Positions 1 to 64,000 of a stretch of DNA of 64,000 nucleotides are shown here, in pieces (position 1 is the stretch's first letter; every line of letters begins with the position of its first letter). The notes beneath the pieces were generated by a model. The model ran no database searches and was not told where the DNA came from. It saw only the letters and a program-made list of their open reading frames with translations. Source of the DNA: Oscillospiraceae bacterium (GTDB lineage Bacteria > Bacillota > Clostridia > Oscillospirales > Acutalibacteraceae). The stretch spans positions 1-64,000 of the forward strand of contig SVQC01000001.1 of assembly GCA_015065585.1 (NCBI GenBank), written 5' to 3'. The position numbers and the translations under genes were made by a program.

Positions 1-132
1 TTAAGAATTTGCAATTTAGATATTGACCGTAATTTTAGCGGTGTATGTGAATATATAGATTTAGCTGTTAAAAAATCTCTCCCTCAGTCAGCTTCGCTGA
101 CAGCTCCCTCGTCAGAGGGAGCCAAGGGCTAA
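1..132 (+). CDS. C-terminal end of an unrecognised protein (partial, cut by window edge)
   Basis: Frame 1 is open from the first base to a TAA at 130-132, giving 43 residues. The first part (LRICNLDIDRNFSGVCEYID) looks like ordinary protein sequence. The last 18 or so residues (SLPQSASLTAPSSEGAKG) are translated from the REP-like hairpin at 76-123. That pattern suggests a repeat that landed in the 3' end of a gene and now supplies its stop codon. The product cannot be identified from so short a tail, and the frame could be open by chance. Confidence 0.4.
   Translation, partial: LRICNLDIDRNFSGVCEYIDLAVKKSLPQSASLTAPSSEGAKG
76..123. repeat. REP-like palindromic repeat
   Basis: The stretch contains an inner hairpin, GTCAGC-TTC-GCTGAC, and an outer inverted pair, TCCCTC...GAGGGA. 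Short palindromes built on this CTCCCTCAGTCAGCTTCGCTGAC theme are, from memory, dispersed in many copies in Clostridia genomes. Only one copy is present in this window, so the repeat call rests on structure and recollection, not on copies seen here. Confidence 0.65.
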
Positions 133-181
133 TTTGTCTCTAATTTGACACAAGCATATAATTTGCCAAAGGTGATACAAT

Positions 182-613
182 ATGTTTTTTGATGAACTGA
201 AAATAGGAATGACGGTAGATACCCAACCAACTGTTATTGAAAAAGAAAAAATGATAGCTTTTGCCCGTGATTATGATAATATTCCCCTACATACCGATGA
301 AGATTACGCAAGAAAAACTCCTTTTGGGAAGTTGATTGCTCCAGGTGTAATGTCTTTTATGTCTGTTTGGACAAAATATCTTGAGGTCGATTTTTTTGGC
401 AGTGAACTTTTGGCGGGAAAATCTACTAAAATCGAATGGTTAAAACCCGTATTTGCCGATGATGTGTTGACTGGTAAAGCAACCATTACAAAACTTTTAA
501 AAAGAAGCGAAAAAAACGGATTGGTCGAAGTGATGATTGAAGCGTATAATCAGAACGGTCAGCTTGTTTTAACCGACGTTACTGAGGCTATAGTAAAGTG
601 CAGAACGCCGTAA
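182..613 (+). CDS. MaoC-like hotdog-fold dehydratase/hydratase
   Basis: A 143-residue single-domain hotdog protein. The R-hydratase signature is visible: Asp32 and His37 in DYDNIPLHTD, followed by the A..F...I.PG element (residues 43-55) that closes the motif in MaoC/(R)-specific enoyl-CoA hydratases. Length matches single-domain family members. Such enzymes add water to, or remove it from, acyl-CoA or acyl-ACP thioesters in the cytosol. The substrate is not deducible because no fatty-acid or polyester gene is adjacent. The start is the ATG at 182; its upstream AAAGGTG is a modest ribosome binding site. The following ACT-MBL gene begins 31 bases later, so the two may be cotranscribed. Confidence 0.8.
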   Translation: MFFDELKIGMTVDTQPTVIEKEKMIAFARDYDNIPLHTDEDYARKTPFGKLIAPGVMSFMSVWTKYLEVDFFGSELLAGKSTKIEWLKPVFADDVLTGKATITKLLKRSEKNGLVEVMIEAYNQNGQLVLTDVTEAIVKCRTP

Positions 614-644
614 TTATTTGGTCTTGTAAATGAGGTGATAAACT

Positions 645-2081
645 TTGAAAAAAACTTATGTAACATCTATGCCAAACCATATAGGCGCTTTTTTGAAAGC
701 TAGTAAGTGTTTTGCTGCATTAAGAATTAATATAACCCGTGTCAGTTATAATAAGGCAGTTGACTCGCACACACTGTTTATAGATGCCGAAGGAACAGAA
801 GAGCAATTAAAGAAAGCTGATATTGAACTTAAAAAAATTGGATATCTTCAAAGTAATACAAACAAGACAAGCGTTGTGTTAATTGAATTTTGCCTTGAAG
901 ATAAACCAGGTAGTGTAACCAATGTCTTGACCCTTATTAATGATTTTAACTTTAATATTTCTTATATCAGTTCTCAGGAAAACGGCACGGATTATCAATA
1001 CTTCAAGATGGGTTTATACGTTGAGGATATTGATAAAATTTCTGAATTTCTCTCAGAAGCTGAAAAGCTGTGTAAGGTTCGCGTTATTAACTATAACAGC
1101 TCGGAGAAGGTTTACGACAATAGTATTTTTTACAATACTTACGTTTTAGGACTCGCTCAAACCATGGGACTTTCAGAAAAAGTAAGCCGTGAACTTTTGG
1201 TACACGTCAACCTTGCGATGCAAACTCTTGATGAGCAAGGTTTATCTCCCTACAGAACATTTGACAGCATCAGTAAGTTCGCCGAATTGCTTGGTGCTTC
1301 TAAAGGAAAATCTTTTGCGCCGCGAGTAAGCACACATAAGGTTTCTGATAACACGGAAATTATTTTGATAGAGCCGCCTTGCGGTAGCAATACAATTATC
1401 ATTAAAAGCAATGACAGGGTGCTGTTCGTGGATAGCGGATATGCTTGCTATAGCGAGGAAATGCTTGAAGTTATACGGAAGGTAGTTCCCGACTTTGATA
1501 AGATTACGAAAACCATCCTTGTAACTCATGCAGACGTTGACCATTGTGGATTGCTGCCGCTTTTTGATGAAATCATAGCAAGTCCTAAAACGGCACATTG
1601 TCTAAAGGATGAATATCTTGGGAATGACGGTTACAGAGAAAAGAATCCTCTCCATAAGCCATATATCAATATTTGTAAAATACTTACCTCTTATCAGGCA
1701 GTAAATCCTGATAAGATTAAGGTTATGTGGAATGATATTGAAAATTCAATTGAGCCGCTTACTCAAATTGGTTTTTTTGATTTTGAAGAATTACATTTCG
1801 AGGTTTATGAAGGAAAGGGCGGTCATTTGCCCGGTGAAATTGTATTGATTGAATACGCTAAGCATATTGCTATTACGGGTGATATTTATATCAATGTGCA
1901 TGGATTAACACCCGAACAAGCTGAGTATAATCAATACGCGCCTATATTGATGACTTCGGTAGATACTAATCCTAAACTTTGCGCCGAAGAAAGACAAGCA
2001 ATTATGGGGCGGCTTGGCGTTGGAAAGTGGCAAATTTTCGGCGCACATGGTTTCAAAAAAGATTACTCAGTAAACATATAA
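645..2081 (+). CDS. ACT-ACT-metallo-beta-lactamase fold hydrolase fusion
   Basis: A 478-residue protein. Residues 1-70 and about 75-150 look like two ACT-type regulatory domains; the second has the typical IEFCLEDKPGSVTNVLTLI start. A helical linker follows, and the C-terminal half (about 230-478) is a metallo-beta-lactamase fold with the metal motif HADVDH at 295-300 and later histidines in KGGHLPGE and FGAHG. ACT domains normally bind amino acids and tune metabolic enzymes; MBL hydrolases cleave esters or thioesters or act as redox enzymes. The fusion suggests a ligand-gated hydrolase, which is inference. The start is a TTG, chosen because GAGGTGAT ends about 5 bases upstream. The substrate is unknown. 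Confidence 0.75.
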   Translation: MKKTYVTSMPNHIGAFLKASKCFAALRINITRVSYNKAVDSHTLFIDAEGTEEQLKKADIELKKIGYLQSNTNKTSVVLIEFCLEDKPGSVTNVLTLINDFNFNISYISSQENGTDYQYFKMGLYVEDIDKISEFLSEAEKLCKVRVINYNSSEKVYDNSIFYNTYVLGLAQTMGLSEKVSRELLVHVNLAMQTLDEQGLSPYRTFDSISKFAELLGASKGKSFAPRVSTHKVSDNTEIILIEPPCGSNTIIIKSNDRVLFVDSGYACYSEEMLEVIRKVVPDFDKITKTILVTHADVDHCGLLPLFDEIIASPKTAHCLKDEYLGNDGYREKNPLHKPYINICKILTSYQAVNPDKIKVMWNDIENSIEPLTQIGFFDFEELHFEVYEGKGGHLPGEIVLIEYAKHIAITGDIYINVHGLTPEQAEYNQYAPILMTSVDTNPKLCAEERQAIMGRLGVGKWQIFGAHGFKKDYSVNI

Positions 2082-2118
2082 AAAGTAATTCAAATTAAAA
2101 AAATAGGAAATGGAAAAT

Positions 2119-2859
2119 ATGAAAATTATTGCAACCGACTATGACGGGACTCTGAATATGAACGGCATAAATGCTGGCAAAAGGGAAGCTATTTCCCGTT
2201 GGCGAAAAGCAGGTAACCTTTTTGGTGTTATAAGCGGAAGAAGCTGGCAGAGTACCTTGGAACAGCTTGAAAAGGATAATATTGAACGTGATTTTGTTGT
2301 CGGTAATAACGGTGCTTCGGTTTGTGATAAAGACGGCAGGATTATAAGTGAAATAACCGCATCTTCTATGGTACTAAAGGAATTTTTAGAGTTTGTTTTC
2401 CAAAACGGTTGTGATTTTGGACGGGTGCATTGCAGTAATATCTGCTTTGTTGTAAATGTACCGAATAGAGAAATCAAAAAAGGGGAGTACACCCTTGATG
2501 ATTATCCCGAAACTGAGGATTTTAATCAGGTAAGTATACAGTTTGAGACGCCTGAAGCTTCAGAAGAATTTGCCGAAATTATAAAGGAAAGATTTAAAGG
2601 AGTTTTATATCCGCTTCAAAACAGACGTTGGATAGACGTCGTACCGATTGGTGTAAGTAAAAGTCAGGGCATATATAAGCTTATAGAAATTTTCACAGTA
2701 GAAAAACAGAATGTCATTACCGTGGGGGATAGTGAAAACGATATAGATATGCTCTTGGAATTTAACTCTTACGCTATGGAAAACGGCGTAGAAATTGTTA
2801 AAAAAACCGCCGGCAGAACGGTTGAAGATATCACCGAAATTATAGATAACGAAATATAA
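2119..2859 (+). CDS. HAD superfamily Cof-type sugar phosphatase
   Basis: About 246 residues from the ATG at 2119. That start is preferred over the ATG at 2110 because AGGA at 2105-2108 lies one base from the earlier codon but ten from this one. Motif I is DYDGT (Asp7 nucleophile, Asp9 acid/base). The motif IV loop GDSENDIDML sits near the C-terminus, and a C2-type cap lies between. Cof-type HADs dephosphorylate sugar phosphates and other small phosphometabolites in the cytosol; the exact substrate is not readable from sequence. The gene ends one base before a strong hairpin terminator, so it is the last gene of the first block. Confidence 0.85.
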   Translation: MKIIATDYDGTLNMNGINAGKREAISRWRKAGNLFGVISGRSWQSTLEQLEKDNIERDFVVGNNGASVCDKDGRIISEITASSMVLKEFLEFVFQNGCDFGRVHCSNICFVVNVPNREIKKGEYTLDDYPETEDFNQVSIQFETPEASEEFAEIIKERFKGVLYPLQNRRWIDVVPIGVSKSQGIYKLIEIFTVEKQNVITVGDSENDIDMLLEFNSYAMENGVEIVKKTAGRTVEDITEIIDNEI

Positions 2860-2889
2860 TACTCAAAAAGCAGGGGAAACCCTGCTTTT
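2856..2889. repeat. 34-bp direct repeat, left copy (contains terminator hairpin)
   Basis: These 34 bases are identical to 9036-9069. The unit holds the hairpin AAAGCAGGG-GAAA-CCCTGCTTT with its short flanks. The two copies bracket the AT-rich sigma/ABC island. Sequence outside the repeat is unrelated between the two sites. Confidence 0.85.
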
Positions 2890-2891
2890 AA
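2865..2891 (+). terminator. Rho-independent terminator after the HAD gene
   Basis: Stem AAAAGCAGGG/CCCTGCTTTT with a GAAA loop. The T run after the stem is short (TTTT then AAAA), weaker than in the right-hand copy, where it is TTTTTTT. Confidence 0.8.
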
Positions 2892-3017
2892 AATTTTTAG
2901 AGTTTATATGATTTAAAATTCCTAATAAAACAAAAAGTCATATTTTAAATAAATTTAATTTTAATTTCACCAATTACATATTTCAAGTGTTATATATTAT
3001 AGAGGGGTGAAGTGAGC

Positions 3018-3509
3018 TTGAAAAATACTACTCTCGAAAAAGATGAACTTAAAATAGTAATAGAAAAATATACAGACATGTTATTTAGGACATGCTATAT
3101 GATACTTAAAAATTATCATGATGCCGAGGACGTGGTACAGGAAACATTTTTGCAATACATAAGGAAAAGTCCATATTTTGAGAATGAAAGCAAGGAAAAA
3201 TCATGGTTAATGACTGTTGCTATAAATAAATGCAAAAATATAAAACGATACAAATTTTATCATCCTGAAGTTGATATATTTGAGTTAACAAATTTAGTGG
3301 CTGATAAAAACAGCCAAAGTATAGTAGAAGAATTATCTTTACTAGCTTCAAAATACCGAATAGTGATGATTTTATATTATATAGAGGGGTATTCGGTTAA
3401 AGATATCGCCAATATGTTAAAAATTAGTAATTCTGCGGTAAAAAAACGATTAGAATTTGGGAGAAAAAATTTAAAAATCATTTGCGAGGCAGAAAATTAT
3501 GACAGTTAA
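3018..3509 (+). CDS. ECF-type sigma-70 family RNA polymerase sigma factor
   Basis: About 163 residues. Region 2 is at roughly 10-75 (FRTCYMILKNYHDAEDVVQE), containing the DAEDVVQETF element that binds core polymerase and the -10 element. Region 4 is at roughly 100-155 (GYSVKDIANMLKISNSAVKKRL), a helix-turn-helix for the -35 element. No region 1 or 3 is present, as expected for ECF factors. The start is taken as the TTG at 3018, because AGGGGTGA at 3003-3010 is correctly spaced for it and too close to the GTG at 3012. It overlaps the next gene by 11 bases, the classic sigma/anti-sigma arrangement. It probably drives the ABC genes downstream. Confidence 0.88.
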   Translation: MKNTTLEKDELKIVIEKYTDMLFRTCYMILKNYHDAEDVVQETFLQYIRKSPYFENESKEKSWLMTVAINKCKNIKRYKFYHPEVDIFELTNLVADKNSQSIVEELSLLASKYRIVMILYYIEGYSVKDIANMLKISNSAVKKRLEFGRKNLKIICEAENYDS

Positions 3510-4275
3510 TGATATGAGAAGAGCTATTAACCAAATAAAATTGAGTGATTCTGTGAAAAAACAAATATATAACAACTGTAACAGGGCTCCATCAAACAAA
3601 TATTCAAAACGTTTAATTATGTGTTCGGTTGTTGCTTTAATTATTTTAAGTGTAACTTTGTCAAATTTATTTAATAAAAATTTGTCTTTTGATTTTTCTA
3701 TAAAAGTATATGCTATAGAACATCAAAATGAGTATTATGAATATAAACTTGCTGATATGTCGTCCTTTATAATAGATGAATCTAATTATTACATAATAAC
3801 ATCTCAAAATGTAATTTTAGAATCTTTTGAAGTGAATTTGATTGATGATAATATAAAGGATATAAAATATACCATAAATAACGGGGAGTTTTTCGAATAT
3901 CAACAACTTAATGATGCTATTTACGAAAAGTCTGTTCATGAGCTAATTGATAAAAATTATGTATTTGTATATAAAAATAATCAATATTTTTTGTTTGATG
4001 ACTGCAAGAAAAGCAATTTTTCATCATCTTATTTTTCAAAAAATAATAAAGGAAATGAGGATTTTATAGTAAAAAGAATAGGGAATACCTATATAAAAAA
4101 TAGTGATTCAAAAGTGTTTTTAGGAGTACCTCTTGAAGACAAAGAAATAAAGGATTGTATTGTTAATATGGATATTTCTTTTAATGATGGCAAACGAATG
4201 AGTAAATCAATACTAATCAAACAAGAATATTTACTTGATAATAATATAAAGATTGACTTCATTATTTGTGATTAA
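3499..4275 (+). CDS. Probable membrane-anchored anti-sigma factor
   Basis: 258 residues. A short charged cytoplasmic N-terminus (about 1-37) is followed by one membrane helix (about 38-60, LIMCSVVALIILSVTLSNLF) and an extracellular domain of about 195 residues with no recognised catalytic motif. The call rests on topology and on its 11-base overlap with the ECF sigma gene, not on a recognised anti-sigma motif; no zinc-binding HxxxCxxC is present. The ectodomain may sense the signal that releases the sigma factor. Base composition is as AT-rich as the rest of the island. Confidence 0.6.
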   Translation: MTVNDMRRAINQIKLSDSVKKQIYNNCNRAPSNKYSKRLIMCSVVALIILSVTLSNLFNKNLSFDFSIKVYAIEHQNEYYEYKLADMSSFIIDESNYYIITSQNVILESFEVNLIDDNIKDIKYTINNGEFFEYQQLNDAIYEKSVHELIDKNYVFVYKNNQYFLFDDCKKSNFSSSYFSKNNKGNEDFIVKRIGNTYIKNSDSKVFLGVPLEDKEIKDCIVNMDISFNDGKRMSKSILIKQEYLLDNNIKIDFIICD

Positions 4276-4286
4276 AGGAGGATTTT

Positions 4287-4886
4287 ATGAGTAGGAAGCA
4301 AATTGTATTTGCTGTGACGGTATTCCTTTTTTTATCTGTGTCGGCTATTGTTATATACAAATTAATACCAACTACAAAACAAAGTTATACTGATATTGAT
4401 GAACAAAATATTGTTGATTTATCTAAAGATATTAAAGAGAGTACAAAAGTTATCATAGATGATGTCGAATATACTGTTTTGTCTGCTGAACTAAATAGAG
4501 AAGGTATAGATAATTTTTTATTGGTTTCTATTCGTATAGAAAATTTGGATTATATGACGAAAACACTTTGTCTTGGTAATCATAGAATTAAAATCTCAGG
4601 TACATCTATTGAGCCATCATTATTAAATGATAAAAATATAAGCAGTAAAAACTACTGGCGTTATGATTTGAATGAAAATGAAATTCTTAATGTTAAGTTG
4701 GGTTATAAAATTAATGAAGAATACATGAAAGAAAATATTTGTTTAGAATTAAATCCTAAAGGAAGCGGATTGACGGGTATTTCTGATGCTTCGGGCAATT
4801 TAAAATATGAATTAAATAATGACGTATATCAGATAGATTTAACAGCATTGTTAGGGGAAAATAATGAAAAGAATATTAATGATTGA
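4287..4886 (+). CDS. Membrane-anchored protein with DUF4352-like ectodomain
   Basis: 199 residues: an N-terminal signal anchor (about 5-27, no lipobox cysteine) and a predicted beta-rich extracellular domain. The pattern VEYTVLSAEL...NFLLVSIRIENLD resembles DUF4352/immunoglobulin-like families found beside ABC transporters, but this was judged by eye. A similar architecture recurs in the product at 7877-8410. A strong AAAGGAGG site precedes the ATG. The 3' end overlaps the next permease gene by 23 bases, so it is translated within the same operon. A role as an immunity or accessory sensor subunit is inference. Confidence 0.5.
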   Translation: MSRKQIVFAVTVFLFLSVSAIVIYKLIPTTKQSYTDIDEQNIVDLSKDIKESTKVIIDDVEYTVLSAELNREGIDNFLLVSIRIENLDYMTKTLCLGNHRIKISGTSIEPSLLNDKNISSKNYWRYDLNENEILNVKLGYKINEEYMKENICLELNPKGSGLTGISDASGNLKYELNNDVYQIDLTALLGENNEKNIND

Positions 4887-5688
4887 ATTACAAAGAGCTT
4901 TTAAATCAAGCGGGTTTATTTTGTCTATAATTACAGGGTTGCTTATTTCTATGGTTCATTCTTTTTTTATTACAGTTCCATTAGCAATACAATTTCCGGA
5001 ATACATAAAAACGAATCTTTCTATGATGTTTCCAGGGTGGCTGTACACAGGCGGTTGGTTATTTGGACGTCAGAATCCGTTTTCATATTTATACTTGTTA
5101 ATACTCCCAATACTGGCTGCACTGCCACATGGAAGTTCATTTTATAACGATGCCAGCAGTTCTATTATATCAAATATCTGTATTCGTACAGACAGAAAAA
5201 AATATTATTTTTCCAAGTATGTATCTACATTTATTTCAGGTGGCACTGCCGTAATAATTCCTATTATTTTGAATTTTATAATTGCAGCGATGCTGTTGCC
5301 TGCGATTAATCCACAGCCGGCGGCATTTGAATCATTGATTGGTGAAAACAGTTCTTTTCCGTTTTTGTTCTATAATCTACCGTTGTTGTATGTTGTTGTA
5401 TATATACTAATTATTTTTGTATTCAGCGGATTATTAGCAACAATATCTCTTATCTCATCTTTTTATGTCGGACATGTCTCACTTACCGTTATTTTGCCGA
5501 TAATAGTTTATTTGTTTATATCAGCATTATTTGCTGTTTTTAACCTGGATAATTGGTGTATAAATAATTTTATAGACCCGTCATATGCAAACAGTGGAAT
5601 TCTTCCTATGATTGTGGAAGGAGTGATTTTACTGTCAGTAACTGTATATTCGTTTTGCTACAAAACTGCAAGAGAGGATATTTATTAA
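4864..5688 (+). CDS. ABC-2-type transporter permease subunit (first of three)
   Basis: 274 residues with about six hydrophobic helices. The first begins right after a short basic N-terminus (KRILMIELQRAFKSS), as is usual for ABC-2/BcrB-type permeases that work with a separate ATPase. A long extracytoplasmic loop lies between helices 1 and 2. The ATPase at 7230-7862 is the only partner encoded nearby. Likely part of an exporter or a peptide-removing pump in the cytoplasmic membrane. Confidence 0.7.
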   Translation: MKRILMIELQRAFKSSGFILSIITGLLISMVHSFFITVPLAIQFPEYIKTNLSMMFPGWLYTGGWLFGRQNPFSYLYLLILPILAALPHGSSFYNDASSSIISNICIRTDRKKYYFSKYVSTFISGGTAVIIPIILNFIIAAMLLPAINPQPAAFESLIGENSSFPFLFYNLPLLYVVVYILIIFVFSGLLATISLISSFYVGHVSLTVILPIIVYLFISALFAVFNLDNWCINNFIDPSYANSGILPMIVEGVILLSVTVYSFCYKTAREDIY

Positions 5689-5689
5689 T

Positions 5690-6403
5690 ATGATGCAAAA
5701 GCTATGGGCAGCATTATTGTTTACAGATAAATTATTATATACATATTTATTATGTTATTTAATTTATTTTCTTTATCTTGTATTTAATACAAAACAATTT
5801 ATTGTTGAACATTCCGTAAATTTTATAACAGAAGATTTATTTTCAGTATTTTTAGGCGATATATTTTATGTTCCGATTTTTACTCTAATGATTCTTTTAT
5901 TTTATAGTCGGGTGATTTTTGGATGTCATAATACATCTGTATTTATTAGACAAAAAAGTAAAGAGAAAATATGGTTGAATGACTGTATTGGTTGTATATA
6001 TATTACATTAATCCTGTTAATATTTGTTGTTTTAACTGTTGCGATATCGATGTGTGCAGTGAAACCTGTATTTAGTAATTCGACTCTTTTAGTAAATATG
6101 TTTGTGAAATTTATAATTGTAGTATTTTTGTATATTCTTTTCCTCACTTATTTATTTGCTTTTATAAAATTTATGAGTGACAGTCGTTTTTTTGCCTTTA
6201 TCTTTACATTATTTATTTGGTATTTTGATTTTAGTATATTAAAGAAGCCTTTGTTTGTCGGAAAACTCTCGGTTGGAATTAAAAGTCAGTACGATAATTT
6301 GCTTATAATTTTCATATATATTTTTTCAATACTTTTTATTATTACTATATTGGGATTTGTGCATTCCAGAAAAAAGGAGTTTTCGAACGAAAACAATGGC
6401 TGA
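5690..6403 (+). CDS. Integral membrane protein, probable ABC permease (second of three)
   Basis: 237 residues, almost entirely hydrophobic, with about six predicted helices. No sequence motif beyond membrane topology is recognisable. Placement between two other permeases and immediately before the ATPase gene supports a transporter role. The gene starts one base after the previous stop (ATG at 5690, with a second ATG at 5693) and ends at 6403 inside the start region of the next gene. Confidence 0.6.
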   Translation: MMQKLWAALLFTDKLLYTYLLCYLIYFLYLVFNTKQFIVEHSVNFITEDLFSVFLGDIFYVPIFTLMILLFYSRVIFGCHNTSVFIRQKSKEKIWLNDCIGCIYITLILLIFVVLTVAISMCAVKPVFSNSTLLVNMFVKFIIVVFLYILFLTYLFAFIKFMSDSRFFAFIFTLFIWYFDFSILKKPLFVGKLSVGIKSQYDNLLIIFIYIFSILFIITILGFVHSRKKEFSNENNG

Positions 6404-7217
6404 TTTATGTTTGCTGTTTATATATGATTTTAAACAAGGAATTTTAAATAGATTGAAAAAGTTTGTTCCACTTGCGGTATTTGTGACTATAATCTGCGCT
6501 CATTTGTTTGTATTATATAAAAATTATATATTTGTAAACGATATAATATTGAGTGAAATAACTTTTGCCGATTTTCTTATTTATGTGCTGAAAGGTATGG
6601 AAATATATAACCCAAACGATAGTTCCTTTGTTCCGGATTTGACGTGGCTGCTGTTGTATACTTATTTATTTTATTTGGTATCTGGATATATTCAAGAGGA
6701 CCTACAAAGCATAGGTAAACAAATATTACTTAAATGTAAGAGTAGAATCATATGGTGGCTCAGTAAAACATTTTGGTGTATTAATCTGGTTATTGCATTT
6801 TATATATGTATCGTTGTTTCAGTATTTATATTTTCTGTTTTTATTAATTCGCGTATAAGCTTTATATGTAATTCAGATATACATATGATATTTTCAGAAA
6901 TGGTTTTTAATAATATAAACTTAAAAAAACTCTTGTTAGATTTTTTATTTATACCGATGCTTACCGCTGTGTGTTTATCTGTTATGCAAATTTCGGTTTC
7001 TTTGATTTGGGGTCAAATAGTAGGATTTGTTTTAAATGTAGTTGTTTTGATACTGTCTATATTCGTTGATACTGACTATTTAATTGGCAATATGCTTATG
7101 CCGTTAAGGCAGATTGAAGGCTCTTTATCATTAAATAATATTGGGTTTGTTTTTTTGATGATAGTTTTATTAAGTATTGTTTCAACGGTATATTTCCATA
7201 AAAAAGATATTTACTAG
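6396..7217 (+). CDS. Integral membrane protein, probable ABC permease (third of three)
   Basis: 273 residues, multi-pass. The start is placed at the ATG at 6396, which overlaps the stop of the preceding gene in the string ATGGCTGA and implies translational coupling. The frame is open upstream to 6357, but the only candidate there is a TTG with no suitable ribosome binding site. The topology is ABC-2-like: a cytoplasmic N-terminus (LLFIYDFKQGILNRLKK), then about six helices. Three permease genes for one ATPase is unusual, since most such modules have one or two. Confidence 0.6.
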   Translation: MADLCLLFIYDFKQGILNRLKKFVPLAVFVTIICAHLFVLYKNYIFVNDIILSEITFADFLIYVLKGMEIYNPNDSSFVPDLTWLLLYTYLFYLVSGYIQEDLQSIGKQILLKCKSRIIWWLSKTFWCINLVIAFYICIVVSVFIFSVFINSRISFICNSDIHMIFSEMVFNNINLKKLLLDFLFIPMLTAVCLSVMQISVSLIWGQIVGFVLNVVVLILSIFVDTDYLIGNMLMPLRQIEGSLSLNNIGFVFLMIVLLSIVSTVYFHKKDIY

Positions 7218-7229
7218 GGGTAAGGTAAA

Positions 7230-7862
7230 ATGGTGTTACAAATTAAGAATTTAACAAAGGTTATAAATAAAAATACGGTGCTAAGCAATATATGTCTTGA
7301 TTTTTCGGGCGGAGTTATTTATGGATTACAGGGTAAAAATGGTTCGGGAAAAACAATGCTTATGCGTTGCATATGTGGATTAGTGCGGCCTACATCTGGT
7401 GAAATTGTTATAAACGGGGAGATTCTTGGAAAAGATATATCATTTCCAAGAAGCATGGGTGCTTTAATAGAATATCCGTCTTTTCTTAACAACTATTCCG
7501 GTTTTAAGAATCTTAAGTTATTAGCGTCTATACAGAAAAAAATAGATGACAGTGTGATAAAAGCTTGTATGCAAGATTTTGGACTTGAACCTGATTCTAA
7601 AAAGAAATTTAAAAAGTATTCTCTGGGTATGAAACAAAAACTAGGGATAGTATCGGCAATAATGGAGAATCCGGATATTTTAATTTTGGATGAGCCGCTT
7701 AATGCTCTTGATGAAGCCGCAGTTTTAGTTTTCAAGGAAAAATTATTTGAATATAAAAACAGAGGAAGCATTATAATTATATCTTGTCATGATAGTGAAG
7801 AAATGAAAATGTTAGCTGATGAAATTTTTATAATTGAAAACGGACAAATAATAAATCAATAA
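7230..7862 (+). CDS. ABC transporter ATP-binding protein
   Basis: 210 residues, the short form typical of bacitracin/lantibiotic-type exporters. Walker A is GKNGSGKT at 35-42. The signature region is SLGMKQK (about 131-137), a G-M-K-Q variant of LSGGQ. Walker B is ILILDEP at 150-156 with catalytic Glu155, followed by NALD and a switch histidine in ISCHD. It powers the transporter built from the upstream permeases at the inner face of the membrane. The GGGGTAAGG upstream of the ATG is the likely ribosome binding site. Confidence 0.88.
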   Translation: MVLQIKNLTKVINKNTVLSNICLDFSGGVIYGLQGKNGSGKTMLMRCICGLVRPTSGEIVINGEILGKDISFPRSMGALIEYPSFLNNYSGFKNLKLLASIQKKIDDSVIKACMQDFGLEPDSKKKFKKYSLGMKQKLGIVSAIMENPDILILDEPLNALDEAAVLVFKEKLFEYKNRGSIIIISCHDSEEMKMLADEIFIIENGQIINQ

Positions 7863-7876
7863 ATGAGGAAAATATA

Positions 7877-8410
7877 ATGAAGAAGTTTATACTTATAAGC
7901 GTATCTACAGTTTTATTAATATTAATTGTATTTCGCGTTGTGATTATAAATCAAAAATATCCTGATGTTATTGAACAAAGTTACACTACCAGAGAAAAAG
8001 TTCCTTATAAAACTTTTGAATTAACAGTATTGGACTATTATTTGTTGGATAAAGAAACACTAAATACTTTGTTTAATGAGGAAATAAGAGTGCTTGGTGA
8101 ATATCAGTGTATGATTGTAGATTTACATATAAAAAACATAGATGCTAAAGAACAAGTACTGAATGTTTATACATTTATTCTGGAAACGGGGGCAGCGAAA
8201 AACGGTATTAATCTTAATGCATTTTATGCGCTTAATGGTGAAAAAGCTACTCTTTCTCCTCAAATAAGCGCAAACGAAACAATTGTGTTGAAATTGCCTT
8301 TTCACTTTACAGAAAAAAATTTTACAAAAAGTAAGTGGATTGAGTTTAGCCAACGTGATTTTTCTCTTGTGCTCAATTTATATCCTAAAAAATTAATTAT
8401 TAACCTATAA
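7877..8410 (+). CDS. Membrane-anchored ectodomain protein (DUF4352/DUF5028-like)
   Basis: 177 residues: an N-terminal signal anchor (about 3-25), then a beta-rich extracellular domain. The pattern FELTVLDYYL...YQCMIVDLHIKNID parallels the one in the protein at 4287-4886, so the ABC genes are flanked by two proteins of like architecture. No cysteine suitable for lipidation is seen. It may be an immunity or accessory protein for whatever the transporter handles. Family assignment is tentative and made without a profile search. Confidence 0.5.
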   Translation: MKKFILISVSTVLLILIVFRVVIINQKYPDVIEQSYTTREKVPYKTFELTVLDYYLLDKETLNTLFNEEIRVLGEYQCMIVDLHIKNIDAKEQVLNVYTFILETGAAKNGINLNAFYALNGEKATLSPQISANETIVLKLPFHFTEKNFTKSKWIEFSQRDFSLVLNLYPKKLIINL

Positions 8411-8450
8411 ATTTTGTCCCAATTTCAAAATAAAGAGGAGAAGTGATGAA

Positions 8451-8896
8451 ATGTTAAAATCTCGTAAAAATTCTAAATTAGTAAAAATCACAGTTTTAGT
8501 GTGTGTAGTGGCTATGATTATTTCCACCTGTATTATTTCTGCAAGTGCTGGTAATTGGAGTGATACACTACATGAACACCGAACACCTACGGGTATGTAT
8601 TTGCAATTTTAAACACGATTTTTAGAGCTAAGCAAGATTATTCGTCTGCATATGCATATAATTACAAATCAAATACAGATATTGCAACAGTAAATGTTTT
8701 AGGTAATTCTATAGAAAGCGCGTATAATTATGATGTTTGCAATTATGGTAATGCTAAAAATTTACCGATAGGGGCGGCATATTATTTGCCAAATACAGTA
8801 AAAGAGGAAGGATATAATTATGCGGCGTTACAGATGATTCCAACAACTAAACTAAATGCATATTTGTATGTTTGGTGGAGTCCCGACAGCATCTAA
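8451..8896 (+). pseudogene. Frameshifted gene for a small secreted protein
   Basis: The ATG at 8451 follows AGGAG with a 10-base gap. It opens a 53-codon frame with a clear signal peptide (basic MLKSRKNSKLVK, hydrophobic core, cleavage near ISASA/GNW) and stops at 8612. The -1 frame is open from 8576 to a TAA at 8894-8896 and plainly reads as protein (GYVFAILNTIF..., ending YLYVWWSPDSI). One base lost between 8576 and 8609 would explain it; repaired, the product is about 148 residues. The size, signal peptide and place after ABC genes recall small secreted DUF2712-like or bacteriocin-like proteins, but that is a weak resemblance. No canonical slippery heptamer is present in the right phase. 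A sequencing error is possible. Confidence 0.7.
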
Positions 8897-9035
8897 ATTA
8901 TAAAATAATGGGCAAAATATTATAGGTGTTTATATTATGTTGAATAGATTTTAATCTAATATTTTAAAAATATTATTATAAGTTCTTAAATTATAAATTT
9001 TGGATTAAAGATTATTTAAGACATTATGTTTATTG

Positions 9036-9069
9036 ATAATACTCAAAAAGCAGGGGAAACCCTGCTTTT
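9036..9069. repeat. 34-bp direct repeat, right copy
   Basis: Identical over 34 bases to 2856-2889. It sits upstream of the O-antigen ligase gene and is not directly behind any intact gene except the frameshifted one, 140 bases away. That spacer (8897-9035) is AT-rich with no recognisable feature. Confidence 0.85.
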
Positions 9070-9072
9070 TTT
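9045..9072 (+). terminator. Rho-independent terminator at the right edge of the AT-rich island
   Basis: Stem AAAAGCAGGG/CCCTGCTTTT with a GAAA loop, followed by TTTTTTT. This copy has the better T run of the two repeats, as though it were the original terminator of the upstream gene block. Confidence 0.85.
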
Positions 9073-9151
9073 AGTTTTAAGGCGTCGCTTTTATTGACTT
9101 TTTGTCTAAACAATAGTAAAATAGAATTAATAAAATAATGGGGTTTTAGTG

Positions 9152-10375
9152 ATGAAATTTTTTGAATATGCTTTCGGCGATTCTGATAGTAAAAAAGAAT
9201 TTTTAAAACCAAATAAACAGCTCGGCATAGCGCGTTGCCTTATACTTTTGGCTGCTATTTCCTGCTTTGTCTATTTTACTGCGGCCAGGTTTATTATGAT
9301 AGGCATTGCGATACTTCTTTGTCTGCTTAAAGGTACAAGGGATAAAGTTTTTGCCGACAGAAGTAATTTTATAATTTTGCTTTTTACCATTATTACTTCA
9401 TTAGTTGCTTTCATAAATGGCAACTATATCGGTCTTGGCAGAACCTGTGTTTTTGCCTCTATGATGGTTATCTTTACCGTTACCAGAAAAATTGCCACCA
9501 AAAAGTTTTATGAAATGCTTCTTAATGTAATTTGCCTTGGCGGATGTCTTGCCACAGCTTATAGTATTGTTGAAATGATTATTATGAGCAAGAAGGTGCC
9601 TGGATACAGATGTGAGGTAACCTTCTCAAACGCCAACTTCTTCGGCGTCGCTGTAATGATGGTTATACTTATCTGTGCCTATAAGGTTGTTAGCAGAGTG
9701 AAACGTCCTTTTGTTTATTACATAATTGCTGTTTTTAATGCTGTTGGTCTTTATCTTTCCGGAAGTATGAGTCTTTGGATTATAGCTTCCATCGGAATTG
9801 TACTTTTACTTATTTTAAATCATGATTACAAGCTTTTAGCACTGTTTTTACTTGCCGTTGTTGCAGCGTTGCTTCTTGTAATACTTGTGCCTCAGTTTTT
9901 GCCGCGTATTAATCAGCTTGGCACTACTACCAATAACCGTATCGCTATATGGAATTTTGCTATTGAACAGATTAAGGAAGCTCCGTTTTTCGGCAGAGGC
10001 TTTTTCTCCTATAAGCATCTTTACAATACTATGTCTCCAACCAGACCTGATATATATAAAGCTGCTCTTTCTCATAATTTACTCCTTGACTGTCTTTTGT
10101 GTCACGGACTTGTAGGAACCAGCCTTATTGGTATTTATATGATAAACTTTGTGCGTAAAATTTTTATTGTACGTGACTGCTTAAAGAAAAATAAAAAAAG
10201 CTATCTTAATACGGTTTTTGCAACTGCTACCTGTGCCGCTATAGCATGCTACGGACTTATGGATACCACATTTGTTTGGGTGCAGACGGGTATGATACTG
10301 CTGTTTATACTAAGCGGTGTTGGCGTAGACGAAAGAAAATACCGTCACATAAAAAAGGAAATTAAAGAGGTATAA
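9152..10375 (+). CDS. O-antigen ligase / Wzy-type polymerase family membrane protein
   Basis: About 407 residues with around 10-11 membrane helices. The family hallmark is in the region RIAIWNFAIEQIKEAPFFGRGFFSY followed by a periplasmic-loop histidine and LLDCLLCHG, which matches the Wzy_C/WaaL pattern. Such proteins join or polymerise glycans on a lipid carrier or surface acceptor at the outer face of the membrane. In a Gram-positive host this means a capsular or cell-wall glycan, not LPS. The ATG at 9152 and the GTG at 9149 are both possible; only a weak GGGG lies upstream. The next gene begins four bases after the stop, so the pair forms an operon. Confidence 0.8.
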   Translation: MKFFEYAFGDSDSKKEFLKPNKQLGIARCLILLAAISCFVYFTAARFIMIGIAILLCLLKGTRDKVFADRSNFIILLFTIITSLVAFINGNYIGLGRTCVFASMMVIFTVTRKIATKKFYEMLLNVICLGGCLATAYSIVEMIIMSKKVPGYRCEVTFSNANFFGVAVMMVILICAYKVVSRVKRPFVYYIIAVFNAVGLYLSGSMSLWIIASIGIVLLLILNHDYKLLALFLLAVVAALLLVILVPQFLPRINQLGTTTNNRIAIWNFAIEQIKEAPFFGRGFFSYKHLYNTMSPTRPDIYKAALSHNLLLDCLLCHGLVGTSLIGIYMINFVRKIFIVRDCLKKNKKSYLNTVFATATCAAIACYGLMDTTFVWVQTGMILLFILSGVGVDERKYRHIKKEIKEV

Positions 10376-10378
10376 AAA

Positions 10379-10762
10379 ATGAAAATTGCACTTATTGCCC
10401 ATGATAAAAAGAAAAATGATATTATAGAACTTGCAAAAAAATACAAAGATGTTCTTGCAAATCACGAACTTTATGCTACCGGTACTACCGGTACGCTTAT
10501 AATGGGGGAAACAGGATTAAGCATATTCCGTATGAAAAGCGGACCTCTTGGCGGAGACCAGCAAATCGGAGCTATGCTCGCTGACGGAAATATGGACCTT
10601 GTTATCTTCCTGCGCGACCCTCTTACCGCTCAGCCACATGAACCTGACGTTTCGGCATTGCTTCGTCTTTGTGACGTTCAGAAGATTCCTCTTGCTACAA
10701 ATGAGAAAAGCGCTACCGTTATGCTGGAGGCTATGAAAAATAAGGTGTATTTCGCAATGTAG
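10379..10762 (+). CDS. mgsA: Methylglyoxal synthase
   Basis: 127 residues, close to the short Clostridia form. It converts dihydroxyacetone phosphate to methylglyoxal and phosphate, a bypass of lower glycolysis used when phosphate is limiting. Visible signatures are GTTGTL (phosphate binding, about 35-40), [11 protein letters not shown] with catalytic Asp60, and [12 protein letters not shown] with His87. It lies three bases downstream of the O-antigen ligase-like gene. The 100 bases that separate it from the AraC regulator suggest it is not part of the sugar operon that follows. Confidence 0.93.
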
Positions 10763-10862
10763 CGAAATGAAGTGAAAAAGTCGCTTTTGTCTAAAAATAG
10801 TCTGAATAGACTATTGACGAAAAGGCACTTATGTACTTAAATTATAAGTAGGTGGAATATGT

Positions 10863-11750
10863 ATGAGTTATTTCACTTTTGATTTAAGAGAAACTGTGAA
10901 GGTTGCCGTTATGGGCAGGGAACATCTTATCCCACCGACCCTTCACTGTCAACGTAAAATCAAATGCTATGTTCTGTATTTTGTGACCCAGGGAAAGCTT
11001 ACCTTGATGGTAAATGATGAACCTGTTGAACTTTTACCCGGTGATATTTATATTTTTAACCGTCACGATGTTCAACAGCCAAATGAAACGAGTGACTGTG
11101 AATATTTCTTTGTTCACTTTGACGGGGATAAAATTGAAAAGCATCAGGGCGACTATATTGAGTGTGTCAGACGCAAAAATCTTGAGTTTATTAAAGCAAG
11201 TCCATATAGTCTTGAACGCTACGATAATTTTAATATATCGGTTCGTCAGCATATACAGATTAAGGACAAAAATAATATTGATTATCTTGTGGAAAAATTT
11301 CGGGGAAGCGCCCTTGCTAAAGAAAATAGCAGTATACGACGCAGTTTTGAACTTTGCGCTAATTTTACAGCTATTCTTATCCGCCTCGAAAAAATCTGCG
11401 AGAGAAATGTAGTCAGTACAAAGCGAGAAAGTCAAACCTATAATACAGTAAGAAAAATTGCCGACTATATAAACAAAAATTATAACGAAGATATAAACGG
11501 AGAAATGGTTGAAAAACTGTTTTCGATAAATTACGATTATGCCAACAGAATTTTTAAAGGTTATCTGGATGTCAGCATAATCCGTTACCGTAACGAGAGA
11601 AGAATAGACAGAGCAAAGTTCCTTCTTTCTGCAACTGAAAAGAGCATTGAGGAAATTTCCTCTGAAATTGGTTTTGAGGATAAGTACTATTTTTCCCGTC
11701 TTTTTACAAAGCTTGAGGGCATTTCGCCTTTAGCATATAGAAATAAATAA
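10863..11750 (+). CDS. AraC-family transcriptional regulator of the GRE sugar operon
   Basis: 295 residues. The N-terminal half is a cupin-like sugar-sensing domain (VELLPGDIYIFNRHDVQQP, about 55-75). The C-terminal ~100 residues hold two helix-turn-helix motifs ending in the family signature (IEEISSEIGFEDKYYFSRLFTKLEGISPLAYR). The ATG at 10863 follows AGGTGG by six bases. The stop lies 21 bases before the mutarotase-like gene on the same strand, so the regulator probably heads and controls the operon in response to a sugar. Confidence 0.88.
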   Translation: MSYFTFDLRETVKVAVMGREHLIPPTLHCQRKIKCYVLYFVTQGKLTLMVNDEPVELLPGDIYIFNRHDVQQPNETSDCEYFFVHFDGDKIEKHQGDYIECVRRKNLEFIKASPYSLERYDNFNISVRQHIQIKDKNNIDYLVEKFRGSALAKENSSIRRSFELCANFTAILIRLEKICERNVVSTKRESQTYNTVRKIADYINKNYNEDINGEMVEKLFSINYDYANRIFKGYLDVSIIRYRNERRIDRAKFLLSATEKSIEEISSEIGFEDKYYFSRLFTKLEGISPLAYRNK

Positions 11751-11771
11751 TTTATAAAAGGGGATTTTATA

Positions 11772-12089
11772 ATGAAACGTATAGGAACTATTACAAAGGT
11801 TAAACCCGGTATGCTTGATGCATACAAGAAAATCCACGACGAAATCTGGGATGATGTTGTTGCCGCTTCTCATGAATGCGGAACAAGAAATTTCACAATT
11901 TTCAACGTGGGTGATTATCTTTTCTCTTACAGCGAGTATGTTGGCGACGATTATGAAACTGATATGAAACGTAAGAGCGAAATGCCTGCTATCAAAAGAT
12001 GGAAAGAGGCAACCGGTGCTATGCTTATGCCTGTAAATGATGAGGCTGCTGCACTTGTTTTACCAGAACTTTTCCATTGTGATTTTTAA
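11772..12089 (+). CDS. L-rhamnose mutarotase family protein
   Basis: 105 residues, the usual length of the RhaM/RhaU family (PF05336). RhaM interconverts the anomers of L-rhamnose. Tyr18 and His22 in AYKKIHDEIW and Trp77 in KRWKEA align with the catalytic Tyr/His and the conserved Trp of E. coli RhaM as I remember it. No rhamnose isomerase, rhamnulokinase or aldolase is nearby, so the true substrate may be another sugar handled by this operon. Confidence 0.78.
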   Translation: MKRIGTITKVKPGMLDAYKKIHDEIWDDVVAASHECGTRNFTIFNVGDYLFSYSEYVGDDYETDMKRKSEMPAIKRWKEATGAMLMPVNDEAAALVLPELFHCDF

Positions 12090-12110
12090 TTCTTTGAGAG
12101 GAGAACAAAA

Positions 12111-14390
12111 ATGAGTAAAATCAGAAACGATTACAAGGTAGATTTCGTACCCGGTGAACGCCTTAAAAAAGTTATTGATTATAATCAGGAACTTGCTTAT
12201 ACCGGTAAAAGAAATCTTTATACTGCAGATACTACACAGCTTGTGTACCACTGGACCGATAAGAGTAACGGCGTTGTACCCCGTACAGGCGAATGGTCTT
12301 ATCCTCCGGAAATGAACCTTTCTCTCGGTGACCACGGTTGCCGTGTTGATAACGGTCAGGATTTCCCCCGTTACGATGAGGTTCCTTCTCACGTAAAGGG
12401 CTATGAGGCTACTCCTGAAAGCTGGGCTGAAGACTATTCCTTCCTTCTTGAAAACACCCCCGTTTCAATTAATCCTTACGAGTCTATCGTTGGTGAATTC
12501 CATTGGGAAATGAACGAGGTTAGAAAATATTACTTCGGCGACCATGTTCATGAGCTTGGCAGAGAGGTAAGAAAACTCGGCGCAGGCGGTACCAGCCACG
12601 GTCATACCTGTCCTGACTTTAATATCGGTCTTACTCAGGGATGGGGCGGTATCTTAAAGCGTATTGAAGAATCCCTTAAATTATACGAGCGTCTTGAACA
12701 GGCTGAAAAGGTTGGCTACTTAAGAGGCCTTAAAATAGTTTGCCAAGCTATTATTGATTATATCAAGAAGTATGCCGATGCTGCTGCTAAACTAGCAGAG
12801 GAAGAAAAAGATGCTGAACAGAAGGCTCTTTATGAACTTATTGCAAGCGACTGCGCTTATATTGCTGAAAATCCCCCTGCAACCTATCATCAGGCTATTC
12901 AGTGGCTTCAGTTTGCTATCATGACCGACCGTATCGTTGGTCACGGTAATGGTTACGGAAGACTTGACCTGTATCTTAATGACTTCTATCAGAAAGATAT
13001 CAAGGAAGGCCGCATTACCCGTCAGGATGCAAGAGAATATCTTGCTGAAATGTTCCTCAAAATCAGAGGTCAGCATTTCTCTATCGGCGGTCGTCTTAAG
13101 GACGGAAGCGACGCTTCTAACGAAATGAGCTTTGTTATTCTTGAGTCTTACGATATGATAGACGACTATAACAACCTCTTCCTTATGTGGCATAAGGATA
13201 TCGACCCCAAGCTTATGGATTATGCTTGTGACGTTCTTGCAAGACACGGTGCAAGTGTTCCTTCTATGGCTAACTACGACCTTCTTGTTGACTGTCAGCT
13301 TCGTTCGGGCGTTGACCCCGATATCGCATGGAACGTTGCAGTAAGCGGATGCCAGTGGTTCTGTCTCCCCGGCAGAGAATACTGCGACCAGGACGTTAAC
13401 GCTCTTGTACTTCTCGACCCCATGTGGCGTGCTATTGACAGAGGTATTGAAGAAAACATTACCGATTTTGAACGTCTTATGGAACTCTTTACCGAAGAGT
13501 TTAAAAATACCAGCGAAGCACTTCGCGTTTTCAAGGATGCTCAGTATGATGTTCTTGATAAGGTTTGGCCTGAAATGGCAACCTCTCTTAATTGCCACGG
13601 TCCTATTGAACGCGGCGTTGATATGACCGGTGCTCGCGGTGTTGATTATCAGTATACTTCTACTAATATTCTTGGTATTCCTAACGTTGCTGACTCTCTC
13701 TTTGCTATCAAGAAGCTTGTATTTGAAGAGGGTGCATACACTCTTGCAGAGGTTAGAAAAGCAACCGACGAAAACTGGAAAGACAACGAAGTTATGCGAC
13801 AGCGTTTCTTACGTCAGAACAAATTCGGTAACGATATTGATGATGTTGACGAGCTTTGTGTTCGTATCTGCGATATTATTGCCGACATTCTTGACGCTAC
13901 TAAGAACAACAGAGGACAGCAGTATCGCGCTTCTCTCTTCCAGTTCCAAGGTCATACCTGTACAGACGTGCTTCCGGCAACTCCCGACGGAAGACTTGCA
14001 GAAGAACCTCTTGCACACGGCTGTAATCCTACTGCAGGAAGAAACGTTAACGGTCTTCTTGCTACCGCTAACTCTGTTACCAAGATTAAGAACTATAAGT
14101 TCCAGGGTGGCTCTCTCCAGGTAGAGCTTCAGCCTAAATTCTTTGACGGTAAGGAAAATATCGGTCAGTACATTAAGAACTTTACCGAGGCTTTCTTTGC
14201 CAGAGGCGCTTTCCAAATTAACCTTAATATAATTGACCTTGAGAAACTTAAGGATGCTATTGACGACCCCAATAATCCTGAGTACAGAAATATAATCGTT
14301 AAGGTTACCGGCTATACTACCAGATTTATCTGTATGGCTAAACCCTTCCAGATTGAATTTGTAGGCAGAAATAACTACGAATCGATTTAA
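12111..14390 (+). CDS. Glycyl radical enzyme of unassigned subclass (PFL-like)
   Basis: 759 residues. The C-terminal glycyl-radical loop is IVKVTGYTTRF with Gly734, 25 residues from the end, as usual for the family. The active-site cysteine loop is VSGCQWFCLPG with Cys414, plus a second Cys418. The GCVE motif of GRE eliminases (choline lyase, diol and hydroxyproline dehydratases) is absent: Gln replaces Val and Trp replaces Glu. The adjacent Cys-Cys of pyruvate formate-lyase is absent too. The activase gene follows 11 bases later. Neighbours (two mutarotases, sugar isomerase, transketolase) point to a sugar or sugar-derived substrate. Codon use is strongly biased to C-ending codons, like the ribosomal genes here, suggesting high expression. 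GRE identity is firm; the reaction is unknown. Confidence 0.92.
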   Translation: MSKIRNDYKVDFVPGERLKKVIDYNQELAYTGKRNLYTADTTQLVYHWTDKSNGVVPRTGEWSYPPEMNLSLGDHGCRVDNGQDFPRYDEVPSHVKGYEATPESWAEDYSFLLENTPVSINPYESIVGEFHWEMNEVRKYYFGDHVHELGREVRKLGAGGTSHGHTCPDFNIGLTQGWGGILKRIEESLKLYERLEQAEKVGYLRGLKIVCQAIIDYIKKYADAAAKLAEEEKDAEQKALYELIASDCAYIAENPPATYHQAIQWLQFAIMTDRIVGHGNGYGRLDLYLNDFYQKDIKEGRITRQDAREYLAEMFLKIRGQHFSIGGRLKDGSDASNEMSFVILESYDMIDDYNNLFLMWHKDIDPKLMDYACDVLARHGASVPSMANYDLLVDCQLRSGVDPDIAWNVAVSGCQWFCLPGREYCDQDVNALVLLDPMWRAIDRGIEENITDFERLMELFTEEFKNTSEALRVFKDAQYDVLDKVWPEMATSLNCHGPIERGVDMTGARGVDYQYTSTNILGIPNVADSLFAIKKLVFEEGAYTLAEVRKATDENWKDNEVMRQRFLRQNKFGNDIDDVDELCVRICDIIADILDATKNNRGQQYRASLFQFQGHTCTDVLPATPDGRLAEEPLAHGCNPTAGRNVNGLLATANSVTKIKNYKFQGGSLQVELQPKFFDGKENIGQYIKNFTEAFFARGAFQINLNIIDLEKLKDAIDDPNNPEYRNIIVKVTGYTTRFICMAKPFQIEFVGRNNYESI

Positions 14391-14401
14391 CGAGGTGTGC
14401 T

Positions 14402-15355
14402 ATGAATAGTTCAGAGGGCTTTATATTTGATATATATCGGGGCACAACACATGACGGTCCCGGTATGCGCACGACGGTGTTTTTTAAAGGCTGTCCTCTG
14501 CACTGCGCATGGTGTCATAATCCGGAAAGCATTTCTTTAAATCAGCAAATTTGGTGGGAACAAATGCAGTGTATCGGCTGCGGTGAGTGTGAAAAAGCTT
14601 GCTCCTTGTCCGCCGTTAAACTTACTGAGACTGGCGTAAAATTCGACAGAGATAAATGTGTTCTTTGCGGAGGCTGCGCTAAAGTATGTCCTACTAAAGC
14701 AATTTCCTTTGTAGGAAGAAATGTTACTGTTGACGCTCTATTTAAAGAGGTTAAAAAGTATCAGGCTTATTATAAAACCTACGGAGGCGGAGTAACCGCC
14801 TCCGGCGGTGAGCCGCTGCTACAGCATACCTTTGTTAAAAACCTCTTTGAATTGGCCCATGAAGAAGGGATACATACCGCTCTTGATACAAGTGGCGCTG
14901 TATCCTTTGACGCTTTTGAGGAAGTTCTTCCTTTTACCGACTGTGTGCTTTACGACATTAAGACGGTAGATAAGAATTTACATAAAGAGTATATAGGCAG
15001 TGATAATAAACTCATACTTGATAATATACTTAAAATTGCTGAGAATATAAGAAACGGCGAAAAGTATGAGCTTTGGATTAGAACTCCTTTGATACCTTTG
15101 TTTACGGCAAGCGAACAAAATATTTCGGAAATTGCCGTATTTATTAAAGAAAACCTTATGGATGTTATATCCAGATGGGAAATGTGCACCTTTAATAAGG
15201 CTTGCCTTAACAAATATGAAAGACTTGACCTTAATTGGAAGTGCAAAGACGCACCTGTTATCAGAAGCAGTGATATTGAAAATATTAAGAAAACTGTTGA
15301 AAATACGGGTTTCGATATGAATAAACTTGTTATTTCCGGTCTTATAGCCGATTAA
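14402..15355 (+). CDS. Glycyl-radical enzyme activating protein (radical SAM)
   Basis: 317 residues. The radical SAM cluster is C-x3-C-x2-C at Cys31, Cys35 and Cys38 (GCPLHCAWCHN). It is followed by a ferredoxin-like insert with two Cys4 sets (Cys57/60/63/67 and Cys86/89/92/96) that would bind two [4Fe-4S] clusters. This is the extended class of GRE activases, not the short PFL-activase form. The GGG(V)TASGGEPLL motif near 130 is standard. It would cleave S-adenosylmethionine to install the radical on Gly734 of the upstream enzyme. It is oxygen sensitive, so the host must be an anaerobe or have an anaerobic lifestyle. Confidence 0.95.
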   Translation: MNSSEGFIFDIYRGTTHDGPGMRTTVFFKGCPLHCAWCHNPESISLNQQIWWEQMQCIGCGECEKACSLSAVKLTETGVKFDRDKCVLCGGCAKVCPTKAISFVGRNVTVDALFKEVKKYQAYYKTYGGGVTASGGEPLLQHTFVKNLFELAHEEGIHTALDTSGAVSFDAFEEVLPFTDCVLYDIKTVDKNLHKEYIGSDNKLILDNILKIAENIRNGEKYELWIRTPLIPLFTASEQNISEIAVFIKENLMDVISRWEMCTFNKACLNKYERLDLNWKCKDAPVIRSSDIENIKKTVENTGFDMNKLVISGLIAD

Positions 15356-15372
15356 AACAGGAGATGAAAAAT

Positions 15373-16446
15373 ATGAGCGCTGTAAAAATTACACAGCAAA
15401 GCCTTGGTAAAATTTCTACCGGCGAAGAAATTATTACCTACCGTCTTGAAAACGGTACGGGTGCTTATTGTAACATCGTAAACTATGGCGGTGCTATTAC
15501 CAATATAGTTGTTCCAGATAAAAACGGTAAACTTGACGATGTGATTATAGGCTACGATACTGCTGAGTCTATTGAGGCTTGGGGCGGTCATTTCGGTAAA
15601 TTAGTAGGCAGATTTGCCAATAGAATTGCCGAAGGTAAATTTACCCTTAACGGAAAAACCTATGAACTTGCTAAAAACAACGGAGAAAACCATCTTCACG
15701 GCGGTCCCGGCGGTTTTCACGTTAAGTTCTGGGATGGAGAGATAGTAGGGGATAAGCTGGTGCTTACCTTACTTAGCCCCGACGGAGATGAGGGTTATCC
15801 CGGTAATCTTAAGGTAAGGGTTGAATATTCCTTTGATGAGAATAATACCTTGTCTATTAATTATGAGGCTGTTTGTGATGAAGATACTATAATTAACCTC
15901 ACAAATCACGCTTTCTTTAATTTAGGCGGTCTTCACTGTAAAGACGTAACCGGTCATCTTATGAAGCTTAATGCCGACCGCATAACTGCCGTTAAGGACA
16001 GAGGCTGTATTCCTACGGGAGAGCTTATGCCTGTTGCCGATACTCCTCTTGATTTCAGGGAGTTCAGAGCAATCGGAGAGAGAATTAATGATTTTGATGC
16101 TTGCGAGCAGTTAAAGTTTGGTAACGGTTATGACCATAACTATGTAATTAACGATTGGGATAAAACCCTTAAATGTGCCGCGGTTACTATTGAACCCGAG
16201 TCCGGCAGAAAGATGGAAACATATACTGATGCCCCAGGAGTTCAGTTCTACAGCGGTAACGGTCTTGGAAATTATCCCCACACCAGAGGAAAGTTGGGTG
16301 TTCCTCATGTGACTTATCAGGCATTTTGCCTTGAAACTCAGTATTTCCCCGACAGCGTAAATCATCCGGAATTTCCGTCTTGTGTTCTTAAAAAAGGCGA
16401 AACCTTTAAGACTTCAACACAGTACAGATTTTCGGTAGATATATAA
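15373..16446 (+). CDS. galM: Aldose 1-epimerase (galactose mutarotase)
   Basis: About 357 residues from the ATG at 15373; the ATG at 15364 abuts the AGGAG and is too close to be used. It interconverts alpha and beta anomers of aldoses in the cytosol. Family features are GRFANRI, NHLHGGPGGFH with two histidines, LTNHAFFNLGG with the catalytic His region, and the C-terminal FCLETQYFPDSVNHP with the catalytic Glu. It lies between the activase and isomerase genes with short gaps. It is the second mutarotase of the operon, which suggests that anomer supply matters to the pathway. Confidence 0.92.
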   Translation: MSAVKITQQSLGKISTGEEIITYRLENGTGAYCNIVNYGGAITNIVVPDKNGKLDDVIIGYDTAESIEAWGGHFGKLVGRFANRIAEGKFTLNGKTYELAKNNGENHLHGGPGGFHVKFWDGEIVGDKLVLTLLSPDGDEGYPGNLKVRVEYSFDENNTLSINYEAVCDEDTIINLTNHAFFNLGGLHCKDVTGHLMKLNADRITAVKDRGCIPTGELMPVADTPLDFREFRAIGERINDFDACEQLKFGNGYDHNYVINDWDKTLKCAAVTIEPESGRKMETYTDAPGVQFYSGNGLGNYPHTRGKLGVPHVTYQAFCLETQYFPDSVNHPEFPSCVLKKGETFKTSTQYRFSVDI

Positions 16447-16466
16447 AATATAAGGAGTAATAGGGT

Positions 16467-17870
16467 ATGTTGGATTATAAAGTAAAAATCGGTCTTATTC
16501 CTGTAAGACGCGACACAACTCCCAGAAAAGGTATCTTTAACTGGGAAAAAGCTGAAGAACGCGGCAAGAAAAACATCAAGTACATAAAAGAGCATTTTTC
16601 TGACGAAAATGTAAGCTTTATCGATTTGGAGGGTATTACCGAATCACAGCTTCTTTTCAGTGAAGATGATGTTCCTATGGTTGCTGAAAAGTTCAGAGAG
16701 GCAAAGGTAGACGCCGTACTGTTTATCAATGCTAACTTCGGTCCTGAAGAAACTGTAGCTCTTGCTGCAAAGGCAATCGGTAAACCCGTTATGATATGGG
16801 CTCCTATCGATGATGAATTTGAACCCGACGGTTCCCGTTGGACTGACAGCCAGTGCGGTCTTTTCGCCGTAAGCCGTCAGCTTCAGAGAAGAAATATTAA
16901 ATTCTCTTATATTGAAACCTGCGCTGTTGAAGACGAACCTTTTACCAAAGGCTTCAAGGATTTCATCGCCGTTGCCTGTATGGTTAAGAACTTCAAGGAT
17001 ATGCGCGTAGGTCAGATGGGTCTTCGTCCGAAGCCTTTCTGCTCTGTAATGTTCAACGATGCTGAGCTTTTGCAGAAATTCGGTATTCAGATTGTTCCTA
17101 TCAACAACGTTGTAATGCGTAAAAAGTTTGATGAGGTTATGGCTGAAGATTCCAAAGAATTAAATGATGGTGCTAAACTTATTCTCAGCAGATATATTGC
17201 ACAGGATGACTTTACTGAGGAAAAAGCAAAAATGGTATATGCACTTGTTGAAGTTTACAAGTGGATGTTCGCTGAATATAAGCTTGACGTTATCTGCGCT
17301 GAATGTTGGTCTGCCCTTATGAAAGATTTAGGCGGTATCGGCGTGTTCCCCTGTATTGCATATTCTATTCTTGCTGATATGGGTTATATCATTTCCTGTG
17401 AAAGCGATATGAACGGCGTACTTACAATGGCACTTCTTTCTTGCGCTTCTCTTGGTAAGAATCCTCCTTTCTTTGGTGAATTCACCATCAGAGGACTTCA
17501 CGACAGAAATGCTGAACTTATCTGGCACTGCGGACCTTTCGCTTATTCTCTTAAAAAAGAGGGCGAGCAGGCTAAATGCTGTGACCAGAAACAGTGGTTT
17601 CCCGTTAAAGACGGTCACTACACCGTTTCTCGTATTGACCAAGACAACGGCGAGTACAAACTCTTTATCGGTGAATTTGATACCACTGACGGTCCTTACA
17701 CCACAGGTACTTACCTCTGGGCAAAACTTGATGATTTTGCTAAGTGGGAAAGAAAACTTATTGAAGGCCCCTATATTCATCATATGGCTGAAATTGAAGG
17801 CAGCTACGGCGATGCATTCAAAGAGTTTTGTAAGTTTGTTCCGGGAATCACTGCTGACCCCGTTGAATAA
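16467..17870 (+). CDS. L-fucose/L-arabinose isomerase family protein
   Basis: 467 residues. The overall shape is that of the fucose/arabinose isomerase superfamily: a Rossmann-like N-terminal part (IGLIPVRRDTTPRKG...), a middle part with the QMGLRPKPF turn, and a metal-site segment CESDMNGVLTMALLSCASLGKNPPFFGEF followed by a His in WHCGPFAYSL. These enzymes need Mn2+ or similar to interconvert aldoses and ketoses. The protein is shorter than FucI (about 590) and does not look like canonical AraA. It probably makes the ketose that the transketolase downstream requires. Substrate unknown. Confidence 0.78.
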   Translation: MLDYKVKIGLIPVRRDTTPRKGIFNWEKAEERGKKNIKYIKEHFSDENVSFIDLEGITESQLLFSEDDVPMVAEKFREAKVDAVLFINANFGPEETVALAAKAIGKPVMIWAPIDDEFEPDGSRWTDSQCGLFAVSRQLQRRNIKFSYIETCAVEDEPFTKGFKDFIAVACMVKNFKDMRVGQMGLRPKPFCSVMFNDAELLQKFGIQIVPINNVVMRKKFDEVMAEDSKELNDGAKLILSRYIAQDDFTEEKAKMVYALVEVYKWMFAEYKLDVICAECWSALMKDLGGIGVFPCIAYSILADMGYIISCESDMNGVLTMALLSCASLGKNPPFFGEFTIRGLHDRNAELIWHCGPFAYSLKKEGEQAKCCDQKQWFPVKDGHYTVSRIDQDNGEYKLFIGEFDTTDGPYTTGTYLWAKLDDFAKWERKLIEGPYIHHMAEIEGSYGDAFKEFCKFVPGITADPVE

Positions 17871-17896
17871 TATAAAAATCAAAAAGGAGTATTATT

Positions 17897-18739
17897 ATGG
17901 CTGATATCAACAAAATTCAAGAATTAAAAGACCAGGCATATCAGATGCGTCAAATGATTGCAAGACTTGCAAGAAAGGTTGACATCCATATCGGCGGTGA
18001 CCTTTCTATGACCGATATGATGACCGCAATTTATATGTATAAAATGCGTAAAGACCCTCAAAACGTTAAGTGGCCCGGTCGTGACAGATTCTTACTTAGT
18101 AAAGGTCACGGCGCTGGATGCCTTTATGTAGCAATGGCTATGGCAGGTTATGATGACCTTGACGAAATTTATGAAACCTACGGTAAATTCGGTAGCCGTT
18201 ACGGTGCTCATCCCTGTAAGGTTCAGAACCCTGCTCTCGAAATGTCTTCCGGTTCTCTTGGTCACGGTCTTGCACTCGGTGCAGGTATGGCTCTTGCCGG
18301 CAAGCTTAAGAAAGAAGACCATTACGTATTTGTAATGCTCGGCGATGCTGAGTGTGCTGAAGGTTCTGTCTGGGAAGCTGCTCTTTCTGCTTCTAACTTC
18401 AAGCTCGGTAACCTTGTTGCTTTCGTTGACCGTAATAAAATGAGTCTTAGTGCTCCCACCGAGGATTCTCCCAACGGTATGAAGATGGAACCCTTTGCTG
18501 ATAAGTGGAGAGCTTTCGGATGGAATGTAAAGGTTATCGACGGTCACAACATGGAAGAAATCGTTGAAGCTCTTGACAATCTTCCGGCTGAAGATTCTGA
18601 TGTACCTACTGTAATTATAGGCAACACCATTAAGGGTAAGGGTATTGACTTTATCGAAAACCTTGCTCAATGGCACAACGGTACATTTGATGATGAGCAG
18701 CTTGAAGCCGCTCTCAAGTCTTTGGAAAAGACTCGCTAA
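17897..18739 (+). CDS. Transketolase, N-terminal (TPP-binding) subunit
   Basis: 280 residues, the N-terminal half of a split transketolase. The thiamine-diphosphate motif runs from GDAECAEG (Gly149-Asp150) to the Asn at 180 in FVDRN. The substrate histidine region KGHGAG is at about 70-75 and GGDLSM at about 33-38. It transfers two-carbon ketol units between a ketose and an aldose. It requires the partner encoded 21 bases downstream. Codon use is strongly biased as in highly expressed genes. Split transketolases occur in many anaerobes; this one may be dedicated to the GRE pathway. Confidence 0.93.
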   Translation: MADINKIQELKDQAYQMRQMIARLARKVDIHIGGDLSMTDMMTAIYMYKMRKDPQNVKWPGRDRFLLSKGHGAGCLYVAMAMAGYDDLDEIYETYGKFGSRYGAHPCKVQNPALEMSSGSLGHGLALGAGMALAGKLKKEDHYVFVMLGDAECAEGSVWEAALSASNFKLGNLVAFVDRNKMSLSAPTEDSPNGMKMEPFADKWRAFGWNVKVIDGHNMEEIVEALDNLPAEDSDVPTVIIGNTIKGKGIDFIENLAQWHNGTFDDEQLEAALKSLEKTR

Positions 18740-18760
18740 TACGGACAGGAGGACAATAAA

Positions 18761-19720
18761 ATGATTGAAACTTATAACTTAGGCGAATGCATTCGCAGTG
18801 CCCGTCCCATAATGGATGAGGTAATTATGGAATATACAAAGCAGAACGACAAGTTTTATCTTATTTCTCCCGATATGACTCGCGCTGCTTTCCCAAAATT
18901 TATGAACACTTGCAGTGACCGCAATATAAACGTTGGTATTGCTGAAACTGCTGCTGTTGACATTGCTTCCGGTATGGCTCTTGAAGGTTTCTTACCTTAT
19001 GTTTACGGTATGTCTGCTTTCCTTAGTATGCGTTCCTTTGAAGCTATCCGTACCAACGTTGGTTATCAGAACCACAATGTTAAATTCATAGCTTGTAACA
19101 CCGGTGTATCTCTCGGTATGCTCGGTTCTACTCACTATGCTATGGAAGACCTTGCTCTTGTAAGCACTATTCCCAATATGACAGTTATCTGTCCCGGTGA
19201 CCCCGACCAGACTGTAAAGGCTTTCTATGCCGCTGCTGAAATAGACGGACCTGTTTACATCAGAATGGCTAACGGTAAGAATGAATCTGCTGTTTACAAA
19301 TCACAGGATTATGAGTTCAAGATTGGTAAAGGTATTACCATTCGCGAAGGCGAAGACCTTGCTCTTATCGCTTGCGGTGTTATGGTATCCTATGCTAACG
19401 AAGCTGCAAAACGCCTTGCTGAGCAGGGTATTAATGCTACCGTTATCGATATGCACACCATTAAACCTCTTGATGAAGAACTCGTATTAAAGGTTGCTAA
19501 GAATATCGGTAAAATCGTAACCGTTGAAGACCACTTCAAAGCTTGCGGTCTTGGTACAAAGGTTGCATCTATCGTCGCTGAAGCAGGTATTCCATGTAAA
19601 GTTAAGAAGTTAGGTATCCCTGATATGTATCCCGGATTCGGTCCTTTCAAAGACCATCTTGAATTTATGGGTTACGGCACCGAAGGTATTATTGATGCCG
19701 CTAAGGAAATTGTAAAATAG
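18761..19720 (+). CDS. Transketolase, C-terminal (Pyr and C domain) subunit
   Basis: 319 residues, the partner of the preceding subunit. The pyrimidine-binding domain contains the catalytic Glu in NVGIAETAAVDIASGMA, followed by MRSFEAIRTNV. The C-terminal domain has GIPDMYPGFG near the end. The two proteins together equal a full transketolase of about 600 residues. It is the last gene of the operon, followed within 20 bases by a hairpin terminator. Confidence 0.93.
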   Translation: MIETYNLGECIRSARPIMDEVIMEYTKQNDKFYLISPDMTRAAFPKFMNTCSDRNINVGIAETAAVDIASGMALEGFLPYVYGMSAFLSMRSFEAIRTNVGYQNHNVKFIACNTGVSLGMLGSTHYAMEDLALVSTIPNMTVICPGDPDQTVKAFYAAAEIDGPVYIRMANGKNESAVYKSQDYEFKIGKGITIREGEDLALIACGVMVSYANEAAKRLAEQGINATVIDMHTIKPLDEELVLKVAKNIGKIVTVEDHFKACGLGTKVASIVAEAGIPCKVKKLGIPDMYPGFGPFKDHLEFMGYGTEGIIDAAKEIVK

Positions 19721-19738
19721 TTTCAAAGTTATATAGCG

Positions 19739-19765
19739 AAAGCCCCTATAAAGGGGGGCTTTTAG
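19739..19765 (+). terminator. Rho-independent terminator of the GRE/transketolase operon
   Basis: Stem AAAGCCCC/GGGGCTTT with a loop of about eight bases, followed by a short T run. It marks the end of the operon and separates it from the secreted esterase gene. Confidence 0.8.
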
Positions 19766-19819
19766 CTAATTTTAAAACTAGCAATTTTACTAAAAATTAT
19801 TGTATTGAGGATTAAAATT

Positions 19820-22800
19820 ATGAAAAAGTATATAAGCATAATACTTTGTATGTGTATGCTGTTATCTTTGGTTGTATTCCCAGTAAATGCTATTGAAACT
19901 ACATATGCAGGGGATACTTATTATAAGTTTACCTTTGGCTCGGGCGGTACGGCATACGGGCAATACGTTAGCGGACAAACCGCTACCCATAAAGGAGTAA
20001 CTTATTATCCCCTTATAGACCAGATTCCTGGAAGTACTACGGCGTCGGTGACAGCTATTACAGATAAAAATACACAGCAGCCTGTTAACACCTTGCGTGT
20101 TGAAGGTTCGAACGGTAGCCGTTGGAAAATGGTTCCGTTAAAATCCGACGGAACGCCCTTTGAGGTAGCACCTAACAGTTCTTATACTGTAAAAATCAAA
20201 ATGTTCGTTGAAGATAAGGCTAGTTCAAGTCAGTTCTTTATGGGACTTGCTGCGTATAAAACCAACGGTTCAACCAGCCATGACAGCAGAACAACATCTC
20301 AAGGTTGGTTTAACGGCAGTTTTGTTACAAGTCAGGTGGTTCATTCTCCTTTCTTATCAGGCACTGTACTTTCAGGCGCGCAAGCGCATTATACTGATTT
20401 TGATAGTTCCAGAACTGCTCAGTATATTGAAAAAGAAGTAACTATTGCCACCGGAAATAACGCCGTTTATGATTCGCAAAACAATACGTATAAATTTGTT
20501 TTTGACCTTATCGGAAGTGAAAATACCGTTGAAAATACCAATTACTTCTTCCTCTCAGGTTACGGTAAAGAGTTTTCGGTAGAAAACGATGGAACCTATG
20601 CTGATACCGTTCATATAGTAGAAATCGAAATTCAGAAGAATCCTGCTTCTGTTACATTTGTTAACGGCGGTAGTAGTTCTTCCAAAGTTTTTGTGTCAGG
20701 GTCAAATATAGAGTATCCTACTCTTACTGCAAATAGAAACGGTGACTATGTATGGTCATTGTCTAATGAAGAATATATTCCTGCTCCGGCAAAAATGCCT
20801 TTGGAAAGCATTACCGTTTATGCTATGCAGAGAAATATTATCGGTTTTGAAAACTATAAGTATTGCGATTATACTGATATTTCCAACCGTATAGAAGTAA
20901 GCTCTGAAAAGGCATATATAGGCGATAAATCACTAAGATATCAAAATGTTGAATATAAGCTTAGCGAAGAGGTAACCGGTGGTAAGCCCTTTAGCTTTGA
21001 TGGTAGCTATTATAAATACTTCTATACCTATAATGAATCAACAGGTCAGTATGCGATAGTTCCTGAGGGTACTGCTCCTACTTGGCAATCGGGCAAATAT
21101 TATATTAAACGTCCGGCTGATGCTTTAGAACATTCTATTGAACTCTGGAAACTTGAAAGCAATAAGAATTATAGGGTTTCCTTTAAATATTATTTTGATG
21201 AGAGCAGTCAGTGCAGTTTAAAATTAAAACCGTTTTCATCAGCTTCAAGTAATATATGGGGAACTACTGTATTTTACGGTGACGGTAATATTACCTTAAA
21301 TAAACCTGAAACTGCAGGCTGGCAGGAAGGGGAATTGTATTTCTCTACCGGTAATCTTTCAAGTGCTACCGAGTACCTTTATTTACAGCTCGTTAACGCT
21401 GCAAATAATGATACGACTCCCATAACTGTTTATTTTGATGAATTTAAACTTGAAGAAAAGGTGCCTAATCAAGTGGATGACCCAAATGTTGAGTATGGTA
21501 GTGACCTTATAAGTTACTGCTCATTTGAAAATACTTCTACAACATCTCCTTACGGATTTGTTGATTACGTAAATAATTATGCTATTGCCCGCGTAGATAA
21601 GCATTATATTGAAAACGGCAAAAAAATTATGGGCGAATGGAGCCTTAACGGAAGATACGGTTTTGATTCCACAAACATTTCCGTTTCAAATTCAGGTTAT
21701 GAAAGTACTCGCAGTCTTGAGTTTAAGCAAGCTAATGCGAATAGCGGTAATTCTGTAGCCTATAAAATTGCCGATATAGGTAACGGTTTTATACTTGAGG
21801 ATAAAACTACCTATAGATTAAGCTTCTACTATAGAGCAGACGGCGTCAGCGATAAGGATTTAACCTTTAGCTTTGTTAACGCTATGGATAAGGACAGAGT
21901 TGCCACTATAAATGCCAGCAACACCTTAACTATCGCCAGCGCAGATGTTAAAAGCGGTTGGACCTTCGTTACCGTTGACCTTACAACCGATTTTGATAAA
22001 ATTGGTGGTAATATCAGCGGCGAGGCTTACTGTATTCCTGCTATAGTTGTTAATGCTAATATAAATGATACCGTAAGAACTGTTCATATGGATAATTTTG
22101 CAATTTGCAAACCACTCAGCAATTCTATGGTATCTGTTCTTAATGATGATGCGAGTCAGAAGGTAGGCGCTCAGGCTCTTCGTTTCTATTTCAGTTACAA
22201 CGCCGATGCTGACGGAAAGCTTTTATTAAGTGGTAACACCTATGAGCTTAGCGCGAGAGGTATACTTATTTCGATTTCCGGAAGCGGAGAAGAACTTGTA
22301 AGGGAAAACTCTAAAATTTATAAGGCTGAGAAAACTGAAAAGCTTGATGAATATTGGAGTTATAATAGCGGTGCACTTACATTCAGCGCATATATTAAGA
22401 ACTTTGATACAACAGATTCAAGAAAGCTTGAAGTCAGGGGCTATCTGGTTCTCTCAGACGGTTCAATTTTGTACTCTCCTATTTCTGAGTACAGTCTTGA
22501 TGACGTAAAGGGCTATTACGATATAACTGCAAGTTCCACCTATTATTCTTTAACCGACAATAACGTTATTTCAAAGGTCGGTTTTGAAGGCGCCAACGAA
22601 AAGACTTCTAACGGTTATACTTTCGACTGGAACGGTTCTGCTCTCGTTGTTACCGCTAAAACCGCAGGTAAGATGAAGGTGTATTTAAGCGGTAGTGTTG
22701 AAGGACGTAACTTTACTCTCTATATTGACGGCGAACTTGTTAGCGATAAGTTAAAACCTGTATATGAAAGTGGTAAATATACTGTTACCTTTGATGTTGG

Positions 22801-23572
22801 TAATTATCCGACGGTTAAGGAAATACGTTTTATCCGTCAGCAAGAAGCCGCTAATGGTACTGCTGAAATTCACGGCTTTGATATGTGCGGACAGCTTATG
22901 AAAACTGAAGATAAAGATATTCTTATTGAATATATTGGCGACTCTATTACCAGTGGTATAGGTGTTCATAGTATTCATCACGAGCATAGTGGCACTGCTG
23001 TAAATGACGGTACTAATTCTTATGCTTTCCTTTCTGCTCAATATCTTGGCGTTAACTACAGAATTCGTTCAAGAGAAGGTATCGCGCTTAATCAGGGCTA
23101 CGCATATTTAGGAGTGAATAAACCGGGCGCTAACTGGATTTCAACCTACAATTATGAAAATTACTGGAGAAATCAGACGGATAATACTTACTTGGAATCA
23201 AGGGCTGCTGATATTGTAGTAATATATCTTGGAACAAATGACGTGTTGAGCGGAGGCCTTTCTAGCTTTAATAATGATAGTATACATAGTTTTATTAACA
23301 TTGTTAAAGAACATAATCCAAATGCTAAAATCGTTTGGATTAGTGGTGGTATGAAAACAGAATACCGTCCTAATCTAGAAATGGCTTTGAATAGTTTAGG
23401 CGGAGAGTCTGCCGGATATTATATCTGTGATATGCCCGCAGAATTTGCTTATAAGGATGCAAGTGGTAATTACGTAAATACAGGTTACCACGGACACCCT
23501 GGTGCAGAACAGCAAAAGGTTATGGCTCATACTCTAATAGACTTTCTTAAGGCTAAAAATCTTGTAGATTAA
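19820..23572 (+). CDS. Large secreted multidomain SGNH/GDSL hydrolase (carbohydrate-esterase-like)
   Basis: About 1250 residues from the ATG at 19820, with GAGG upstream. The signal peptide has a long hydrophobic core ending near VNA. The middle holds a Listeria-Bacteroides-repeat-like module (about 285-340) and two jelly-roll, CBM-like modules (about 345-550 and 565-780). A beta-sandwich (about 940-1030) precedes the catalytic domain. SGNH blocks are YIGDSITSG with Ser1042, YLGTNDV with Asn, and GHPGAEQQ with His1226. A sandwich plus SGNH pair recalls CE2-type deacetylases. Probably removes acetyl groups from extracellular polysaccharide. No LPXTG, SLH or dockerin was seen, so it may be freely released. 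Module borders are approximate. Confidence 0.8.
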   Translation: MKKYISIILCMCMLLSLVVFPVNAIETTYAGDTYYKFTFGSGGTAYGQYVSGQTATHKGVTYYPLIDQIPGSTTASVTAITDKNTQQPVNTLRVEGSNGSRWKMVPLKSDGTPFEVAPNSSYTVKIKMFVEDKASSSQFFMGLAAYKTNGSTSHDSRTTSQGWFNGSFVTSQVVHSPFLSGTVLSGAQAHYTDFDSSRTAQYIEKEVTIATGNNAVYDSQNNTYKFVFDLIGSENTVENTNYFFLSGYGKEFSVENDGTYADTVHIVEIEIQKNPASVTFVNGGSSSSKVFVSGSNIEYPTLTANRNGDYVWSLSNEEYIPAPAKMPLESITVYAMQRNIIGFENYKYCDYTDISNRIEVSSEKAYIGDKSLRYQNVEYKLSEEVTGGKPFSFDGSYYKYFYTYNESTGQYAIVPEGTAPTWQSGKYYIKRPADALEHSIELWKLESNKNYRVSFKYYFDESSQCSLKLKPFSSASSNIWGTTVFYGDGNITLNKPETAGWQEGELYFSTGNLSSATEYLYLQLVNAANNDTTPITVYFDEFKLEEKVPNQVDDPNVEYGSDLISYCSFENTSTTSPYGFVDYVNNYAIARVDKHYIENGKKIMGEWSLNGRYGFDSTNISVSNSGYESTRSLEFKQANANSGNSVAYKIADIGNGFILEDKTTYRLSFYYRADGVSDKDLTFSFVNAMDKDRVATINASNTLTIASADVKSGWTFVTVDLTTDFDKIGGNISGEAYCIPAIVVNANINDTVRTVHMDNFAICKPLSNSMVSVLNDDASQKVGAQALRFYFSYNADADGKLLLSGNTYELSARGILISISGSGEELVRENSKIYKAEKTEKLDEYWSYNSGALTFSAYIKNFDTTDSRKLEVRGYLVLSDGSILYSPISEYSLDDVKGYYDITASSTYYSLTDNNVISKVGFEGANEKTSNGYTFDWNGSALVVTAKTAGKMKVYLSGSVEGRNFTLYIDGELVSDKLKPVYESGKYTVTFDVGNYPTVKEIRFIRQQEAANGTAEIHGFDMCGQLMKTEDKDILIEYIGDSITSGIGVHSIHHEHSGTAVNDGTNSYAFLSAQYLGVNYRIRSREGIALNQGYAYLGVNKPGANWISTYNYENYWRNQTDNTYLESRAADIVVIYLGTNDVLSGGLSSFNNDSIHSFINIVKEHNPNAKIVWISGGMKTEYRPNLEMALNSLGGESAGYYICDMPAEFAYKDASGNYVNTGYHGHPGAEQQKVMAHTLIDFLKAKNLVD

Positions 23573-23575
23573 TTT

Positions 23576-23608
23576 AAAAAACTTCCGAAGAAATTCGGAA
23601 GTTTTTTT
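23576..23608 (+). terminator. Rho-independent terminator after the SGNH hydrolase
   Basis: Stem ACTTCCGAA/TTCGGAAGT with a GAAA loop and seven T residues. Confidence 0.92.
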
Positions 23609-23708
23609 ATAAAGATTACAATTTTGTAGTAATTAAAAATATTTCTTTATTTTTTGCGGCATATAGTGTATTATTATATATGTATTATTCTGCTATGGGG
23701 AGAAATTT

Positions 23709-25262
23709 ATGTCGAAAGAAATAAAAGATAGCGTTTTAGAGGATGATAATGCAGAAATTATTGCAGATTATATAGGTATTGAAAGAGAAAAGAAGCCTAT
23801 CCCAAAATGGCTTAAAAAATCCCTTATCATATCGGGTATAGTTGCAGGAAGTCTTGCAGTACTTATAACTGTTTTAAATGTTGTATCATATGATTGGAGA
23901 AATGGTAACAAACCCTTACCTTCTTTTATTGCCGATATCGGTCTTTTTCAGAGCGCTGATTTCCGCTATTTTGACGGTATTACTGTTAATGGTGTAGATA
24001 TCGGCGGATTGTCTGAAAAAAAGGCTGCAAAGGTGATTAATAAATCTCAGAATTCAAAGCGTAATGAGTATACCTTGTCCTTTAAATCAGGTAATAAATC
24101 CTATACTTTAGAGGGTAAAGATATTGTTTTTGATGTTGACAGTACTTCTGCCTTGAAGGAAGCCAAGAAATATTGCGTTTCAGTAATGCGCGGCGAAGCC
24201 ATAAAGCATAATAAGAGCTTCAACGCCAATATAAAGGTTGATAAGAAGGCAATGTCAACTACCTTTGAACTTATGAAGCAACAGTTACACTGTGACCCCG
24301 TTGATGCCACCTTCGAGGGTATGGATGCAAACGGTCTTGTGTTTGTTAATCATATTGACGGTATTGACGTTGACGAGGACTCACTTTCTAAGGATATTGA
24401 AACCTTTTTAAGCAGAAATCAAACATCGGGTCAAATAATCGTTACCCCTGCAAAAACTACTCCTGCTAAAATTAAGGTAGAAAGCCTCAAGGAAAAAATT
24501 CAGCTTATCGGTACTCATTCTACTACTGCAGGCAACGTTACAAATTCCAATAAAAATATGAAAAAGGCTATGGAAATGTGTAACGGCTCGGTTATTGCCC
24601 CCGGTGAAATATGGTCCTTTAACGCGTGTACTGGAGATAGCAATAAGCCCGAAAACGGTTGGGTTGCATCTACCGTTATTATGGGCGGTGAGTATGTTCA
24701 GGGCTACGGCGGAGGTATTTGTCAGGCAAGTACTACTATCTATAATGCTGCTCTTTACGCAAATATGAAAATCGTGTCCCGCTATAATCACGCTTATCCG
24801 TCGTCTTATGCAAAGGTTGGTCTTGATGCTACAATTGACTACCCGGGTAAAGACCTTAAGCTGCAGAACACAAGTGAATATCCGATATATATGCATTGTG
24901 TAATGGAAGGTAAAAAGCTTACCGTTAATATTTACGGTTGTCCCGATACTTCTTATGAAAAAATAACCCTTACTTCTTATACAACGGAGAGGGTGGAGGG
25001 TAGCCATTATATAGTTGCGGCTCAGCGTCATTTCTGGAAGGACGGTAAAATCTTTAAAACCGAGTCCCTTCATAGCTCTCGTTATAAAATAAAGGTAGAT
25101 AAGGAAGAAACTACAACTCCAACACCAACACCGGCCCCAACGCCTACTCCAACTCCCGAACCGGATGAACCTGATACCCCCGATAATCCCAATGAAGACG
25201 GAAACGAGGAAGAAGGCGGAGAAAATAACGATAGCCAAAATCCACCTGACTCATTATTCTGA
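23709..25262 (+). CDS. VanW family protein with peptidoglycan-binding-like domain
   Basis: 517 residues. A cytoplasmic N-terminus is followed by one membrane helix (about 38-60), an extracellular PG_binding_4/YoaR-like domain (about 95-255) and the VanW domain (about 265-420). The latter contains IAPGEIWSFN and YGGGICQASTTIYNAAL. The C-terminal ~45 residues are a Thr/Pro-rich tail turning acidic (TPTPTPAPTP...). VanW proteins occur in some vancomycin-resistance clusters and widely in Clostridia, but their biochemical role is unknown; cell-wall association is likely. Single-gene unit with its own terminator. Confidence 0.88.
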   Translation: MSKEIKDSVLEDDNAEIIADYIGIEREKKPIPKWLKKSLIISGIVAGSLAVLITVLNVVSYDWRNGNKPLPSFIADIGLFQSADFRYFDGITVNGVDIGGLSEKKAAKVINKSQNSKRNEYTLSFKSGNKSYTLEGKDIVFDVDSTSALKEAKKYCVSVMRGEAIKHNKSFNANIKVDKKAMSTTFELMKQQLHCDPVDATFEGMDANGLVFVNHIDGIDVDEDSLSKDIETFLSRNQTSGQIIVTPAKTTPAKIKVESLKEKIQLIGTHSTTAGNVTNSNKNMKKAMEMCNGSVIAPGEIWSFNACTGDSNKPENGWVASTVIMGGEYVQGYGGGICQASTTIYNAALYANMKIVSRYNHAYPSSYAKVGLDATIDYPGKDLKLQNTSEYPIYMHCVMEGKKLTVNIYGCPDTSYEKITLTSYTTERVEGSHYIVAAQRHFWKDGKIFKTESLHSSRYKIKVDKEETTTPTPTPAPTPTPTPEPDEPDTPDNPNEDGNEEEGGENNDSQNPPDSLF

Positions 25263-25266
25263 TATT

Positions 25267-25298
25267 AAAAAGCCGAAGGAATTACCTTCGGCTTTTTT
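25267..25298 (+). terminator. Rho-independent terminator after the VanW gene
   Basis: Stem AAAAGCCGAAGG/CCTTCGGCTTTT with a loop of AATTA and a T run. Confidence 0.93.
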
Positions 25299-25357
25299 GT
25301 CGGTGAATGTCGTATATATTCTTTCTAAAATATAGTCACAATTTAAGGAGGAGTAAA

Positions 25358-25600
25358 ATGAAAAGCGAATTATTAGTCGCGCTTATTTCCTTTTTAGGCA
25401 CTATGACAGGAACCCTCGGCGGAATTATTACCTCATCAAAACTCACTAGTTACAGAATAGAACAGCTTGAAAAGAAGGTAGAGGTACACAATAATTTCGC
25501 AGGACGAATGCCCGTTATAGAGGAAAAAATACGGGTTATAAACCATAGACTTGCCGATATAGAAAATGAAATAAGCACAGAAATATACCCTAAAGCTTAG
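25358..25600 (+). CDS. Small membrane protein with coiled coil, XhlA/holin-accessory-like
   Basis: 80 residues. The ATG at 25358 is used because AAGGAGGAG precedes it by a few bases. One N-terminal hydrophobic segment with a Gly-rich turn (ALISFLGTMTGTLGGIIT) is followed by a charged heptad-like region (YRIEQLEKKVEVHNN...EEKIRVINHRLADIE). This resembles small proteins found beside phage holins and also as stand-alone genes in Clostridia. No other phage gene is present. The stop codon overlaps the first arm of a 12-bp hairpin. Confidence 0.6.
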   Translation: MKSELLVALISFLGTMTGTLGGIITSSKLTSYRIEQLEKKVEVHNNFAGRMPVIEEKIRVINHRLADIENEISTEIYPKA

Positions 25601-25801
25601 CAGAAATGTTCTTAACGAACATTTCTGCAACTCTATTCGCCTAACGGCAAGTTATATTGCTTCGCAGTGATATTATGCTACGCATAGTGATATTGTCCTA
25701 CAGACAGTTTATGGCGAGTAGAATATAACTAAACCGATAGGTTTAATATCACTTTCGCAAAGCGAAAATATCACGCTGACGGTAGTCAGCATATCACTTA
25801 A
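25600..25801. repeat. Array of short palindromes with GTGATAT spacers
   Basis: A non-coding stretch built of hairpins. GCAGAAATGTTC/GAACATTTCTGC is at 25600-25628. Small stems follow at 25639-25648, 25658-25666, 25674-25686, 25695-25705, 25731-25744 (AAACC/GGTTT), 25753-25767 (TTTCGC/GCGAAA) and 25775-25790 (GCTGAC/GTCAGC). The spacer GTGATAT occurs forward at 25667 and 25687 and as its complement ATATCAC at 25746, 25768 and 25791. The array as a whole is therefore also an inverted repeat. No ORF is convincing here. Confidence 0.7.
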
Positions 25802-25812
25802 CAGACAAAAAG

Positions 25813-25850
25813 AAAGAGAAGACTCGTTGTAATAAACGAATCTTCTCTTT
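25813..25850. terminator. Bidirectional terminator-like hairpin
   Basis: An inverted repeat with 15 of 16 paired positions (arms around AGAGAAGACTCGTT and AACGAATCTTCTCT), flanked by T-rich sequence on both strands. It could end transcription from the plus-strand small gene and from the minus-strand aminotransferase operon. Confidence 0.6.
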
Positions 25851-25969
25851 TCTGCTGTAAGTGGGTTTGGGCTTCTGCCCAAAAACATTTGTACATACAA
25901 ATGCGATGCTGGTTCTAACACGATATATTCTTCTGTGTTAGAACAAAAACTTCGCTAACGACATTAACC
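25851..25969. repeat. Further hairpins between the repeat array and the aminotransferase
   Basis: Three inverted repeats are visible: TTGGGC/GCCCAA, CATTTGT/ACAAATG and GTTCTAACA/TGTTAGAAC, the last with a long loop. None has a good T run. They continue the palindrome-rich character of the preceding array. No coding potential was seen. Confidence 0.5.
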
Positions 25970-27160
25970 TTAAGCTTTAGGGTTTTCGCTTTTGATTTCT
26001 TCTAAAAATTCGCCGATTCTCTGAATAGCGGTTTTTATATGCTCGGTAGAGTAGCAGTAGGACGCTCTGATAAAGCCCTCGCCACTATCTCCAAAAGCTG
26101 TTCCGGGAACAACAGCAACTTTTTTAGCGTATAAAAGCTTTTCGCAAAATTCCTCACTGGTCATTCCTGTGCTTTTTATACAGGGGAAAGCGTAAAAAGC
26201 TCCCTTTGGCTCACGGCAGGTAAGACCTAAATCATTAAAGCCTTTAACGATGATTTTTCTGCGGATATCATATTCCTCAACCATCTCATTAACCTCAGCA
26301 TCGCAACTTTCAAGAGCCTCAATAGCGGCATACTGAGAGGTGGTTGGAGCACACATTATAGCAAACTGATGAAGCTTTGTAATCTGACTTATAATTGGTT
26401 CGGGACCGCAAACGAAGCCAAGGCGCCAACCTGTCATTGAAAAAGATTTTGAAAATCCGTTTATGACAACGGTTCTTTCTTTTAGTGACTCAATAGAGGC
26501 GGGGGAAATATGACGTGAGGCGCCAAAGGTAAGCTCAGAATAGATTTCATCGGAAATGACCAAAATATTCGTATCCTTTAAAACTTCTCCTAAAGCCTCA
26601 AGGTCAGCTTTTTCCATAATTGCGCCGGTGGGATTGCAGGGATAAGGGAGAATAAGAGCTTTTGTTCTGGGCGTTATTTTATCTATAAGTTCCTTAGCAG
26701 TAACCTTGAAATCGTTTTCTGCTTTAGTGTTTATAATTACAGGCACACCGCCGCAAACCTGAGTTATAGGCTCGTAGCATACATAACTGGGCTGTGGTAT
26801 GATAATCTCGTCGCCGGGGTCTGTAATTACTCTCAGGGTGGCATCAATAGCCTCACTACCACCAACAGTTACGAGTATTTCATTTTCAGGACAGTATGTA
26901 AGGGAATATTTGCGTTTTAAATATTGCGAAATTTCCTCTCTTAAGGCAGAAAGACCCCAGTTGGAAGAATAACGGGTTTTGCCTTTTTCTAAGGTTTTAA
27001 TGGCGCAATTGCGTATTTTCCATGGAGTAGGGAAGTCGGGCTCGCCGACACCCAAAGAAATAACACCCTCCATAGTATTTGCAATATCAAAAAACTTTCT
27101 AATACCCGACCATTTTACGTCCTGTATGGTATTGTTAAGTATTTTGTTATAATCAATCAT
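25970..27160 (-). CDS. PLP-dependent aminotransferase (class I/II, aspartate aminotransferase-like)
   Basis: 396 residues. Fold-type I features are GVGEPDFPTP near the N-terminus, the cofactor-binding YPCNPTGA (Asn) and SDEIYSEL (Asp, Tyr), and the Schiff-base lysine in NGFSKSFSMTGWRLGF. It transfers amino groups between an amino acid and a 2-oxo acid; specificity cannot be read. It overlaps the upstream Lrp gene by four bases (ATGA), so the regulator and enzyme are translationally coupled and probably share an amino-acid signal. Confidence 0.9.
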   Translation of the reverse strand: MIDYNKILNNTIQDVKWSGIRKFFDIANTMEGVISLGVGEPDFPTPWKIRNCAIKTLEKGKTRYSSNWGLSALREEISQYLKRKYSLTYCPENEILVTVGGSEAIDATLRVITDPGDEIIIPQPSYVCYEPITQVCGGVPVIINTKAENDFKVTAKELIDKITPRTKALILPYPCNPTGAIMEKADLEALGEVLKDTNILVISDEIYSELTFGASRHISPASIESLKERTVVINGFSKSFSMTGWRLGFVCGPEPIISQITKLHQFAIMCAPTTSQYAAIEALESCDAEVNEMVEEYDIRRKIIVKGFNDLGLTCREPKGAFYAFPCIKSTGMTSEEFCEKLLYAKKVAVVPGTAFGDSGEGFIRASYCYSTEHIKTAIQRIGEFLEEIKSENPKA

Positions 27161-27639
27161 AGCGAGAAATTTCCTCTTTCATCAACATCGGTTGTGCCGA
27201 GAGTAAGGTTAAATTCCTTATATCTTCTCAGCACAAAATGAGTGGCGGTAGAAGTAACCGACTCAATGGTAGAAAGCTCTTTAGCAACAAACTGAGCAAC
27301 ATCGTGGAAGGAGTCGCCCTTAACAACAACGCTTAAATCATAAACACCTGACATAAGATAAACAGATTCTACCTGAGGATACTTTGCAATCTTTTCGGCT
27401 ATTTCTTCAAAACCGTAGCCTACCTTAGGGGTAACTTTCAATTCAATAATGGCGGAAACAGAGTTTTTATCAATATTTTCCCAATCAATTACAGCTTTAT
27501 AGCCTCTTATAAGACCGGCTTTTTCCATTTCCTCAATTTCTTTTTGAACCTCAACTTCGGAAAGCCCTACAACCGTGGCAATGTCGGTAACGGTCATACG
27601 GGCATCCTTATTTAAAAGCTTTAAAATTTTTGTGTTCAT
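27157..27639 (-). CDS. Lrp/AsnC family transcriptional regulator
   Basis: 160 residues: an N-terminal winged helix-turn-helix (about 1-60, VTDIATVVGLSEVEVQKEIEEMEKAGLIRGY) and a C-terminal RAM/Lrp ligand domain (about 65-145, with YLMSGVYDLSVVVKG). It binds amino acids and controls nearby metabolic genes. GGAGGT stands upstream of the ATG. It is coupled to the aminotransferase through a 4-base overlap and lies 11 bases after the propeller-like gene. Confidence 0.92.
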   Translation of the reverse strand: MNTKILKLLNKDARMTVTDIATVVGLSEVEVQKEIEEMEKAGLIRGYKAVIDWENIDKNSVSAIIELKVTPKVGYGFEEIAEKIAKYPQVESVYLMSGVYDLSVVVKGDSFHDVAQFVAKELSTIESVTSTATHFVLRRYKEFNLTLGTTDVDERGNFSL

Positions 27640-27650
27640 TTTTTTACCTC

Positions 27651-28325
27651 CTAATCTAATTTGTATACACCGTCATCCATTACGGCAAAGCGGTGGTTTT
27701 CGATTTCTAGATATTGTTTAACCGGTGCGGTAAATTCTTCAAAAACTTCAAGGGAATATGTATTAAGGTCAACCTTTAAAATCTGAAGTGAACCGGGATT
27801 GCTGATATACGCAAAATTATCTTTAACAAAAATATCGCAAGGGTTTGCAAAAGGGGAAGATACACCTCCGCCGATACGAAGCTCTTCTCGCATAGTATTA
27901 ATATTATAGCGTACAAGAACATTATGTTCGGGGAATGTCGCCCACAATTTACTTTCAAAAATAGCAATGGAACTCGGGGAGGAATTTTTATATAAAAGCT
28001 TGCCCGCCCATAAAAATGAGGCGTCGGTATCAAGAAGTTCTACCGTTCCGTCCTGCTCAAGTACAAGCATTTTTTCGCTTTTAAGTATTATATTCTTACA
28101 GGTAAAGTAGTTTTGCACCTGTATGCAGAAAGAACGGTAATTTGCACCGAACTTAGAAAGCTGATATATATTTTTCGCTACGTTAGTAGATTCAGTATTG
28201 TCAAAAGGAATCATTTTAAAAGCAACGGTCATTTGGGTTGCTTCGCGTTCTTCGGCATAGGCAACGATTATTCGGTTATCCGCAGGGATAATATGAAGAA
28301 CGTCTCCCTCAAAAACCTTTGTCAT
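27651..28325 (-). CDS. Uncharacterised protein with beta-propeller-like repeats
   Basis: 224 residues. No known family was recognised. The sequence has repeated short beta-strand segments (NRIIVAYAEE, EKMLVLEQDGTVELLD, SKLWATFPEHNVLVRYNINT, NFAYISNPGSLQILKVDLNT) reminiscent of NHL or WD40-type propeller blades. No signal peptide or membrane helix is present, so it is probably cytoplasmic. AAGGAGTGATTTGA precedes the ATG. It is the first gene of a three-gene unit with the Lrp regulator and aminotransferase; the 49-base gap to the upstream gene leaves room for a promoter. Confidence 0.6.
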   Translation of the reverse strand: MTKVFEGDVLHIIPADNRIIVAYAEEREATQMTVAFKMIPFDNTESTNVAKNIYQLSKFGANYRSFCIQVQNYFTCKNIILKSEKMLVLEQDGTVELLDTDASFLWAGKLLYKNSSPSSIAIFESKLWATFPEHNVLVRYNINTMREELRIGGGVSSPFANPCDIFVKDNFAYISNPGSLQILKVDLNTYSLEVFEEFTAPVKQYLEIENHRFAVMDDGVYKLD

Positions 28326-28374
28326 TCAAATCACTCCTTATATTCTTAATTTATAAAATTTTACTACAAAGATA

Positions 28375-29649
28375 TTATAATGTCAATAATCCGTTTTCAA
28401 GCATACTCTGCGCGGCAAGTAAAACACCGGTTTGACCGCTGTGAAAATTAAGACCGCCTTGCATCCAAGCGGCAAAAGGCTCTCTTAACGGCGCATCGGC
28501 AGAAAGCTCAATGGAAGCACCAAGAGTAAAACTGCCCGCAGCCATAATAACCTCATCGTCGTAACCTGGCATAGCCCAAGGCTCGGGGGAAACAAAGGAA
28601 TCTATGGGCGCACCGCTTTGAATTCCTTTGCAAAAAGCAATAAGACCTTCGCGGTTTCCTAAAATAACCGACTGAATAATATCTGCTCTGTCCTCATCTG
28701 CTGAGGGAGTAACTGCGAAACCGAGCTTTGAAAAAAGGGCGGCGCAGTAAACAGCAGTTTTTAAGGCTTCGCCAACGGTATGCGGTGCGGCAAAAACACC
28801 CATATAAAGCTCACGGTTGTGACCGAGGGTTGCACCAACCTCTCTGCCTACGCCCGGGGCGGTAAGTCTGAAAGCGCATTTATCTACAAGGTCACTCCGT
28901 CCTGCAATATAACCGCCGGTTGGAGCAATCCCACCGCCTGCATTTTTAATAAGTGAGCCTGCAATAAGGTCTGCGCCTACTTCGGTAGGCTCTTTTTTCT
29001 CAACAAACTCACCGTAACAGTTGTCCACCATAATAATAGTGTCAGGGGAGATTTCCTTAACTATTTTGCAGAGACGTTCAATTCTTTCTATGGAAAGACT
29101 TGGACGTAGACTGTAACCGCGGGAACGCTGTATGTAAGCAACCTTATAATTATCATTTTTAAGGGTATTGATTATGGCTTCTTCGTCGGGAAGCCCATCT
29201 TCTTTTAAATCAACCTGACGGTATTTAACGCCATAATCGGCAAGGGAACCGTCAACGTGCTTGTCTATTCCAAGAACGCCAATAAGGGTGTCATAGGGTC
29301 GGCCTGTAAGGCAAAGCATTTTATCGTTAGGGCGAAGCAGACCGAAAAGGGCGACGCACAGGGTATGAGTTCCCGAAACAAAATTGTGTCTTATAAGAGA
29401 ATCTTCAGCACCCATACAGTCGGCCCATAAACGTTCCAAAGTTTCTCTGCCTATATCGTCATAACCGTAACCGGTAGAAATTCCTAAATGGGTTTCGCTG
29501 ACTCTGTTTTTTATAAAGGCGGATAAAACCTTTTGCTGATTATACTGAACGATACTGTCAATTTTTTCGAACTGTCCCTTTAAATCAGATATTATTTCGG
29601 TATCGAGGCTCAGTAATCGTTTATCAAAATTAAAAAAAGTCTGTTCCAT
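28375..29649 (-). CDS. Methionine gamma-lyase / aluminium-resistance family PLP protein
   Basis: 424 residues. It matches the Met_gamma_lyase/YnbB type: GYGYDDIGRETLERLWADCMGAEDSLIRHNFVSGTH near residues 60-95, and SLIKNAGGGIAPTGGYIAG holding the probable PLP lysine. Members are annotated as cystathionine-beta-lyase-like or aluminium resistance proteins; the real substrate is uncertain. Its ATG overlaps the stop of the GNAT gene by one base (TAATG), so it belongs to the murD-M42 operon. Confidence 0.85.
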   Translation of the reverse strand: MEQTFFNFDKRLLSLDTEIISDLKGQFEKIDSIVQYNQQKVLSAFIKNRVSETHLGISTGYGYDDIGRETLERLWADCMGAEDSLIRHNFVSGTHTLCVALFGLLRPNDKMLCLTGRPYDTLIGVLGIDKHVDGSLADYGVKYRQVDLKEDGLPDEEAIINTLKNDNYKVAYIQRSRGYSLRPSLSIERIERLCKIVKEISPDTIIMVDNCYGEFVEKKEPTEVGADLIAGSLIKNAGGGIAPTGGYIAGRSDLVDKCAFRLTAPGVGREVGATLGHNRELYMGVFAAPHTVGEALKTAVYCAALFSKLGFAVTPSADEDRADIIQSVILGNREGLIAFCKGIQSGAPIDSFVSPEPWAMPGYDDEVIMAAGSFTLGASIELSADAPLREPFAAWMQGGLNFHSGQTGVLLAAQSMLENGLLTL

Positions 29650-30350
29650 TATTTTTCCTCACAGTAGGCGGCATCACCAAAATAGGTAAAGCCGTTTTTT
29701 AAGTAAAAGTTTTTGTTTTTATTTGTACAGCAAGTGTAAACCGTACGGTTTTCTGCACAAGAGAGTAAAAGAGAAATAAGCTTACTGCCAACACCTTTAC
29801 CACGCTTATCCTTTGGTACGGCAATGCCGTTTATAATAGCAACGCTGTCGGCTGTATAAAGTAAGGCGCCGCCGCCGTCATAGGTTACGTAATCAGCACA
29901 GCCGTGGTATTTTCTAAAAGAAACATCGGATACAAAACCGTCGCCATCGGGAATTTCAAGACCTTTTCTTAGGATTTTAAGAAGCTGACGGGGTTCTTTA
30001 TATTCGGTATTGCTTATTCGCTCAAATGGCGGAAGCTTAAAAAAGCAATGACAAGGTTCGTTTATCTTTAATTTTAAAACCTCGGCAGTTTCCTTTGAAG
30101 TGAAAATACCGTTTGGCGAGATAAATTTTAAAAAGGAGAAAACTTCGTCGGGGTAGGTGTTATTACTCCATAAATTTAGATATCCGTTAATACAGCCCAT
30201 AACAGCAGTTATATTACCATTTTCATCTGTCTGATGCCAAAACTGAGCAATATTATCGTGCTCTTTGTAGGCTTTATAGGCGCATAAAATCTTAACAAGA
30301 GCAATATCCTTTATTTCGGGTAAATTTAAAGGCAAACCTGAATTTATCAC
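29649..30350 (-). CDS. GNAT family N-acetyltransferase
   Basis: About 233 residues if started at the GTG at 30350. That codon overlaps the upstream stop as GTGA and has GGGAG eight bases upstream; the frame is open further to a TTG at 30368. The acetyl-CoA site GIAVPKDKRGKGVGSKLISLLL (about 185-205) fits the V-x-x-x-x-R-G-x-G-x-G pattern. The N-terminal half is divergent and may define substrate choice, which is unknown. Tight coupling with peptidase and ligase genes suggests a role in peptide or cell-wall metabolism, an inference only. Confidence 0.8.
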   Translation of the reverse strand: MINSGLPLNLPEIKDIALVKILCAYKAYKEHDNIAQFWHQTDENGNITAVMGCINGYLNLWSNNTYPDEVFSFLKFISPNGIFTSKETAEVLKLKINEPCHCFFKLPPFERISNTEYKEPRQLLKILRKGLEIPDGDGFVSDVSFRKYHGCADYVTYDGGGALLYTADSVAIINGIAVPKDKRGKGVGSKLISLLLSCAENRTVYTCCTNKNKNFYLKNGFTYFGDAAYCEEK

Positions 30351-31360
30351 TTTATTTCTCCCGAGCAAATTTTATTTATCATATACTCTGCCAAAAGTAT
30401 CGTGCTTTCTATATCGCTAATATCAGCTATGGAGGAAGCAGAATGAATATATCTGCAAGGTACGGATAAAGCAAGAGTTCTGACACCGTTTTTATTTAAG
30501 TGGATAGCGCCGCTGTTATTTCCGCCTGTAACGGCAGCTTTTGGCTGACATAAAATACCGCTGTTAATCGCTTCATTATACAGTTCTTTATCATAAAGAG
30601 TGGCGCGGTCCATAAAGGAGACGGCGGTGCCTTTACCTAAAGAGCAAACCTTGTTTTCATTATCTATTCCATCAAGGTCAGCGGCAGTAGTCGCCTCAAG
30701 ACAAAGACAAAAATCGGGGGAAACGGCATATGAAGCGGCTTTTGCACCGCGACACCCTAATTCCTCCTGCACCGTAAAGGTGGCGTAAAAATCGTATAAA
30801 GCGTCTTTCTTTAAAAGTGAAATTAAAACAGCGCAGCCTATTCTGTCGTCAATCGCTTTTGCCTTAAAGGTGGTGTCGGAAAGCAGCGTAAAGTCGCTTA
30901 TAAAGGTGGCAGTATCACCAACATTTACTCTTTTTTCGGCTTCTTCCTTACTGTCAGCGCCGATATCAATATACAAATCTTCCTTCTCTGGAAGCTTTTC
31001 CTTTTGCTCTTTACTGCATAAATGAACGGGCTTTATACCAATAACGCCGTTAACAGAGTTGTTTATAAGAACCTTTTTACAAACGAGGGCGGTTTCGTTA
31101 ATGCCACCCAAGGTTTCAAATTTAAGAAATCCGTCACTTGTAATAGCGGTTATAATCATGCCTACTTCATCGGTATGCGCATCACACATAAGGGTGTATT
31201 TAGACCTGTTTTTGCCTTTTTTAAAGACTAAAAGATTGCCCATACTGTCTTTTTTTACGTCGGCATAACCATTAAGCTCTTTAATTATAAAATCGGATAC
31301 GCTGTCTTCACTGCCGGAGGGCGCATTAATAGAGCAAAGCTTTTCTATTAGCTTTATCAT
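30347..31360 (-). CDS. M42 family metallo-aminopeptidase (second copy)
   Basis: 337 residues. Zinc-ligand regions of the M42/TET family are seen: DAHTDEVGM, DDRIGCAV, the catalytic QEELGCRGA and the C-terminal CRYIHSAS with His. Family members form tetrahedral dodecamers that trim peptides in the cytosol; some were first called endoglucanases. It is a paralogue of the adjacent upstream gene, with which it overlaps by one base. GGAGGT is well placed before the ATG. Confidence 0.88.
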   Translation of the reverse strand: MIKLIEKLCSINAPSGSEDSVSDFIIKELNGYADVKKDSMGNLLVFKKGKNRSKYTLMCDAHTDEVGMIITAITSDGFLKFETLGGINETALVCKKVLINNSVNGVIGIKPVHLCSKEQKEKLPEKEDLYIDIGADSKEEAEKRVNVGDTATFISDFTLLSDTTFKAKAIDDRIGCAVLISLLKKDALYDFYATFTVQEELGCRGAKAASYAVSPDFCLCLEATTAADLDGIDNENKVCSLGKGTAVSFMDRATLYDKELYNEAINSGILCQPKAAVTGGNNSGAIHLNKNGVRTLALSVPCRYIHSASSIADISDIESTILLAEYMINKICSGEIK

Positions 31361-32364
31361 TATAAAGCACCTCCCGATATAATAAATTTATAAAGTAGTT
31401 GGACGGTATTTTCAATATCTCTTATATTAATTACTTCACTGTCGGTGTGCATATTTCTAAGAGGTATGGAAACAAGAGCAGTAGGAACACCACATTTCGT
31501 AACCGAAATAACATCGGCATTAGTTCCAGTAGAACTGCCCATAACCTCTTTTTGATAATCAATTTTGTTGCTCTCGGCTGTACTTATTAATTTTTCGGTA
31601 ATAGCCTTGTTTAAAACAGGGGATATGCCAATCATAGAGCCTTTGCCGAGTTTACCGCTTTTGTCAGAAGGTACGTCAGGAGCGTTACCGAAGGAAACGT
31701 CAATGACAATAGCAGCATCTGCATCAGCATCAAAAACGGCGGTTTTAGCGCCGCGAAGACCTAGCTCTTCACTATCGCTGAAAAGAAATTTAACGTTAAA
31801 AGGAAGTTCTCTATCTCTAAGTAAATTAGCGGTGAGAACAAGAACGGCACAACCGGCTCTGTTATCAAGGGCTTTAGCACAAATTTTATTTTCGCCTAAA
31901 CTTAAAAAGCTGTTTTTGTAGGTAACGAAATTGCCTACATTTATAATATTTTTTGCGTTCTTATTTGCTGTGTCAATTTTTATCTTGCCGATTTCTTCGG
32001 TACAGCTTCTGCCGTCCTTTGCAAGATGTGGCGGTGTACTTATAAAAACACCGGTAACGTCTTTTTTGCCGTGGATAATGACTTCTTTAGTGGGAAGCTG
32101 TCGTAAATCAATTCCGCCAACATTGCTAACCGTTACAAAACCGTTGTCACTAACGTTTGTAACAACCATACCAACCTCGTCAATATGAGCATCGATAATA
32201 AGGGTTTTGTCGGTTTTTCCACTTAGCGTGGCGCAGAAACTGTTGGCACCTATTTTTTCAGTTTTGCAAAAATCAAGATAACGCCCGATTGTTTTACGGG
32301 CGCTGTCTATTGAACCTATATAGACCGAGTCGGTTAATTCTTTTAATAAACTTTTAAGCTCCAT
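31360..32364 (-). CDS. M42 family metallo-aminopeptidase (first copy)
   Basis: 334 residues with the same motif order as its neighbour: DAHIDEVGM, DNRAGCAV, SEELGLRGA and LRNMHTDSE. The two copies are clearly related but well diverged, so this is an old duplication. Different subunits may have distinct peptide preferences or could mix in one complex. Its ATG overlaps the murD stop by one base (TAATG). Confidence 0.88.
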   Translation of the reverse strand: MELKSLLKELTDSVYIGSIDSARKTIGRYLDFCKTEKIGANSFCATLSGKTDKTLIIDAHIDEVGMVVTNVSDNGFVTVSNVGGIDLRQLPTKEVIIHGKKDVTGVFISTPPHLAKDGRSCTEEIGKIKIDTANKNAKNIINVGNFVTYKNSFLSLGENKICAKALDNRAGCAVLVLTANLLRDRELPFNVKFLFSDSEELGLRGAKTAVFDADADAAIVIDVSFGNAPDVPSDKSGKLGKGSMIGISPVLNKAITEKLISTAESNKIDYQKEVMGSSTGTNADVISVTKCGVPTALVSIPLRNMHTDSEVINIRDIENTVQLLYKFIISGGAL

Positions 32365-33743
32365 TATAAACTGTTTACCAAGTCCTTGAAGTATTTGCCT
32401 CTTGCTTCGAAATTCGGGAAAGCATCAAATGAAGCGCAGGCAGGTGAAAGAGTAACAACATCGCCCTTTTCGGCGCGGCTGTGGATTAACTCTACCGCTT
32501 CTTTAATATCGGCAGCCCGAACAATTTCAGGACTGCCGCAATAGTCGGGATGTGAAATTACGGCTTCTTCTATAGCCTCTGCAGTAGGACCTGAAAGCGC
32601 CATAAATTTAACCTTTTCGATAATGAATGGCGCCAGAGGGTCAAAGGGAATGTGCTTATCATAACCGCCGGCAATTAGCATAACCTTTTTGTCAAAGGAT
32701 TTAAGACCTGCAATTGTACGGGTAGGACTGGTGGCAATAGAATCGTTGAAATATTTAACACCATTTACTTCGCGGACAAATTCGTTTCTATGCTCCACAC
32801 CCATAAATTCCTTTGCAACCTTGCGAATATTATCGGCGCTAACGTATCCCCATACGGCAGATATAGCGGCAAGGTAGTTTGCAACGTTGTGGTCGCCGAT
32901 TATGGAAATATTGTCCCTGTGAAGAACGGGTACGTCCATGCCTCTGTATGTTATATGAATCATACCGTCGGTATCAAGCCACGCACCGTTTTTAACGGGG
33001 CGCTCCATACTGAAACGTAGCATTTGACCGCGTACATAACGGGAAAACTCATTGGTAATTTCGTTATCTATATTAAGAACGGTACGGGAAAAAGCATTTT
33101 GGTGCATAAGAATATTTTTCTTTGCCTCAACATATTCGTCCATATCCTTGTGAATGTCAAGATGGTTTGGCGCAACGTTAGTAACAACGGCAACGTCGGG
33201 ACTTTTTCTCATCGAAATAAGCTGGAAGGAGGAAAGCTCAGCAACGACAAAATCATCGGGAGAAATTTCATCAATACGGGGGAGCAAGGGCTTGCCGATA
33301 TTGCCGCCTATATGGACGGTTTTGCCCTCAGCCTCAAGCATTTTTGCAATAAGTGTTGTTGTGGTAGTTTTACCATCGCTGCCCGTTACGGCAAATATGG
33401 TAGCGGGGCATAAATCAAAGAAAACCTCCATTTCACTTGTAACGGCAATACCACGCTTTCTTGCCTGCTCAAGCTCGGGGAGATAGAAGTTCATACCTGG
33501 AGTACGGAAAATAATATCAACTTCAAGGTCGTCAAGATATCTTTCCCCAAGACGAAGCTCAACACCAATAGCTTCAAGCTCATCGGCAACAGGACCGATA
33601 AGCTGACGGTTTCTTCTGTCACAAGCTATAACACGGGCGCCTTTTTCAACAAAATTTTTGATTAAAGGAGTGTTACTTATACCTATACCGCATATAGCTA
33701 TTTTTTTTGATGAAATATGTTGCCAGAACTGTTTGCAATCCAT
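32364..33743 (-). CDS. murD: UDP-N-acetylmuramoyl-L-alanine--D-glutamate ligase
   Basis: 459 residues. It adds D-glutamate to UDP-MurNAc-L-Ala in cytoplasmic peptidoglycan precursor synthesis. The ATP loop GSDGKTTTT is at 121-129. Other Mur ligase marks are EVNGVKYFNDSIATSPTRTIAGL, typical of MurD, and LSPACASFDAFPNFEARG near the C-terminus. It stands outside a dcw cluster and heads a 5-gene operon with peptidase and GNAT genes. A TTGATA-17-TATAAT promoter is found upstream. Confidence 0.95.
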   Translation of the reverse strand: MDCKQFWQHISSKKIAICGIGISNTPLIKNFVEKGARVIACDRRNRQLIGPVADELEAIGVELRLGERYLDDLEVDIIFRTPGMNFYLPELEQARKRGIAVTSEMEVFFDLCPATIFAVTGSDGKTTTTTLIAKMLEAEGKTVHIGGNIGKPLLPRIDEISPDDFVVAELSSFQLISMRKSPDVAVVTNVAPNHLDIHKDMDEYVEAKKNILMHQNAFSRTVLNIDNEITNEFSRYVRGQMLRFSMERPVKNGAWLDTDGMIHITYRGMDVPVLHRDNISIIGDHNVANYLAAISAVWGYVSADNIRKVAKEFMGVEHRNEFVREVNGVKYFNDSIATSPTRTIAGLKSFDKKVMLIAGGYDKHIPFDPLAPFIIEKVKFMALSGPTAEAIEEAVISHPDYCGSPEIVRAADIKEAVELIHSRAEKGDVVTLSPACASFDAFPNFEARGKYFKDLVNSL

Positions 33744-33784
33744 AATACAGTTTCCTTTCGCTTTTAAACATAATAATATATATT

Positions 33785-33813
33785 ATTATACTTAATAAGT
33801 ACTGAAATATCAA
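33785..33813 (-). promoter_or_regulatory. Probable housekeeping promoter of the murD operon
   Basis: On the minus strand, TTGATA (33808-33813) is separated by 17 bases from TATAAT (33785-33790), about 40 bases upstream of the murD start codon. Confidence 0.7.
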
Positions 33814-33852
33814 TAAAAAATAAAAAATAGCCGACAGAAAAATCTGTCGGCT
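33814..33852 (-). terminator. Rho-independent terminator of the symporter gene
   Basis: A ten-base stem (AGCCGACAGA/TCTGTCGGCT) with a 4-base loop. Read on the minus strand it is followed by a T-rich run. Confidence 0.85.
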
Positions 33853-33871
33853 GCTTTTGAAAAGTTTTTAA

Positions 33872-35431
33872 TTAATCGTCTATTGATTTGTCAAGAGCAT
33901 TTTCGTAAATAGTAAGCACCATTTCATTCGGGGCCTTTGAACACAGAGTAGCTATTACTGAAACGATAGTACCGATGATAAATCCGGGAATAATCTCATA
34001 AACTCCAGTGTTGTAGATAATAGCATCGGTTACCGTGCTTGTTAAGAAAATAAGCCAGATGATGTCTGCAGCGGCACCTGCGACAATACCTGAAATGGCA
34101 CCGGTATAGTTAAAGCGCTTCCAGAAAAGAGAAAGTATAACAACAGGTCCAAAGGCGGCACCAAAAAGGCCCCAAGCGTTTTCAACCATTGCCATAATGT
34201 TTGCAGCCCAAGCATTGTTGCTTTTTAATCCTGAAAGGGAAATAAGGAGTGCGATAACAGTAACAATAAGCACCACTAGTCTGCCTACCCAAAGGGTCTC
34301 TTTATCGCTAGCTTTGTTCTTTCTGATAATCGGTTTATAAATATCACTTGTGAATGAAGACGAAGCAACTAACAACTGCGAGTCGGCTGTAGACATAGAA
34401 GCGGCAATAATTGCTGATAGTAATATACCGGCTACAAAGCCCGGGAAGATGTTATCAACTATTTTAATGAATATATTTTGCTGTGTGCCTGTAGGAATAA
34501 GTGCGGCAGCAAGAGAGGAACCGTCGTTAAAGATGAATCCGCGTGCTAAAAATGCAATAAGCACTGCAGCACCTAGGGTTATAATCACCCATATGATTGC
34601 GACGGTGGCAGATTTTTTAACCATTGAGGATTTTTTAATAGACATAAATCTTACGAGAATATGTGGCATACCGAAGTAACCGAGTCCCCAACCAAGACCG
34701 GAAATAATATCCTGCCAGCTTGCAGTAAAAGGGTTAGAGTTAAATGCAGTAACCCCTTCAGCAAAAGCCTCTTTATAGCTGTTGTCAAAATTGCCGAAAA
34801 ATAACATAATTATAGGGACAGCAAGTAAAGCAATCAACATTAATATGCCTTGAAAGAAATCGGTCCAGCAAACAGCTTTATAACCTCCCATAAAGGTATA
34901 AATAAGAATGATAGCAGCAAAAATTATCATTGCCAATTGTTTGTGGGTTTCAAACCACGGAATAACAGAACAGAAAACAGTAGTACCTGCATTAAAAGCA
35001 GAAGCAACATAAACGGTAAATGCAATAAGGAAAATAATTGCGCAAATTACCTTTAAAGCAGGACTTGAAGAGGCAAAACGGTTAGTAAGATACTGTGGAA
35101 GGGTAATGGAATCATTGGCAGCTTTTGAAAAACGACGAAGTCTTTTTGCTATAATAAGCCAGTTTAAAGCTGTGCCAATAGCAAGACCAATACCAATCCA
35201 AACCTTGCCCATACCGAAAGCAAGGATACTTCCGGGAAAACCCATAAGAAGCCAACCACTCATATCAGATGCTTGAGCACTCATAGCAGTAACCCATGGT
35301 CCCATAGAACGACCACCAAGGAAATACTCCTTATCGCCGCTATTATTTTTGGATTTAATAAAGAAAATAAATCCAATAGCCAGCATTGCAATAAAGTAAA
35401 TTATAAATGCCAGAAGTTTATAGATGTTCAT
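33872..35431 (-). CDS. putP: Sodium/proline symporter (SSS family)
   Basis: 519 residues with about 13 membrane helices. Family marks are FLGGRSMGPWVTAMSAQASDMSGWLLMGFPG near the start (the sodium/substrate site region of PutP), GGYKAVCWTDFFQG, and LSAIIAASMSTADSQLLVASSSF in the middle. It couples Na+ entry to uptake of an amino acid, most likely proline. It is monocistronic with its own terminator. GGAG stands eight bases before the ATG. Confidence 0.88.
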   Translation of the reverse strand: MNIYKLLAFIIYFIAMLAIGFIFFIKSKNNSGDKEYFLGGRSMGPWVTAMSAQASDMSGWLLMGFPGSILAFGMGKVWIGIGLAIGTALNWLIIAKRLRRFSKAANDSITLPQYLTNRFASSSPALKVICAIIFLIAFTVYVASAFNAGTTVFCSVIPWFETHKQLAMIIFAAIILIYTFMGGYKAVCWTDFFQGILMLIALLAVPIIMLFFGNFDNSYKEAFAEGVTAFNSNPFTASWQDIISGLGWGLGYFGMPHILVRFMSIKKSSMVKKSATVAIIWVIITLGAAVLIAFLARGFIFNDGSSLAAALIPTGTQQNIFIKIVDNIFPGFVAGILLSAIIAASMSTADSQLLVASSSFTSDIYKPIIRKNKASDKETLWVGRLVVLIVTVIALLISLSGLKSNNAWAANIMAMVENAWGLFGAAFGPVVILSLFWKRFNYTGAISGIVAGAAADIIWLIFLTSTVTDAIIYNTGVYEIIPGFIIGTIVSVIATLCSKAPNEMVLTIYENALDKSIDD

Positions 35432-35494
35432 AAAAATACTCCTTTAAAAAAATATAACAGACACAGTATAACACAAACTTTAAAAAAATGCAAT

Positions 35495-35534
35495 AAAGAA
35501 CGAAGTACAGACTAAATTCCGTACTTCGTTCTTT
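35495..35534 (-). terminator. Hairpin between the TetR gene and the symporter promoter region
   Basis: Perfect 14-base inverted repeat (AAAGAACGAAGTAC/GTACTTCGTTCTTT) with a 12-base loop. On the minus strand a T-rich stretch follows a few bases later. It probably ends the TetR transcript. Confidence 0.65.
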
Positions 35535-35603
35535 AAAATCTTTTGATATAAAGGATTAAATTCCAGACTATAGTTTATACTAAAAATAATACGAAAAATA
35601 AAC

Positions 35604-36191
35604 TTAAAGGTTTTTGATGCGATTTAAGAAAAACGGGAGTAAATTGGCGGCAGAATCACTTAGGGAATAATCACCGTTGCAAAGACACCAATCATAAATA
35701 ATTGCTCTTTCGCAAAAGGCGTAGTATTTGACAATATCGTTGACCGACTGTTCTTTTGTTATTGAACCGTTACTTTGACCGTTTATAATAATTTTGCGAA
35801 GTAACTTATAATAAACGCGGTTATGGTCGAGAAGCTGCTTCTCACTCTTTGTTAAAAGCTGAGTAGAATATAAACGTTTAATAAGCTCTAAGTCAACGGT
35901 AGTTTCTATCATATCAAAAAGTTCTTTATTTAAAAATATAAGAGCATCGATGCAGTTTTCAAACCCCATAACCTGATTTTCAAGTTCCTCGTATTTTTCG
36001 TCGAACAAATAAGCGAGAGAACCAAGCAGAGAATCCTTGCTGTCAAAATAATGATAAAAGGAACCCTTTGATGTTTCGGAAGCGGTAATTATATCATCAA
36101 CTGTAGTATCATCATAGCCTTGCTCGTAAAAGAGTTTCCATGCGGCTGATACAATTTTGCCCTTGGTGTTACGCGAATTTTTCTTTCCCAT
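35604..36191 (-). CDS. TetR family transcriptional regulator
   Basis: 195 residues from the ATG at 36191, chosen because AGGAG lies eight bases upstream; an in-frame GTG at 36200 is too close to it. The N-terminal helix-turn-helix (about 5-55) has the TetR pattern IVSAAWKLFYEQGYDDTTVDDIITASETSKGSFYHYF. The C-terminal ligand domain is unassigned. Its target could be itself, the divergent small gene or the symporter; no operator could be proven. Confidence 0.9.
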   Translation of the reverse strand: MGKKNSRNTKGKIVSAAWKLFYEQGYDDTTVDDIITASETSKGSFYHYFDSKDSLLGSLAYLFDEKYEELENQVMGFENCIDALIFLNKELFDMIETTVDLELIKRLYSTQLLTKSEKQLLDHNRVYYKLLRKIIINGQSNGSITKEQSVNDIVKYYAFCERAIIYDWCLCNGDYSLSDSAANLLPFFLNRIKNL

Positions 36192-36315
36192 ATAATTCAC
36201 TCCTTATCACATAAAATATATCACACAAAAGTAAATTTTACAAGAAAAAAGCAAAGGGATGTTTATGGGACATTACACCTTTTATAATAAAAATATAAAC
36301 AAAAGTAAAAAACAC

Positions 36316-36344
36316 TTGACAAATAAAAAACAACAGTATATAAT
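36316..36344 (+). promoter_or_regulatory. Consensus sigma-A promoter for the 57-residue membrane protein
   Basis: TTGACA (36316-36321), a 17-base spacer and TATAAT (36339-36344): a perfect match to the housekeeping consensus. Confidence 0.88.
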
Positions 36345-36356
36345 GAAATTACAGAA

Positions 36357-36374
36357 AAAGAACAAATGTTCTTT
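36357..36374. promoter_or_regulatory. Candidate LexA (SOS) operator
   Basis: Palindrome AAAGAAC-AAAT-GTTCTTT just downstream of the expected transcript start. Its core GAAC-N4-GTTC agrees with the Gram-positive LexA box and differs from the Bacillus consensus only at the outermost positions. No lexA gene is in the window, so this remains a prediction. Confidence 0.45.
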
Positions 36375-36390
36375 TTGGGAGGAAAACGTT

Positions 36391-36564
36391 ATGTCAGCTA
36401 TTCTAATCAGTATTTTTGAAGTGATTTTGGTTGCCTTTACAATTTGGTGTATTTTTAATGAAAACAAGCTTATTGCCTTTGAAAAAAGGTTCTTTAAAAC
36501 TAACCGCCATCGTAGAATGCGCGTAATAAAGGGCGGTAAAAGCGTAGGCAAATATTACGCATAA
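36391..36564 (+). CDS. Small single-pass membrane protein of unknown function
   Basis: 57 residues from the ATG at 36391, which has GGGAGG ten bases upstream; an in-frame extension to 36259 is rejected because it crosses the promoter. One N-terminal hydrophobic helix (about 2-23, with two acidic residues at its end) is followed by a strongly basic tail (KRFFKTNRHRRMRVIKGGK). I do not recognise the family. The strong promoter and possible SOS box raise the idea of a damage-induced small membrane protein such as the YneA/SosA type, but it has no LysM domain and no sequence likeness I can see. Confidence 0.65.
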   Translation: MSAILISIFEVILVAFTIWCIFNENKLIAFEKRFFKTNRHRRMRVIKGGKSVGKYYA

Positions 36565-36603
36565 TTTTTTTATGTCATTTCGTTCCTTGTTGTGACTCCT
36601 GTT

Positions 36604-36642
36604 AAGAAAAAGAGGAAGACCGTCGGTCTTCCTCTTTTTCTT
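36604..36642. terminator. Bidirectional terminator between the small gene and the GH38 mannosidase
   Basis: A long stem (AAGAAAAAGAGGAAGACC/GGTCTTCCTCTTTTTCTT) with a 3-base loop. It serves the plus-strand small gene and the minus-strand mannosidase, whose stop codon it overlaps. Confidence 0.88.
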
Positions 36643-39600
36643 ATTTCTTGAATTTAAGGGTTATAATTTCAAAGTTTTTAACAGGTAACGTTACACATTT
36701 TCCGTCGAAATCTAGCTTTTCTATTTCGTTTTCCATTAGGTCACAAAGGTATGCTTCCTTGAATTTATCGGTAACGGTAATTTTAGCGGTTGTTCTGCTG
36801 TCAAAGGCTTCGTACATTCTGACAATCATATCGTCACTGTTTTCTGCCTTTTTAACCGTTTCAATAATTACGCTCTCACTGTCTGTTGAAACAAGAGAAA
36901 AGTTATCTTTTATAGTACCGATTTGCTTTTCAACGTTTGAAGCAAACATAGGCTGATTTAGAGCGTAGGCTTCATTAATTATGCCTGCTTCTCTGAAGGA
37001 ACCTTGGTGTGACAAGAGAGAATAGGTGAAGGTGTGCTGACCGATATCGGCTTCGGCATTAGGATAGGTGCCACACTTGAGTATAGTAAGCTTTAATGTA
37101 TTACCTAAAGCGCTGTAACCATATTTGCAGTCGTTAAGCAGAGAAACACCGTAATTTGAGTCGCTCATATCAACCCACTTATGAGCGCAGGTTTCAAATT
37201 TAGCGGCATCCCAGCTTGTGTTCTGATGAACGGGACGGCTTGTGTGTCCGTACTGAATTTCGTAGGTAGCGTTTTTAACGTAAACATCGAGAGGGAAGGC
37301 CACCTTTAAAATCTGATGATGCTGATGCCAATCAATTTGTGTATCGAAATCAATTCGTCCGTTTTCACTGTAGAGCCAGATATTTTGAGAAATGGAAGAA
37401 TTCATATAATTTCTCTTGACGTTAAAGCCTGCTCGAGAACCGTCAAAAACAGGAGTGATTTCGGCTTTATCGTAAAGTATCCACATTTTTTCTTTGTAGT
37501 AATCGGTAATTTCCCAGTTGTCGTATACTTTGGGGTAGTCCTCAAACACCTGAAGCTCATTACCGAATTCACCCTCTTTAAATACCCTGCGGTTAGCGGT
37601 TTTATCAAAGAGGTTAACAATGCGTCCACTTTGGTCAAGTTCTAATTTGTAGAATTTGTTTTCTGCAGTTAAGCCGTCAACGGAAACTGTAGACTTTTGA
37701 ACAAAATCATTAGCGACCGACCAACCAAAAGCGGGAATATCCTCCTTGATTTCAACGGTTTTTCCGTTAAGCGTTACCATACCGCGTCTTGCAAAGCCTG
37801 AAGGGTTATATACGAAAATACCGCCATCGGAAGAAATATTACTTTTTATTTTATTAAGCTTATTATCTATAACACCGTTTGTAAAATCAAAAACTTCGGC
37901 ATAGTCTTTATCGGTTCCGTCATAAACGGTTTTAATTGAAGAACCGGGTATAATATCGTGGAACTGATTGTGGAGTACCTTGTTCCAATTATTGTAAATA
38001 CCCTTAGCGTTGTAATCGCCACCGAACAAAAGGTCGGTATATGAAAGGGCTTCTGCCTGTCCTAATAGGAATTCGCTCTTGCGGTTGTTACGCTTGTTTT
38101 TAGCAATGGAAGTGTAAGTTCCACGATGAAATTCGAGATAAAGCTCTCCAACCCATTTTGGAGTACGCTTTGTAGCAACGCAGGCTTTGTCAAAATCCTC
38201 TTTTGTTTTGTCAAGGTACTGAGCAAGGGAAGAAGTTTTTGTGACGGGCATACCGGGGATACCTTTTGATAGTCTGCGCTGAGTTTCAAGCATTTCTTTG
38301 GTTGGACCTCCTCCTCCGTCGCCGTGACCGAAAGTCGTCATGGTATCTTTGCCATATTCTTTCTGTTTAAAACGGTTGTAGGTGCCTTTAATATGAGAGG
38401 GGGTAAGAAGACCTACGTAAGTAGCAATTCGGTTGGGCTCAACACCTGTGTAATTTTGGGTGGTGATAAAGTTTGTGAAAATTTCACTTCCGTCAATGCC
38501 TTCCCAGACAAAACGGTCTACGGGTAAGGTATTGGTCTCGTTCCAAGAAATTTTTGAGGTCACAAAATGTCTGATACCGGCTTTTTTGAGTATCTGCGGC
38601 ATGGCTGCAGAGTAACCGAAAACGTCGGGTAAGAAAAGAATCTGAGAATCAATACCAAATTCGTCTTTAAAGAATTTTTTGCCCTGCATAATCTGCCGTA
38701 CAAAGCTTTCACCACTTATAAGGTTGCAGTCGGCTTCAACCCACATAGCACCTTCGGGTTCCCATCTGCCGTCTTTGACGAGTTCCTTGAGCTCTTCATA
38801 TTTCTCAGGTGCTTCTTCCTTTAAATAACGGTAAAGCTCGGGTTGAGAAAGCATAAATTTATACTCTGGATAACGCTTCATAAGGTTAATTGCAGTAGAA
38901 AAACTACGCTGTACCTTTTCTCGTGTCTGAGCGCGGTCCCAAAGCCATTCGACGTCAATATGGGTATGTCCGACACAGTGAACTACGGGTTTGCCATCAA
39001 CGGTGCAACGCTTGGCGTAAAATTCATTCCCGATGAAATTAATGGCATTAACAACGCTGTCTAAGAATTCTGTGCTTTCCATATCGCGAAAATCTATAAG
39101 ATTTGCGGTTTGTTCTAGCAAAGGCATAATATCGTTGTATTCCTGACTGTTTTCGTTAAGCATAACTGCACAGTCGTAAGCAACCTTCATATCGTAATAA
39201 AGCTGTTCTGTAAGCTGATTTAACTCAAAAAGCTTTATGCTGGGTATGATACGGTAGTTTTGAAGACCTAGATAATAATAGTTGTGTAACTCGTAATCGG
39301 TGTCTGGCTCAAGAATTACTTCTTTGTGATTGCCGTCGACACCCTGAATCATTTCACCATTAAGATAGATTATGCCCTGGGGGGTAATGGCAGTCCATGC
39401 TTGAGGCATACCGTCATCAACCTTAAGATAGTATGAGATGTTTTCTTTGGCTGGTGGAGTATGAAACTTGCATCTGAACCAGAAATGAGCGTCATTGCCG
39501 GTTAAAGCAGTACCTGAAGCGAAGGGTTCCCAACCGTCTTTTGGAAAGGAATTATCGGTTTTATAATTGCTGGATTTGACATATTCAATGTCTTCAATTT

Positions 39601-39673
39601 GAAAAACAAGTTTATTGGTAGCCGAAAATAAGTTGTCACAGGTTATTTTGATTTTTTCTTTAATAAAACCCAT
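36641..39673 (-). CDS. Alpha-mannosidase, glycoside hydrolase family 38
   Basis: 1010 residues with no signal peptide, so cytoplasmic. The GH38 zinc site is GHTHIDVEWLW (His238, Asp240). The nucleophile is Asp350 in FLPDVFGYSAAMPQIL, and FGHGDGGGGPTKEML carries further ligands. The C-terminal beta-rich half is typical of the family. It removes alpha-linked mannose from imported oligosaccharides. Transcribed divergently from an AraC regulator 110 bases away, which probably controls it. No transporter gene is adjacent. Confidence 0.93.
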   Translation of the reverse strand: MGFIKEKIKITCDNLFSATNKLVFQIEDIEYVKSSNYKTDNSFPKDGWEPFASGTALTGNDAHFWFRCKFHTPPAKENISYYLKVDDGMPQAWTAITPQGIIYLNGEMIQGVDGNHKEVILEPDTDYELHNYYYLGLQNYRIIPSIKLFELNQLTEQLYYDMKVAYDCAVMLNENSQEYNDIMPLLEQTANLIDFRDMESTEFLDSVVNAINFIGNEFYAKRCTVDGKPVVHCVGHTHIDVEWLWDRAQTREKVQRSFSTAINLMKRYPEYKFMLSQPELYRYLKEEAPEKYEELKELVKDGRWEPEGAMWVEADCNLISGESFVRQIMQGKKFFKDEFGIDSQILFLPDVFGYSAAMPQILKKAGIRHFVTSKISWNETNTLPVDRFVWEGIDGSEIFTNFITTQNYTGVEPNRIATYVGLLTPSHIKGTYNRFKQKEYGKDTMTTFGHGDGGGGPTKEMLETQRRLSKGIPGMPVTKTSSLAQYLDKTKEDFDKACVATKRTPKWVGELYLEFHRGTYTSIAKNKRNNRKSEFLLGQAEALSYTDLLFGGDYNAKGIYNNWNKVLHNQFHDIIPGSSIKTVYDGTDKDYAEVFDFTNGVIDNKLNKIKSNISSDGGIFVYNPSGFARRGMVTLNGKTVEIKEDIPAFGWSVANDFVQKSTVSVDGLTAENKFYKLELDQSGRIVNLFDKTANRRVFKEGEFGNELQVFEDYPKVYDNWEITDYYKEKMWILYDKAEITPVFDGSRAGFNVKRNYMNSSISQNIWLYSENGRIDFDTQIDWHQHHQILKVAFPLDVYVKNATYEIQYGHTSRPVHQNTSWDAAKFETCAHKWVDMSDSNYGVSLLNDCKYGYSALGNTLKLTILKCGTYPNAEADIGQHTFTYSLLSHQGSFREAGIINEAYALNQPMFASNVEKQIGTIKDNFSLVSTDSESVIIETVKKAENSDDMIVRMYEAFDSRTTAKITVTDKFKEAYLCDLMENEIEKLDFDGKCVTLPVKNFEIITLKFKK

Positions 39674-39783
39674 ATAAACACACCTTTACTGTTTTTCTTT
39701 TATTGTAATATAACAGGGGTTGAATTGCAAATTCTAATGTGATAATATAATTATGGTATTTTGATATTTTGAGGTAGAAATTT

Positions 39784-40626
39784 ATGGAAGCGAAACTGCT
39801 TAGGGCTGAAAAATTTGTTGATATGAACACCGAAATATCCTACCGCTATGTTTATAGCGATACCGAGTATTTCAGATATCATTATCACGATTATTTTGAG
39901 ATTTTTCTTATCCTTGACGGTAGTGTTATGCATATTGTGAACGGTGCTGAAATCCGTCTTGGAAAGGGAAGTCTTGTGCTTATTAGACCTGACGATTGCC
40001 ATAATTACCGGCTTGATAATGAAAAACAGTTTTCAATGCTTAATATTACCTTTACTGCCGATACTGCAAATTCCCTTTTTTTATACCTTGACAATGGATT
40101 CCCAAAGGAAAATCTTTTAAATTCTTCGTTGCCACCAGAAGCCCATCTTGATAGCTTTGAGTTTGAGAGAGTTTGCAAGAGAATGAATGTTATAAGGGCT
40201 GCTGACCCAAAAGATTTAGCTGGAATAAAAACTTCCCTTAGAATATTCCTTTTTGATATTTTCGTAAGATATTTTTCAGACGAAATTTCCACTTATGAAA
40301 AAATACCTTTGTGGCTTGAGGAAATGTGTTCTAAAGTAAAGAAAAACTGCCGTTTTTCACTAGGAAGTGAATATTTCTTTTCGCTGTCAAATAAGAGCAG
40401 AGAACATATTTCAAGAACTATGAAAAAATATACCGGTATGACGGTTACGGAGTATATAAATACCTTAAGACTTAATTATATAGCAAATATGCTGAGAAAC
40501 AGTAATCACAGTATTTCCGATATTATCTATGACAGTGGTTTCAACAATATAAGCTGGGCAAGTGAACTTTTTAAAGGAAAATACGGTGTTACTATGCGTG
40601 ATTACAGACAGTCTATAAAAAAATAA
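39784..40626 (+). CDS. AraC-family regulator, probably of the alpha-mannosidase
   Basis: 280 residues. An N-terminal cupin domain (YHYHDYFEIFLILDGSVMHIVNGAEIRLGKGSLVLIRPDDCH, about 37-77) with metal/sugar-site histidines precedes a C-terminal double helix-turn-helix (SNHSISDIIYDSGFNNISWASELFKGKYGVTMRDYR). GAGGT stands before the ATG. Divergent orientation with the GH38 gene and the cupin/HTH design fit a sugar-responsive activator. Confidence 0.88.
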   Translation: MEAKLLRAEKFVDMNTEISYRYVYSDTEYFRYHYHDYFEIFLILDGSVMHIVNGAEIRLGKGSLVLIRPDDCHNYRLDNEKQFSMLNITFTADTANSLFLYLDNGFPKENLLNSSLPPEAHLDSFEFERVCKRMNVIRAADPKDLAGIKTSLRIFLFDIFVRYFSDEISTYEKIPLWLEEMCSKVKKNCRFSLGSEYFFSLSNKSREHISRTMKKYTGMTVTEYINTLRLNYIANMLRNSNHSISDIIYDSGFNNISWASELFKGKYGVTMRDYRQSIKK

Positions 40627-40650
40627 GCCCGATAAAACTCGGGCTTTTAA
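40625..40650. terminator. Bidirectional terminator between AraC gene and acpP
   Basis: Stem AAGCCCGA/TCGGGCTT with a TAAAAC loop and TTTT on the plus strand; the minus strand also runs into a T-rich stretch. It lies between two convergent genes. Confidence 0.85.
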
Positions 40651-40655
40651 ATTAT

Positions 40656-40883
40656 TTATTTGTTTTCTTCTATGTAGGAAACAACATCTCCCACAGTTTT
40701 CATTTTTTCAATTTCCTCATCGGGAATATCAACACCGAATTCGTCTTCAAGGGACATAAGCATTTCAACGATGTCAAGGCTGTCAGCGTTAAGGTCTTCG
40801 CCAAGTCGGGTTTCGGCGGTGATGGTATCAGCATCAATCTCTAACTGTTCTGCAATAATTTCTTTGAGTTTGTCAAAAATCAT
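40656..40883 (-). CDS. acpP: Acyl carrier protein
   Basis: 75 residues, acidic. The phosphopantetheine attachment site is [15 protein letters not shown] with Ser36. It carries growing acyl chains in type II fatty-acid synthesis. It stands alone here, away from fab genes, with its own TTGACA promoter and the AGGAG site before the ATG. Confidence 0.95.
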
Positions 40884-40933
40884 TAAAAATACTCCTTTGT
40901 TATGTTTTGACCGATAATAAGGTCTACAACAAA

Positions 40934-40962
40934 ATAATATTTAAAATTTTGCGTTTTGTCAA
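40934..40962 (-). promoter_or_regulatory. Probable housekeeping promoter of acpP
   Basis: On the minus strand, TTGACA (40957-40962), 17 bases, TATTAT (40934-40939), about 50 bases before the acpP start codon. Confidence 0.78.
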
Positions 40963-41011
40963 TAGTTTTTTTGTAATAGGGCTTTTCCTGGGACTTTATT
41001 TTAAAAAAATC

Positions 41012-41040
41012 TTGCAAAAAAAGGCGTTATGTTTTATAAT
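41012..41040 (+). promoter_or_regulatory. Probable housekeeping promoter of proS
   Basis: TTGCAA (41012-41017), 17 bases, TATAAT (41035-41040), about 30 bases before the proS start. The leader is too short to hold a T-box riboswitch. Confidence 0.78.
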
Positions 41041-41071
41041 CTTTATATTATTGATTATTATGGTGATATAA

Positions 41072-42505
41072 ATGGCAAAAGAAAAATTAGTAAAAGAAAT
41101 TACTTCTATGGATGAAGACTTTGCAAAATGGTATACTGATGTTGTATCTAAAGCTGAGCTTATGGACTATTCCTCTGTAAAGGGATGTATGATTATACGT
41201 CCTTACGGTTGGGCAATCTGGGAAAATATTCAGCGTATACTCGACGGTATGTTTAAGGAAACAGGACACGAAAACGTTTCTATGCCTATGTTTATTCCTG
41301 AGGGACTTCTGCAGATAGAAAAAGACCATGTTGAAGGCTTTGCTCCTGAGGCTGCATGGATAACTCATGGCGGCAACGATAAGCTTGAGGAACGCCTTTG
41401 CGTTCGTCCTACATCTGAAACTCTGTTTTGTGACCATTATAAGAATATAATTCATTCTTGGCGCGACCTTCCTAAACTGTATAATCAGTGGTGCAGTGTT
41501 GTAAGATGGGAAAAAACAACCCGTCCTTTTCTCCGCTCCAGAGAATTTCATTGGCAGGAAGGTCATACCATTCACGCTACTGCTGCGGAGGCTAAAGAAG
41601 AAACTGTTCGTATGCTTAATATTTATGCCGATTTTGCAGAGAAATATCTTGCTATTCCTGTAATTAAAGGCGTAAAGACTGAGAAAGAGCGTTTTGCGGG
41701 CGCTGTTGATACATATACTATTGAAGCTATGATGCATGACGGTAAGGCACTTCAAAGCGGTACCTCTCACTTCTTTGGTGACGGTTTTGCTAAGGCTTTT
41801 GGAATTCAGTTTACCGATAAGGAAAATAAGCTTTCAACTCCTTTCCAGACTTCTTGGGGCGTTTCAACACGTCTTATTGGCGCTATAATTATGACTCACG
41901 GCGACGATAACGGCCTTGTTCTTCCTCCTGCTGTTGCACCGATTCAGCTTATTATCGTTCCTATTGCTTCTCATAAACCCGGTGTTAACGAAAAGGCTGA
42001 GGAAATAAACGCACGTCTTAAGAATATTTGCCGTGTTAAAACCGATAACAGCGATAATTCACCCGGTTGGAAGTTTGCTGAATATGAAATGAAGGGTGTT
42101 CCGCTTCGCCTTGAAATCGGTCCTCGTGATATAGAGAATAATCAGTGCGTACTCGTTCGCAGAGATAATGGTGAAAAAATAACCGTTAACCTCGATGAAC
42201 TTGAAACCGTTGTTCCTGAGATGCTGAATGCTGTTCATGACGGTCTTTATAATAAAGCTCTACAGAATCGCACCGAAAAAACCTACGTTGCAAATAATCT
42301 TGATGAGATTATTGAAATTGCTGATACTAAACCCGGCTTTATAAAAACTATGTGGTGCGGCGACCGTGCTTGCGAAGAAATGCTTAAGGAAAAAGCAGGC
42401 GTTTCTTCCAGATGTATGCCTTTTGAACAGGAAAATCTCGGCGATAAATGTGTTTGCTGCGGCAAGCCTGCCCAAAAAATGATTTATTGGGGCAAGGCTT
42501 ACTAA
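41072..42505 (+). CDS. proS: Prolyl-tRNA synthetase, eukaryote/archaea-like type
   Basis: 477 residues, the short form without the bacterial editing insertion. Class II motifs are seen: [29 protein letters not shown], then [22 protein letters not shown], and the motif 3 region [15 protein letters not shown]. The C-terminal part has a zinc-type Cys set ([10 protein letters not shown]...CVCCGK) and ends in KAY, as in eukaryote-like enzymes. It charges tRNA-Pro. It precedes the ribosomal cluster but is separated from it by a 450-base promoter/leader region. Confidence 0.95.
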
Positions 42506-42660
42506 TGTTCTTTAAAAATTACCCCCCCTGTTTTTCTTTGAAAAATAGGTGAGCAGGGATGAAAAAGCCCTTTTTCTTACATTATATATATACGCGCGTA
42601 TATGGGGTAAAAAATCCCTAGAAAATTAAAAATAAAAAAATTAACTTTTTTTAAAAAAAC
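42506..42660. other. Intergenic region after proS, with a 16-bp perfect palindrome
   Basis: No gene is seen. A weak stem (AGGG/CCCT, then TTTTT) near 42555-42575 may terminate proS. At 42588-42603 lies the perfect palindrome ATATACGCGCGTATAT, an alternating purine-pyrimidine tract. The remainder is A/T-rich sequence ahead of the ribosomal promoter. Confidence 0.5.
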
Positions 42661-42662
42661 AC

Positions 42663-42691
42663 TTGCATTGCAGGTGTTTTTGTGTTATTAT
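42663..42691 (+). promoter_or_regulatory. Promoter of the S10-spc-alpha ribosomal cluster
   Basis: TTGCAT (42663-42668), 17 bases, TATTAT (42686-42691). It is followed by a leader of about 260 bases before rpsJ. Confidence 0.72.
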
Positions 42692-42730
42692 ACATAAGTA
42701 CGCGAATGAATAGGCGTACTGTCATGCGTT

Positions 42731-42921
42731 GATGTGGGAGGTGGCTGACCTCGAGTCAGGAAATTTCCACGGAGTATGTCCGATTTTAAACCGGGCGAAC
42801 CAATACCTCAGACTATTAAGCACAATAGGATAACTTGCGAACCTGTTGTGTATCCGGATTCACCGCAACCCCAGTGGTCCGGTTTTATAATGGAGTGTGA
42901 TGAAACACACGGCACAGTGTG
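42731..42921 (+). promoter_or_regulatory. Structured 5' leader RNA upstream of rpsJ
   Basis: Four stems can be drawn. First, GTGGGA/TTTCCAC (42734-42770) enclosing CTGAC-CTCGA-GTCAG (42745-42759). Second, a 9-pair stem CACAATAGG/CCTGTTGTG (42821-42850). Third, CCGGA...CAC/GTG..TCCGG (42854-42882). Fourth, GTGTG-ATGAAA-CACAC (42895-42910). The CACAC arm of the last stem could instead pair with GTGTG at 42917-42921, next to the ribosome binding site at 42942. A leader that regulates ribosomal protein synthesis is plausible. I do not recognise a known Rfam motif. Confidence 0.55.
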
Positions 42922-42956
42922 AGGTAGCCCGCCAAACTAACAAGGAGGCGACAAAA

Positions 42957-43268
42957 ATGGCAGTAAAAGAAAAGATTCGTATCAGAATCAAAGGTTACGA
43001 CCACGCGCTTGTAGACCAGTCCGCAGAAAAGATTGTGGAAACCGCTAAACGTACAGGTGCAAGAGTATCGGGTCCTGTCCCGCTACCTACCGAAAAGGAA
43101 GTTGTAACTATCCTTCGTGCAGTTCACAAGTATAAAGATTCTCGTGAACAGTTCGAAACCAGAACTCATAAGAGACTCATAGACGTAATCAGACCTTCCA
43201 ACAAAACTGTTGAAGCTTTGACCGGTCTTGAGCTTCCCGCCGGCGTTGAGATTGAAATTAAACTTTAA
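42957..43268 (+). CDS. rpsJ: 30S ribosomal protein S10
   Basis: 103 residues from the ATG at 42957, preceded by AAGGAGG; the in-frame ATGs upstream (42897, 42900) fall in the leader RNA and are rejected. Family features: [29 protein letters not shown] and [16 protein letters not shown]. It binds 16S rRNA in the 30S head and, as NusE, takes part in antitermination. First gene of the ribosomal cluster. Confidence 0.97.
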
Positions 43269-43330
43269 TCTTAGCCGTCAGTGGTCATGTTGGGCAACCC
43301 CCAACCAATAACTACAAGGAGGAAAATAAA

Positions 43331-43960
43331 ATGCAAAAAGCAATTGTAGGCAAGAAGCTTGGCATGACTCAGCTTTTTGACGCAAACGGTAATGTCATTC
43401 CCGTAACTGTTATCGAAGCAGGTCCCTGCGTAATCTCTCAGAAGAAGACGGTTGAAAATGACGGTTATGAAGCAGTACAGATTGGCTACGGCGATCTTAA
43501 GGCTTCTAAAGTAAATAAGCCCATGAAGGGCCACTTCGCAAAAGGCGATGTTGCTCCGAAGAAAGTTCTTCGTGAGTTCCGCTTCGATGATACCAGCACT
43601 ATGAACGTTGGTGACATCATTAAAGCTGATATATTCGCTGAAGGCGATGCAGTAGATGTAAGAGGTACTTCTAAAGGTAAAGGCTATGCCGGTGTTGTAA
43701 AGCGTTGGAACTTTAGCCGTCTTAAAGAATCTCACGGTACCGGCCCTGTACATCGTCACGGCGGTTCACTCGGTGTTATTGACCCCGCTCGTGTTTTCAA
43801 GGGAAAGAAAATGGCTGGTCACTTAGGTAATGAACGCGTAACCGTTCAGAACCTCAGTGTAGTAAAAGTAGATGCTGAGAATAACATCATCGCTGTTAAG
43901 GGCGCCGTTCCCGGTCCCAAGGGTGGAATTGTTATTCTTTTTGACAGCGTGAAAGCCTAA
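43331..43960 (+). CDS. rplC: 50S ribosomal protein L3
   Basis: 209 residues. It begins QKAIVGKKLGMTQLFDANG and contains the conserved RHGGSLGVIDPARVFKGKKMAGHLGNERVTVQNL loop that reaches the peptidyl transferase centre. An early assembly protein of the 50S subunit. AAGGAGG stands upstream; the gap from rpsJ is 62 bases. Confidence 0.97.
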   Translation: MQKAIVGKKLGMTQLFDANGNVIPVTVIEAGPCVISQKKTVENDGYEAVQIGYGDLKASKVNKPMKGHFAKGDVAPKKVLREFRFDDTSTMNVGDIIKADIFAEGDAVDVRGTSKGKGYAGVVKRWNFSRLKESHGTGPVHRHGGSLGVIDPARVFKGKKMAGHLGNERVTVQNLSVVKVDAENNIIAVKGAVPGPKGGIVILFDSVKA

Positions 43961-43979
43961 GGGAAAGGAGAACTGAATT

Positions 43980-44603
43980 ATGCCTAATGTAGTTGTTTTA
44001 GATATGGCTGGCAAAAATGTGGGCGAAATCACATTAAGCGATGCCATCTTCGCAATTGAGCCTAATGCTGCAGTAATGCATCAGGCTGTAGTTAATTACC
44101 TGGCTAATCAGCGTCAGGGCACCCAGTCTACCTTAACCCGTAGCGAAGTTTCCGGTGGCGGTAAGAAGCCTTGGAGACAGAAGGGCACAGGTCACGCTAG
44201 ACAGGGCTCCACAAGAGCTCCTCAGTGGATTCACGGTGGTATCGTACATGCACCGAAGCCTCGCGACTATTCTTATGATTTAAATAAGAAGGTTAAGAAG
44301 CTTGCACTTAAATCTGCTCTTTCCGATAAGGTTATTTCCGGTGGTCTCATCGTTCTTGATGAGTTCAAGGTAGAAACCTATAAAACCAAAACTGTTGTTG
44401 ATTGCCTTAAGGCCATCAATGCCGGCAAGAAAACTCTTATCGTTCTTGAAGACAACAATAGTTTTGCAGTTAAGAGTTGCGCAAACATTCCCGGTGTGAA
44501 GACTGCTCAGGTCAATACCATCAACACTTACGATATTCTCTACGCTGATACCCTTGTTATTGCTAAGGGCGCCGTAGGAAAAATTGAGGAGGTGTACGCA
44601 TAA
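43980..44603 (+). CDS. rplD: 50S ribosomal protein L4
   Basis: 207 residues. The internal extended loop [25 protein letters not shown] is the part that lines the exit tunnel. In E. coli L4 also represses its own S10 operon through the leader; whether that applies to the leader found here is unknown. The stop overlaps the rplW start (TAATG). Confidence 0.97.
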
Positions 44604-44896
44604 TGAAAACCGCACAGGATATCATTATTGCTCCGGTTATTACCGAGAAAAGTATGTCTGGCATTGCCGACAAGAAATACACCTTCAAAGTAGCAAAAGA
44701 TGCTAATAAGGTTGAAATTGCAAAAGCTGTTGAAGAAATCTTCAAAGTAAAGGTTGCTAAAGTAAACACAATAAGCGTTCGTGGTCAGGCTCGTCGTATG
44801 GGCCGCTACTCCGGCTATACTTCTTCTTGGAAGAAAGCAATTGTTACTTTGAAAGCGGATTCAAAGACTATCGAGTTCTTTGACGGTCTTATGTAA
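44603..44896 (+). CDS. rplW: 50S ribosomal protein L23
   Basis: 97 residues. It begins with IIIAPVITEKSM, the family start, and has KVNTISVRGQARRMGRYSGYTSSWKKAIVTL. It sits at the tunnel exit and docks trigger factor and SRP. Coupled to rplD by a 1-base overlap. Confidence 0.97.
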   Translation: MKTAQDIIIAPVITEKSMSGIADKKYTFKVAKDANKVEIAKAVEEIFKVKVAKVNTISVRGQARRMGRYSGYTSSWKKAIVTLKADSKTIEFFDGLM

Positions 44897-44982
44897 TCCA
44901 AGTGCCTAGAAGCGTATGCTTCAGGTGATGTATGAAGTTGAAAATCAACTTCGCTAAGCCTAAATAGGAGAGTGAATAAAAA
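44897..44982 (+). other. Structured spacer between rplW and rplB
   Basis: Two hairpins, GAAGC-GTAT-GCTTC (44909-44922) and GAAGTTG-AAAAT-CAACTTC (44934-44952), lie in an 86-base gap inside an operon where most gaps are under 30 bases. Neither is followed by a T run, so termination is unlikely; RNA processing or stability is possible. Confidence 0.5.
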
Positions 44983-45816
44983 ATGGCAATAAAGCATTAT
45001 AAGCCGACTACTCCGGGCCGTCGTGGTATGACCAGTATGGATTATTCCGTACTTTCTGACGTAAAACCCGAGAGAAGCTTACTTGAGCCTTTAAAGAAAA
45101 ACGCCGGCCGTAACAGCTACGGTCGCATCACCGTTCGCCATCGTGGCGGCGGTAATCGCAGAAAGTACAGAGTTATAGATTTCAAGAGAGACCTTATCGG
45201 TATACCCGCTACTGTTCTTACTCTTGAGTATGACCCTAACAGATCTGCATTTATCGCACTTGTACAGTACGATAATGAAAATAAGGAAAAACGCTACATT
45301 ATAGCACCTGTTGGCCTTAAGGTTGGCGATGTTATAGTAAGCGGTCCCGAAGCCGATATTAAACCCGGTAACGCGCTTCCTCTTGCCAACATTCCTGTTG
45401 GTACCTTTATCCACAACGTTGAACTTTATTCCGGACGCGGTGCTCAGCTTGCTCGTTCTGCAGGTAACATGGCACAGCTTATGGCTAAAGAAAATGGAAT
45501 GGCACTTCTTCGTTTGCCTTCCGGCGAACTCAGAAACGTACCTGTAAACTGTATGGCTACCATCGGTCAGGTAAGTAATCCTGAGCACAGCAACATCAAC
45601 TACGGTAAAGCCGGTCGTAAGCGTCACATGGGTTGGCGTCCTACCGTTAGAGGTTCTGTAATGAACCCCTGCGATCACCCTCACGGTGGTGGTGAAGGTA
45701 GAGCTCCTATCGGACGTCCAGGTCCTGTAACTCCTTGGGGCAAACCTGCTCTTGGTTACAAGACTCGTAAGAAACACAAATCGACCGATAAGTATATCGT
45801 AAAGCGTCGTAAGTAA
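44983..45816 (+). CDS. rplB: 50S ribosomal protein L2
   Basis: 277 residues. Conserved ends are present: [14 protein letters not shown] at the start and the catalytic-centre region [35 protein letters not shown] near the end, with the essential His. Needed for subunit joining and peptidyl transfer. Confidence 0.98.
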
Positions 45817-45839
45817 GTCAGACGAAAGGAGATAAAATT

Positions 45840-46112
45840 ATGGGTAGAAGCGTAAAAAAGGGCCCCTTTGTGCAGCCCGTTCTTATGAAAAGAATTCAGG
45901 AGATGAATGCTGCCGGTGAGAAGAGAGTTCTCAAAACCTGGAGTCGTTCATCCACCATATTCCCCGATTTCGTCGGACACACCATCGCAGTTCACGACGG
46001 TCGCAAACATGTTCCGGTTTATGTTACTGAGGATATGGTAGGTCACAAACTCGGTGAGTTTGCTCCAACCAGAACCTTTAAGGGCCATGCCGGTGCAAAG
46101 ACCACAAAGTAA
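45840..46112 (+). CDS. rpsS: 30S ribosomal protein S19
   Basis: 90 residues: [18 protein letters not shown] at the start and [30 protein letters not shown] in the middle. It lies in the 30S head next to S13. GAAAGGAG stands before the ATG. Confidence 0.97.
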
Positions 46113-46134
46113 GCGGCGAAAGGAGAGTTTAATT

Positions 46135-46473
46135 ATGGAAGCTAGAGCAATACTTAAATATGCTCGCATTTCACCGCGTAAGGTGAAGATAGTGATGGAC
46201 CTCATTCGCAATCAAGATGCAGACAAAGCAATGGCTATTCTCAAGTTCACTCCTAAGTCAGCTTGTGAGTATCTCGAAAAGCTTTTAGCTTCTGCAATTG
46301 CTAATGCAGAAAACAATCATCACATGGATGTTTCTAAGCTCTATGTAGCAGAATGTTTTGTATGTCCCGGTCCTACTTTAAAGCGTATTCGTCCTAAGGA
46401 CCACGGCCGTGCTCACAGAATTTTAAAGAGAACATCACACATGACAATCGTTCTTAAAGAACGCGAGGATTAA
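46135..46473 (+). CDS. rplV: 50S ribosomal protein L22
   Basis: 112 residues from the ATG at 46135, which has AAAGGAG upstream; an open extension back to 46054 overlaps rpsS and is rejected. It contains [21 protein letters not shown] and the tunnel-lining hairpin [18 protein letters not shown], where macrolide-resistance changes occur in other species. Confidence 0.97.
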
Positions 46474-46485
46474 GGAGGTTAGACT

Positions 46486-47094
46486 ATGGGCCAGAAAGTT
46501 AATCCACACGGATTTCGTGTTGGCGTAATTAAAAACTGGGATTCCCGTTGGTATGCCAAGGATAATGTCTTCGGAGATACTTTGGTTGAGGACTATAACC
46601 TCCGTAAGTACCTTAAAAAGACACTTCAGTCCGCAGGCGTTCCTAAAATTGAAATTGAACGCAGTGCGTCCAAGGTCAGAATCCACATTCATTGTGCAAA
46701 ACCCGGTATGGTCATCGGCAGAAACGGTGCTGAAATTGAAAAGCTCCGTCTTACCTGCGAAAAAATGCTTGGTAAAACCTGCACAATCAATATTGTAGAA
46801 ATCAAAAATCCGGATATGGATGCTCAGCTTGTTGCTGAAAACATCGCTGTTCAGCTTGAAAAGCGTGTTTCCTTCCGCCGTGCAATGAAAATGGCTATTG
46901 GCCGTTCAATGAAATTCGGCGCTAAGGGTATTAAAATTACCGTTTCCGGTCGTCTCGGCGGTAGAGAAATCGCCGGTGCCGAAACCTATCATGAGGGTAC
47001 TATCCCGCTGCAGACTCTTCGTGCTGATATCGATTACGGTTTTGCAGAGGCAGCTACTACCTATGGCCGTCTTGGCGTAAAGGTATGGCTTTAG
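46486..47094 (+). CDS. rpsC: 30S ribosomal protein S3
   Basis: 202 residues, slightly short because the C-terminal tail is truncated relative to the E. coli protein. The KH domain contains [15 protein letters not shown]; the C-terminal domain has [31 protein letters not shown]. It lines the mRNA entry channel. Confidence 0.97.
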
Positions 47095-47153
47095 AAGGGT
47101 GAAATCCTTCATGATGTTAAGAAAACATCTAAGAAGGAAGGGGGATCCCGCTA

Positions 47154-47576
47154 ATGTTATTACCTAAGCGCGTTAAATACCGCAGAGTTCAGCGTGGCCG
47201 TATGACAGGTAAAGCTTCCAGAGGTACTACTATCTCTCACGGACAGTTTGGTCTTCAGGCTCTTGAACCGGCGTGGATCACTTCAAACCAGATAGAAGCT
47301 GCCCGTATTGCTATGACTCGTTACATTAAGCGTGGCGGTCAGGTATGGATTAAAATCTTCCCGGATAAGCCTATCACAGCAAAGCCTGCTGAAACTCGAA
47401 TGGGTTCCGGTAAAGGTTCTCCTGAATATTGGGTTGCTGTTGTTAAACCCGGCCGCATTATGTTCGAGATTGGCGGAGTTTCCGAAGAGCTTGCTCAGGA
47501 AGCTATGCGTCTCGCTGCCAACAAACTTCCTATCAAATGTAAGTTTGTAACTAAGGAAATGGATGGTGAGCAGTAA
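47154..47576 (+). CDS. rplP: 50S ribosomal protein L16
   Basis: 140 residues: [23 protein letters not shown] at the start and [24 protein letters not shown] in the middle. It binds near the A-site tRNA. A 59-base spacer with a small hairpin separates it from rpsC. The stop overlaps rpmC by one base (TAATG). Confidence 0.97.
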
Positions 47577-47779
47577 TGAATACTAAGGAAATCAGAGAAT
47601 TAACCATCGCTGAGCTGAATGAAAAGCTTGGTAAGCTTAAGGAAGAATTATTCAATCTCCGTTTCCAGCTCGCTATCAATCAGCTCGACAATCCTATGCG
47701 CATCACTGAGGTTAAGAAGGACATTGCACGTGTTAAAACAATAATTCGTGAAAAAGAACTTCTTGACTCCAAGGCATAA
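47576..47779 (+). CDS. rpmC: 50S ribosomal protein L29
   Basis: 67 residues, two helices: [30 protein letters not shown] and the conserved [21 protein letters not shown]. Located at the tunnel exit beside L23. Confidence 0.96.
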
Positions 47780-47799
47780 GGAAGAGGGAGGGTAATCTA

Positions 47800-48057
47800 A
47801 TGAGCGAAAGAAACCTTCGTAAAACAAGAGTAGGTAAGGTTGTAAGTAATAAAATGGATAAAACCGTTGTTGTTGCTATTGAAGATAACGTAAAACACCC
47901 ACTCTACAAGAAGATTATTAAAAACACTATTAAGCTTAAGGCCCATGATGAAAACAACACCTGCAATATCGGTGACAGAGTTCTTATTATGGAAACCAGA
48001 CCGCTCTCCAAGGATAAGAATTGGCGTGTGGTTGAGATTATCGAAAAAGCTTTGTAG
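47800..48057 (+). CDS. rpsQ: 30S ribosomal protein S17
   Basis: 85 residues with the OB-fold pattern [32 protein letters not shown] and [24 protein letters not shown] primary 16S rRNA binding protein. Confidence 0.96.
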
Positions 48058-48078
48058 TCTGTTAAGGAGGAAACCACT

Positions 48079-48447
48079 GTGATACAGCAACAGAGTTACC
48101 TTAAGGTTGCCGACAATACCGGTGCTAAAGAAATTATGTGCATTCGTGTACTCGGCGGCTCTAGAAGAAGGTATGCCAATATCGGCGATGTAATCGTTGC
48201 TTCTGTTAAAAAGGCCACTCCCGGTGGTACTGTTAAGAAGGGCGATGTAGTAAAGGCAGTTGTAGTTCGTTCTGCAAAAGGTCTTCGCCGCAATGATGGC
48301 ACTTATATCAGATTTGATGAGAACGCTGCCGTTATCATCCGTGAGGATAAAAACCCCCGCGGAACCCGTATTTTCGGACCGGTAGCCCGTGAGCTTCGTG
48401 ATAAGGACTATACCAAAATCCTTTCCCTTGCTCCCGAAGTACTTTAA
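48079..48447 (+). CDS. rplN: 50S ribosomal protein L14
   Basis: 122 residues beginning at a GTG ([28 protein letters not shown]) with AAGGAGG upstream. Contains [27 protein letters not shown]. It lies at the subunit interface and contacts the silencing factor RsfS in other bacteria. Confidence 0.97.
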
Positions 48448-48462
48448 TGGAGGATGAACACA

Positions 48463-48777
48463 ATGAACATTAAAACTGGTGATACTGTAGTTCTCCTCAC
48501 CGGAGACGAAAAATACCGTGGCAAAAGCGGTAAGGTTCTCGAAGTAAGCCCCAAAGAAGGTAAGGTTATTGTTGAAGGTCTTAATGTTGTTAAGAAACAT
48601 ATGAAACCCCGCAAGGCCGGTGACCCTTCCGGTATTATTGAGACCGAAAGCGCTATCTATGCATCTAAGGTACAGCTTGTTTGCCCCAAATGCGGCGAAC
48701 CCACCCGCGTAGGCGTTAAAATCTACGAAGATGGTAAAAAAGACCGTATGTGCAAGAAGTGCAAAGAAACATTTTAA
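48463..48777 (+). CDS. rplX: 50S ribosomal protein L24, zinc-ribbon form
   Basis: 104 residues from the ATG at 48463; the ATG at 48454 abuts its GGAGG and is rejected. KOW motif: IKTGDTVVLLTGDEKYRGKSGKVLEVSPKEGKVIVEG. The C-terminal part has CPKC...CKKC, a likely zinc ribbon that many L24 proteins lack. An assembly initiator near the tunnel exit. Confidence 0.96.
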   Translation: MNIKTGDTVVLLTGDEKYRGKSGKVLEVSPKEGKVIVEGLNVVKKHMKPRKAGDPSGIIETESAIYASKVQLVCPKCGEPTRVGVKIYEDGKKDRMCKKCKETF

Positions 48778-48796
48778 CGAGTAAGGAGGACATGAC

Positions 48797-49336
48797 ATGT
48801 CATTAATGAGAGAAGAATATGTAAATTCTATTGCTCCCGCATTGATGAAGAAATTCAATTACAAGAGCGTCATGCAGATTCCGAAGCTCGATAAAGTTGT
48901 AATCAATGTTGGACTCGGCGAAGCAAAAGATAACCCAAAGGCTATCGATGCTGCTATCGCTGATTTAAGCAAAATCACCGGTCAGAAGGCTATTCCCTGT
49001 GTAGCTAAGAAGTCGGTTGCGAACTTCAAACTTCGTGCAGGACAGCCCATCGGTGTAAAAGTTACTCTCAGAGGTGAGAGAATGTATGAGTTCGTTGAGC
49101 GTTTGTTCAATGCAGCTCTTCCCAGAGTAAGAGACTTCAGAGGTATTAATCCTAACTCTTTCGACGGCCGCGGAAATTATTCTATGGGCGTTAAAGAACA
49201 GTTGATTTTCCCTGAAATCGAATTTGATAAGATCGACAAGGTTCGCGGTATGGATATCAACTTTATTACTACAGCGAAAACCGACGAAGAAGCCCGTGAG
49301 TTGCTTTCTCTTATGGGTGCTCCGTTTGCGAAATAA
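48797..49336 (+). CDS. rplE: 50S ribosomal protein L5
   Basis: 179 residues: [18 protein letters not shown] at the start, [20 protein letters not shown] in the middle, and a [18 protein letters not shown] segment. It binds 5S rRNA in the central protuberance. Confidence 0.98.
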
Positions 49337-49348
49337 GGAGAATAGATT

Positions 49349-49534
49349 ATGGCTAAAACATCTATGAAAATAAAACAGGCACGTCCTGCCAAATTTTCAA
49401 CCAGAGCATACAGCAGATGCAAAATCTGCGGACGCCCCCACGCTTATCTTCGCAAATACGGTATTTGCCGTATCTGTTTCAGAGAACTCGCTTATAAGGG
49501 TGAAATCCCCGGCGTGACAAAGGCAAGCTGGTAA
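49349..49534 (+). CDS. rpsN: 30S ribosomal protein S14, zinc-binding type Z
   Basis: 61 residues, the short form. Two CxxC pairs (CKIC and CRIC in [26 protein letters not shown]) bind zinc. Located in the 30S head. Confidence 0.97.
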
Positions 49535-49560
49535 AAGCAACAGAAAAGGAGGTTGACGGC

Positions 49561-49959
49561 ATGCAAATCACCGATACTATAGCCGATATGCTTACAAGAA
49601 TTCGTAACGCTTCTTCGGCAAAACATGATTCGGTAGATATCCCTGCGTCAAATGTTAAAAAAGCAATTGCTCAGATTTTACTTGACGAAGGATATATTAC
49701 AAGCTTTCAGGTTATTGAAGACGGAAAGCAGGGCATGATTCATATCGTACTGAAGTATGGCCCGAAAAAATCTCAGATCATTACCGGAATCCGCAGAGTT
49801 TCCAAGCCCGGTTTGAGAATTTACACCAATGTTGAGGATATGCCGAAGGTTATGAGAGGCCTTGGCATCGCAATCCTTTCCACCTCTAAGGGTATTTTGA
49901 CAGATAAGCAGGCTCGCAGCGCAAACGTAGGCGGCGAAGTTCTCGCTTATATCTGGTAA
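49561..49959 (+). CDS. rpsH: 30S ribosomal protein S8
   Basis: 132 residues: [34 protein letters not shown] at the start and the conserved [22 protein letters not shown] end. It binds the central domain of 16S rRNA and, in E. coli, its own spc mRNA. Confidence 0.97.
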
Positions 49960-49973
49960 GGAGGTGCTTCAGG

Positions 49974-50522
49974 ATGTCTCGTATTGGAAAGAAACCCATT
50001 GCTATTCCTGCAGGCGTTGAAGTTAAATTAAACGGCAACGAAATGACCGTTAAGGGTCCTAAGGGCGAACTTAAGAGCGCTCTCCGTCCTGAAATGGAAA
50101 TTGTAATTGAGAATAGCGAAATTATTGTTAAGCGTCCCAATGACGACCAATTAAACCGTTCTCTCCACGGTCTTACACGTACACTTATCGCCAATATGGT
50201 TGAGGGTGTTACCGAAGGCTTTAAGAAAGAACTTGATGTAAACGGTGTTGGTTATCGTGTTCAGAAGCAGGGTAAAAATCTTGTTATGAACCTTGGATAT
50301 TCCCATCAGGTTATCGTAGAAGAACCTGCCGGTATTACTATTGATGTACCCGGCCCCAACAAGATTATTGTTAGCGGTTCCGATAAACAGGCAGTAGGCC
50401 AGTTGGCAGCTCAGATTCGCGAAAAACGTCCCCCCGAGCCTTACAAGGGCAAAGGTATCAAGTATGTGGATGAGCATATCCGCCGCAAAGAAGGTAAAGC
50501 CGCTAAGGGCGCAAAGAAATAA
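49974..50522 (+). CDS. rplF: 50S ribosomal protein L6
   Basis: 182 residues: [32 protein letters not shown] at the start and the C-terminal [13 protein letters not shown]-type motif ([26 protein letters not shown]). Lies near the factor-binding site. Confidence 0.97.
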
Positions 50523-50543
50523 TTTAAAAGGAGTGTATTTTAA

Positions 50544-50903
50544 ATGGTTACTAGACCAGATTCTAACAAGGCACGTCTTAAGCGTCACCTTCGTGTGCGT
50601 AGCAAGATAAGCGGTACTGCTGAGTGCCCGCGCCTTGATGTATTCCGCTCCAACAGCAACATTTACGCCCAGCTCATCGATGATGTTAACGGTGTTACTT
50701 TAGCTTCCGCTTCTACCGTTGAAAAAGATTTTGACGGTGCAACCGGTAATAAAGAAGCAGCCCGTAAAGTTGGACAGATAATTGCTAAACGCGCTCTTGA
50801 TAAAGGTATTGAGTGCTGCGTTTTCGACCGTGGTGGTTATATTTACCATGGTCGTGTCTTGGAGCTTGCCGAAGGTGCCCGTGAGGGCGGCCTCAAGTTC
50901 TAA
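50544..50903 (+). CDS. rplR: 50S ribosomal protein L18
   Basis: 119 residues: [37 protein letters not shown] and a C-terminal [24 protein letters not shown]. It binds 5S rRNA with L5. Confidence 0.97.
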
Positions 50904-50922
50904 ATGAAGAGGAGGAATACTT

Positions 50923-51426
50923 TTGGCTACTAATTTTGACACTAATAATGTAGAATTACAGGAGCGCGTAGTTGCTATCAACCGCGTATCTAAAACCGTT
51001 AAGGGCGGTCGTATTATGAAATTCTCCGCTTTAGTTGTTGTCGGCGACGGCAATGGCAGAGTAGGCTTCGGCCTCGGTAAAGCAGGCGAAGTTCCGGATG
51101 CGATTCGCAAGGGAATTGAAGATGCTAAGAAAAACATGATTACTGTTGCTCTTAAAGGCACTACTATTCCTCATGAAATCGTAGGCGAGTTCGGTGCAGG
51201 CCGCGTACTTTTAAAGCCTGCTGCAACCGGTACCGGCGTTATTGCCGGCGGACCTGTTCGTGCCGTACTTGAGACCGTTGGTATTAAAGATATTCGTACC
51301 AAGGCCCTTCGTTCAAACAATCCCTGTAACGTTGTAAGAGCTACTATCGCAGGTCTTGCTGCACTTCGCAATGCTGAAGAAGTTGCTGCTATCCGCGGTA
51401 AGTCAGTTAAAGAAATCGTAGGTTAA
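50923..51426 (+). CDS. rpsE: 30S ribosomal protein S5
   Basis: 167 residues. The start is an unusual TTG at 50923 with GGAGG seven bases upstream; no ATG precedes the conserved [40 protein letters not shown] region in frame. It guards decoding accuracy and lines the mRNA entry site. Confidence 0.97.
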
Positions 51427-51440
51427 GGAGGAGCAATGAA

Positions 51441-51617
51441 ATGGCACTTAAAGTTAAACTTGTAAAGAGCACAATCGGCTCCAAAAAAGACCAGATTGCT
51501 ACTGTAGCAGCTCTCGGACTCAAAAAAATAGGTGATGAATCTATTCAGCCCGATAATGCTTCTACTCAGGGCAAAATCAAAAAAGTCGTACACCTCGTTG
51601 AGGTGAGTGAAGCTTAA
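51441..51617 (+). CDS. rpmD: 50S ribosomal protein L30
   Basis: 58 residues, read directly from the ATG at 51441 with AAGGAGGAG upstream. It starts [30 protein letters not shown], the family pattern, and ends [12 protein letters not shown] before TAA at 51615-51617. Its position between S5 and L15 is the standard one. Confidence 0.95.
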
Positions 51618-51694
51618 TATAAGCTTCGATGTATATCCGTTGTTTAACGGAAAGAACGGAGAAAATTCCGTCACTAAGCAAGGAGGTGCGAAAA

Positions 51695-52135
51695 ATGAAA
51701 CTTCATGAATTATCCCCGGCTTTTGGCTCAACTAAAGAGGCAAAACGTATCGGTAGAGGTCATGGTTCCGGCAATGGTAAAACTGCCGGTAAAGGTCACA
51801 AGGGACAGAAGGCTCGTGCCGGTCACGGTATGAGACCTGGTTTTGAAGGCGGTCAGATGCCTCTCCAAAGACGTGTTCCGAAGCGTGGCTTCAATAACAT
51901 TTTTGCTGAAGAGGTTATAGCTATCAATGTTTCTGCTCTCAATGTTTTTGAGGACGGTGCTGTTGTAGATGCTGCCGCTTTGGCTGATAAGGGTATCGTG
52001 AAAAAGGCTTCTTACCCTGTAAAAGTACTCGGTAAAGGCGAAATCACTAAGAAACTTACTGTAAAGCTTAATGCTTTCTCTGTTTCTGCTGCTGAAAAAA
52101 TCGCTGCTGCCGGCGGAAAGACAGAGGTGATTTAA
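51695..52135 (+). CDS. rplO: 50S ribosomal protein L15
   Basis: 146 residues from the ATG at 51695 with AAGGAGG upstream; an open extension to 51629 is rejected. It starts [41 protein letters not shown], the glycine-rich family signature. A late assembly protein. secY begins two bases after the stop. Confidence 0.97.
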
Positions 52136-52137
52136 CC

Positions 52138-53409
52138 GTGTTAGAAACTATTAGAAACGCCTGGGCTGTTAAAGATATCAGACGAAAAATACTTTTCACG
52201 GTTTTCATCCTGATTGTGTTCCGTATAGGTTCAGTAATTCCGGTTCCCTTTATTGACGTGGAAACCTTAAAAGAAGTTATGGTGGCTAACGTTGGTCTTA
52301 CCTCTATATCGGTATTGACCGGCGGCGCTCTTGACTACGGTGCAATATTTGCACTTTCGGTTACCCCGTACATTAACTCATCAATTATTATTCAGTTGTT
52401 ATCAGTTGCTATTCCTGCTCTTGAAAGACTTTCTAAAGAGGGTGAAGAGGGCAGAAAGAAGATTGCACAGATTACCCGTTATACAACAGTTATTCTTGCT
52501 CTTCTTCAGAGTACCGCTTTCTTCATTTATCTTAATTCCGAAGGTGTTAATTGTATTAACGCTAAGGGCGGTCTTGTATGGCTTGCTGGTGTGGTTGTGG
52601 TTCTTTGCCTTACTGCTGGTTCAACTCTTGTAATGTGGCTTGGCGAACAAATTGACGTAAAAGGTATCGGCAACGGTATTTCTATGATTTTGTTCAGCGG
52701 TATTATTGCTAGAGGTCCTCAGGCGGCAGAAGTACTTTGGAAAAACCTTTCCATTAATGCAGTTGCCGTTGTGGCTATCGTTGTACTTTTCCTTTTACTT
52801 ATTATGTTTGTTGTATGGATGACCGCTGCAGAACGCAGAATTCCCGTGCAGTATGCAAAGCGTGTAGTAGGTAATAAAATGTACGGCGGCCAAAACAGTC
52901 ATATTCCGATTAAAGTTAATATGTCAGGTGTTATGCCTGTAATATTTGCAAGCTCAATTTTGATGCTTCCTTCCATGATTATGGGCTTTATGAAGAATAC
53001 TGAAAACAGCTGGTATAAATTCTTCTCACTGTTCAGCACACAAGGTGTGTTCTATGCCATTATCTACTTTGTACTGATTATCGGTTTTGCATATTTTTAT
53101 GCTACCATTCAGTTCAATCCTGTAGAAATGACAAACAATCTTAGAAAGAACGGCGGTTCTATTCCTGGCATTCGTCCCGGCAAACCTACCACCGATTTTA
53201 TTTCTAAGATTTTGTCAAGAATTACTTTGATGGGTGCGTTTTTCCTGAGCGTTGTTGCAATACTTCCTATCGTTGTAGGTAGAATTGGTGCTATGAATAT
53301 TTCCCTTGGTGGTACTTCAATGCTCATTCTTGTAGGTGTTGCACTTGATACAGTTCAGAACCTTGAATCTCAGATGATGATGCGTCATTACAAGGGATTC
53401 CTTGATTAA
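52138..53409 (+). CDS. secY: Preprotein translocase subunit SecY
   Basis: 423 residues with ten membrane helices. The start is a GTG at 52138; GAGGTGAT in the end of rplO serves as its ribosome binding site. Family marks: PFIDVETL, VTPYINSSIIIQLLSVAIPALERLSKEGEEGRKK and the cytoplasmic-loop RRIPVQYAKR. It forms the SecYEG protein-conducting channel. Confidence 0.97.
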   Translation: MLETIRNAWAVKDIRRKILFTVFILIVFRIGSVIPVPFIDVETLKEVMVANVGLTSISVLTGGALDYGAIFALSVTPYINSSIIIQLLSVAIPALERLSKEGEEGRKKIAQITRYTTVILALLQSTAFFIYLNSEGVNCINAKGGLVWLAGVVVVLCLTAGSTLVMWLGEQIDVKGIGNGISMILFSGIIARGPQAAEVLWKNLSINAVAVVAIVVLFLLLIMFVVWMTAAERRIPVQYAKRVVGNKMYGGQNSHIPIKVNMSGVMPVIFASSILMLPSMIMGFMKNTENSWYKFFSLFSTQGVFYAIIYFVLIIGFAYFYATIQFNPVEMTNNLRKNGGSIPGIRPGKPTTDFISKILSRITLMGAFFLSVVAILPIVVGRIGAMNISLGGTSMLILVGVALDTVQNLESQMMMRHYKGFLD

Positions 53410-53424
53410 TAAAGGAGACCGAAT

Positions 53425-54057
53425 ATGAAGCTCATTCTACTGGGAGCACCGGGTGCCGGAAAAGGTACTCAGGCAGAATTTATTTCAGAAAAATGTAATA
53501 TTCCAACCATTTCAACGGGTAATATTATCCGTGCCGCTTTGAAAAACGGTACTGAAATGGGCTTAGTTGCTAAATCTTATATTGATGCAGGCAGTCTTGT
53601 TCCCGATGATGTTGTAATTGGCATCGTTAAGGAAAGACTCAGCGAGAAGGATTGTGAAAACGGTTATATACTTGACGGTTTTCCCCGTACGATTCCTCAG
53701 GCTGAAGCTCTTGACGCTATGGGCGATACTGTTGATACCGTTCTCTCTATTGAAGTGAGTGACGAGGAAATAGTTAAACGTATGTCAGGCAGACGCGTTT
53801 GCGAAAAGTGTGGAACCAGCTATCACACCGAGTATAAGAAACCTGAAAAAGAGGGCGTTTGTAATCTTTGTGGAGGTAATCTTGTTATCCGTAAAGATGA
53901 TGAGCCGTCTACTGTGTTAAATCGTTTAGAGGTTTATCACCAGCAGACCGAGCCTCTTATGGCTTATTATGAAAAGCAAGGTAAACTTATCAGTGTTGAA
54001 GGTATGGATACTGTTCAGGAAACAACTGCTGCAGTATTTGCCGCATTGGAGATTTAG
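53425..54057 (+). CDS. adk: Adenylate kinase, zinc-lid type
   Basis: 210 residues. P-loop GAPGAGKGT at 7-15 and DGFPRT near 85. The LID has two CxxC pairs (CEKC and CNLC), the zinc form common in Gram-positives. It balances ATP, ADP and AMP. Confidence 0.97.
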   Translation: MKLILLGAPGAGKGTQAEFISEKCNIPTISTGNIIRAALKNGTEMGLVAKSYIDAGSLVPDDVVIGIVKERLSEKDCENGYILDGFPRTIPQAEALDAMGDTVDTVLSIEVSDEEIVKRMSGRRVCEKCGTSYHTEYKKPEKEGVCNLCGGNLVIRKDDEPSTVLNRLEVYHQQTEPLMAYYEKQGKLISVEGMDTVQETTAAVFAALEI

Positions 54058-54059
54058 TT

Positions 54060-54809
54060 ATGATAGTGCTTAAAACCAGCCGTGAACTTATCTGTATGCA
54101 AAAGGCATGCAGAATATCGGCAGGAGCATTAAAGCTGATAGGCGAGTCGGTTAAATCGGGAATATCAACCGGAGAACTTGACAGAATAGCTGAAGACTAT
54201 ATAAGAAGTCAGGGCGCTGTTCCTAATTTTAAAGGTTATTCCGGATATCCCGCTACGGCTTGTATATCTATAAATAATGAGGTGATTCACGGCATACCTT
54301 CAAACAAGCGTATCCTTAAAGACGGTGACATAGTCAGTGTTGATTTAGGAGCTGCTTATGAAGGCTATAACGGTGATAATGCCGCCACTTTCGCTGTTGG
54401 AGAAATCTCCGATGAAGCGAAGCGGCTGATAGACGCGACCAGAGAAAGCCTTTACGAAGGCATTAAGGCTGCTCGCGCAGGCGGTAGAATCGGCGATATA
54501 GGAAACGCTATACAGCGTTATGTCGAGGAGAGAGGTTTTTCCGTAGTCCGCGAATTTGTCGGTCATGGAATAGGAACTAAACTCCATGAAGCACCCGAGG
54601 TCCCGAATTACGGTACAGCCGGAAAGGGAATCCGCTTGATGCCGGGAATGACAATCGCAATTGAACCTATGGTTAATTCAGGATTGCCTGGTGTTAAAAC
54701 CTTATCGGACGGTTGGACGGTTCAAACGGTTGACGGTTCACTTTCTGCTCATTTTGAGCATACTGTGGCAATAACAACCGACGGCCCTGAGATTTTAACT
54801 GTTGTCTGA
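54060..54809 (+). CDS. map: Methionine aminopeptidase type I
   Basis: 249 residues. Metal ligands: Asp95 (VSVDLGA), Asp106 (GDNAAT), a His in FVGHGIGTKLHEAPEVPN, then Glu in AIEPMVN and the C-terminal HFEHTVAI. It removes the initiator methionine. It begins two bases after adk. Confidence 0.97.
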   Translation: MIVLKTSRELICMQKACRISAGALKLIGESVKSGISTGELDRIAEDYIRSQGAVPNFKGYSGYPATACISINNEVIHGIPSNKRILKDGDIVSVDLGAAYEGYNGDNAATFAVGEISDEAKRLIDATRESLYEGIKAARAGGRIGDIGNAIQRYVEERGFSVVREFVGHGIGTKLHEAPEVPNYGTAGKGIRLMPGMTIAIEPMVNSGLPGVKTLSDGWTVQTVDGSLSAHFEHTVAITTDGPEILTVV

Positions 54810-54819
54810 AGGTGAAGTT

Positions 54820-55065
54820 ATGTATACCGGAAGAATAGTTAAATCCATAGCCGGTAGAGATAAAGGATATTTACTTGCCGTTATTGGCGAGGATAAGGGT
54901 TTTGTTCTTATAGCGGACGGAAAAGAACGTCCCGTAGAGCACCCAAAAAGAAAAAATGTCAAACATATCTCATTTACCGAAAAGCGTCTATGTAAAGACG
55001 AATTTATTTCGAATAAATCATTACGAAAAGCACTTAAAAAGTGCGATATTAAGGAGGATTTCTGA
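54820..55065 (+). CDS. KOW-domain RNA-binding protein, L14e-like
   Basis: 81 residues from the ATG at 54820, with GAAGGTGAAG upstream; an open extension back to 54802 overlaps map and is rejected. The KOW-like start is [33 protein letters not shown] basic region and HPKRKN motif follow. Genes of this type stand between map and infA in many Clostridia. An RNA or ribosome contact is likely, but its function is not established. Confidence 0.8.
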
Positions 55066-55067
55066 TT

Positions 55068-55286
55068 ATGTCTAAAGAAGATGTAATTGAACTCGAGGGT
55101 ACCGTTGTCGAGTCCATGCCGAATGCAATGTTCAAAGTTGAAATTCAAGGCGGACATACAATTCTTGCTCATATCTCAGGCAAACTTCGTATGAATTTTA
55201 TACGAATTCTTCCCGGAGATAAAGTAACAGTTGAAATGTCGCCGTACGACCTGTCTAAGGGACGCATTACTTGGCGTTCTAAATAA
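55068..55286 (+). CDS. infA: Translation initiation factor IF-1
   Basis: 72 residues, OB fold: [50 protein letters not shown] and a C-terminal [13 protein letters not shown]. It blocks the A site during initiation. AAGGAGG precedes the ATG. Confidence 0.98.
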
Positions 55287-55318
55287 GACGGTCAAAAAAA
55301 TCAGGGAGGGTAATCCAA

Positions 55319-55432
55319 ATGAAAGTCAGACCTTCTGTAAAAAAGATTTGCGAAAAATGCAAAATCATCAAGCGCAAGGGTAAAATCATGGTAATCTGTG
55401 AAAATCCCAAGCACAAACAGCGTCAGGGATAA
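55319..55432 (+). CDS. rpmJ: 50S ribosomal protein L36, zinc form
   Basis: 37 residues read directly from the ATG at 55319 with AGGGAGGGTAA upstream. Cys11, Cys14, Cys27 and His32 form the zinc site (CEKC, ICENPKH). The position between infA and rpsM is standard. Confidence 0.96.
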
Positions 55433-55462
55433 CCCGCGCTATACAGTGGAGGTGTATTAAAA

Positions 55463-55831
55463 ATGGCTCGTATTGCTGGTGTAGATTTGCCGAATAACAA
55501 ACGTGTGGAGATTGGTCTCACTTATATTTTCGGCATCGGACTTACAACATCCAGAGAAATTCTTGCGGCCACCGGAGTTAATCCGGATACCCGTGTCAAA
55601 GATTTGACCGAAGATGATATTTCTAAGCTGCGTGAGTATATCGACCACAACCTTCAGGTTGAAGGTGACCGTCGCCGTACCGTAGCATTTGACATCAAGA
55701 GACTTATTGAAATCGGAAGTTACAGAGGCCTTCGTCATCGTAAGGGCTTACCGGTAAGAGGACAGCGTTCCAAGACCAATGCCCGTACCCGTAAGGGTCC
55801 GAAGAAGACCATTGCTAACAAGAAGAAATAA
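55463..55831 (+). CDS. rpsM: 30S ribosomal protein S13
   Basis: 122 residues: [25 protein letters not shown] at the start and [28 protein letters not shown] at the end. It contacts the P-site tRNA and forms bridges to the 50S. Confidence 0.97.
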
Positions 55832-55848
55832 GTCAGGAGGAAGATAAT

Positions 55849-56250
55849 ATGGCTACTGCTAAGGCTAAAACGACTTCTACTCGTAGACGTCGCGAAAAGA
55901 AAAATATTGAACGTGGTGCTGCTCATATCCAGTCAACCTTCAACAATACAATCGTAACTATTACCGATTCTCAGGGTAATGCACTTTCTTGGGCTTCTGC
56001 CGGCGAACTCGGTTTTAGAGGTTCCAGAAAATCTACTCCTTTTGCTGCTCAGAGTGCTGCAGAAACTGCTGCTAAAGCTGCAATGGAACACGGTCTTAAA
56101 ATAGTTGAAGTGTATGTTAAAGGCCCCGGTGCCGGACGTGAAGCTGCTATCCGTGCATTACAGTCTGCAGGACTTGAAGTTACTATGATTAAAGACGTAA
56201 CTCCTATCCCGCACAACGGCTGCCGTCCTCCTAAGAGAAGACGCGTATAA
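55849..56250 (+). CDS. rpsK: 30S ribosomal protein S11
   Basis: 133 residues: [46 protein letters not shown] and the conserved [15 protein letters not shown] end. Located on the 30S platform. Confidence 0.97.
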
Positions 56251-56274
56251 CCGAATTTATTGGAGGTGTAAAAG

Positions 56275-56901
56275 ATGGCAAGATATACCGGTGCAGTTTG
56301 CAGACTTTGCCGCCGCGAAGGACAGAAATTGTTCTTAAAAGGCGAACGCTGCTATTCTGATAAATGTTCTATAGCTGTTAGAGCTTATGCTCCCGGACAG
56401 CATGGACAGGGACGTAAGAAGTCTTCCGAATATGGTCTTCAGCTTCGTGCTAAGCAGAAGGCTCGTCGTTTCTACGGCGTTCAGGAAGGTCAGTTCCGTC
56501 ATTATTTTGAAATTGCTGAGAGAAAACAGGGTGTTACTGGTGAAAACCTTTTGAAGATTCTTGAAAGCCGTCTCGATAACGTAGTTTATAGAGTTGGTTT
56601 TGCTTCTTCAAGAGCTGAAGCCCGTCAGCTTATCGGCCACGGCCACTTTGAAGTTAACGGTCACCGTGTTGATATCGCTTCTTATCTTTTAAAGGCTGGC
56701 GATGTAATCGCTATCTGTGATAAGAGCAAAGCTCTCGAAAAAATGAAGGGCGTAGTTGAAGCTAACGCTTCCAGACCTACTCCCGCTTGGATAGATGTTG
56801 ATAAAGACAACTGTTCTGCAAAAGTTATTGCTTTACCTGAGCGTGACCAGATTGACGCTCCTGTAGAGGAACAGCCCATCGTCGAATTCTACTCTAAGTA
56901 A
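56275..56901 (+). CDS. rpsD: 30S ribosomal protein S4, zinc form
   Basis: 208 residues. The N-terminal zinc site has Cys9, Cys12, Cys26 and Cys31. The S4 RNA-binding domain is [32 protein letters not shown]. It initiates 30S assembly and in E. coli represses the alpha operon. Confidence 0.97.
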
Positions 56902-56990
56902 TAGGTTTTCAGTAACTGAAATTATCCGGATATGTTCCCGTAAAATTTATCCGGCAATAAAAATTTATTTACGGAGAATGGAGCTTTTAA

Positions 56991-57941
56991 ATGATAGAGA
57001 TTGAAAAGCCCAGAATAGAAACGCTTGAAATGTCAGCCGACGGTACCTATGGTAAATTTGTGATGGAACCTCTCGAGAGAGGTTACGCTACTACACTTGG
57101 TAATAGTATGCGCAGAGTATTACTCTCTACCTTACCCGGTGCAGCAGTTACAACCGTTAAAATTGACGGCGTTGTTCATGAATTTTCCACTCTTCCCGGC
57201 GTTAAGGAAGAGGTTACCGAAATCATACTTAACATTAAAGGTCTTGTACCGAAGCTTCTTGGAGATGCTCCTAAGACCGTTTATGTTGAAGCAGAAGGCC
57301 CTTGTGTTGTAACAGGTGCCAGCGTCAAGTGTGACTCTGAGGTGGAGATTTTAAATCCCGACTTGTACATTGCAACTCTCGGCGAGGGTGCTAAGCTCAA
57401 TATGGAAATGACCATAGACAAGGGCAGAGGCTATGTACAGGCTGACCAGAACAAACCGGCGCAATCAGTTATCGGAGTTATTCCTGTAGATTCAATTTTC
57501 ACACCTGTATTAAAGGTTAATCCTACTGTTGACAATACCCGTGTTGGTAAGGTTACAGATAAGGGCAGACTTACCCTTGAGGTGTGGACTGATGGCTCCA
57601 TCAAAGCAAATGAAGCGGTTTCTTTATCTGCTAAAATCCTTATAGAGCATTTCGAACTTTTCCTTGAACTCACTGAGGGTGCAAGTGAAACCGAAAGCTT
57701 TATGGCTGTAAAGGGTGACAATGATAATGAAAAGGTTCTCAATATGACTATTGAGGAATTGGATTTATCTGTCCGCAGTTTCAATTGTTTGAAACGCGCA
57801 AGTATTAATACGGTTGAAGACCTCATCAATAAGTCTGAAGAAGATATGATGAAGGTAAGAAATCTCGGCCGTAAATCACTTGAAGAGGTTATTGCAAAGC
57901 TTAATTCCTTTGGCTATAGCCTTAAGAGTGACGATGAATAA
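56991..57941 (+). CDS. rpoA: DNA-directed RNA polymerase subunit alpha
   Basis: 316 residues. The N-terminal dimer domain contains [24 protein letters not shown]. The C-terminal domain (about 245-310) has the helix-hairpin-helix [21 protein letters not shown]...[15 protein letters not shown] that contacts UP elements and activators. An 89-base gap before it holds a CCGGATA/TATCCGG hairpin. Confidence 0.98.
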
Positions 57942-57960
57942 TTGTAAGGAGTGAATATCC

Positions 57961-58302
57961 ATGCCCGGTACAAGAAAACTCGGCAGAACCAGTGAGCAGA
58001 GAACTGCTATGCTCAGAGCTATGGTAACATTCTTGCTTGAAAACGGCAAAATTGAAACTACCGTAACTCGCGCTAAAGAAGTTCGTGCCATGGCTGAAAA
58101 ATATATTACACTCGCTAAAGATAACAGTCTTCACAGCAAACGTCAGGCTTTGGCTTTCATAACCAAGGAAGATGTTGTAAAGAAGCTTTACAACGAAATT
58201 GCTCCTCGTTATGCTGAAAGAAACGGTGGTTATTGCCGTATTACTAAAACAGGTCCCCGCCGTGGCGACGCTGCAGAGATGGCTATTATCGAGTTAGTAT
58301 AA
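57961..58302 (+). CDS. rplQ: 50S ribosomal protein L17
   Basis: 113 residues: [38 protein letters not shown] and the end [20 protein letters not shown]. Last gene of the cluster; it stabilises the 50S near the tunnel exit. Confidence 0.97.
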
Positions 58303-58313
58303 TCAGCAAACTT

Positions 58314-58402
58314 CGCCATCACATTGTAAGACATAGCGCTTGTCTTTTGATGTGGCGGCTAAGCAAACAATTAACGCCCCTGTGTATGCAGGGGCGTTTT
58401 TC
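58314..58402 (+). terminator. Terminator region of the ribosomal cluster (two hairpins)
   Basis: The first imperfect hairpin (CGCCATCACAT...ATGTGGCG, 58314-58357) has no T run. The second is a strong terminator: ACGCCCCTG/CAGGGGCGT (58374-58397) followed by TTTTT. Confidence 0.9.
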
Positions 58403-58472
58403 TATTTACTTTTTTGCATTGATGTGGTATACTTTTCCTGTTATGTAAATATTAGTTAATTTGGAGTGAAAA

Positions 58473-59762
58473 ATGAATTCTTTTTATTTAAAACCAAAAT
58501 TTGTTGAAATCATAAAGGAATATACCGGAAGTCAGCTTGTCAGTGATATAGTTGCAGGTATTATTGTAGCTATCATAGCGTTGCCGCTTTCAATAGCCCT
58601 TGCTCTAGCCTCAGGTGTTCAGCCGGCTCAGGGTATATATACAGCAATTGCAGCGGGATTTTTCGTTGCTCTGCTGGGTGGCAGCCGTGTGCAGATTGCA
58701 GGTCCTACTGCCGCTTTTGCTACTACTGTTGCCGGTATTGTTGCAACTAGCGGTATGGACGGATTAATTATAGCTACCGTTCTGGCGGGTATAATGCTTA
58801 TTTTAATGGGCATTTTTAAACTTGGAGGACTTATACGCTTTATTCCTACTGCTATTACGGTTGGATTTACGGGCGGTATTGCGGTAACTATATTCATCGG
58901 TCAAATTAAAGATTTTCTAGGCATTACTTATGCTGAGAGTGTTAAACCCATTGAAACAATAGAAAAAATCAAGGCTAATATAGACGCTATCTTTACTTTT
59001 AATTGGCAGTCATTGATAATAGGTGCTATATGTCTTTTAGTACTTGTATTTTATCCTAAAATTGAAAAAAGAATCCCACCGTCACTAATTGCAGTAGTTG
59101 TGGGAGCGGTTTTAACTGCATTAATTCCTGCACTTAATGACGGAGTTTATACAATCGGTGATTTATATGATATTCCCAAAGGTTTGCCTCAGATAAACTT
59201 TGCCGATATGGACTTTTCTACGGATAAAATTATAACTCTTTTACCTAGTGCTTTTACAATAGCTATACTTGCTGGAATTGAATCACTACTTTCTTGTGTC
59301 GTTTCCGACTCAATGATAAAGGATAAGCATAATCCTAATGCCGAGCTTTTGGCTCAGGGTGTCGCTAATATCGCCTCGGTGCTGTTTGGAGGTATTCCTG
59401 CTACCGGCGCTATAGCTAGAACCGCCGCTAATATTAAAAACGGCGGCCGCACACCCGTATCAGCTATGGTACATTCTGCAGTTCTTTTATTGGTCCTCGT
59501 TTTGCTTATGCCTTTTGCAAAGCTTATACCTATGCCAACAATTGCGGCAATATTGTTTATTGTAGCTTATAATATGAGTGAATGGCGTCATTTTGTCAGG
59601 ATAATCAAAAAGCGTCGTATTGGTGAAATTTTAATACTTTTAGTAACCTTTGTGTTTACTGTAGTCTTTGATTTGGTTGTGGCTATTGTTGTGGGTATGG
59701 TACTTTACGGTATTATCTCTATAATAAAAATTATAACGAAAAAAGGAGATGTTGAAAATTAA
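58473..59762 (+). CDS. SulP family inorganic anion transporter without STAS domain
   Basis: 429 residues, about 11-12 membrane helices. SulP marks: DIVAGIIVAIIALPLSIALALASGVQPAQGIYTAIAAGFFVALLGGSRVQIAGPTAAF, then AGIESLLSCVVSDSMIKDKHNPNAELLAQGVANI. The protein stops right after the last helix, so the usual cytoplasmic STAS domain is absent. Likely transports sulfate, bicarbonate or another anion. It overlaps the next gene by 14 bases. Confidence 0.85.
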   Translation: MNSFYLKPKFVEIIKEYTGSQLVSDIVAGIIVAIIALPLSIALALASGVQPAQGIYTAIAAGFFVALLGGSRVQIAGPTAAFATTVAGIVATSGMDGLIIATVLAGIMLILMGIFKLGGLIRFIPTAITVGFTGGIAVTIFIGQIKDFLGITYAESVKPIETIEKIKANIDAIFTFNWQSLIIGAICLLVLVFYPKIEKRIPPSLIAVVVGAVLTALIPALNDGVYTIGDLYDIPKGLPQINFADMDFSTDKIITLLPSAFTIAILAGIESLLSCVVSDSMIKDKHNPNAELLAQGVANIASVLFGGIPATGAIARTAANIKNGGRTPVSAMVHSAVLLLVLVLLMPFAKLIPMPTIAAILFIVAYNMSEWRHFVRIIKKRRIGEILILLVTFVFTVVFDLVVAIVVGMVLYGIISIIKIITKKGDVEN

Positions 59763-60318
59763 AGAAAAATTTTTAAAGGCGCTAAGCCTCTTCATCACTT
59801 TTTTTAAGATAGGCGCATTTACTTTTGGCGGAGGATATGCTATGATACCTCTTATTCAAAAGGAAATTGCCGAGAATAAAAAATGGGTTACCGATGATGA
59901 TATACTTGAGATTATTGCTATTGCTGAATCTACCCCCGGTCCTATTGCTATCAACTCTGCTACATTTGTAGGTTATAAGGTTTGTGGCTTTTGGGGAAGC
60001 TTTTTTGCTACTCTTGGTGTTGTACTTCCGTCATTTGTTGTAATTCTTATTATATCCTTTGTTCTTGAAGGTTTTGGCGATTATCCTGTTGTAAAATACG
60101 CCTTTAACGGTATCAGAGCCGGTGTTTTGGCGCTCTTGTTTAAGGCTCTTTATACTATGTATAAAAAATGTCCTAATGGCATCGTTTCTTATATAGTTAT
60201 GGCTTTTTCATTCTTGCTGACGGCATTCTTTGATATGCCTGTTTTATACGTACTTATAGGCTGTGCCGTTTTCGGTCTTGTTACTTCTTTGATAATTTCA
60301 AGGAGGAATAAGGTATGA
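59749..60318 (+). CDS. Chromate transporter (CHR) family half-protein, first
   Basis: 189 residues with about five helices. The CHR signature is FFKIGAFTFGGGYAMIPLIQKEI and ESTPGPIAINSATFVGYKV. It is one half of a split transporter; the other half follows with a 4-base overlap. The ATG at 59749 directly follows AGGAG, which is unusually tight; the TTG at 59752 is an alternative. CHR proteins export chromate in some bacteria, but in chromate-free anaerobes their natural substrate is unknown. Confidence 0.85.
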   Translation: MLKIKEKFLKALSLFITFFKIGAFTFGGGYAMIPLIQKEIAENKKWVTDDDILEIIAIAESTPGPIAINSATFVGYKVCGFWGSFFATLGVVLPSFVVILIISFVLEGFGDYPVVKYAFNGIRAGVLALLFKALYTMYKKCPNGIVSYIVMAFSFLLTAFFDMPVLYVLIGCAVFGLVTSLIISRRNKV

Positions 60319-60881
60319 TTTATTTAGAACTGTTTTTAACCTTTCTTAAAATAGGTGCTTTTACCTTTGGCGGCGGCTATGCTATGCTGCCTCTTATTCA
60401 GCAAGAGGTTACTTCTAAGGGTTGGATGCCACTTGAACAGCTTGTTAACTTTATAGCGGTTAGCGAATCTACTCCCGGTCCTTTTGCGATAAATATCGCC
60501 ACCTATGTGGGAAGTCAGGTGGCTCCAATCTCGGTTTTCGGTTCTGCTTGCGCTACCTTAGGAGTTGTATTTCCGTCCTTTATTATAATTCTTATTGTGG
60601 CAAAGGTGTATGAGAAATTTAAAACAAGCAGTATCGTAAAGGGTGTTATGACAGGACTTAAGCCTGCTGTTGTAGGTCTTATAGGAAGCACTATAATTTC
60701 TATCGCATTAACGGTATTTTTCCCTGTGGGATTATCACTTTCTGTCTTTAAAGACATTCAGGTTTATATAAGTCTTGGAATTAGTGGTGTGTGTACTATA
60801 CTAGCATTCAAAAAGGTGCATCCCATAATTATAATTTTACTTTCGGCTGTAGTGGGTATTGCCGTAGGATATCTAATCTAA
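60315..60881 (+). CDS. Chromate transporter (CHR) family half-protein, second
   Basis: 188 residues, homologous to the previous half: FLKIGAFTFGGGYAMLPLIQQEV and ESTPGPFAINIATYVGSQV. Short CHR proteins function as pairs with opposite topology. The two genes share ATGA and AAGGAGGAAT supplies the ribosome binding site. Both probably work with the anion transporter upstream or are simply cotranscribed. Confidence 0.85.
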   Translation: MIYLELFLTFLKIGAFTFGGGYAMLPLIQQEVTSKGWMPLEQLVNFIAVSESTPGPFAINIATYVGSQVAPISVFGSACATLGVVFPSFIIILIVAKVYEKFKTSSIVKGVMTGLKPAVVGLIGSTIISIALTVFFPVGLSLSVFKDIQVYISLGISGVCTILAFKKVHPIIIILLSAVVGIAVGYLI

Positions 60882-60882
60882 C

Positions 60883-60914
60883 AAAAAACTGTAGTCGCAA
60901 GACTACAGTTTTTT
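60883..60914. terminator. Bidirectional terminator between CHR genes and recG
   Basis: A 14-base perfect stem (AAAAAACTGTAGTC/GACTACAGTTTTTT) with loop GCAA, T-rich on both strands. It lies between convergent genes and touches the recG stop codon. Confidence 0.93.
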
Positions 60915-62916
60915 AGTTATCCGAATTTTTCAATACATCAATAACAGCGGACTTGAGTAGGGGATACTCATTTAAATCAGGGCTTTCTTTAATAATTTCC
61001 TTTGCGCTGTTTACCGCTAACTTAACAAGTTCCATATCACTGCTCAAATCGGCAATTTTGAGTTCTGGAAGTCCGTGTTGTCTTTTACCCATAAATTCGC
61101 CAGGACCACGCATTTTAAGGTCCTCATTGGCAATTTTGAAACCATCTTGGGTTTTGCACATAATTTGGAGGCGCTCGTTGTTTTTACTCTTTGATATGAA
61201 TATACAGGTGGATTTATAACTTCCCCTGCCAATTCGTCCTCTGAGCTGATGAAGCTGACTCATACCGAATCGCTCGGCATTTTCTATAACCATAACGGCG
61301 GCGTTAGGTACGTCAACACCAACCTCTACAACTGTAGTACAGACAAGAATGTCGATATCACCATTGGCAAAGGAACTCATAACAGCTTCTTTTTCATTAC
61401 TTTTCATTTTGCCGTGTAAAAGTCCAACTTTATAATCTTTGAATTCGTTTTCTTTTATTTTTTTAAAATATTCCTCGGCGCTTACAAGGTCGCTGTCGTT
61501 TTCTTCTACAAGGGGACAAACGATGTAGCTCTGACGACCCTCATCAATATGTTTCTTTAAAAAGCTGTAAACACGTTGTCTAAGTGACGGAGAAACAGAA
61601 TAGCTTTCAACAGCAAGACGGTTTTTTGGATATTCGTCAATTATGCTTACGTCAAGTTCACCGTAAATTATAAGTGCTAGGGTGCGGGGAATAGGGGTAG
61701 CCGACATAACAAGACGGTGGGGAATGTTGCCCTTTGCAGATAGCTTTGCACGCTGAGTAACACCGAAACGATGCTGTTCGTCGGTAATAACAAGACCTAA
61801 ATTATTAAATTCAACGTTATCGCTTATAAGAGCATGAGTACCGATTGAAACGTCTATTTTACCGTTTTTAAGGTCAGCGAAATTCTGAGCTTTTTGTTTT
61901 GCCGTTAATGAACCGGTAAAAAGACGACATTTTATGGCGGTTCCTTTAAAGAACTTTGAAAAGGTTTCAAAATGCTGTTTTGCAAGAATTTCGGTAGGTG
62001 CCATTATAGCGGCTTGATAGCCGTTTTTAACGAGGGAGTAACAAAGGGCGGCGGCAACGGCTGTCTTTCCGCAACCAACATCGCCCTGAACAAGACGGCT
62101 CATAGGTTTGCCCGACATTATATCGGAGCTACACTCTTTAATAACTCTTTTTTGAGCAGAAGTCGGTTCAAAGGGTAGAAACTTTAAAAATTCGTCGGTA
62201 AAATCCTTTTTGACTATTATACCCGTTGCTTCTTTATTTTTAGATTTAAGTATGGAAAAGGCGGTAAACAGAATAAAAAGTTCTTCGAAAACAAGACGTT
62301 TTTTTGCCGCTTCTTTTGCTGATACAGAGATGGGAAAATGAATATTTGATATAGCAAATTCATACTCGCAAAGCCCATATTTTTTTCTGATATGTTCGGG
62401 CAGAATATCAGTCGGAGTATGAGAACTCAGGGCACTTTTGACAGCGCTTGATATTTGTTTGGAAGTCATACCGCCTTTAAGGGCATAAACAGGCTGAAGT
62501 CGACTTTCGTTTTCAAAGACTACGGCAGGGGAAGACATAACGAGGTCAAAAAGATTGCCGGAAGCCTTTCCTGAGAAAATATACTGGGTATTAGTTTTAA
62601 GATAAAAGGGAATTTGACGCTTATGAAAAAGCACTACGGTGATACTGCCGCTGTTATCACTCACCTTAAAGGTAGAACGTGAGATAGGTTGTCGGTAGAG
62701 ATTTTCGGTTTTAACTTCTCCCTTTATTATACCTTTGATATTAACTAAAACCTCGGGCATAACTTCACTTATAGGGGTAATGTGTGTATAATCCTTATAA
62801 TCTCTCGGATAGTAACGCAAAAGGGCATCGACAGAATCAATGCCCAGCTTTGATAGCGTGGAAACCTTTGTTTTGCCGATACCCTTAACAGTCAGTAAAT
62901 CGCTTTTATTATTCAT
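60913..62916 (-). CDS. recG: ATP-dependent DNA helicase RecG
   Basis: About 667 residues from the ATG at 62916, one base after the preceding stop; a longer open frame to 62958 overlaps the fakA end. The wedge/OB domain is at about 45-145. Helicase motif I is QGDVGCGKTAVAAAL, motif II TDEQHRFG, motif III MSATPIPRTLAL and motif VI HQLRGRIGRG. It remodels stalled replication forks and Holliday junctions. Confidence 0.95.
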   Translation of the reverse strand: MNNKSDLLTVKGIGKTKVSTLSKLGIDSVDALLRYYPRDYKDYTHITPISEVMPEVLVNIKGIIKGEVKTENLYRQPISRSTFKVSDNSGSITVVLFHKRQIPFYLKTNTQYIFSGKASGNLFDLVMSSPAVVFENESRLQPVYALKGGMTSKQISSAVKSALSSHTPTDILPEHIRKKYGLCEYEFAISNIHFPISVSAKEAAKKRLVFEELFILFTAFSILKSKNKEATGIIVKKDFTDEFLKFLPFEPTSAQKRVIKECSSDIMSGKPMSRLVQGDVGCGKTAVAAALCYSLVKNGYQAAIMAPTEILAKQHFETFSKFFKGTAIKCRLFTGSLTAKQKAQNFADLKNGKIDVSIGTHALISDNVEFNNLGLVITDEQHRFGVTQRAKLSAKGNIPHRLVMSATPIPRTLALIIYGELDVSIIDEYPKNRLAVESYSVSPSLRQRVYSFLKKHIDEGRQSYIVCPLVEENDSDLVSAEEYFKKIKENEFKDYKVGLLHGKMKSNEKEAVMSSFANGDIDILVCTTVVEVGVDVPNAAVMVIENAERFGMSQLHQLRGRIGRGSYKSTCIFISKSKNNERLQIMCKTQDGFKIANEDLKMRGPGEFMGKRQHGLPELKIADLSSDMELVKLAVNSAKEIIKESPDLNEYPLLKSAVIDVLKNSDN

Positions 62917-62917
62917 A

Positions 62918-64000
62918 TTATTCAACGGAAAGGAAGAAATAATAAATAGGCTGACCACCGTTAATCATAGTGATTTCTACCTTATCACCATATTTAGCGT
63001 TTAAATCGGCTTCTATTTTTTCTGCCTGTTCATCGCTTATATCTTCGCCGTAAATAACGGTTAAAAATTCGCTGTCACGCTTAAGCATAACCTTTACGAG
63101 TTTAGAAACACTTTCCTCAATGTCAGTATCAACAAAAGCAATCTTGCCGTTATTCATACAGAGAAGTTCGCCTTTTTTGATTTTATGACCGTCAAAATCA
63201 GAATCTCTGGCGGCAAAGGTAATAGAGCCGGAGGAAATTTTTTCACAGGCCTCTGCCATATTTATAGCGTTATCTTTGTCCTCGGATTTGGGGTCAAAGG
63301 AAAGCATAGCGGCAATACCCTGAGGAATTGTACGGGAATGAATAACGATAACCTTACGGGTGCTAAGGGGAATAGCCTGTTCAGCAGCCATAATGATATT
63401 TTTGTTGTTAGGAAGTACAAATACCGTTTCAGCAGGAGTAGATTCAATTGCTCTTAAAATATCGTCGGTACTGGGGTTCATAGTCTGACCGCCGCTTACT
63501 ATAGTATCAACAGCAAGGTCTTTAAAGAGTGCGGCAAGACCGTCACCGGCACAAACAGAAACAAAACCTACGGGATTGGTTTTTTCAGCAGGGGTAAAGG
63601 TTTCGGTGCGAGTGCTGTTTTGAGCAGGCTTTTTAGCAGCATTATCGCTGTCGTGTTTTGCTCTTTCATGTTGGTCGCGCATATTTTCTATTTTAAGATG
63701 CACAAGCTGACCAAAAGTAAGAGCCTTTTCAATAGCATTACCGGGATGGTCGGTGTGAACGTGAACCTTTATAATTTCTTCATCGTCAACTACGACTACG
63801 CAGTCACCGATAGTTTCAAGATAAGCACGAAGGTCAGCGGGTTGATTTTCATTATCTGCTTCGCGGTTAACAATAAATTCGGTACAGTAGGTGAAGGTGA
63901 TTTCGCCCTCAAATTCAGCGGCGGCATTTCTTGAAATTTCGCTTTCTGCTTCATTGGATGAAGTATTACTCATAGAAGATTCAATAATTTTACCGTCTTT
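62918..64000 (-). CDS. fakA: Fatty-acid kinase / DAK2-domain protein YloV-like (partial at window edge)
   Basis: At least 360 residues; the frame stays open to the window edge, with residues KDGKIIESS before the first internal Met, so the 5' end is missing. The visible part is the C-terminal DegV-like/FakA region: GDCVVVVDDEEIIKVHVHTDHPGNAIEKAL, VSGGQTMNPSTDDIL, FVLPNNKNIIMAAEQA and GGQPIYYFFLSVE. The N-terminal DAK2 kinase domain lies beyond 64000. It phosphorylates FakB-bound fatty acids in Firmicutes. The fakA-recG order is common in this group. Confidence 0.88.
   Translation of the reverse strand, partial: KDGKIIESSMSNTSSNEAESEISRNAAAEFEGEITFTYCTEFIVNREADNENQPADLRAYLETIGDCVVVVDDEEIIKVHVHTDHPGNAIEKALTFGQLVHLKIENMRDQHERAKHDSDNAAKKPAQNSTRTETFTPAEKTNPVGFVSVCAGDGLAALFKDLAVDTIVSGGQTMNPSTDDILRAIESTPAETVFVLPNNKNIIMAAEQAIPLSTRKVIVIHSRTIPQGIAAMLSFDPKSEDKDNAINMAEACEKISSGSITFAARDSDFDGHKIKKGELLCMNNGKIAFVDTDIEESVSKLVKVMLKRDSEFLTVIYGEDISDEQAEKIEADLNAKYGDKVEITMINGGQPIYYFFLSVE

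Follow-up and report, generated by a model that had tools for sequence, protein, structure and literature searches.

The window analysed here, a stretch of 64,000 nucleotides from an Oscillospiraceae bacterium, contains a gene for a glycyl radical enzyme (GRE) in which Trp stands at the position held by Glu in the eliminases, and it raises the question of what reaction such an enzyme carries out. Only a few reaction classes are known among GREs, and the eliminase Glu beside the thiyl Cys is regarded as the base. A sequence-only reading of the locus had proposed, from this loop, a reaction chemistry or substrate geometry unlike that of the known subclasses. The features on which we base our answer are collected in Table 1.

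Table 1 Features of the GRE and of the surrounding genes (window coordinates)
Feature	Position	Strand	Basis
AraC-family regulator	10863..11750	+	PF12833, PF02311
RhaM-type sugar mutarotase, only genome copy found	11772..12089	+	PF05336 3.3e-20
GRE, 'GCQW' subfamily member, 759 aa	12111..14390	+	Pfam, alignment, tree, AF2 model
H165-T166-C167	12603..12611	+	H165 aligns with glycerol dehydratase His164; C167 invariant in family
H278-G279-N280-G281-Y282	12942..12956	+	H278 aligns with glycerol dehydratase His281; HGNGY family-invariant
Thiyl-radical loop G413-C414-Q415-W416-F417-C418-L419-P420	13347..13370	+	Alignment; G413/C414/Q415/W416 invariant in 25 members, C418 not
D428 (Cys+14)	13392..13394	+	Aligns with glycerol dehydratase Asp447; offset equals that of IAD His514
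Glycine-radical site V732-T733-G734-Y735	14304..14315	+	Pfam, alignment
GRE-activating radical SAM enzyme (CX3CX2C, ferredoxin-type clusters)	14402..15355	+	TIGR02494 297.5 bits > cutoff 174.35; Pfam Radical_SAM, Fer4
Aldose 1-epimerase (GalM type)	15364..16446	+	PF01263 1.3e-84
FucI/sulfoquinovose-isomerase-like sugar isomerase	16467..17870	+	NF048012 105 bits vs cutoff 700; PF02952 below cutoff
Transketolase, N-terminal half	17897..18739	+	PF00456 9.2e-44
Transketolase, C-terminal half	18761..19720	+	PF02779, PF02780
Large protein with GDSL/CE2-like acetylesterase region	19805..23572	+	PF13472 3.1e-9; CE2_N 3.2e-4 (below cutoff)

The protein carries the marks of the GRE superfamily. Pfam identifies a PFL-like barrel (PF02901, 2.4e-94) and a C-terminal glycine radical domain (PF01228, Gly_radical, 1.1e-15), the thiyl Cys and the radical Gly are both present, and the neighbouring radical SAM enzyme has its CX3CX2C in the motif CPLHCAWC. 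It does not fall into a named family: every NCBIfam match lies below its cutoff (the best, TIGR01774, at 286 bits against 678), and no equivalog cutoff is reached, the best equivalog scoring 231 bits against 1000. Residues 408–420 are encoded by bases 13332–13370, with codon 414 (TGC) at 13350–13352. Of the further GRE genes on contig C36 of the same genome, one (G000:C36:1324-3121) is apparently interrupted by an in-frame stop codon, TAA.

A scan of the GTDB species collection together with further genome searches gave a family of 25 members, the window's own included, which are 46–88% identical to the query. Their hosts are Bacillota (Oscillospiraceae, Lachnospiraceae and other Clostridia), Chloroflexota and Lentisphaerota. 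GCQW is found in all 25, down to ~46% identity, and is followed by Phe or Tyr. In a maximum-likelihood tree of these members and 15 other GREs, the family forms one side of a 100/100 branch of length 1.86, the position of its stem being unsure as the outgroup branches are long. No intermediates to other GREs were found in 219 phylum genomes, where the next-best GREs are 28–33% identical. We take the GRE to belong to a distinct, uncharacterised subfamily, judging by the sequences compared, and the loop to be a mark of this clade and not a product of chance or drift. A change of frame near 4221, perhaps a true frameshift and perhaps a sequencing artefact, divides the GRE gene at L014:3220-5438.

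The positions that are invariant in all 25 members include C414, Q415, W416, E423, D428, H165, C167, D169, HGNGY (278–282), W360, H361 and G734. The assignment of Cys414 in SGCQWFCLPG, which we read again from the open reading frame, and that of Gly734 in the VTGY loop as the radical Gly are thus both borne out, as are the Trp at Cys+2 and the absence of a PFL-type Cys-Cys pair (here C414-Q415). The second Cys four residues on, which had been offered as a feature of the loop, does not hold up in the same way: C418 is Ser in three of the 25 (L003, L004 and L010) and so cannot be essential. C425 is also variable, with Ser or Gln in L049 and L060–L062. The position of C167, in contrast, is occupied in the 15 other GREs by Ser, Thr, Val, Ile, Ala or Leu, never by Cys. 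The earlier observation was therefore right and its interpretation half right; the better ground for setting this enzyme apart is the fixed pair Trp416 and Cys167, not C418. The residue before the radical Gly is Thr (VTGY) throughout the family, whereas most of the other GREs compared have Ser or Ala there.

How far the loop departs from those of known enzymes depends on the class considered. Glu is found at Cys+2 in all of the eliminase loops read (1r8w, 5i2a, 8id1, 8id0, 8yjo and CutC), and the window GRE is without the GCVE-type loop of the glycerol dehydratase, propanediol dehydratase, CutC and HypD type. It also lacks the adjacent Cys-Cys of PFL, which a PFL-type GRE of the same genome has (loop CCVS). 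For IseG, deprotonation of the substrate OH is ascribed to a conserved Glu acting as base (PMC6453916). The decarboxylases HPAD and IAD have Glu at Cys+2 (Glu1), where the window GRE has W416; in IAD, His514 at Cys+14 is a proposed substrate-binding residue (PMC6181972). The absence of both Glu and Cys-Cys is not unique: the loop of 7e7l reads GCVLH, and two other sampled GREs have GCVVP (L067) and GCVYM (L068). The first of these two, at L067:1495-3864 (-), is CutC-like and scores up to 764 bits to choline lyase, yet has Val for Glu; it looks to be a second Glu-less lineage near the eliminases. GCQW itself is shared with none of the loops compared, a set outside which benzylsuccinate synthase, MasD and PhdB lie.

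The pocket, on the other hand, has a familiar composition. H165, H278 and D428 are the equivalents of glycerol dehydratase His164, His281 and Asp447, which contact the diol in the published structure, and they give the enzyme a pocket of the diol-dehydratase kind. Among the 15 other GREs compared, all three are kept in just L072. On this alignment, the GCQW family would have retained the polyol-binding His/His/Asp set and lost the Glu base. The loss of a Glu that is kept by all eliminase loops read, in a clade that is uncharacterised, argues for an altered chemistry or geometry and to this extent upholds the proposal made from the sequence; since the glycerol dehydratase His/His/Asp positions are kept, the loop alone is no proof of a new reaction.

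An AF2 model built from 22 rows (pLDDT 89.3, pTM 0.90), which replaced a first model of pLDDT 74, is closest in fold to glycerol dehydratase, with Z 38.1 and 2.4 Å over 695 residues. Tied with this match are propanediol dehydratase and PflD (8yjo, and 8id0 with bound 1,5-anhydromannitol-6-phosphate). The mean pLDDT is 87 for residues 411–420, 86 for 421–430 and 81 for 161–170, and residues 161–169 do not form one continuous strand in this model. The pocket-facing residues were assigned from the alignment.

The genes around the GRE point to sugars. Eight genes, all on the + strand, follow each other with gaps of 8–26 bases throughout, in the order AraC, rhaM, GRE, activase, galM, FucI-like isomerase, and transketolase N and C halves; the large GDSL/CE2-like protein, after a gap of 84 bases, is possibly the last gene of the operon. 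The same gene order is seen at L002. At L001 the sugar genes and rhaM-GRE-activase form two divergent groups, together with an RbsD/FucU protein. L004 has a ribokinase above its curated cutoff (336.8 vs 299.65), a TRAP-type importer, rhaM and a 56%-identical homologue of the L001 RbsD/FucU protein, and L011 has a D-lyxose isomerase and a fructokinase-like kinase. A ribose-type ABC importer adjoins GRE and activase, with no further sugar enzyme, at L060, L061 and L063; a XylE-like sugar porter is found at L049, and a split transketolase lies ~4 kb upstream at L048. L006, which lies in Anaerotruncus massiliensis, combines rhaM and a TRAP-type importer (its TRAP genes named from sequence) with two alcohol dehydrogenases and a KduD-like SDR. 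In the Chloroflexota locus L009 (5367-12157), E1-alpha, E1-beta, E2 and DUF4432 genes precede the GRE with gaps near zero, DUF4432 being directly upstream, which suggests that an acetoin- or 2-oxoacid-dehydrogenase-type step may belong to the GRE pathway there.

The mutarotase gene rhaM is present as a single copy in six genomes (G000, G618, G628, G620, G621 and G625), and in all six it lies <3 kb from the GRE. The naive chance product for this proximity is 10^-18.6, which overstates independence because the six genomes are related. Its placement varies among loci, being upstream of the GRE, divergent or fused; near the GRE of L005 and of L011, the RhaM domain forms part of a fusion protein whose other portion is hydrolase-like (beta-helix or GDSL-type). 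In family members beyond the Bacillota subclade of the window GRE, no rhaM was found next to the GRE gene. The thread common to the GRE loci is free-sugar import and mutarotation.

From these data, we consider the enzyme, somewhat more probably than otherwise, to represent a separate GRE subfamily that serves anaerobic sugar catabolism and has a free cyclic monosaccharide as substrate. That its substrate is a sugar seems very likely. The adjacent radical SAM activase would install the radical on Gly734, from where it would be relayed to Cys414, and the Cys414 thiyl would abstract H from a C–H of the sugar ring, the mutarotases supplying the anomer. Trp416, at the position of the eliminase Glu base, would provide a platform on which, quite probably, the sugar ring stacks, while His165, His278 and Asp428 would bind sugar hydroxyls and do acid-base work. 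The product would pass to ordinary sugar enzymes, in the window the aldose isomerase and the split transketolase, and elsewhere a ribokinase or a D-lyxose isomerase with its kinase. An ordinary sugar is favoured as product because of the operons with importer and GRE only and the ribokinase and lyxose isomerase neighbours. However, the downstream enzymes differ between loci, so that some associations may be incidental; substrate and product are read from context, and the window isomerase scores far under every curated cutoff. The 2-oxoacid-dehydrogenase-type E1/E2 genes of L009 and the alcohol dehydrogenases and KduD-like SDR of L006 are also less easily reconciled with a plain sugar product. 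Found in three phyla, with a fixed Trp, the His/His/Asp set and the company of sugar genes, the clade is a concrete candidate for a new way in which gut and sediment bacteria transform sugars anaerobically.

For the net reaction, our first choice, to which we give rather less than an even chance, is an elimination or the opening of a ring, the base having been relocated; elimination chemistry is favoured because of the glycerol-dehydratase-like residue set. In the favoured, still tentative, form of this explanation, the enzyme would be a dehydratase or ring-opening lyase that works like the 1,5-anhydrohexitol-6-phosphate GREs or glycerol dehydratase, except that E423, D428 or a His would act as base instead of the Glu. 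The conservation of H165, H278 and D428, the invariance of E423, the top fold matches (glycerol dehydratase, propanediol dehydratase and PflD) and the dehydrogenases of L006 agree with this, but Glu is at Cys+2 in every eliminase loop read, and a deoxy-keto sugar is not what one would readily expect ribokinase, lyxose isomerase or transketolase to accept. That the net reaction is epimerisation or another isomerisation we regard as somewhat unlikely. In its favour, the products seem to enter ordinary sugar metabolism, as in the operons of importer, GRE and activase alone at L060, L061 and L063, with the ribokinase of L004 and with the D-lyxose isomerase of L011. Here, Cys414 would take H from one face of the sugar and a second thiol would return H to the other, by which a rare aldose would be converted to one that the cell can use. 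An epimerase needs no base, so that the lost Glu would be explained, and the best candidate for the second thiol, Cys167, is fixed in the family, is replaced in the other GREs compared and lies two residues from H165, itself aligned with a pocket residue of glycerol dehydratase. Against a radical sugar epimerase or isomerase of this kind, which we rate as unlikely, we know of no GRE epimerase; the radical would also have to be handed back between two thiols at every turnover, and C167 may not face the pocket, given the interrupted strand in the model. That this would be the first GRE to epimerise or isomerise a free sugar without net elimination, with Cys414 and Cys167 on opposite faces and the ring held by Trp416, is quite improbable; if true, it would open rare sugars to anaerobes.

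C–C cleavage or some other reaction is likewise on the unlikely side. The characterised Glu-less GREs seen, PFL and the 7e7l arylacetate decarboxylase, cleave C–C bonds; TRAP importers, frequent carriers of sugar acids, occur at L004 and L006, and L009 has its 2-oxoacid-dehydrogenase-type genes. A PFL-like or decarboxylase-like enzyme cleaving a C–C bond of a sugar, sugar acid or keto sugar is, all the same, rather improbable, for the PFL Cys-Cys pair and an aromatic-acid context are absent, the glycerol-dehydratase-like set is kept and importers of the ribose and XylE types speak for neutral sugars. The fold and domain layout would also suit an ordinary known GRE (choline lyase, propanediol/glycerol dehydratase, hydroxyproline dehydratase and the like) with a drifted loop, which is very hard to maintain when all equivalog scores are far under cutoff, identity to solved GREs outside the ribonucleotide reductases is low (19–26%) and the 100/100 clade has an invariant GCQW, an invariance that already contradicts drift. 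The marks GCQW, HGNGY and HxC, being specific to the family, could sort GREs that now stand under generic 'formate C-acetyltransferase/glycerol dehydratase' names.

As a gene cluster, the window has analogues in the sulfoglycolytic SqvD/SqwGH and apiose AptAB pathways, in which a FucI-family isomerase (SqvD) and two-gene transketolases are described (PMC9594981, PMC13001218). Sugar catabolism is shared with the window, but neither core pathway has a GRE; the window isomerase falls well short of the SftI cutoff, and no apiosidase was found in the window genome. Sulfoquinovose catabolism is not supported, with the isomerase at 105 bits against a cutoff of 700 and the operon containing no sulfonate gene. 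Apiose catabolism was likewise set aside, as PF13204 has no match in the window genome or in the two genomes most closely related to it. At L043:1454-9557, in the genome that holds L010, a related isomerase (~35%) and a transketolase N half lie near two apiosidase-like PF13204 proteins, which suggests an apiose route with isomerase and transketolase enzyme types; this cluster has no adjoining GRE and is kept as a lead. At L041:8533-18001, a paralogue with 49% identity to the window isomerase stands beside GlcD-like, class II aldolase, PfkB-like, KduI/IolB-family and DUF4867 genes, in what appears to be an uncharacterised sugar pathway. In the literature searched, with many subscription papers outside it, we found no report tying GREs to a GCQW loop, to 1,5-anhydro sugars or to a matching gene context.

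The solved GREs, ribonucleotide reductases aside, are 18–26% identical to the window GRE in structural alignment. The benzylsuccinate and alkylsuccinate synthases (4pkc, 9o8u), compared by fold and identity, are at 19–20%. PFL has the same fold (Z 29) and likewise no Glu, but Cys-Cys in place of Cys-Gln-Trp and 20% identity. The arylacetate (p-hydroxyphenylacetate) decarboxylase 7e7l of Olsenella scatoligenes is also without Glu at Cys+2, but has Leu/His where the window GRE has Trp/(Phe/Tyr), acts on an aromatic substrate and is 22% identical. The 1,5-anhydrohexitol-6-phosphate GREs PflD/YbiW (8id0, 8yjo, 8id7) are likewise GREs acting on a cyclic sugar derivative and tie in fold (Z 36.5–37.6); their ligands, however, are phosphorylated anhydro-sugars, the PflD chains keep the Glu (GCVEL, GCVET) and identity is 23–24%. 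Glycerol dehydratase (1r8w) and 1,2-propanediol dehydratase (5i2a, 9rco) share the whole fold (Z 37–38, ~2.4–2.5 Å over ~694 residues), the placing of the thiyl Cys loop and the glycine radical loop, and the His164/His281/Asp447 equivalents. At 23–26% identity they differ from the window GRE in having GCVEP for GCQW(F/Y), Ser282 for Gly, Ser166 for Cys167 and a stretch of ~20 residues before QNLIVGG that it does not have, and its sugar operon also sets it apart from them.
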